Below, one piece after another: positions 1-32,426 of a stretch of 32,426 nt of DNA (the stretch's first letter is position 1; the number at the start of each line of letters is the position of its first letter). Origin of the DNA: Providencia sneebia DSM 19967 (GTDB lineage Bacteria > Pseudomonadota > Gammaproteobacteria > Enterobacterales > Enterobacteriaceae); contig NZ_CM001773.1 in NCBI RefSeq assembly GCF_000314895.2, positions 1,643,951 to 1,676,376 on the forward strand. Direction: 5' to 3'. The notes below the pieces were generated by a model. The model was given only the letters and a program-made list of their open reading frames with translations. It searched no databases and had not been told where the DNA came from. A program made the translations under genes and the position numbers.

Positions 1-636
1 GGCGAACTATTAGTCAATATGATTGCTGTGTTAATGGCTCTTGCATTGCATACCGCCCAAGTATTTGACTTAATGATGACCTTAACGGGATTAATTGGTG
101 CTTCGATTGTTATTTTCTCAACAATCAAAATGAATGATATCAATCTATATTCATCGTCATTAGGTTTCTCAACACTGCTTAACGCCATATTCAATAAACG
201 TTTTGATCGTCGTTATCTTACTTGGATAATTGGTATTTTCGGTACGATCGCGTCAATGTTGGGTATTTTAGATAACTTTATCGGCTTTTTAATCTATTTA
301 GGCATCGCTATTCCACCTGTTGCAGGCATTATGGTGGTGGATTACTACTTGTTAAAAAGAGATCGCCAAGAGTTAGACATCACAAGAGATAAAGGTGAAA
401 TTCCATCAACATGTGAAGCATTTAATCCAATCACATTAATTGTGTGGGCGATTGCTGTTATTGTTGGCTGGTTAAGCTCTGCTCTTGGTCCTCTCCATGC
501 TGATTTTGGTGTTCCTGCACTTAACTCATTATTAGTCAGCGCAATAATCTATTGGGTAGCTATGCGTTGGCAAGGTCGACTCAATGGTGTGAAAACAGTT
601 CATTTTCGTAAAGTTAAAAACCTAGATACAGATTGA
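1..636 (+). CDS. NCS1-type cytosine/nucleobase permease, C-terminal part (5' truncated by window edge)
   Basis: The frame is open from the first base, so the gene begins before the window; 211 codons and the stop are visible. The product is very hydrophobic, with about five membrane spans, including a segment rich in Gly/Ile ending in VVDYYLLKR. This cytosolic-edge motif followed by a charged loop is typical of the C-terminal half of NCS1 family (CodB-like) proton or sodium symporters for cytosine, hydantoin, allantoin or related bases. The gene ends 10 nt before an amidase gene on the same strand, which suggests a transport-plus-hydrolysis operon. The exact substrate cannot be read from the C-terminal half. 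Family call is confident; substrate is not. Confidence 0.85.
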   Translation, partial: GELLVNMIAVLMALALHTAQVFDLMMTLTGLIGASIVIFSTIKMNDINLYSSSLGFSTLLNAIFNKRFDRRYLTWIIGIFGTIASMLGILDNFIGFLIYLGIAIPPVAGIMVVDYYLLKRDRQELDITRDKGEIPSTCEAFNPITLIVWAIAVIVGWLSSALGPLHADFGVPALNSLLVSAIIYWVAMRWQGRLNGVKTVHFRKVKNLDTD

Positions 637-646
637 GGTGGGAGCA

Positions 647-1492
647 ATGGATCAGAACATTGTTAAAGTTGCCCTTGCACAATTTAATTCGCGACTTGGT
701 GATAAACAACATAATTTACAGAGAATGGCTGATTTTTGCCATCAGGCTGCGCATCTCGGTGCGCGGCTAATTTGTTTTCCTGAATTGGCAACAACAGGAT
801 ATCGTGGCGATTTATTATCTTCAAAATTGTGGGATCTGAGCGACAGTGAAGATAGTGAAACTTATCAACTATTTAGCTCATTGGCGACAAGTTTAGATAT
901 CACCATTGTAAGTGGATTTGCCGAACGAGGCCGCTATTTAGGCGAAATATTTAATTCTGTGGGCGTTTGGAATCCTGGGTGTGATGGAATTAGTGGTGTT
1001 TTTCGCAAAGTTCATGCATTTGGTATTGAGAAACAGTGGTTTAGTGGTGGTGATAGCTATCCCGTTTTTGATACACCGATTGGTAAAATTGGTGTAATGA
1101 TTTGCTATGACATGGGTTTTCCTGAAGTTGCCCGTATTCTGACCTTACAAGGTGCTGAACTATTACTGGCACCGTCTGCTTGGTGTGTTCAAGATAGAGA
1201 TATGTGGGATATAAATACGGCATGTCGTGCATTAGAGAATGGAAGCCACTTACTTGCTGTAAACCGTTGGGGTGATGAAGGTGATTTACACTTATTCGGC
1301 TGCAGTAAGTTACTCGGTCCTCGTGGACAAGTGCTTAAAGAAGCAACTTGTGAGGGGGAAGAGCTATTAATCTGTGAGGTTAATTTCACTGTTCAAGCAC
1401 ACACGCGTTTGAACATTCCTTATTTAAGAGATAGAAAACCGCAGAGTTACGCGCGGTTAGTACAACATTCTCAGCATACAGGTGAGCTATGA
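647..1492 (+). CDS. Nitrilase-superfamily carbon-nitrogen hydrolase (amidase/carbamoylase-like)
   Basis: A 281-residue protein with the Glu-Lys-Cys catalytic triad of the nitrilase superfamily: Glu in FPELATTGY, Lys in FRKVHAFG and Cys in MICYDMGFPE. Members cleave C-N bonds of amides, carbamoyl groups or nitriles in the cytoplasm through a Cys thioester. I chose ATG 647 over the in-frame GTG at 638, because AGGTG (636-640) sits 6 nt before ATG 647. The stop overlaps the start of the iclR-type gene by 4 nt (ATGA), implying translational coupling. With a nucleobase-type permease just upstream, the likely role is hydrolysis of an imported N-carbamoyl compound, amide or ring-opened base. The substrate is inferred only. 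Confidence 0.9.
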   Translation: MDQNIVKVALAQFNSRLGDKQHNLQRMADFCHQAAHLGARLICFPELATTGYRGDLLSSKLWDLSDSEDSETYQLFSSLATSLDITIVSGFAERGRYLGEIFNSVGVWNPGCDGISGVFRKVHAFGIEKQWFSGGDSYPVFDTPIGKIGVMICYDMGFPEVARILTLQGAELLLAPSAWCVQDRDMWDINTACRALENGSHLLAVNRWGDEGDLHLFGCSKLLGPRGQVLKEATCEGEELLICEVNFTVQAHTRLNIPYLRDRKPQSYARLVQHSQHTGEL

Positions 1493-2238
1493 GTATTCTC
1501 TCAAGTGTTGTTGATGTTTATCGGTTATTTCTTCGTTCTGGAAATGAATTAACAGTCACAACATTAGTTAATGAGTTAGGTATGCCAAAAAGTACAGCAT
1601 CACGTTTATTAAAACAGATGACTGAATATGGCTTACTTGAAAAGAAAAATGATGCGCCAATCTACCGACCGGGTTTGATTATTATGGAATTGGCTCATCG
1701 TGCAAGAGGAATGAATCCTCTTATTGATATGCTGCTTGAATCTTTGGATGAAATCACGAAAGAGAGTGGTTTTACGACTTATGTTTCTGTTCGTGATAAA
1801 GATAAAGTGCGGGTAGTACATGCGCGTATTGGTAATAATATGCTTCAGGTTATTACGCAACCGGGGACTAAATTACCTTTAGCCAGAACATCAACAGGTA
1901 GGGCGTTGTTATCGCGTTATTCTCAGGGGGAGAGAGAAGAGGTTATTTCTCAAGAACCTGAAGATAAACAAGAGGCATTACGCCAAGACCTTAATTTAAT
2001 TGCAGAACGTGGTTGGGCTTGTTCAGTGAGTGAATCCGTTCCGGGTGTGGCCTCTGTATCCAGTACAGTCTATGACCCAGCACAAGAAATGTTGTATGCA
2101 CTTTGTGTGAGTTTACCTGCATCGCAGATGACACCTGAATTATTAGAGCAATTATCAACCAAAATATCACATAAGGCGTCTTATCTTGGCTGTATGGCGG
2201 GCGATCCTTATTGGGTAAAACGCAGTTCTGAATCATAA
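1489..2238 (+). CDS. IclR-family transcriptional regulator
   Basis: A 249-residue regulator. The N-terminal 65 residues form a winged helix-turn-helix, with the recognition region ELGMPKSTASRLLKQM and a wing ending in YRPG. The rest is the IclR effector-binding domain (GTKLPLARTSTGRALLSRY, then a C-terminal core with SVSSTVYD). The length is typical of the family. It overlaps the amidase gene by 4 nt, so it is co-transcribed with the permease and amidase and probably controls this cluster and the DUF1177 gene 207 bp downstream. IclR proteins may repress or activate; which applies here cannot be told. Confidence 0.92.
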   Translation: MSILSSVVDVYRLFLRSGNELTVTTLVNELGMPKSTASRLLKQMTEYGLLEKKNDAPIYRPGLIIMELAHRARGMNPLIDMLLESLDEITKESGFTTYVSVRDKDKVRVVHARIGNNMLQVITQPGTKLPLARTSTGRALLSRYSQGEREEVISQEPEDKQEALRQDLNLIAERGWACSVSESVPGVASVSSTVYDPAQEMLYALCVSLPASQMTPELLEQLSTKISHKASYLGCMAGDPYWVKRSSES

Positions 2239-2445
2239 AATAAACACTAAGATTATATTTGCATAAATTTTAGTTATATAAATATATAAAACAATAAGTT
2301 AAAAGATTTTTAAGTTTATAGTGCGTGAATACGCCTTCACCGGGAAATAAGGGCATAAGACCCTGTAAAATAAAAATATCTATCCAATTTCAATTGCTGT
2401 GTTGTTTGCAGTAATTGATCTTATGGTAGATATAAAAGGAACGTT
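2239..2445. other. Intergenic leader upstream of DUF1177 gene
   Basis: This 207-bp stretch is strongly AT-rich except for a GC-richer islet at about 2321-2367. The islet can form a GCGT/ACGC mini-hairpin (2323-2334), overlapping a possible GTGAA/TTCAC pairing, and an AGGG/CCCT hairpin around 2350-2364. No coding sequence is visible. It may hold the promoter, an IclR operator or a structured leader for the DUF1177 gene, whose start is preceded by a good AAGGA ribosome site. Confidence 0.4.
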
Positions 2446-3369
2446 ATGAGTCTACAACAGACCTTATGCGCATATGAATTACTTGATAGCGCTTTTGTAA
2501 ATGGGAATGATGTTGTTGAGTTATTTAAGACTTTTGTCGGAATTGAAGCAACATCAAAAACAGTAATAGATGAGAAAGGCCAGAGTGATTTTATCCGTAT
2601 TATGATCCCTGGCACTTCTGGAAAAGCTTTAGGTCAGAACTCACCTACACTCGGTATTATTGGCCGTTTAGGTGGGATAGGTGCTAGGCCATCTCGCATT
2701 GGTTTAGTTTCTGATGCTGATGGCGCAATCGCCGCAATTGCAACTGCGCTGAGACTTGCTCAGATGAAAGAAAAGGGTGATAGCTTACAAGGTGATGTGA
2801 TTATTACCACGCATATCTGTCCTAATGCCCCCATTCGTCCTCATAGCCCTGTGGATTTTATGGATTCACCGCTAAAAGATGAGACAATGAATAAGCATGA
2901 AGCGATCCCTGAGGCAGATGCCATTTTGTCCGTTGATACGACAAAAGGTAATCGATTGATCAACCATAAAGGTTATGCGTTATCTCCTACAGTGAAAGAA
3001 GGCTATATTCTGCCCGTTTCAGAAGACTTATTGCAGTTGATGGAATGGAGCAGTGGGCAAAACCCAGTGACTTTTCCATTATCAATTCAGGATATAACAC
3101 CTTACGGTAATGGGTTACATCACATTAATAGCATTATGCAGCCTGCTGTTTCCACTTCAGCGCCGGTTGTTGGTGTTGCAATTTGTACACAATCTGTTGT
3201 GCCAGGTTGTTCTACAGGCGCAAGCCATGAAATCGATATTGCAGTTTCTGTGAAATTTATGGTTGAGGTGGCTAAGGCATTTGGACGTGGTAATTGTCAA
3301 TTTTACGACGTGGAACAATTTGCTTTATTAAAATCACTGTATGGCGATATGTCACATATCCAAGCTTAG
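2446..3369 (+). CDS. DUF1177 family protein of unknown function
   Basis: A 307-residue soluble protein recognised as DUF1177 by its length and motifs: GRLGGIGARPSRIGLVSDADG, TTHICPNAPIRPHSP, SVDTTKGNRLINHKG and VVPGCSTGASHEIDI. Spaced conserved His, Asp and Cys residues look like a metal-binding or hydrolase active site, but no function is established that I know of. There is no signal peptide or membrane segment. ATG 2446 has AAGGA 5 nt upstream. It follows the permease-amidase-IclR genes on the same strand, so it is probably a further enzyme of the same catabolic route, perhaps acting on the amidase product. A large inverted repeat lies just downstream. Confidence 0.85.
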   Translation: MSLQQTLCAYELLDSAFVNGNDVVELFKTFVGIEATSKTVIDEKGQSDFIRIMIPGTSGKALGQNSPTLGIIGRLGGIGARPSRIGLVSDADGAIAAIATALRLAQMKEKGDSLQGDVIITTHICPNAPIRPHSPVDFMDSPLKDETMNKHEAIPEADAILSVDTTKGNRLINHKGYALSPTVKEGYILPVSEDLLQLMEWSSGQNPVTFPLSIQDITPYGNGLHHINSIMQPAVSTSAPVVGVAICTQSVVPGCSTGASHEIDIAVSVKFMVEVAKAFGRGNCQFYDVEQFALLKSLYGDMSHIQA

Positions 3370-3406
3370 AACTGTAAGCTATCCAATAAATCATCAAATA
3401 ATAAAA

Positions 3407-3473
3407 GCAGTTAGTGAGCAAAAGTTAATACAGACCATTTAAATCATGATCAAATACTTTTGTGACTAACTGC
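3407..3473. repeat. Long interrupted inverted repeat between convergent genes
   Basis: Left arm 3407-3425 (GCAGTTAGT, GAG, CAAAAGT) pairs with right arm 3456-3473 (ACTTTTG, TG, ACTAACTGC): 9 + 7 bp of perfect pairing around a small internal loop. The 30-nt central region itself contains ATTTAAAT and ATCATGAT. It sits between the stops of the DUF1177 gene (+) and cspD (-), where a two-way terminator is expected, but it lacks the usual GC-rich stem and T-tract. Confidence 0.6.
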
Positions 3474-3489
3474 ATTAGACTACAATCAA

Positions 3490-3750
3490 TTATTTTAGAG
3501 AAGCCGTTTCCACATTGAGATTGGTATCATGCTTGACCAACTCATCTGCTATTGGAATAATGGCATTGGCGTGGTTCCCTTTTGGACCAATTGCAGTACT
3601 AAAATTCACTTTTTGCCCAGACCTGAGTGTCCTGTAACCTTCCATTTGTATACAGGTATAATGGGCAAAAATATCTTCGCCCCCACTGTCTGGGCAAATG
3701 AAACCAAAACCTTTGGCATTACTAAACCATTTAACTGTACCTGTCTGCAT
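3490..3750 (-). CDS. cspD: Cold-shock-like protein CspD
   Basis: An 86-residue cold-shock-domain protein with the two nucleic-acid-binding motifs RNP1 (KGFGFI) and RNP2 (DIFAHY). The rest closely follows CspD (FICPDSGGEDIFAHY, QMEGYRTLRSGQ, GPKGNHA). E. coli CspD is a stationary-phase single-stranded-DNA-binding inhibitor of replication and a Lon substrate. As in E. coli it is divergent from clpS. AAGGA lies 6 nt before the start codon. The tail after the cold-shock domain is slightly longer than in E. coli. A perfect 9-bp-arm inverted repeat lies 39-59 nt upstream of the start. Confidence 0.96.
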   Translation of the reverse strand: MQTGTVKWFSNAKGFGFICPDSGGEDIFAHYTCIQMEGYRTLRSGQKVNFSTAIGPKGNHANAIIPIADELVKHDTNLNVETASLK

Positions 3751-4135
3751 ACATCGTCCTTCGTATTTACAAGTTGCTGTTGAACATTAATGCATAACCA
3801 TTATGCATTGACTAAGTATAAACACTCATATTGACTGCTGGTAAATCATACTGTAGTGAATTGCACTAGGACGTCAAGAGATGAGTTTCAGGATTTATGA
3901 ATCAGTGGTAAAAATTTAAGATAATTGGGAAGGCTATATTTAAAAAATTTGATGCCTATCACGAAAATTTCGCTAAGTGAGTTAATTTTAATTGCATGTT
4001 ACACTGTAGTTAAAGCGGGTCAGTGATTGATAAAACAAATGATCCCTATGATATTTCACTGTTATTCTTATGAATATAATTCATTGATAACAAAGATAAT
4101 GCTTAATTAAATGATAACTTTGAGCACCATAAGTA
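3751..4135. promoter_or_regulatory. Divergent cspD/clpS control region
   Basis: This 385-bp AT-rich region without genes separates divergent cspD and clpS and must hold promoters for both. The clearest structure is the inverted repeat at 3789-3809. No sure -35/-10 pair could be picked for clpS, although several TATAAT-like words occur in the right half, such as near 4073. Confidence 0.5.
3789..3809. promoter_or_regulatory. Perfect inverted repeat upstream of cspD
   Basis: AATGCATAA, a 3-nt spacer CCA, then TTATGCATT: 9-bp perfect arms. It lies 39-59 nt before the cspD start codon, so it falls in the promoter or 5' untranslated region. It could be a dimeric regulator operator or a hairpin in the mRNA leader. 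Confidence 0.5.
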
Positions 4136-4456
4136 ATGAGCGATTTTTTTGGAACATTTAAGACAGACGTCATTTTTAAAGATGAAGTGGAGCAAGTTTT
4201 GCAGCCCCCTTCAATGTATAAGGTTCTTTTAAATAATGATGATTACACTCCGATGGATTTTGTTGTCGAAGTATTACAAAAATACTTTTCTTTTGATGAA
4301 GAACGCGCTACACAGATAATGTTAGATGTTCATTTCCAAGGAAAAGGCGTTTGTGGTGTTTTTACCGCAGAAGTTGCAGAAACTAAAGCAGCGCAAGTGA
4401 ATACTTATGCCCGTGAGCATGAATATCCTTTGCTCTGTACAATAGAAAAAGTGTGA
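4136..4456 (+). CDS. clpS: ClpS, N-degron adaptor of ClpAP
   Basis: A 106-residue protein, the same length as in E. coli. It shows the ClpS signature [20 protein letters not shown], in which the Asn-Asp-Asp loop and nearby residues form the pocket for N-terminal Leu, Phe, Trp or Tyr; the conserved [18 protein letters not shown] follows. ClpS binds the ClpA N-domain and delivers N-degron substrates to ClpAP. The N-terminal tail is flexible and charged, as expected. clpA follows 141 nt downstream on the same strand. The ribosome site before ATG 4136 is weak. Confidence 0.97.
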
Positions 4457-4597
4457 GCGCTCAAAGTACTTAAAGCGACGGTGTATTGCACTGTTTGATA
4501 ACATAGTTAAATAGGGTAGTCGTTCTAGCTAAATTGAGCTCTAACATGCAACTAGAATCTTTTGGAGTATAGCTTAATACAATTTTGGGAGGTGCTT

Positions 4598-6883
4598 ATG
4601 CTCAATCAAGAACTGGAGCTAAGTCTAAACGTCGCATTTGCAAAAGCGAAAGATAATAGACATGAATTTATGACGGTAGAGCACCTGTTATTGGCGCTAT
4701 TAAGTAATACGTCAGCACGTGAAGCTCTAGAAGCCTGTAAAGTTGACCTTGTCGTGTTAAGGCAAGAGTTAGAGCATTTTATTGCACAAACAACACCATT
4801 ACTGCCTGAAAACGACAATCGTGAGGTACAACCTACACTCAGTTTTCAACGCGTTCTGCAACGCGCAGTATTCCATGTACAATCTTCCGGCCGTAGTGAA
4901 GTGAGCGGAGCAAATGTCCTTGTCGCTATTTTCAGTGAACAAGAGTCGCAAGCCGCTTATTTATTACGCAAACATGATATTAACCGTTTAGATGTTGTTA
5001 ACTTTATCTCTCACGGCATGGTGAAGGGTGAAGATGACTCTTCTTCAGAACAAAATAATTCAGGTGTTGGTGGTAATAATGAAGATCAACCAATCTCTGA
5101 AGATCATATGGATAACTTCACAACCAATCTTAACCTACTGGCTAAGCAGGGCAAGATTGACCCGCTTGTGGGGCGTCAGGCTGAATTAGAAAGAGCAATT
5201 CAGGTTTTATGTCGCCGCCGTAAAAATAACCCGCTGTTAGTCGGTGAGTCAGGTGTAGGTAAGACTGCGATTGCAGAAGGTTTAGCTTGGCGCATAGAGC
5301 AAAATGATATTCCTGACGTGATGAAAGGTTGCGTAATATATTCACTGGATATTGGTTCTTTGCTGGCGGGGACTAAATATCGTGGTGATTTTGAAAAACG
5401 TTTTAAATCTTTATTAAAAATGCTGGAAAAAGATAACAAAAATATTTTGTTTATCGACGAAATTCACACCATTATTGGCGCTGGTGCTGCATCTGGTGGG
5501 CAAGTGGATGCGGCAAACTTAATTAAACCATTATTATCGAGCGGACGTATTCGGGTTATTGGTTCGACAACCTATCAAGAGTTTAGCAATATCTTTGAAA
5601 AAGATAGGGCGCTTGCTCGACGTTTCCAAAAAATTGATATTGTGGAGCCATCCGCTGAAGAAACTGTACGTATTATTCAAGGGTTAAAACCTAAATACGA
5701 ATCTCATCATGATGTGCGCTATACTGCAAAAGCCATTCAAGCTGCGGTGGATTTATCGGTTAAATATATTACTGATAGACATCTGCCAGATAAAGCGATT
5801 GATGTTATTGATGAAGCGGGTGCAAGAACACGTTTAGTTGCTCCAAGTAAACGTAAGAAAACCATTGGTGTGCCTGAAATTGAATCAATTGTGGCGCGTA
5901 TTGCCCGCATTCCCGAAAAAACGGTTTCATCAAGCGATAAAGATCGTCTCAAATCATTAGATTCACGTCTAAAAATGTTAGTATTTGGGCAAGATGCCGC
6001 AATCAGCGCACTGACTGAAGCGATTAAAATGAGTCGTGCAGGTTTGTCCCAAGAACATAAACCCGTTGGTTCATTCTTGTTTGCCGGTCCTACGGGAGTG
6101 GGTAAAACAGAAGTTACAGTTCAACTTGCTAAAGCGCTAGATATCAAACTATTGCGTTTTGATATGTCTGAATACATGGAAAGACACACGGTCAGTCGTT
6201 TGATTGGTGCTCCTCCAGGGTATGTTGGCTTTGAACAAGGTGGCTTACTGACGGATGCAGTCATTAAACATCCTCATTCAGTAGTCCTTCTTGATGAGAT
6301 TGAGAAAGCGCATCCTGATGTCTTTAATATCTTACTGCAAGTAATGGATCACGGCACATTGACTGATAATAATGGGCGTAAGGCTGATTTTCGTAATGTC
6401 ATTATTGTGATGACAACTAATGCGGGTGTACAAGAAACACAACGCCGTGCAATTGGCTTTGCTGATCAAGACCATAGCACCGATGCAATGTCAGAAATCA
6501 AAAAAACCTTCTCACCAGAATTTCGTAACCGGTTAGATGGTATTATTTGGTTCAATTCATTATCTATCGAAATTATTACGCAAGTGGTCGATAAATTTAT
6601 TGTTGAACTACAAGCACAATTAGATGAGAAAGGTGTATCGCTTGAAGTCAGCCAAGCCGCACGCCATTGGTTGTGTGAAAAAGGTTATGATAAAGCGATG
6701 GGAGCCCGACCTATGGCGCGTGTTATTCAGGATAACCTGAAAAAACCTTTAGCAAATGAATTGTTGTTCGGTTCGTTAACTAACGGCGGCTCGGTAAGTA
6801 TCGGGCTTGATGATAAAAGTAACACACTGACATATAGCTTCAGTAGCGTACACAAGGCCTCAGCAGAGGATGCGGTATTCTGA
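4598..6883 (+). CDS. clpA: ClpA, ATPase subunit of ClpAP protease
   Basis: 761 residues starting at ATG 4598, which begins MLNQELELSLN as in E. coli ClpA and has GGGAGG just upstream; an in-frame TTG at 4562 would add 12 residues unlike the family. An N-domain (about 1-140) with EFMTVEHLLLALLSN and HVQSSGR docks ClpS. D1 has Walker A GESGVGKT and Walker B ILFIDEIHTIIG. D2 has Walker A GPTGVGKTE and Walker B VVLLDEIEKAHPD. An IGF tripeptide in the RRAIGFADQD loop is the ClpP-binding loop (IGL in E. coli). It unfolds proteins and feeds them to ClpP. clpP is not in this window. A hairpin lies just after the stop. Confidence 0.98.
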   Translation: MLNQELELSLNVAFAKAKDNRHEFMTVEHLLLALLSNTSAREALEACKVDLVVLRQELEHFIAQTTPLLPENDNREVQPTLSFQRVLQRAVFHVQSSGRSEVSGANVLVAIFSEQESQAAYLLRKHDINRLDVVNFISHGMVKGEDDSSSEQNNSGVGGNNEDQPISEDHMDNFTTNLNLLAKQGKIDPLVGRQAELERAIQVLCRRRKNNPLLVGESGVGKTAIAEGLAWRIEQNDIPDVMKGCVIYSLDIGSLLAGTKYRGDFEKRFKSLLKMLEKDNKNILFIDEIHTIIGAGAASGGQVDAANLIKPLLSSGRIRVIGSTTYQEFSNIFEKDRALARRFQKIDIVEPSAEETVRIIQGLKPKYESHHDVRYTAKAIQAAVDLSVKYITDRHLPDKAIDVIDEAGARTRLVAPSKRKKTIGVPEIESIVARIARIPEKTVSSSDKDRLKSLDSRLKMLVFGQDAAISALTEAIKMSRAGLSQEHKPVGSFLFAGPTGVGKTEVTVQLAKALDIKLLRFDMSEYMERHTVSRLIGAPPGYVGFEQGGLLTDAVIKHPHSVVLLDEIEKAHPDVFNILLQVMDHGTLTDNNGRKADFRNVIIVMTTNAGVQETQRRAIGFADQDHSTDAMSEIKKTFSPEFRNRLDGIIWFNSLSIEIITQVVDKFIVELQAQLDEKGVSLEVSQAARHWLCEKGYDKAMGARPMARVIQDNLKKPLANELLFGSLTNGGSVSIGLDDKSNTLTYSFSSVHKASAEDAVF

Positions 6884-6891
6884 TAAATAAA

Positions 6892-6927
6892 CCACAGGTG
6901 TGTGGTGCGCATGCACACCACCTGTGG
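6892..6927. terminator. Hairpin between convergent clpA and infA
   Basis: Arms CCACAGGTG (6892-6900) and CACCTGTGG (6919-6927) pair perfectly over 9 bp, with further GTGC/GCAC pairing inside. It lies 9 nt after the clpA stop and about 30 nt from the infA stop on the other strand. There is no clear T-tract on either side, so termination activity is inferred from position and stem strength. Confidence 0.6.
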
Positions 6928-6957
6928 CAATATCAGACCTTGCCTGAAGGGATAGAA

Positions 6958-7176
<219 letters not shown>

Positions 7177-7317
7177 CTAATCCTCTAAGTCTAATAACCA
7201 TGATTTTTAACGGGCAAGATAATGCCCAAAAACCCGCACTAAGTAAAGAAATGTCGCATTTTAAAGCGTTTTTTATTTAATTACGTGGAGCAGGTAATTC
7301 CTTAAAACCAATATTCA

Positions 7318-8019
7318 TTATTTAAATAATGTTGGTAATTCAATCGATTGCGGTAACCAACAGGCGGGATTAATCGCTTTATTACGCCACCGATAAAGAA
7401 TATGCAGAAAATCTCGTCGAGAGATTTCTTTTGCACCTAATGATGCAGTATGGTGGTTAAGTACCTGACAATCAAAAAGCTGCCCATTATAGCGCAAAAA
7501 ATGGAAATAGAATGTAATAAAAGCAACTTTAGATGCATCATTCATTTTACTGAACATAGATTCACCACAAAATAGGTGTCCTACGTTCACTCCGTATAGG
7601 CCGCCAACCAGTTCATTACCATACCAAGCTTCTACAGAATGTGCATTACCAAGCTGATGTAGTGCCTGATATCCTTCGCGTACCTCAGGTAATATCCAAG
7701 TACCTTCATCTCGAATTGCACAATTTTCAATCACATCTTTGAAAGCATGATTAATTGTAATCTGGTATTTTTTCTTTCTTAATAATTTTTTCATTGAGCG
7801 GCTAATATGCAATTCACCACACATTAAAACCGCTCTAGGATCTGGCGACCACCACAAAGGCATATCTTCAGGGTTAAACCACGGGAAGATACCTTCATAA
7901 TAGGCGAGCTTCAACCTTTCTGGCGCTAGATCTCCACCAATCGCCAGTAATCCATTTGGTTCTTGCATCGCCTCAGTGACGGGCGGGAATATATACACAT
8001 CATCATCAAGATGATACAT
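7318..8019 (-). CDS. aat: Leucyl/phenylalanyl-tRNA-protein transferase
   Basis: A 233-residue protein (234 in E. coli). The family signatures are visible: [21 protein letters not shown] near the N-terminus, [20 protein letters not shown], and [19 protein letters not shown] followed by [10 protein letters not shown] in the GNAT-like core. Aat transfers Leu or Phe from aminoacyl-tRNA to N-terminal Arg or Lys, creating N-degrons that ClpS and ClpA (encoded nearby) recognise. Its start overlaps the 3' end of cydC by 14 nt, so it is likely translated from the cydDC transcript. Confidence 0.98.
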
Positions 8020-9766
8020 GATTCATCTCAGATACTTGCTGTAAATGACGTTCACTAAATTGGAAATAACGCCCTTTAGAAGCTAAAAGTGCTTGATGTG
8101 AACCTTGTTCAACAATTTGGCCATTATCCATCACACAAATTGTATCCATTTGATCCAAACCTTGCATCCGGTGCGTAATGACTATCAGTGCCTTATCTGC
8201 ACATTTTTCTTTTAGTAAAGCTAAGATTTGCTGCTCAGTTTGCGCATCTAACCCTTCTGTAGGTTCGTCCATCAAAATAAGTGGCGCATCATGAAGTAAT
8301 GAGCGAGCGATTCCTAAGCGGCGTTGTTCACCACCGGAAAGCTGCCTACCACCTTCACCAACCCAAGCATTTAATTTTTGCTCATTTTCCAGTAAGTTAC
8401 CTAACCCAACTTGCTCTAAAATCTCACATAATTGCTTATCTGTCGCTTTATCATTTGCGAGCAATAGGTTATTGCGCAAAGTATCGCTAAATACATGAAC
8501 GCGTTGAGGAACAACTGACATCACTTTGCGAAGAGTTTTCTCATCATAGTCACTAATTGCCTGACCATTGATTTTGATCACGCCATGATTGACATCCCAA
8601 GCTCGGGTGAGAAGTTGTAATAATGTTGATTTTCCACATCCTGTTTTACCTAATAACGCAATATGTTGGCCTGATTTCAATTCAAGTGAAACATTTTTTA
8701 AAACAGGGAAGGGCTGCTCGGGATAAGTAAACGAAATATCTTCCACTGATAATGTTTTAAAATCTGTCATTGGAGAGCTTTTGCTAGGGAAAATGATTTC
8801 AGGTTTAGCTTCAATCAATTGTGAAACACGCTCTGCTGAGGCAATCACTTGTCCCATATGTTGAAAAGCGACCGCAACAGGCCCCAAGCTTTCAAATGCA
8901 GCTAATGCACAAAATACAAATAAAGCAATAAATGCACCGGGATTGGTATTACCTCCGACATGATCTGCCGCCATCCACAGGAGCAATGTGGCGGTAAAAC
9001 CCGAAGCTAATAAAATGAGTGCTTGGGAAAGACCGGTTAAGTTTGTTTGTTGTTGCTGACTATTTTGCCATTGGTTTTCAATATGTTGTAATGTTTGGCG
9101 AAATCGTGGTAGAGCGCCAAAAATAGTTAATTCAGCTTGTCCCTGAATAGCAGATGTTAAAACAGTACGATAATGAGCACGCAAAATAGTTAATTGCCGA
9201 CCTATTGGTTTTCCCGCACGATAAAATACAAATGGTAATGCAAATAGTAAAAACAGCATGATGCAACCTAGCGTCCAAGCTAAGCGCGGGTCAAGGAAAC
9301 TCAAACCAAAAATCAGTACAAAGATCACAACAAATGCTGAGAAGATAGGTGAAATAACACGTAAATAGAGATGATCTAAAGTTTCAACATCTGCAACTAG
9401 ACGATTGAGAACCTCAGCTTGACGGAAACGACTAATGCCCCCAGGTGATAGAGGAAGGATTTTACTAAAGGCAAATACGCGAAGGTGAGCAAGAACACGG
9501 AAAGTGGCATCATGGCTGACAAGGCGCTCAGCGTAGCGTCCTGCTGTACGGAAAATCGCGGCCCCGCGAACACCTGCGGCTGGCAACATATAATTAAAAG
9601 TATACAGCCCCGCAAAACCTGCAATGGCTGTTCCCGCAAGGAACCATCCTGACAGTGTTAATAGCCCAATGCTCGCTAATAATGTCACAATTGATAAAAT
9701 CATGCCTAATAAGATCAAAAACCAGTGGCGGCGATATAAGGCTAAGAAAGGCAGTAAAATTCGCAT
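8006..9766 (-). CDS. cydC: CydC subunit of heterodimeric glutathione/cysteine ABC exporter
   Basis: A 586-residue fused membrane-ATPase ABC half-exporter. The first 300 or so residues hold six membrane spans. The C-terminal nucleotide-binding domain shows Walker [10 protein letters not shown], signature [16 protein letters not shown], Walker [13 protein letters not shown] and switch His in VITHRMQGL. CydDC exports thiols to the periplasm and is needed for cytochrome bd and c assembly. It begins 2 nt after the cydD stop and overlaps aat by 14 nt. CydC matches better than CydD because of the canonical LSGGE signature and its position after cydD. Confidence 0.97.
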
Positions 9767-9768
9767 GA

Positions 9769-11535
9769 TTAAAGCTCCTCACTTCGGTGAGCTAATAAAC
9801 GGGCAAAAGGTCCCTCGACTTGGCTCAATTGCGCATAATCACCATGTTGAATAATTTGGCCATTTGCCATTACCCAAATTTGGTCATAATTAACGGTTTC
9901 TTCAAGTAAGTGAGTGACCATTAAAGTTGTTTGTTGTTGCGCTAATTTATCTAATGCTTGCATAACTCGCTGTTCGCTATGGGCATCAAGGCTTGCAGCT
10001 GGTTCATCGAGCAGAAGTAGCTTGGATGGTTTCAAAAGTAAACGAGCGACAGCAACGCGTTGCGCTTGGCCGACAGAAAGCCTTGCCGCATAATCGCCAA
10101 TGCGCGTGTTTAATCCATCAGGTAGCATCGGTAAAAACTCGGAAACATAAGCATCATCTATAGCTTGTTGTATTTCCTGTTCTGAAGCATCTGGCTTACC
10201 AAGGCAAATATTTTCGACTAATGTTTGCTCCGGTAAATGTGGATTTTGTCCCACCCAACCAATGAGCAAACGCCATTTTTCAGGGCAAAGCTCACTTAGC
10301 TCTTCCCCATTTATTTTGATTGAGCCACGATAAGGCAAAAAGCCAAGTAGTAAATTGAGTAAAGAGCTTTTTCCTGCGCCACTTTGCCCAACAAGCGCAA
10401 TTCGTTGCTGAGGCTCTATGATAAAATCTAAAGGGCCGACAAGACGTTGTCCATCATGAGATAAAACCTCTAAGCCCACGGCTTGAATGCTGATTGATTC
10501 ATCAGGCAATATTTTATCACCTGTTTTAGCTTCGTATTGGCTGTCACTTTCTAATAAAGTCACTAAAGATTCTGCTGCACCAACGGCTTGTGCTTTGGCG
10601 TGATAATAAGTTCCCAAGTCGCGTAGTGGCTGGAAAAACTCAGGCGAAAGAATTAAAGCTAAGAACCCAGCGAAAAGAGTCACAGGTAGCCCATAACTGC
10701 CAAAATTAAGCTGACCAAGATAAGAAAAGCCAAAATAAACTGCGACAATTGCAATTGATATTGATGCAAAAAATTCTAAAACCCCAGAAGATAAGAAAGC
10801 CATTCTTAAGACTTCCATAGTTCTCGAGCGAAAATCTTCGGTTGATTCTTTGATTTGGTGAATTTCGGCTTTTTCACGGAAAAATAGGCGTAAAGTATCT
10901 AAACCGCGTAACCTATCGAGAAAACTCCCACTAAGTCTGCCTAGTGCAATAAAGTTTCTGCGGTTAGCATCTGCGGCACCCAAACCTACAAGTGCCATAA
11001 ATATTGGAATTAAAGGTGCTGTAGCAAAAAGAATCAATGCAGCAGCCCAGTTAAAAGGGAATATAGCAATCAGGATCATAATCGGAATGATGCCCGCTAG
11101 ATACATTTGCGGCAAATAGCGAGAATAGTAATCCTGCATATCTTCAATTTGTTCAAGGATAATAGTCGCCCAGCTACCAGCCGGTTTTCCTTTTACCCAA
11201 ACAGGGCCTAACTCTTGCAATTTATCAAGAACCTGGGTACGAATTTCTTGGCGAACAATTTGCCCGCAATGAAAGCCAACCCGTTCTCGAAATACGGTGA
11301 CTAATGCGCGAAGAACAAAGACAACAAGAAGTAAGATGAATGAGGTTACCAGCTCTTCTCGCGGAATGTGATCCATGATAAGGGCTTGCAGTATCATCGC
11401 GAGATACCATGCTTGAGCAATAATAAGCAGGCCACTAACAATGCCTAATAGCATAGAAATTCGTAACCAACGTTTTGCTGATTTACTATGCTGCTTCAAC
11501 CAACGTACCAACTCAGTCTGTCTTGTTTTATCCAT
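9769..11535 (-). CDS. cydD: CydD subunit of heterodimeric glutathione/cysteine ABC exporter
   Basis: 588 residues when started at ATG 11535, giving MDKTRQTELVRWLKQHSK, which aligns with the E. coli start; the longer frame to 11586 adds 17 residues with no family support. Six membrane spans occupy roughly residues 20-300. The ATPase domain has Walker A GQSGAGKSS, a degenerate signature LSVGQAQRVAVARLLL and Walker B LLLLDEPAASLD. The non-canonical signature is normal for CydD and marks an asymmetric heterodimer with CydC. It is separated from trxB by a strong terminator, so cydDC-aat needs its own promoter between 11536 and 11735. Confidence 0.97.
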   Translation of the reverse strand: MDKTRQTELVRWLKQHSKSAKRWLRISMLLGIVSGLLIIAQAWYLAMILQALIMDHIPREELVTSFILLLVVFVLRALVTVFRERVGFHCGQIVRQEIRTQVLDKLQELGPVWVKGKPAGSWATIILEQIEDMQDYYSRYLPQMYLAGIIPIMILIAIFPFNWAAALILFATAPLIPIFMALVGLGAADANRRNFIALGRLSGSFLDRLRGLDTLRLFFREKAEIHQIKESTEDFRSRTMEVLRMAFLSSGVLEFFASISIAIVAVYFGFSYLGQLNFGSYGLPVTLFAGFLALILSPEFFQPLRDLGTYYHAKAQAVGAAESLVTLLESDSQYEAKTGDKILPDESISIQAVGLEVLSHDGQRLVGPLDFIIEPQQRIALVGQSGAGKSSLLNLLLGFLPYRGSIKINGEELSELCPEKWRLLIGWVGQNPHLPEQTLVENICLGKPDASEQEIQQAIDDAYVSEFLPMLPDGLNTRIGDYAARLSVGQAQRVAVARLLLKPSKLLLLDEPAASLDAHSEQRVMQALDKLAQQQTTLMVTHLLEETVNYDQIWVMANGQIIQHGDYAQLSQVEGPFARLLAHRSEEL

Positions 11536-11735
11536 AATGATTAGTGTGCAGGTGTCGTTTTTATATTGAGAGTGTGCCGCTAGCAAACATGAGTCATTGA
11601 CTAAAATCTAACGGAGTTTGTCGCTATCATAACAGTTTCTTCGTGATATGTTACATAATAAAAGTATGTTATTAAATTAGACTTTGTTATTGTTAGTAAA
11701 TTGTTTTATAAAGGTAAATTGTTAATAACATAAAT

Positions 11736-11764
11736 AAAAAGGCGCCTACTAGAGACGCCTTTTT
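11736..11764 (-). terminator. Rho-independent terminator of trxB
   Basis: AAAAAGGCG (11736-11744) pairs with CGCCTTTTT (11756-11764) around an 11-nt loop. Read on the - strand it ends in a T-run 14 nt after the trxB stop. The stem is symmetrical in A and T tracts. Confidence 0.9.
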
Positions 11765-11777
11765 ATTATTTAGATAA

Positions 11778-12758
<981 letters not shown>

Positions 12759-13092
12759 CTAAAAATAGCGATATAAGGATTGTAGGAGAATTGTTGTGTT
12801 AAAAAAAGCAATTTAAGTGCTAAGTAAATTGCAGTTCAACTATTTTTGCGATAGATAATAGTAATTAAATACAAAAAAAGAGTGCAGACGTAGTTTAACG
12901 AATAATAACCCTCTCAATTTTTAGGAATTATCTTGATTTTGGCTGGTATGATGCCCAAATAGAAAAAAAATCGAAATCTTGTACTGATTTTTATTCATTT
13001 GCTTTGACAATCGGCTGTGCATTTGCGAAAACATCTATGTAAGAGTTAATTATCTAGTAGAGTAATACAAGTGGTTATTTTTTGTACTTGAA

Positions 13093-13108
13093 GTAAAGTT
13101 AACTTTAC
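13093..13108. promoter_or_regulatory. 16-bp perfect palindrome upstream of lrp
   Basis: GTAAAGTTAACTTTAC is its own reverse complement. It lies about 180 nt before the lrp start codon and 28 nt before a second inverted repeat. It may be a dimeric regulator site; its identity is unknown. Confidence 0.45.
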
Positions 13109-13136
13109 ATAATTTAGAATTTAATAACAGATTATT

Positions 13137-13159
13137 TGTGAACAGATTTTCTGTTCACA
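13137..13159. promoter_or_regulatory. 10-bp-arm inverted repeat upstream of lrp
   Basis: TGTGAACAGA, spacer TTT, then TCTGTTCACA: a perfect 10-bp stem about 127-149 nt before the lrp start. It would form a tight hairpin if transcribed, or a 23-bp operator. It is not followed by a T-tract. Confidence 0.5.
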
Positions 13160-13285
13160 CTTAAATAAATTATTGTGCGTAAAATTTGCTCCGGAACACG
13201 AGTACATAATAAATTAAAGTATGCGCGAAGATGGTGCTGTTTTATAGGTGTGGAAAATAACAATTAGAGAAAGAGAGATAAAGAG

Positions 13286-13780
13286 ATGATTGATAACAAA
13301 AAGCGTCCAGGCAAAGATCTTGACCGCATTGATAGGAATATACTTAACGAATTACAAAAAGATGGGCGTATTTCTAACGTTGAACTGTCTAAACGTGTAG
13401 GTTTGTCACCAACACCTTGTTTAGAGCGTGTTCGTCGTTTGGAAAGACAAGGATTTATTTCGGGTTACACTGCATTATTGAACCCACATTATTTAGATGC
13501 TTCACTATTGGTTTTCGTTGAAATCACATTAAACCGTGGCGCACCAGATGTTTTTGAACAATTCAATACCGCAGTTCAAAAATTAGAAGAAATTCAAGAA
13601 TGTCATCTAGTTTCTGGTGATTTCGATTATCTGTTGAAAACGCGTGTGCCTGATATGTCCGCATATCGTAAACTTTTGGGTGAGACTCTGCTGCGTCTAC
13701 CAGGTGTTAACGATACTCGTACCTATGTCGTGATGGAAGAAGTGAAGCAAAGTAACCGTTTGGTTATTAAAACACGCTAA
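13286..13780 (+). CDS. lrp: Leucine-responsive regulatory protein Lrp
   Basis: A 164-residue global regulator, nearly identical to enterobacterial Lrp. The N-terminal helix-turn-helix (residues about 10-60: DRIDRNILNELQKDGRISN, SPTPCLERVRRLERQGFI) is followed by a RAM effector domain (LLVFVEITLNRG, CHLVSGDFDYLLKTRVPDM, PGVNDTRTYVVMEEVK). Lrp binds and bends DNA as octamers or hexadecamers and responds to leucine, controlling amino-acid metabolism and fimbriae. The start is preceded by a purine-rich GAGAGATAAAGAG tract rather than a classic ribosome site. It is divergent from trxB with ftsK downstream. It probably regulates itself through the long leader. Confidence 0.98.
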   Translation: MIDNKKRPGKDLDRIDRNILNELQKDGRISNVELSKRVGLSPTPCLERVRRLERQGFISGYTALLNPHYLDASLLVFVEITLNRGAPDVFEQFNTAVQKLEEIQECHLVSGDFDYLLKTRVPDMSAYRKLLGETLLRLPGVNDTRTYVVMEEVKQSNRLVIKTR

Positions 13781-13835
13781 CAGACTTTGTAGTCTCATTT
13801 CTGCACAACATATTTTGTTGTCGCACTGCAGTTTC

Positions 13836-13857
13836 AACGCTGAGTTTACTCAGCGTT
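13836..13857 (+). terminator. Probable lrp terminator hairpin
   Basis: AACGCTGAG, loop TTTA, CTCAGCGTT: 9-bp perfect stem 56 nt after the lrp stop. A weaker ACAACA/TGTTGT hairpin precedes it at 13805-13821. The following bases (GTTCCGCTT) are only mildly T-rich. Confidence 0.65.
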
Positions 13858-14233
13858 GTTCCGCTTATCTATCAAAAGCCTTATTTATGTATTCGTTATT
13901 TTCATGAATTTACGAATGATGATAAGGATTATCTGTTTTTTCCTATATTATTCTCTATAAACATAAATATCATTTCCAATATATTGATATTAAAGCTATA
14001 AATATTTAAGATTTTTAACGATAAATAGAAATTGAAACCACACTTGTAAGATGAAATACTGCATCTTAATCTGTTTGTGGTGATTTAGTTTGCTGTAGTG
14101 GCAACAAGTCGCACACAAAAAGGTGATTAGTGTTAGAATATGCGCTAATAACGCACGAATCATTTCATTATGGCGAATCTATTGAGTTCGTCTTGATCTG
14201 GGTGACATCATCAGTCAGTAAAAGAAACAAGTA
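13858..14233. promoter_or_regulatory. lrp-ftsK intergenic region with nested inverted repeat
   Basis: This is about 375 bp without genes. A nested inverted repeat lies at 14037-14081. A TAGAAT word at 14134-14139 could be the ftsK -10, but no good -35 is in place. I found no clear LexA box, although E. coli ftsK has one. Confidence 0.4.
14037..14081. repeat. Nested inverted repeat upstream of ftsK
   Basis: The outer arms ACCACA (14037-14042) and TGTGGT (14076-14081) enclose the inner arms TAAGATG (14047-14053) and CATCTTA (14062-14068). The element is roughly symmetrical and lies about 150-200 nt before the ftsK start. Confidence 0.45.
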
Positions 14234-17200
14234 ATGAGCCAAGAATATACAGAAGATAAACACATTCGATTTAAAAAACTCAGCAGTAGAAGGCGTTTGC
14301 TTGAAGTAATCCTACTTGCTATATGCTTATGTGCCATTTTTTTAATGGTCGCATTAGTGAGTTTCAGCCCTTCTGATCCTAGTTGGTCACAAACGACATG
14401 GAATGCACCAGTTAAAAACCTAGGTGGTAGTATTGGCTCTTGGAGTGCAGATATTCTATTTTCGGCTTTTGGCCTTTTAGCATTTGCCATTCCGCCGCTG
14501 CTGTTACTTGGTTGTTGGGCAATTTTTCATCATGAAAGCCAGCGTCGCTATATTGATTTCTTCTCACTTTCTTTACGTCTTATTGGCGGATTAGCCCTTA
14601 TTTTATCATCCTGTGGACTTGCTGCATTGAACTTTGATGATCTGCCTAATTTCTCATCGGGTGGTGTAATTGGTAGTGTCTTTAGTACCGCGATTATGCC
14701 GTGGTTTAATTCCCTCGGTGCAACGCTGGCACTATTATTTTTATGGGCAATCAGCTTTACATTATTTACTGGGTGGTCGTGGTTAACCATTGCAGAGAAA
14801 ATTGGTGCCGCAGTTTTAATTCCGATTACATTGGCAACCAATCGCGCGCGCGGTGATGATTCTGATGAATATGATGTCGAAGAGACAGAAGATGCGCTAC
14901 AAAGGGCACAAGAAGCAGAAAGATATGCTAATCAACTAAATGATGATAGTGATGATGATATCTTATTTACTGTGCCAAGCATTAATGAATTAGTGGCCGT
15001 GGATGAAACTCCTAAGGGGGTTTCAGAGGAAAAACCTGAAGTTCCTGTTAGGGTTGCTGATAGCCGAATTGAAGCGTTAGTTCCAACTTCTGCACAAATT
15101 TTAGAAAAAACAGAATTGGATGATTTATCTGCTATTAATCTATCTGATGTTAATCAACCAAACAACCAACAAGAATCTTATCATTTTGAAGTACCTGATG
15201 ACTATCAACCGGTTGTATATGATAAAGATTTTCAATATCAAACACATGGTGGCGAAAATAAACCTCAACAGCCACAAATACAACAAACTGAACCTTCTGA
15301 TGATGGGCAATATGCAGTTGAAAAGAGTGATAATTTAAATCCTCACTTGGCTCATGAAACTCAACCTATTCAAGTTGCAGAACATCAAACTCAATGGCAG
15401 CAACCTTTACATCAAGAAACTTCAATTCCTAGTTCGCCAGAAAATCCACAAAATGTGGTTGAAAGCGCTATTTCACCAAGTTCTCCATCGCAGGTTAACG
15501 AAAATATAGCGTCTGCCATAGGACAATCTGTTAATGATAGATTATCTAATCCGGCTGCTGTCGCTGCAGCGGGAATTTCTGTTTCCGCATTGCAACGTCA
15601 TGCTCAAGTAAAACAAAATCTTGAACCTGAATTACCTCGCCCTAATCCAGTTCGTTTACCAACACGTAGAGAACTTTATGGGATACGCATTCCTTCCCAG
15701 CGTGAAGCTGAAATTCAACGTCGCAGGGAAGAAGCCAAGAGCCGAGAACAAACTTATCAGCAATGGTCATCTGCGGAAAATGCAGAGCAGCAGCAACATG
15801 ATGATGATGAACAAGAAAACATGTTGCGCGAGCAATTTATGCAGCAACAAAAAGCGCGTTATGGTGAAGATGATATACCTAATAATGATTATGTATCGCC
15901 AACGGCTAACCGGGAATCTGCTCTATCAATAGCAGAAACAGTGCAGTCTGAGGTGAGTAAACCGTTATCTTCGAGCTACACTCAGCCTGAAATTGAACAT
16001 CGTTGGTCTTCTGAGTCAGATCCAGTCAATTCACACATTGAACAAACAATTCACCATTTTAGGTCTAATGATAATCAAGATCGCACAGCTTTCTTGCCAA
16101 AAAATGAAGAGCCTACACCTAAAATAGAGCCGGCTTTTGATTTAACAGAACAGATTTCTGTATTAGAAAAATTTTCACCCGTTGATGATTTAATTGACGA
16201 TGAGCCTATTGATCCAATATTTACGCCTTCAATTAGTGTGAACAATAATAGAGAAAACACTAAGGAAAATATTGCAAATCATCAGATACTAAACCAACCA
16301 GAAGAAACTTTCCAAAGTGTGACTTCTGCACTAGATAACAATATTAATCAAGCACATACTTTTGCGCCGCAACAGCCGCAACAGCCGCAACAGCCGCAAC
16401 AGCCGCAACAGCCGCAACAGCCGCAACAGGATAGTTTGTTCCATCCGTTTTTGGTGCGAAATGATCAACCATTACCAAAACCTACAACGCCAATGCCTTC
16501 TTTAGATTTGCTGGCAAAACCACCAGCGCAAGAAGAGCCCGTTGATATGTTTAAATTAGAACAAACAGCAAGGTTAATTGAAGCACGTTTAAATGATTAT
16601 CGTGTTAAAGCTGAAGTGGTTGGTTTTTCTCCTGGTCCTGTTATTACACGCTTTGAACTTGATTTAGCGCCGGGCGTGAAAGCGGCACGTATTTCTACTT
16701 TATCTCGAGATCTCGCGCGTTCACTTTCCACAACAGCGGTTCGGGTTGTTGAAGTTATCCCCGGTAAGCCATATGTCGGGCTTGAGCTACCAAATGAAAA
16801 ACGCCAAACCGTCTATTTAAGTGAAGTACTTGATTGTGAACAATTTAGGCACAATCCATCACCTTTGACGATTGTTTTAGGGAAAGATATCGAAGGGGAC
16901 CCCGTTGTTGCTGATTTAGCGAAAATGCCGCACTTGCTCGTTGCAGGGACAACGGGTTCAGGTAAATCAGTTGGGGTCAATGCTATGATCTTAAGTATCT
17001 TGTATAAATCGAAGCCTGAAGATGTTCGGTTTATCATGATTGACCCTAAAATGCTGGAGCTTTCTATTTATGAAGGTATTCCTCATCTATTGACTGAAGT
17101 TGTCACTGATATGAAAGATGCTGCTAACGCGTTGCATTGGTGTGTGAATGAGATGGAACGCCGTTATAAATTGATGTCTGCTCTAGGTGTGCGTAATCTA

Positions 17201-17968
17201 GCAGGATATAACGACAGAATTAAAGCCGCAGATGAAATGGGTAGACCAATTCCAGATCCTTTCTGGAAGCCAACAGATGGTATGGCAACCGAACATCCTA
17301 TGCTGAAAAAAGAGCCTTATATTGTTGTGATGGTCGATGAATTTGCTGACTTAATGATGACAGCAGGTAAAAAAGTGGAAGAGTTAATAGCACGTTTAGC
17401 TCAAAAAGCGCGTGCTGCGGGTATCCATTTAGTTTTAGCAACTCAGCGTCCTTCTGTTGATATTATTACAGGTTTAATTAAGGCAAATATTCCAACACGT
17501 ATCGCCTTTACGGTATCAAGTAAAATTGACTCTCGCACCATTCTTGACCAAGGTGGTGCAGAATCCTTACTTGGTATGGGAGATATGCTTTACTTGCCAC
17601 CAAACTCTTCAATTCCTGTTCGTGTTCACGGCGCATTTGTACGTGACCAAGAAGTCCATGCAGTTGTTAATGATTGGAAAGCGCGTGGTCGTCCGCAATA
17701 TATCGATAGCATTACCAAGTGTAGTGATGATAGCGAAGGCGGTGGTTTTGATAGTGCAGATGAAGAATTAGATCCTCTATTTGACCAAGCAGTAGGGTTT
17801 GTTGTTGATAAACAGCGTGTATCAATTTCAGGCGTACAGCGCCAATTCCGAATTGGTTATAACCGTGCGGCACGTATTGTTGAACAAATGGAAGCACAAG
17901 GCATTGTTAGTGAACCAGGTCATAACGGCAATCGAGAAGTACTTTCTCCAAGACAACCTGATTTCTAA
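14234..17968 (+). CDS. ftsK: DNA translocase FtsK
   Basis: A 1244-residue division-septum protein. Four membrane spans lie in about the first 185 residues. A very long Gln/Asn/Glu/Pro-rich linker (about 200-770) follows, with seven perfect PQQ units at residues 712-732. The C-terminal RecA-like motor has Walker A GTTGSGKS (Lys911) and Walker [11 protein letters not shown] (Asp1035-Glu1036). The winged-helix gamma domain (about 1180-1244) carries [14 protein letters not shown], which reads KOPS sites and activates XerD. FtsK couples chromosome dimer resolution at dif with septation. Length is slightly below E. coli (1329), with the difference in the linker. lolA follows after 74 nt on the same strand. 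Confidence 0.98.
16367..16429 (+). repeat. Seven perfect 9-bp tandem repeats in ftsK linker
   Basis: CCGCAACAG is repeated seven times without a mismatch, encoding (Pro-Gln-Gln)7. The unit is a multiple of three, so copy changes would lengthen or shorten the linker without a frameshift. Identity at the DNA level, including third positions, suggests recent slippage or expansion. Confidence 0.97.
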
Positions 17969-18042
17969 TATATTATGAGTGCGATGCAGCAGTATATAAA
18001 AAGTGATGTCTCTTTTACGTATCAATAAAAGGTCTTTGTTCG

Positions 18043-18663
18043 ATGAAAAAATTTTTGTTGCTGGGCGCTTTAGCCCTGAGTTTACATATCAGCTCGGTAC
18101 TGGCGGATGCGAGCCAAGACCTACAGAATAGACTGAATAAAGTTAACAGTTTTCATGCTAGTTTTTCTCAGAAAGTGACCAGTCCAGAAGGGGATCTAAT
18201 CCAAGAAGGTGTTGGTGAATTATGGCTACAACGCCCTAATTTATTTAATTGGAATATGACTTCACCCGATGAAAGTGAACTGGTTTCTGATGGTAAAAGC
18301 TTATGGTTTTATAACCCATTTGTTGAGCAAGTGACAGTCACTAATTTAGCGGATGCTACTCAAGATACGCCATTTTTATTGATCACGCGTAATGACCCTG
18401 CGGATTGGAAGCAGTATTCCATTATTCAGCAAGGTAATACATTTGATTTAAAACCTAAATCAACTAATAGCACGTTAAAGCGTTTTTCAATTACCGTTTC
18501 TCCAGAAGGCACAATCGAAAAATTTTCGGCAATGGAGCAAGATGGACAAACAAGTGCTTATCAATTGCAATCACAAAAAAATGGTAATGTAGATAAAAGT
18601 AAATTTTCATTTACAGTGCCGAAAGGTGTAACACTTGATGATCAGCGTTCCGGTGGCAAATAA
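18043..18663 (+). CDS. lolA: Outer-membrane lipoprotein carrier protein LolA
   Basis: 206 residues with a Sec signal peptide: MKKF, a hydrophobic core [14 protein letters not shown] and cleavage after VLA, giving a mature protein beginning DASQDLQ, as in E. coli. The body shows LolA features: [22 protein letters not shown] and [14 protein letters not shown]. LolA is the periplasmic chaperone that carries lipoproteins from LolCDE to LolB. AAAGG lies about 9 nt before the ATG. rarA starts 9 nt after the stop, so ftsK-lolA-rarA is likely one transcription unit. Confidence 0.97.
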
Positions 18664-18672
18664 GAGGCAATA

Positions 18673-20016
18673 GTGAGCAATCTATCTCTCGATTTTTCAC
18701 AAAATGAATTTCAGCCTTTAGCTGCGCGTATGCGGCCGCAAGTTCTTGAGCAATATATTGGCCAAAAACACTTACTCGCTGAAGGTAAACCTTTACCGAA
18801 AGCGATAAAAGCAGGTCATTTGCATTCCATGATTTTATGGGGACCGCCGGGAACGGGGAAAACAACATTAGCTGAAGTCATTGGCCATTATGCTCAGGCG
18901 GATATTGAGCGCATATCTGCGGTGACGTCTGGCATTAAGGAAATCCGAGAATCAATAGAAAAAGCTCGGCAAAACCGAAGTGCTGGTCGCAGAACTATTT
19001 TATTTGTTGATGAAGTTCATCGATTTAATAAAAGTCAGCAAGATGCTTTTTTGCCTCATATTGAAGACGGCACAATCACTTTTATTGGTGCAACAACTGA
19101 AAATCCCTCTTTTGAACTAAATTCAGCATTACTATCACGCGCAAGAGTTTATCTCCTCAAATCATTAGAACCTGAAGATATCGAAGAGGTTCTTTTACAA
19201 GCTATGAGTGATGTTGAGCGTGGTTTAGGTGGAAAAAACATCATTTTACCTGATAGTACACGTAAATTAATTGCAGAATTAGTTAATGGTGATGCTAGGC
19301 GTTCACTCAATCTGTTAGAAATGATGACAGATATGGCTGAAAGTGATAGCCAAGGGCAACGCGTTCTTACACCAGAGTTATTAAAAGAGGTCAGTGGTGA
19401 ACGTGCTGCTCGTTTTGATAATAAAGGTGACCGTTATTACGATTTGATTTCAGCATTGCATAAATCTGTCCGAGGCTCAGCACCTGATGCTGCATTATAT
19501 TGGTATGCACGAATTATCACCGCAGGGGGAGATCCACTCTATGTCGCTCGTCGGCTATTAGCGATTGCTTCTGAAGATATTGGTAATGCGGACCCAAGAG
19601 CAATGCAAGTCGCGGTGAGTGCTTGGGATTGTTTCACACGCGTTGGTCCAGCTGAAGGTGAACGTGCTATTGCTCAAGCGATTGTTTATTTAGCCTGTGC
19701 GCCAAAAAGTAATGCTGTTTATACCGCTTATAAAGCGGCATTAGCGGATGCCCAGCTGAAACCTGATTATGATGTTCCAGCCCATTTAAGAAATGCTCCA
19801 ACAAAATTACTTAAAGAGTTAGGTGCAGGTAAAGAATATCGGTATGCCCATAATGAGCCGAATGCTTATGCGGCGGGGGAAGTCTATTTTCCTCCTGAGA
19901 TGCAAGGAACACAGTATTACCAACCCACAAATCGCGGGTTAGAAGGTAAAATTGCAGAAAAATTAGACTGGTTAGTGCAGCAGGATCAAAATAGCACAAC
20001 AAAACGCTATCGCTAA
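18673..20016 (+). CDS. rarA: Replication-associated recombination protein A (RarA/MgsA)
   Basis: A 447-residue AAA+ ATPase that acts at stalled replication forks and is related to clamp-loader subunits and human WRNIP1. It has Walker [10 protein letters not shown], Walker [12 protein letters not shown], sensor 1 [10 protein letters not shown] and the conserved C-terminal tetramerisation region ([23 protein letters not shown] and [12 protein letters not shown] parts). Translation starts at GTG 18673, with AGAGG 6 nt upstream; no ATG fits the family N-terminus better. It lies 9 nt after lolA. Confidence 0.97.
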
Positions 20017-20166
20017 TGTGGGCAATGCGGTAAGGTTATAAGACTCTATTTTTATATGTATAATTAAAGTGGTTTCTTGGTAGTTTATAAATCTATTGAT
20101 TCCTTAATGATCCGGAATTTTTATCATAAAAATTAAGCTTTCAATATTCACTTTAACTATGATTGA

Positions 20167-21518
<1,352 letters not shown>

Positions 21519-21568
21519 TCAATAAGCGTGTTATAGCACTTTATTGAGATTTATAGCTTATAAAAATG

Positions 21569-21600
21569 AAACCGCCTATCTTAGATAAGGCGGTTTTTTT
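21569..21600 (+). terminator. Rho-independent terminator of serS
   Basis: AAACCGCC (21569-21576) pairs with GGCGGTTT (21589-21596), with inner TATC/GATA pairing, and runs into a seven-T tract. It lies about 50 nt after the serS stop. Confidence 0.93.
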
Positions 21601-21680
21601 GCGCCTAAATATTTTATATTGGCGCTTTGAATATACAATGGACGTTGTACTTATTAAGTTTTAATCCTATTTTTTTACTA

Positions 21681-21716
21681 AAAAATACCCAATTCATATA
21701 TGTAAATTGGGTATAC
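21681..21716 (-). terminator. Rho-independent terminator of pflA
   Basis: ATACCCAATT (21687-21696) pairs with AATTGGGTAT (21707-21716). On the - strand the stem is followed by a T-run (complement of the A-run at 21682-21687), 34 nt after the pflA stop. Confidence 0.85.
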
Positions 21717-21749
21717 AATATTAAAAAATAGATTATTTAAGATGATTTT

Positions 21750-22541
21750 TTAATACATCACTTTGTGACCGTAGCTTTCAAGTATATTCTTGACGTGCTC
21801 CATTGTCTCTTTTGATGGTGGCTTCACGCCATCTAGCTTATATTCTTCTCCCATCGTTTCCCATTTATGTTTACCTAACTCATGGTAAGGAAGAAGTTCG
21901 ATTTTCTCGATATTACTCATGTCTTTTGTGAATTCGCCAAGTTTGTGGACTGAATCATCATCATCACTCCAGCCTGGCACTACCACATAACGTACCCATG
22001 TTTTTTGATTACGTTTTGCTAAATAGCGAGCAAATTCAAGTGTACGATGGTTAGAAACACCGACCAGAGTTTGGTGAATATCATCATTAATTTGTTTTAA
22101 GTCCAACATAACTAAATCTGTGGCATCGATAAGCTCATCTATAACGGGATCATACCGACGGACAAATCCATTAGTATCAAGGCAGGTATGAATATTTTGT
22201 TCTTTACAAGCTCGGAACCAATCACGAACAAATTCAGCTTGCAGTATGGCTTCACCGCCAGATGCAGTAACACCACCGCCAGTTGCATTCATAAAGTGGC
22301 GATAGGTCACAGCTTCTTTCATTAATTCATCAACGGTAACAATCGTACCTGAATGGGTATCCCAAGTATCGCGATTATGGCAGTACAAACAGCGCATTAG
22401 GCAGCCTTGAAAAAAGACAATAAACCGTATGCCAGGACCATCAACAGTACCACAAGATTCAAATGAATGAATACGGCCTAATACTGTAGTGGGTTCTGTC
22501 GCTGTTGTTATCTCTTTTGTTGTAATAATATTGGTCGACAT
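21750..22541 (-). CDS. pflA: Pyruvate formate-lyase-activating enzyme
   Basis: A 263-residue radical-SAM enzyme. Its CX3CX2C cluster motif is CLMRCLYC, followed by HNRDTWDTH, the glycine-rich [11 protein letters not shown] and [12 protein letters not shown], all as in E. coli PflA. It generates the glycyl radical on PflB using S-adenosylmethionine and a 4Fe-4S cluster. The protein has an N-terminal extension of about 17-18 residues (Thr/Ile-rich) before [14 protein letters not shown] compared with E. coli. The chosen ATG has GGAG 8 nt upstream, and no start codon lies nearer the conserved part. It is downstream of pflB, from which it is separated by a terminator hairpin. Confidence 0.97.
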
Positions 22542-22660
22542 AGCAGGAACTCCAAAAAATGCCCGTTATACTTCAAGTTGAACTAATTTATATAAGATAT
22601 TATTTATAATTAGACTGATAACATGGTTAATATAGCTTGAAATACGCGGGTTTACTTCTA

Positions 22661-22687
22661 AAAAAGCCCCATTAATACGGGGCTTTT
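22661..22687 (-). terminator. Terminator hairpin between pflB and pflA
   Basis: AAAAGCCCC (22662-22670) pairs with GGGGCTTTT (22679-22687). On the - strand it is followed by a T-run, 27 nt after the pflB stop. It would separate pflB from pflA expression, wholly or in part. Confidence 0.88.
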
Positions 22688-22713
22688 AGTTATTTTAATT
22701 TAATTGCTAATTA

Positions 22714-24996
22714 TTACAGTGTACTTGTGAAAGTACGAGTAATAACGTCTTGTTGCTGTTCTTTAGTCAATGAGTTGAAACGTACCGCATAACCAGAAAC
22801 ACGAATGGTTAATTGTGGGTATTTTTCAGGATTTTCCATCGCATCTAACAGCATTTCACGGTTCATCACGTTAACGTTCAAGTGTTGACCGCCTTCGATT
22901 GATGCTTCGTGATGGAAGTAACCATCCATTAAGCCCGCAAGGTTTGCTTTACGTACATCGTCATCTTTACCTAACGCATTTGGTACGATAGAGAAGGTAT
23001 AAGAAATACCATCTTTAGCATAAGCAAATGGCAGTTTAGCAACAGAAGTCAGTGAAGCTACCGCACCTTTTTGGTCACGACCGTGCATTGGGTTTGCACC
23101 TGGTCCGAATGGAGCGCCAGCACGACGACCATCTGGAGTATTACCTGTTTTCTTACCATAAACGACGTTAGAAGTAATGGTCAGGATAGATTGTGTTGGT
23201 ACAGCGTTGCGATAAGTATGAAGTTTTTGAATTTTCTTCATGAAACGTTCAACTAAGTCACAAGCGATATCATCAACACGTGGGTCGTTGTTACCAAATT
23301 GTGGATATTCACCTTCGATTTCGAAGTCAACAGCAATGCCATCTTCGTCACGAACTGGTTTAACTTTCGCATATTTAATTGCAGACAGTGAGTCAGCTGC
23401 AACAGAAAGACCTGCGATACCACATGCCATAGTACGATAAACATCACGGTCATGAAGTGCCATCAATGCTGCTTCATAGCTGTATTTATCATGCATATAG
23501 TGGATGATATTCAGAGCTGTGACATACTGAGTTGCCAACCAATCCATGAAGTGATCCATACGATCCATCACAGTATCGAAGTCTAAGACTTCATCCATGA
23601 TAGGTGCATGTTTAGGACCAACTTGCATTTTCAGTTTTTCATCAATACCACCATTGATGGTATAAAGCATGGTTTTCGCCAAGTTAGCACGAGCACCAAA
23701 GAACTGCATTTGTTTACCAACAACCATTGGGCTGACACAACATGCGATAGCATAATCATCGCTGTTGAAATCAGGACGCATCAAATCATCGTTTTCATAT
23801 TGAACAGATGAAGTGTCGATAGAGACTTTAGCTGCGTATTTTTTGAAGCTCAGAGGCAGTTTTTCTGACCACAAAATAGTCATGTTTGGCTCAGGTGATG
23901 GGCCCATGGTATATAGTGTGTTCAAGAAACGGAAAGTGTTTTTAGTTACAAGCGTACGACCATCAAGACCCATACCACCTAATGATTCTGTTGCCCAAAT
24001 TGGGTCACCAGAGAACAGTTCATCATATTCAGGTGTACGTAGGAAACGAACCATACGTAATTTCATAACTAAATGGTCAATCAGCTCTTGTGCTTCTTGT
24101 TCAGTTAATTTGCCTTCTGCAATATCACGTTGGATATAAATATCTAAGAAGGTTGAAACACGACCGAAGGACATTGCCGCGCCGTTTTGTGATTTAACAG
24201 CTGCAAGATAACCGAAGTAAGTCCATTGAACTGCTTCTTGTGCATTCGTTGCAGGACCAGAAATATCGTAGCCATATTTCGCAGCCATTTCTTTCATTTG
24301 GGCTAAAGCACGATGTTGTTCTGCAATTTCTTCACGCAGTTGGATGGTCATTTCCAAATCTTCACCTTGTTCTAATCTTTCTTGTAAAGATGTGAACTGG
24401 CTGAATTTGTCTTTCATCAAGTAATCAATACCGTACAGAGCAACACGACGGTAGTCACCAATGATACGACCACGACCATAAGCATCAGGAAGACCCGTTA
24501 GGATACCTGATTTACGGCATTTTAGAATGTCTGGAGTATAAACATCGAACACACCTTGGTTGTGTGTTTTACGGTATTCAGTAAAGATTTTTTTCAGTGA
24601 AGGATCTAAAGCGCGGTCATAGGCTTTACAAGAACCTTCAACCATTTTGATACCACCAAATGGGATCAGACCACGTTTCAAAGGTGCATCTGTTTGCAGA
24701 CCGACGATTTGCTCTAAATCTTTAGCGATGTATCCAGCATCATGGGAAGTAATCGTTGATGCAACATCAGTGTCAAAATCAACGGGGGCATGAGTGCGGT
24801 TTTCGATTTTAATGCCTTCCATGACTTTTTCCCACAACTTGTCAGTTGCTGGAGTAGAGCCTGCTAGGAAAGATTCATCACCTTCATATGGAGTATAGTT
24901 TTCCTGGATGAAATCACGAACATCGACGTGTTTCTGCCAGTTACCTTGGTTAAAACCTTGCCATGCTAAAGCGAATTTTTCATTTAATTCTGACAT
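22714..24996 (-). CDS. pflB: Formate C-acetyltransferase (pyruvate formate-lyase)
   Basis: 760 residues when started at ATG 24996 ([15 protein letters not shown]), the same length as E. coli PflB; the frame extends 7 codons further without family support. The catalytic Cys-Cys pair lies in [10 protein letters not shown] (418/419 by E. coli numbering), and the glycyl-radical site in [11 protein letters not shown] (Gly734) close to the C-terminus. It converts pyruvate and CoA to acetyl-CoA and formate under anaerobiosis. It follows focA by 69 nt, as in the E. coli focA-pflB operon, so it is driven by the FNR-linked promoter before focA. The radical enzyme is activated by the neighbouring pflA product. 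Confidence 0.98.
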
Positions 24997-25065
24997 GATA
25001 CTTTTACCTTTTAACAATGGATCTTTTAAGGATCTTAATAAATTTTTTTATACACGTCGTGGCTA

Positions 25066-25923
25066 TTAATGTTTTTGACCACTACGCAAATGCATGAACC
25101 AGTAAATGAGACCGACTAATAAGGCACCACCAATAATGTTGCCTATAGTGACTGGGATTAAATTATCCGTAATAAAGTTACTTACAGTTAGATGAGAAAA
25201 TTGTTCTGGTGAAGTACCAAGCTGTACCCAGTATTCAGCAGGTGCGAATTCTTTAATGATGATACCTAAAGGTATCATAAACATATTAGCAATGCTGTGC
25301 TCAAAACCACTTGCAACAAACATTGCGACAGGAAGTATTAGCGCTAACAGTTTATCCGTTAAACTGCGACCTGAATAACTCATCCAAACAGCGAGACAAA
25401 CCATTAAGTTAGCTAAGATACCCAGACATACTGCTTCAATAAATGTATGGTGTAATTTATGGTCGGCAACGGTTAAAACATTGAGGCCCCAGAGGCCATT
25501 TGCCATGGTATATTGACCAGCAAACCAAATTAAAGCGACAAAAAAGAGAGCACCAATGAGGTTTCCGATATAGACATTAAACCAGTTTAAGAACATTTGT
25601 CGCCATGTAATACGACCCGTTGCTTTTGAAACAATAGTTAAAACAGTTGATGTGAATAAATCTGCACCACAGACGACAACAAGCATTAAACCAAGAGAGA
25701 AGCAGATACCCCCAATTAATTTAGCAAAGCCGAAAGGAGCCGCTTGCGTGCCTGTAGTTGCTGTAATATAGAATACGAATGCGATGGAAATAAAGATACC
25801 AGCAGTAAAGGCTGATATATAAGTCATTGCTGGATGTTTGTTGGCTTTATAGACACCAGCATCATCTGCAACTTTGGCCATTACAGCAGGAGGCAAAAGA
25901 TTAAAAGGGTTGTCAGCTTTCAT
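25066..25923 (-). CDS. focA: Formate channel FocA
   Basis: A 285-residue FNT-family pentameric channel with six membrane spans. It begins MKADNPFNLLPPAVMAKVAD and shows SIAFVFYITATTGT, CGADLFTSTVLT (omega-loop region) and VASGFEHSIANMFM, with the conserved pore His of the family. It exports formate made by PflB and can re-import it at low pH. It is first in the focA-pflB unit, with a consensus-like FNR site and -10 upstream. Confidence 0.97.
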   Translation of the reverse strand: MKADNPFNLLPPAVMAKVADDAGVYKANKHPAMTYISAFTAGIFISIAFVFYITATTGTQAAPFGFAKLIGGICFSLGLMLVVVCGADLFTSTVLTIVSKATGRITWRQMFLNWFNVYIGNLIGALFFVALIWFAGQYTMANGLWGLNVLTVADHKLHHTFIEAVCLGILANLMVCLAVWMSYSGRSLTDKLLALILPVAMFVASGFEHSIANMFMIPLGIIIKEFAPAEYWVQLGTSPEQFSHLTVSNFITDNLIPVTIGNIIGGALLVGLIYWFMHLRSGQKH

Positions 25924-25963
25924 ACTAACACTCTCTTATAAAGTTGATTAATTATAGCACGTA

Positions 25964-25969
25964 ATTATA
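25964..25969 (-). promoter_or_regulatory. focA: -10 box of the focA-pflB promoter
   Basis: On the - strand this reads TACTATAAT, a perfect -10 hexamer with a near extended -10. It lies 41-46 nt before the focA start codon. Its distance to the FNR site fits an activator bound next to RNA polymerase (class II type). Confidence 0.65.
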
Positions 25970-25994
25970 GTAACAAAGGGCGTTACATAGAAAT

Positions 25995-26008
25995 TTGATA
26001 TGGATCAT
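25995..26008. promoter_or_regulatory. FNR binding site upstream of focA-pflB
   Basis: TTGATatggATCAT matches the FNR consensus TTGAT-N4-ATCAA at 9 of 10 positions. Its centre is about 32 bp upstream of the -10 hexamer, placing it roughly at -41 to -44 from a start point near 25957-25960. E. coli focA-pflB is induced anaerobically through FNR and ArcA, so the site fits known biology. Confidence 0.8.
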
Positions 26009-26194
26009 AAACTGTCGTAAGAAAGTACGCTGAAATGTTTATTTTGTGTTAAATTATAGTGTAATTAATTGATTTTTAATATAAAAATATTTTTTAAAAT
26101 TTACTAAAATATTTTATATAATCAATTTCTAGGTTGGAATAAGGTAAAGAAATAAGCTTATTTGTTATTTAATTATTATTAAAAAGCGATTATT

Positions 26195-26218
26195 TTTAAT
26201 TAAGTTAACTTAATTAAA
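26195..26218. repeat. 24-bp perfect AT-rich palindrome
   Basis: Centred on GTTAAC (26204-26209), with arms TTTAATTAAGTT and its exact complement. It lies between focA and ycaO and touches the ycaO terminator-like hairpin. Confidence 0.7.
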
Positions 26219-26245
26219 GATGGCAGTCTAATAACCACCATCTTT
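26216..26245 (-). terminator. Probable ycaO terminator
   Basis: AAAGATGG (26216-26223) pairs with CCATCTTT (26238-26245). On the - strand it lies 23 nt after the ycaO stop and is followed by a weak T-rich tract. Confidence 0.6.
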
Positions 26246-26267
26246 ATAAGATTATATTTGAAACTAT

Positions 26268-28022
26268 TTAGGCATTTTCACGTTTTGCAGTTTGTAATTT
26301 TTCATACGCACGCAATAATGCTTGATGAGCAGGCAAAGCAGTTAATTCATCATCAATTGGCCATAAACCATAGAAGCAGGATTCACCAACTAGGGCCGCA
26401 GAAGCAGCATCAACCGCTTCTTGACCATACATCCGCACAAAAGCAGTGTAATATTGTGACATGTCACGTTGCTCTTCTTGACTCAGTAATAACAAGGTTT
26501 GTAAGCAGCGGTAATAGTTTGCGCGCTCAGCGGTAAAAACAGAGCTATTAAAATCTTGCGTCCATTCAACCCATGCCAGAGCTTGATCAAGGTCGCCACC
26601 GGCTAAAGCAAGCATGGATTTTAATTCACCAATGCGCAAGTTGCTCCAACCATTATCTTTACCAACAGCTAAGCCTAATAGTTCGCGTACACGAGTAAAA
26701 TCATCAAGCCCTTCATCATCTAATTGCTCAATAAGGTTGAGATATTCTTCTTGTGTCCATTGGCTATTTGGCAGGCTCATAATAGTTTCGCGTAAGCCTG
26801 CACCCATTGCATTATTCGCAATATGCAGGTCTTCTACTGGATAAATATCTGACATGCCAGGTACCAGAATACGGCAAGCATAAACACCCAAATGGTTATA
26901 ATCAGCAATGTAGACTTCAGCATCTAATCGTTTGAAAATTTCCATCAGTGTTGCGAATTCTTCTGACGTTGTGCCTTTAAAACTCCAATCTACAAAGTCA
27001 TAGTCAGCATCATCTTTAAACAAATCCCAGCTAATTAAGCCACTTGAATCAATGAAGTGAGTTTCTAAATTAGTATGTTCAGCAACTTCTTCATCATCAA
27101 ATGTTGGCGCATTGAACACATCAAGGTCTTTCAGACCGCGCCCTTGCAATAGTTCTGTTACTGTACGTTCTAATGCCACACCAAAATCAGGGTGAGCACC
27201 AAAAGAGGCAAAGCAAGTACCATTTTGTGGGTTAAACAGAACAACACAAATGACAGGAAATTGACCACCGAGTGAGGCGTCATAGCAGAAGATTGGAAAA
27301 CCTTCTTTTTCTAATGTTTCAACGGCTTCAACAACGCTTGGATAACGCGCCATGACATCCGCTGGAATAGTTGGCAGGCTAATACTTTCTGCAATAATTT
27401 TATTTTTAACAAAACGTTCGAAAACTTCTGATAGCCCTTGAACACGTGCTTCGTTAGCGGTATTTCCTGCAGACATACCATTCGAAACATACAAATTACC
27501 AATGATATTCATTGGAATATAAACAGTTTGATTATCTGATTGTCGCGTAAAAGGTAGTGCGCAAATACCTCTTTCACTGTTACCTGATTGTAAATCAATA
27601 AGTTGACTACCACTTAAGCTTTGGTCAGGATCATAAAATTGGCATAGGCGCTCATCTAAGATACCTTCAGGCAAGCTGTCATCATCTGTTAATGGAAACC
27701 ATTTTTCATTTGGATAATGAACGAAATCGCCTTCTGCAATGGATTTTCCAAGATAGAAATCAGCAAAGAAATAATTGGTTGATAAACGCTCAAAATACTC
27801 ACCTAAAGCCGAAGCAAGAGCGGCTTTCTTACTAGCGCCTTTACCATTAGTAAAGCAAAGTGGGCACTCTTTATCTCGAATATGGACAGACCAAACATTC
27901 GGGACAGGGTTAAGCCAAGAGGCTTCTTCAATATCAAATCCCAGTTTTTTTAATTTCGTTTGAAATGCATGAATGGAATCTTCAAGGGCGGCATCTTTGC
28001 CGGGAATAAATGTTTGGCTCAT
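26268..28022 (-). CDS. ycaO: YcaO protein, cofactor for RimO-linked ribosomal protein S12 beta-methylthiolation
   Basis: A 584-residue YcaO-domain protein matching E. coli YcaO throughout (TFIPGKDAALEDSI start, NPVPNVWSVHIRDKECPLC, TNGKGASKKAALASALGEYFERL, GLSEVFERFVKN). The YcaO fold binds ATP and Mg; in E. coli the protein enhances RimO methylthiolation of S12, while relatives make thiazole/oxazole peptides. No bacteriocin precursor or partner enzyme is nearby, so this is the housekeeping member. An ATG at 28028 would add two residues; ATG 28022 is preferred because AAGTG lies 6 nt before it and the N-terminus then matches the family. As in E. coli it is upstream of focA. Confidence 0.95.
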   Translation of the reverse strand: MSQTFIPGKDAALEDSIHAFQTKLKKLGFDIEEASWLNPVPNVWSVHIRDKECPLCFTNGKGASKKAALASALGEYFERLSTNYFFADFYLGKSIAEGDFVHYPNEKWFPLTDDDSLPEGILDERLCQFYDPDQSLSGSQLIDLQSGNSERGICALPFTRQSDNQTVYIPMNIIGNLYVSNGMSAGNTANEARVQGLSEVFERFVKNKIIAESISLPTIPADVMARYPSVVEAVETLEKEGFPIFCYDASLGGQFPVICVVLFNPQNGTCFASFGAHPDFGVALERTVTELLQGRGLKDLDVFNAPTFDDEEVAEHTNLETHFIDSSGLISWDLFKDDADYDFVDWSFKGTTSEEFATLMEIFKRLDAEVYIADYNHLGVYACRILVPGMSDIYPVEDLHIANNAMGAGLRETIMSLPNSQWTQEEYLNLIEQLDDEGLDDFTRVRELLGLAVGKDNGWSNLRIGELKSMLALAGGDLDQALAWVEWTQDFNSSVFTAERANYYRCLQTLLLLSQEEQRDMSQYYTAFVRMYGQEAVDAASAALVGESCFYGLWPIDDELTALPAHQALLRAYEKLQTAKRENA

Positions 28023-28329
28023 TGTCAATCACTTGTTAATAGAAGGTGTAGGTTAGCTATGATACGGATTTTTCTGATGCTGCTCACGCTATTTTATTCG
28101 AAATAGAAAAATTCATAATGAAATAGAGCTTATTTGCTGAATAAATCCGTTTTTGTAACAGATTGGTGTAATTTTAATGCGGGATATGAGTTAAAAATAG
28201 TCAGAACAAAAACCTTCTATAAACGAATAATATATTTTGATAAATATTTACTAAATAATAGTAATATCACGGAAATATAAAAATTAATCCAGATAATACC
28301 CAAAGGTTATTTTAATTGAGGTTTATAGA
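28023..28329. promoter_or_regulatory. Divergent ycaO/ansB control region
   Basis: 307 bp without genes. Upstream of ansB, TTGATaaatATTTA (28237-28250) matches FNR at 8 of 10 positions, and TATAAA (28276-28281) could be a -10. The FNR-to-(-10) spacing equals that at focA. E. coli ansB is activated by FNR and CRP. No clear CRP site was seen. Confidence 0.4.
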
Positions 28330-29373
28330 ATGAAAAACAGTCGTAAAGTATTACTCGCAACACTGATCTCGCTATGTACTACCTCGGCATTTGCATTACC
28401 TAATATTACCGTATTAGCAACAGGTGGAACTATTGCTGGTGGAGGTGAATCGGCAACAGGTTCAAGTTATCAAGCAGGAAAAGTGGGTATAGATGCATTA
28501 ATTAATGCGGTTCCTGATACGAAAAAAATTGCCAACTTGGCGGGTGAGCAATTAGTCAATATTGGCTCTCAAGATATGAATGACCAAGTCTGGTTAGCAT
28601 TAGCTAAAAAAATCAATCAAGAGTGTAATAAAACGGATGGCTTTGTGATCACTCATGGAACAGACACACTTGAAGAAACGGCATTCTTTCTTGATTTGAC
28701 AACAAATTGCCAAAAACCGATTGTTTTAGTCGGCGCAATGCGTCCTTCTACTGCTCTTGGGGCCGATGGTCCTCTTAACCTTTACAATGCCGTTGTGCTT
28801 GCTGCTGATAAGGCCGCAGGTGAGCGGGGTGTATTGATGGTTATGAATGATAAGGTGATCCAAGGGCGCGATATTGTCAAAATGAGCACGACAGAAGTGC
28901 AAGCGTTTGATGCAGTTAATGCAGGTGCTCAAGGTTTTATTCATGATGGCAAAGTGACATTCTTTAAAGCTGCACCTTTGCGTGAGAACAAAGCTGCCTT
29001 TGATGTCGGTAAGCTCGAACAACTTCCGAAAGTTGGCATTGTCTACAATTACGCAAATGCATCAGCAGCACCGGTAAAAGCATTACGTGAAGAAGGTGTT
29101 GAAGGTATTGTCAGTGCAGGGGTGGGTAATGGCAATATGTATAAAACAATTTTTGAAGCTCTAGCAACAGCTGCTAAAGATGGCGTTGTCGTCGTCCGTT
29201 CTAGCCGTGTACCAACAGGATACACGACTCGCAATGCTGAGGTTGATGACAATCTATATGGTTTTGTGGCTTCAGAGCGTTTGAATCCGCAAAAAGCACG
29301 CGTTTTATTGCAACTTGCATTAACAGAGACCAAAGATCCGCAAAAAATCCAAGCATTATTTGAAAAATATTAA
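28330..29373 (+). CDS. ansB: Periplasmic type II L-asparaginase
   Basis: 347 residues with a 22-residue Sec signal peptide ending SAFA, giving a mature protein beginning LPNITVLATGGTIAGGG exactly as in E. coli AnsB. Catalytic Thr34 (Thr12 mature) lies in TGGTIAG. The second catalytic Thr-Asp and Lys are in HGTDTLEETAFF and VLVGAMRPSTALGADG-type segments, and GSQDMND is the substrate-binding loop. It hydrolyses asparagine to aspartate and ammonia in the periplasm, feeding fumarate respiration when anaerobic. GAGG lies 8 nt before ATG. Confidence 0.97.
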   Translation: MKNSRKVLLATLISLCTTSAFALPNITVLATGGTIAGGGESATGSSYQAGKVGIDALINAVPDTKKIANLAGEQLVNIGSQDMNDQVWLALAKKINQECNKTDGFVITHGTDTLEETAFFLDLTTNCQKPIVLVGAMRPSTALGADGPLNLYNAVVLAADKAAGERGVLMVMNDKVIQGRDIVKMSTTEVQAFDAVNAGAQGFIHDGKVTFFKAAPLRENKAAFDVGKLEQLPKVGIVYNYANASAAPVKALREEGVEGIVSAGVGNGNMYKTIFEALATAAKDGVVVVRSSRVPTGYTTRNAEVDDNLYGFVASERLNPQKARVLLQLALTETKDPQKIQALFEKY

Positions 29374-29415
29374 GCGTTATTTCGACAATAGAAATACAGT
29401 TTACTAATCTGAATA

Positions 29416-29450
29416 AACCCCTAATGATTGTTTAATTATTGGGGGTTTTA
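29416..29450 (+). terminator. Rho-independent terminator of ansB
   Basis: AAACCCCTAAT (29416-29426) pairs with ATTGGGGGTTT (29439-29449), with one G-U wobble, followed by T. It lies 42 nt after the ansB stop. Confidence 0.85.
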
Positions 29451-29514
29451 ATTGTCTATTTTATGATGTTGGGCGGGTTAGAATTGAAGTATAATGGTTA
29501 TAAATAGAAATAGT

Positions 29515-29541
29515 AAAAAGGAACTCATTGAGTTCCTTTTT
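29515..29541. terminator. Bidirectional terminator between ansB and fur
   Basis: AAAAAGGAACTC, loop ATT, GAGTTCCTTTTT: a perfect 12-bp stem with A- and T-tracts on both flanks. It lies 36 nt after the fur stop on the - strand and also backs up the ansB terminator. Confidence 0.93.
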
Positions 29542-29576
29542 CTGTCAGCTTGTCGCTTTTATGAGTAAACGCTAAA

Positions 29577-30026
29577 TTACTCTTTTGCTATATGCGCATC
29601 GTTGTCTTCACGGCAATCGCCATCAGCACAGTGACCATAGAGATATAAGCTATGGTTTGAGAGCTTAATACCATGACGTGCAGCGATATTTTTCTGACGA
29701 GTTTCAATAGATTCATCAGTAAATTCGATGACTTTACCACAGTCTAAACAAATCAGATGATCATGATGGTGTTGTTGCGTTAATTCAAAAACTGATTTAC
29801 CGCCTTCAAAATTGTGGCGAGTCACAATACCAGCATCATCAAATTGGTTTAATACACGATATACCGTAGCCAGACCGATCTCTTCGCCCATATCAATAAG
29901 CTTTTTGTAGAGATCTTCCGCACTGACGTGATGGCACTCAGGCTCCTGAAGTACTTCCAATATTTTTAATCTTGGAAGTGTGACTTTGAGTCCAGCATTT
30001 TTCAATGCTTTATTATTGTCTGTCAT
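29577..30026 (-). CDS. fur: Ferric uptake regulator Fur
   Basis: A 149-residue metalloregulator. The N-terminal winged helix (LKVTLPRLKILEVLQ, then GLATVYRVLNQFDDAGIVTRH) is followed by a dimerisation domain with the metal-binding HHHDHLICLDCGK (Cys93, Cys96) and a second Cys pair, Cys133 and Cys138, near the C-terminus. With Fe2+ it represses iron uptake genes. The order ybfE-fldA-fur on one strand is the E. coli order. It can be read from its own promoter in the 168-bp gap or by read-through from fldA. Confidence 0.98.
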   Translation of the reverse strand: MTDNNKALKNAGLKVTLPRLKILEVLQEPECHHVSAEDLYKKLIDMGEEIGLATVYRVLNQFDDAGIVTRHNFEGGKSVFELTQQHHHDHLICLDCGKVIEFTDESIETRQKNIAARHGIKLSNHSLYLYGHCADGDCREDNDAHIAKE

Positions 30027-30152
30027 GCGGGTTTGTCCTGTATCTTAAATTTAACAATAATGAGACTTTTTTTCTACATAGTTTCAGTTGTCTTCTAAAC
30101 TGATTTACAATTATAGGCACGTAAACGAAAAATAGAAACCATGCAATGTCTA

Positions 30153-30166
30153 ATTATTATAATAAT
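30153..30166. promoter_or_regulatory. 14-bp AT palindrome in the fldA-fur gap
   Basis: ATTATTATAATAAT is self-complementary and lies about 130 nt before the fur start. It resembles a degenerate Fur box made of GATAAT-like hexamers, but it lacks the G and C positions, so it may be chance in AT-rich DNA. Confidence 0.25.
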
Positions 30167-30194
30167 GTCCCTAATTTTGGTGTGATTTTGTAAA

Positions 30195-30722
30195 TCAGCC
30201 CAAAATTTCAGCGAGAGACATTTCTTCAGAAATTTGTTTTACCCACTCGTTAACACGTTCTTCGGTCAATTCTGGCTGGCGGTCTTCATCAATAGCAAGA
30301 CCAATAAAGTGGTTGTCATCAGCCATACCTTTAGATACTTCAAAATGATAACCATCAGTTGGCCAATGGCCGACGATAACTGCGCCGCGTGGTTCAATAA
30401 TATCGCGAATGGTGCCCATAGCATCACAGAAGTACTCTGCGTAATCTTCTTGATCTCCACAGCCAAACAATGCAACAAGTTTACCCTCGAAATCAATTTC
30501 TTCTAGGGTAGGGAAAAAATCATCCCAGTCACATTGCGCCTCACCATAATACCAAGTAGGAATGCCTAAAAGTAGAATATCGAAGGCTTCAATATCTTCT
30601 TTACTGCATTTGGCAATATCGTGTACTTCCGCGTTATCTTTGCCTAATCTCTCTTGGATCATCTTGGCAATATTTTCTGTGTTACCTGTGTCACTACCGA
30701 AGAAAATGCCTATGACTGCCAT
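30195..30722 (-). CDS. fldA: Flavodoxin 1
   Basis: 175 residues when started at ATG 30722 (MAVIGIFFGSDTGNTENIAK), matching E. coli FldA (176); the open frame runs 36 codons further up without family similarity. FMN-phosphate binding loop SDTGNTEN; FMN-stacking loops around TWYYGEAQCDWDDF and GCGDQEDYAEYFCDAMG. It donates low-potential electrons, notably to radical-SAM enzymes; PflA, encoded in this window, is a known partner of flavodoxin in E. coli. It lies between ybfE and fur. Confidence 0.98.
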   Translation of the reverse strand: MAVIGIFFGSDTGNTENIAKMIQERLGKDNAEVHDIAKCSKEDIEAFDILLLGIPTWYYGEAQCDWDDFFPTLEEIDFEGKLVALFGCGDQEDYAEYFCDAMGTIRDIIEPRGAVIVGHWPTDGYHFEVSKGMADDNHFIGLAIDEDRQPELTEERVNEWVKQISEEMSLAEILG

Positions 30723-30878
30723 AAAGTGAATAACCTCTTGTTTTTCCCATCTGATGCAATAGTTAATAAGGGCAGATAGGACTAAATTTGAACTAAAGTT
30801 AGATAAAAATTTTAGCCTTATTTTGGCCAAAAAGCATGAATAAGTCTGTCGAATTTGTGTGGTTCATAGAAGAAGATA

Positions 30879-31172
30879 TTATTTTACAGAAGGCTCACAA
30901 ACTTGCTCTAACTGCGACATAAGTATTTCTTCAATGAGTTCACTGCGGCTCATGTTTTTCTCACTCGCCAACTGATTTAATATGCTGACAGCATCTTCAT
31001 TTAATTTTAATTCAACGCGGCGTAACCCTTTGACTTTATCTCGTTTAAGTTGGTTGCGCTTGTTGATTCTTAATTGTTCATCCCGCGATAGCGGGCTTGT
31101 TTTAGGTCGCCCAGGCCTGCGTTCCTCAGCGAACAAATCAAGTGTGGTGCGATCAGTTTGTTCTTTTGCCAT
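30879..31172 (-). CDS. ybfE: YbfE, LexA-regulated ribbon-helix-helix-like protein
   Basis: A 97-residue basic protein nearly identical to E. coli YbfE (DRTTLDLFAEERRPGRPKTS, EQLRINKRNQLKRDKVKGLR, SRSELIEEILMSQL). The AT-hook-like RRPGRPK and a C-terminal ribbon-helix-helix-type segment suggest DNA binding; the function is unknown. In E. coli it is under LexA control. I did not find a convincing CTGT-N8-ACAG box in the 172 bp upstream. No good ribosome site precedes the ATG. Confidence 0.93.
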   Translation of the reverse strand: MAKEQTDRTTLDLFAEERRPGRPKTSPLSRDEQLRINKRNQLKRDKVKGLRRVELKLNEDAVSILNQLASEKNMSRSELIEEILMSQLEQVCEPSVK

Positions 31173-31344
31173 ATTTTAAATACTAAAGGGCGTATGTACC
31201 AATAATCCAGCGCGCAATGATACCCTAGCTGATTCCCTTGCGCCATACTTGCATGCTGCGTGGGCATTGTTGAATGCGATAAAAAGATTGATTTGGATAA
31301 AAAAGTACCAACAATAGTGGTGTTGATACTTTTTCAGTTGGAAG
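31173..31344. other. Short intergenic stretch between ybfE and ABC remnant
   Basis: 172 bp without a recognisable gene; it should hold the ybfE promoter. In other enterobacteria ybfF and seqA lie beyond ybfE; here a secretion-ATPase remnant is found instead. Confidence 0.4.
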
Positions 31345-31569
31345 TTATTGAGTTTGCTGACGCCATAAGCTGGCATATAAGCCATCTTTTAGGAGTAAGT
31401 TTTGATGTGTATCCATTTCGACCACTTCACCATTTTGAATAACGCATATTTTATCTGCATGCATGATGGTATTTAGTCTATGCGCAATACTGATCACGGT
31501 TTTATTTTTTGTGATAGCTGGCATATTCGCCATGATTGCAGCTTCTGATTCATAATCTAAAGTTGAAGT
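31345..31569 (-). pseudogene. C-terminal remnant of a type I secretion ABC ATPase (HlyB/RtxB-like)
   Basis: Reading from about 31569 down to the stop at 31345 gives 74 codons. They start TSTLDYESEAAIMANM, the D-loop just after Walker B in HlyB-type exporters, continue with TVISIAHRLNTIMHADKICV (switch His of the ATPase) and end QNLLLKDGLYASLWRQQTQ, a normal C-terminus. Upstream codons are ATC then an in-frame stop, so Walker A, signature and membrane domain are missing. The homology stops sharply 40 nt before the integrase stop codon. The rest of the gene is either deleted or on the far side of the element to the right. A partial frame starting with Met at 31533 would miss the D-loop. Confidence 0.85.
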
Positions 31570-31608
31570 GATTTAGAATTCGGGATGTGAAAAATTAGTC
31601 TTTATACA
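31545..31608. other. Candidate element-chromosome junction (att site region)
   Basis: Between the last ABC-like codon (about 31569) and the integrase stop (31609) are only about 40 bp. The core of the attachment site probably lies within or next to 31545-31575, in the D-loop coding sequence. No direct repeat can be confirmed because the other end is outside the window. Confidence 0.45.
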
Positions 31609-32426
31609 TCAGCCAGTTAAGAGTGTTAAATGTGGCTTTTGACTGGCTTCATTATTCGGCTGTGTCGAAATTGTGACGTGCTCACTATATTTGGTCAAAT
31701 GTTGACCGCTGAAGTGGGCGTACTTCTGAACCATTTCTAGCGTTTCCCATCCCCCCATTTCTTTTAATACCATGAGCGGAGTTCCACTTTGTGCGTGCCA
31801 ACTTGCCCATGTATGCCTTAGGTCGTGAAAAGTGAAATCAGTTATGCCTGAATCAGCCAAAGCTTGATAATAGCATTCTCGGTAATGACAACTTCTCCGT
31901 TTTCCGTTATTGGAGAAAACATAGTCACCATCCTTTTCAATCCCATTTAGAATTTCAATAGCCACATCATTTAGCGGAACCGGTCTAGCTCGTCCTGACT
32001 TTGCATTATCAGCCGTTACATGAGCAACTCTTCTAACTAGGTCTACGCTCTTCCATTTAAGTGATAATATCTCGCTTTTTCTCATGCCTGTTAAAATAGC
32101 AATAGAAACAAAATCCCGCATCCACTTAACTTTGATGTTAGATAGGAGTAGTTCAGCTTCCCACTTTTCTAGCCATCGAACTCTAACAACAGGCTCTTTC
32201 ATCCGTGGTATATAGGATGACTTAGTTAGCCATCCCATTTTGTGCGTTAGTGAAAAAGCTCTTAGAATAAACGAGCGATATCTATTCTTTGTTGCACTTG
32301 TTAATTTACGCTTAGTAATAGGGCTATAATCCGGTATTGCATTTGCTATATCATCACTAGTGATTGATGAGAGCTTTTTTCCACCTAAAATAGCGATAAA
32401 ATACTTAGAGTAAGCTTGCTTAGTTT
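31609..32426 (-). CDS. Tyrosine-recombinase integrase of a mobile element (5' end beyond window)
   Basis: The frame stays open from the stop at 31609 through 32426, giving 272 visible codons. The ATG at 32238 is internal because a SAM-like core-binding domain is encoded upstream of it (ITSDDIANAI, KLTSATKNRYRSFILRAFSL). The catalytic domain has Arg in LTGMRKSEILSLKW, the beta-hairpin Lys in NAKSGRARPVPLND, His-x-x-Arg in FHDLRHTWASW, Trp in GGWETLEM and nucleophile Tyr in VQKYAHFS, so it appears intact. Its 3' end points to the ABC remnant, the lambda-like arrangement in which int reads towards its attachment site. It marks a prophage or genomic island extending right. Confidence 0.93.
   Translation of the reverse strand, partial: TKQAYSKYFIAILGGKKLSSITSDDIANAIPDYSPITKRKLTSATKNRYRSFILRAFSLTHKMGWLTKSSYIPRMKEPVVRVRWLEKWEAELLLSNIKVKWMRDFVSIAILTGMRKSEILSLKWKSVDLVRRVAHVTADNAKSGRARPVPLNDVAIEILNGIEKDGDYVFSNNGKRRSCHYRECYYQALADSGITDFTFHDLRHTWASWHAQSGTPLMVLKEMGGWETLEMVQKYAHFSGQHLTKYSEHVTISTQPNNEASQKPHLTLLTG

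What the first reader, a model, noticed from the sequence alone, without database searches (positions are those of the whole stretch)
31345..31608. Integrase element apparently inserted into the conserved ATPase D-loop codons of a type I secretion ABC gene
Homology to HlyB-type ATPases begins abruptly at TS(T)LDYESE (about 31569) and runs to a natural stop, while an intact-looking tyrosine integrase ends only 40 bp away and points at the break. If the element recombined there, its att core would be a highly conserved protein-coding motif, and the 5' part of the exporter gene should lie at the element's other end. Insertion would switch off a toxin or adhesin exporter and excision would restore it, a possible regulated or active-lysogeny switch.
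Basis: partly seen in the sequence, partly recalled or inferred. Interest (0 to 1): 0.7.

Follow-up and report, generated by a model that had tools for sequence, protein, structure and literature searches.

The report
Phage remnant splitting an exporter gene
A leftover bacterial virus sits precisely inside the gene of a protein-export pump, at codons the pump's ATP-burning part needs, and relatives of this virus have hit the same codons in other bacteria.

Summary
A 5,694-bp element with a tyrosine integrase splits a HlyB-type (type I secretion) ABC gene; the missing 5' part lies at its far end, and both junctions carry TGATTCATAATCTAA, the D-loop codons LDYES on the minus strand. The operon (ABC1-HlyD-ABC2) is in 24 of 24 genus genomes (Providencia); ABC2 lacks the insertion in 20 and is split at the same codons in 4, one by an apparently complete 51-kb tailed phage. 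Moellerella wisconsensis and Proteus myxofaciens are split there too. In P. vermicola the site has a mismatch, and the phage sits in an AraC-type gene with a matching sequence. Related integrases lie beside tRNA genes, four beside tRNA-Met with GATTATGAGTC, one base from the D-loop core GATTATGAATC. The truncated ATPase loses 66 residues including the catalytic H-loop. A regulated switch is not shown: the element is a remnant, and five genomes carry operon lesions that are not this phage. Most likely: loss of an exporter by lysogeny, reversible in principle.

The parts
31345..31560 (-). 3' part of the split ABC2 gene (71 codons from LDYES to the natural stop)
   Evidence: orthologous to the end of unsplit ABC2 in 20 genus genomes
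31546..31560 (.). att core repeat TGATTCATAATCTAA, left copy (D-loop codons LDYES on the minus strand); right copy at L003 6191-6205, 5,694 bp away and beyond the window
31561..31608 (.). phage att arm between core and integrase stop, similar in the other split Providencia genomes
31609..32426 (-). tyrosine integrase, C-terminal part; the gene continues to L003 1606 beyond the window (348 aa in all)
   Evidence: PF00589 8.7e-30, phrog_1 5.9e-60
30879..31172 (-). flanking host gene (ybfE-like, name recalled) that follows ABC2 in the 20 unsplit genus genomes

Best explanation
A temperate tailed-phage lineage encodes a tyrosine integrase whose attB is the D-loop codon stretch GAT TAY GAR TC of the second ABC ATPase gene (ABC2) of an rtxBDE-like type I secretion operon. 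Integration crosses over within these 11 bp and brings no replacement for the rest of the gene. The host is left with an ATPase that ends at SALDYES plus ten phage-encoded residues and lacks the last 66 residues with the H-loop. In this genome most of the phage was later lost, leaving 5.7 kb with an apparently intact integrase, an excisionase-like gene and both att sites. Shown: both junctions, the uninterrupted gene in relatives, repeated use of the site. Inferred: that the truncated ATPase is inactive and the exporter therefore off, and that excision is possible but not known to be used.
For: 5' part and 15-bp repeat at the far end. Same codons split in 4 of 24 genus genomes, unsplit in 20, with integrases 84-97% identical to this one in the other three (G018's integrase lacks its first 82 residues). 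Same site in Moellerella wisconsensis and, across two contigs, Proteus myxofaciens. Crossover bounded to GATTAYGARTC by G013 on one side and G011 on the other. P. vermicola, one of 3 among 20 unsplit genomes with a mismatch in this 11-mer, has its phage in an AraC-type gene at GATTATGAATC. Apparently complete phage in G013. Break falls before the residue aligned with HlyB H662, part of the catalytic dyad (PMC8277102 passages).
Against: No excised joint or circular phage seen. No biochemical proof that the truncated ATPase is dead. In P. myxofaciens the two gene parts lie on different contigs, so their connection is inferred. Two other unsplit genomes with a mismatched core (G007, G019) say nothing either way.
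Confidence: 0.87

Rival explanations
1. Regulated switch (active lysogeny, regulated gene integrity): the element excises under some condition, the exporter works, and the element reintegrates.
For: The phage brings no replacement sequence, and elements of that sort can usually be understood as regulated gene integrity (PMC10111431 passages). Integrase open over 348 residues apart from one undetermined base; the small excisionase-like ORF is conserved in 5 of the 6 prophage regions compared. ABC1 and HlyD reading frames are open in G000, G011 and G013.
Against: The element here is a remnant. In G018 the integrase is truncated and ABC1 and HlyD are also broken. Four unsplit genomes have other lesions in the operon. 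The displaced 3' part in G000 has the highest mean pN of 24 and has lost a Gly-Arg pair present in the other 23, although its ratio to the adjoining part (1.71) lies within the range of unsplit genes (1.06-1.87). No excised form found.
Confidence: 0.12
2. The truncated ABC2 still works with ABC1, so the insertion is tolerated and the exporter stays active.
For: In two-ATPase exporters one site can be degenerate (recalled); ABC1 is intact here.
Against: 66 residues with the H-loop are missing; rtxE disruption blocked secretion in Vibrio (PMC3034196 passages).
Confidence: 0.06
3. Chance neighbourhood: the ABC gene was broken by another event and the integrase lies there by accident.
For: The element is a remnant with pieces of several phage genes.
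Against: Exact core repeat, same codons in six genomes of three genera, similar arms.
Confidence: 0.01

Closest known systems
Gene-disrupting prophages used as switches: S. aureus phiSa3/phi13 in hlb, Listeria phi10403S
   Same: Prophage integrates inside a host gene and inactivates it (abstract starts of PMC6597384 and PMC12519783; passages of PMC6814406)
   Different: Target here is an exporter ATPase at its D-loop codons; excision and re-use of the gene are shown there and not here
Regulated gene integrity elements, e.g. HE-PICIs (PMC10111431 passages)
   Same: Site inside a protein gene, no replacement sequence carried in attP
   Different: Host exporter gene instead of a prophage late gene; no regulation shown
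Tyrosine integrases of tRNA anticodon-arm sites (class A of Islander, PMC4383910 passages)
   Same: Related integrases lie beside tRNA genes with the anticodon arm at about the same distance from the integrase stop as the D-loop core
   Different: attB here is protein-coding; there is no tRNA gene in the window or in L003-L005
rtxBDE-type type I secretion operon of Vibrio (PMC3034196 passages)
   Same: Two HlyB-like ATPases around one HlyD-like adaptor in one operon
   Different: No RTX gene beside it, no PF00353 match in this genome, matches in 13 of 24 genus genomes; cargo unknown

Membership tests
Integrated prophage or prophage remnant with tyrosine integrase | integrase gene next to one end | tested here: met
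Integrated prophage or prophage remnant with tyrosine integrase | direct repeat (att core) at both ends | tested here: met
   15 bp
Integrated prophage or prophage remnant with tyrosine integrase | empty site in relatives | tested here: met
   20 of 24 genus genomes unsplit
Integrated prophage or prophage remnant with tyrosine integrase | complete virion genes | tested here: not met
   only fragments in G000; present in the related G013 prophage
Active lysogeny or regulated gene integrity | target gene disrupted, no replacement carried | tested here: met
Active lysogeny or regulated gene integrity | excision seen | tested here: inconclusive
   0 hits for two att-arm patterns in viral contigs; 14 viral records do not reach the core
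Active lysogeny or regulated gene integrity | excision controlled by a host condition | not testable with these tools
   needs an experiment
HlyB-type exporter (TIGR01846) | score over the curated cut-off | tested here: met
   833.1 against 725.55 bits for the 5' part of ABC2, 757.8 for ABC1
rtxBDE-type secretion system | two ATPases and one adaptor in one operon | tested here: met
   description in PMC3034196 passages
rtxBDE-type secretion system | RTX cargo encoded in the genome | tested here: not met
   PF00353: 0 matches in G000
tRNA anticodon-arm integrases | attB in a tRNA gene | tested here: not met
   no tRNA in window or L003-L005; 19 of 40 tree rows, all outside the D-loop clade, are labelled by a tRNA gene or fragment

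The most novel reading that the evidence does not exclude
An integrase lineage related to tRNA anticodon-arm users has captured the D-loop codons of type I secretion ATPases because GAT TAT GAA TC mimics a tRNA-Met anticodon arm (TTATGAA is the reverse complement of a loop with anticodon CAT). Its lysogeny therefore switches off the same exporter in at least three genera, possibly reversibly.
Probability: 0.3. Interest if true: 0.72.

Novelty: new member of a known kind. Interest (0 to 1): 0.52.

Why it matters
It names an attachment site in a codon stretch that HlyB-type exporters need, hit repeatedly in Providencia and also in Moellerella and Proteus. It predicts that lysogens of one phage lineage lose a secretion system that is otherwise kept across the genus, a trait that surveys of gene presence would miss because both parts of the gene remain. 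It also gives a natural series for asking how tyrosine integrases move between tRNA and protein-coding sites.

Tried and rejected
Chance neighbour: rejected by shared junctions. The second genomic hit of the 31345-31700 DNA belongs to another ABC ATPase, CydC-like by my recollection (about 27-44% identity pieces), not to a copy of the element. Excised or circular phage: two exact att-arm patterns in viral contigs gave 0 hits each; of 14 viral records with integrases 66-96% identical (taken from the best 80 of 120 relatives kept), 3 matched the right-end DNA, with short pieces near the record ends that do not reach the core. The phage collection holds no integrase at 60% identity or more (216 records, best 56.5%), and no record covers 80% of the element's DNA, so no sequenced phage gives attP. 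A direct jump from tRNA-Met to the D-loop is not shown: the tRNA-Met users are scattered in the tree, and other sites lie between. RTX repeats do not follow the split: 2 of 4 split and 11 of 20 unsplit genomes have PF00353. Literature: search listings showed me no report of a phage at this site; listings were capped and I read passages of seven papers only. The paper I would most expect to list such sites (Mageeney et al. 2020) is not held, nor is a V. vulnificus rtxE paper. Locus L102 (the interrupted ABC1 of G023) was fetched and not examined further.

Full report
What is there. The window ends inside an element. I read on past 32426 in the same genome (unnamed, 3.88 Mb, 4 contigs; locus L003, L003 position = window position - 31049). 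Left of the element, window 31345-31560 (minus strand) encodes LDYESEAAIMANMP...ISIAHRLNT... to a natural stop. Right of it, L003:6158-8098 (minus strand) encodes 636 residues of the same ABC protein, then ten others and a stop. The junctions share TGATTCATAATCTAA at L003 497-511 and 6191-6205, 5,694 bp apart.

The host gene. Beside the 5' part lie a HlyD-type adaptor (TIGR01843, 374.8 bits, cut-off 208.65) and a second HlyB-type ATPase (TIGR01846, 757.8, cut-off 725.55); the 5' part of the split gene alone scores 833.1. The set ATPase, adaptor, ATPase is that of Vibrio rtxB, rtxD, rtxE, where both ATPases appear necessary (PMC3034196 passages). All 24 genus genomes have the three genes beside a ybfF-like gene (ybfF and ybfE are recalled names). 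In 20 of 24 ABC2 has no insertion at the D-loop and the ybfE-like gene follows; in 4 of 24 (G000, G011, G013, G018) it is split at the same codons. In the alignment of an unsplit relative (702 aa) with HlyB (7sgr) the core covers residues 633-636, just after SAL of the D-loop; the residue aligned with HlyB H662 is 658, so the split removes it and 66 residues in all (positions counted by me). H662 belongs to the catalytic dyad (PMC8277102 passages).

The phage. The other three integrases at this site are 97% (G013), 94% (G018, from residue 83 on) and 84% (G011) identical to this one. In G013, ten large ORFs tested gave, among others, large terminase, portal, head morphogenesis, tape measure, tail protein, Erf and helicase, so that prophage looks complete; G011 was not annotated. 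Core-to-core lengths: G013 51,152; G011 56,774; G018 6,269; Moellerella 53,543; P. vermicola 52,562 (positions). G000 keeps the integrase, an excisionase-like ORF (phrog_2907, 2.8e-9), Mnt, Arc, the start of Ant, an endolysin-domain ORF, an Mrr-type nuclease and a polymerase III theta-like ORF. Of these the excisionase-like ORF has relatives in 5 of the 6 prophage regions compared, Mnt, Arc and Ant in G013, theta in G011 and P. vermicola; the endolysin-domain, DUF4431 and Mrr ORFs have none there. It is a remnant.

Crossover. In G013 attL and attR differ to the left of GATTACGAGTC, and in G011 to the right of GATTATGAATC, so the exchange lies within GATTAYGARTC. Of the 20 unsplit genomes 17 carry this 11-mer; G007, G019 and G021 do not. 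G021 (P. vermicola) has its phage elsewhere: both junctions there contain ACTTTAGATTATGAATC, in an AraC-type gene. The matching part of that gene is in an open frame of 276 codons or more in the other 23 genomes, against 218 in G021, and the core-like stretch is not conserved in the seven relatives read.

Other genera. Moellerella wisconsensis: same operon beside the ybfF- and ybfE-like genes, same core, integrase 81%. Proteus myxofaciens: integrase 66%; the 3' part follows the integrase in contig 38, the 5' part with the same core lies in contig 37 (7,279 bp), and the gene beyond looks like serA (recalled) instead of ybfE; the link between the contigs is inferred. If right, the target is the gene and not the chromosomal place. 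Sampled searches with the integrase found it in 5 of 198 genomes of the family (E <= 1e-70), 14 of 394 of the order and 1 of 369 of the class (E <= 1e-80), the own genome counted each time; most of these are at 42-55% identity.

Origin of the site. I read the DNA after the integrase stop. Four relatives (L131, L132, L236, L239; 44-52% identity) have a tRNA-Met gene there whose anticodon arm reads GATTATGAGTC, starting 52-62 nt after the stop; the D-loop core starts 51 nt after it. One unsplit exporter (G017) has exactly GATTATGAGTC at its D-loop. tRNA-Lys neighbours have GATTAAGAGTC and tRNA-Thr neighbours CATTACGAATG. In the 40-row tree 19 rows are labelled by tRNA genes (17) or by fragments that ARAGORN did not report (2, L238 and L248, the latter short); the labels queA, minC, malY and fliC are my readings of translations, and six rows stay unknown. 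Five Providencia integrases (the AraC one included) and that of Moellerella form one clade (100/100); P. myxofaciens joins it weakly (86/73). Labels rest on what lies beside the integrase; I did not confirm the far junction of the tRNA neighbours. The closeness of the cores is suggestive; a direct jump is not shown.

Function. Shown: the gene is split. Inferred: the ATPase is dead and the exporter off. Cargo unknown: PF00353 has no match in G000 and matches in 13 of 24 genus genomes, without relation to the split. Other lesions: ABC2 frame in G003 and G006, ABC1 frame in G019, ABC1 interrupted by about 1.26 kb in G023, and ABC1 and HlyD in G018. Some may be sequencing errors. The empty HlyD entry for G016 is not a lesion: one search shows it open. 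By this count 16 of 24 genomes have the operon whole. It is kept across the genus but often lost, which fits a dispensable or conditionally useful exporter better than a tuned switch. The displaced 3' part of G000 has the highest mean pN of 24 (0.151) and lacks a Gly-Arg pair present in the other 23, but its ratio to the adjoining part (1.71) is within that of unsplit genes (1.06-1.87).

Verdict. The switch is possible and untested. In kind this is a gene-disrupting prophage; what appears new is the target, its repeated use and the tRNA-like core. The searches named in Tried and rejected showed no earlier report, but the most relevant catalogue could not be read.

Noticed in passing
L003 1378, 1918, 1942, 1983 and eight positions in 5598-5802 (beyond the window): All 12 undetermined bases of L003 lie inside the element; none in the 32-kb window, 1 in L004, 0 in L005. 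Low or mixed coverage, for instance by partial excision, would do this; read depth is needed.
   Followed up: no
L003 4080-4691: Mrr-type restriction nuclease in the remnant (PF04471 5e-24), beside P22-like Mnt and Arc genes; possible defence cargo, without a relative in the six prophage regions compared.
   Followed up: partly
L003 617-628 and 6062-6073: 12-bp direct repeat CGAAATTGTGAC near both ends of the element, possibly integrase arm sites.
   Followed up: no
L039 and L096-L098 (P. vermicola, G021): Exporter site has one mismatch in the core and the phage has split an AraC-type regulator gene instead.
   Followed up: yes
L058 1149-3159 (P. alcalifaciens, G018): Integrase lacks its N-terminal part beside ORFs that look like an IS3-type transposase (recalled), and ABC1 and HlyD are broken.
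   Followed up: partly
L115 (P. alcalifaciens, G018:C1:2390116): A second integrase of the family (57%) ends near a queA-like gene.
   Followed up: partly
L045 (G023), about 11636-12895: ABC1 is interrupted by about 1.26 kb in an otherwise unsplit operon.
   Followed up: no
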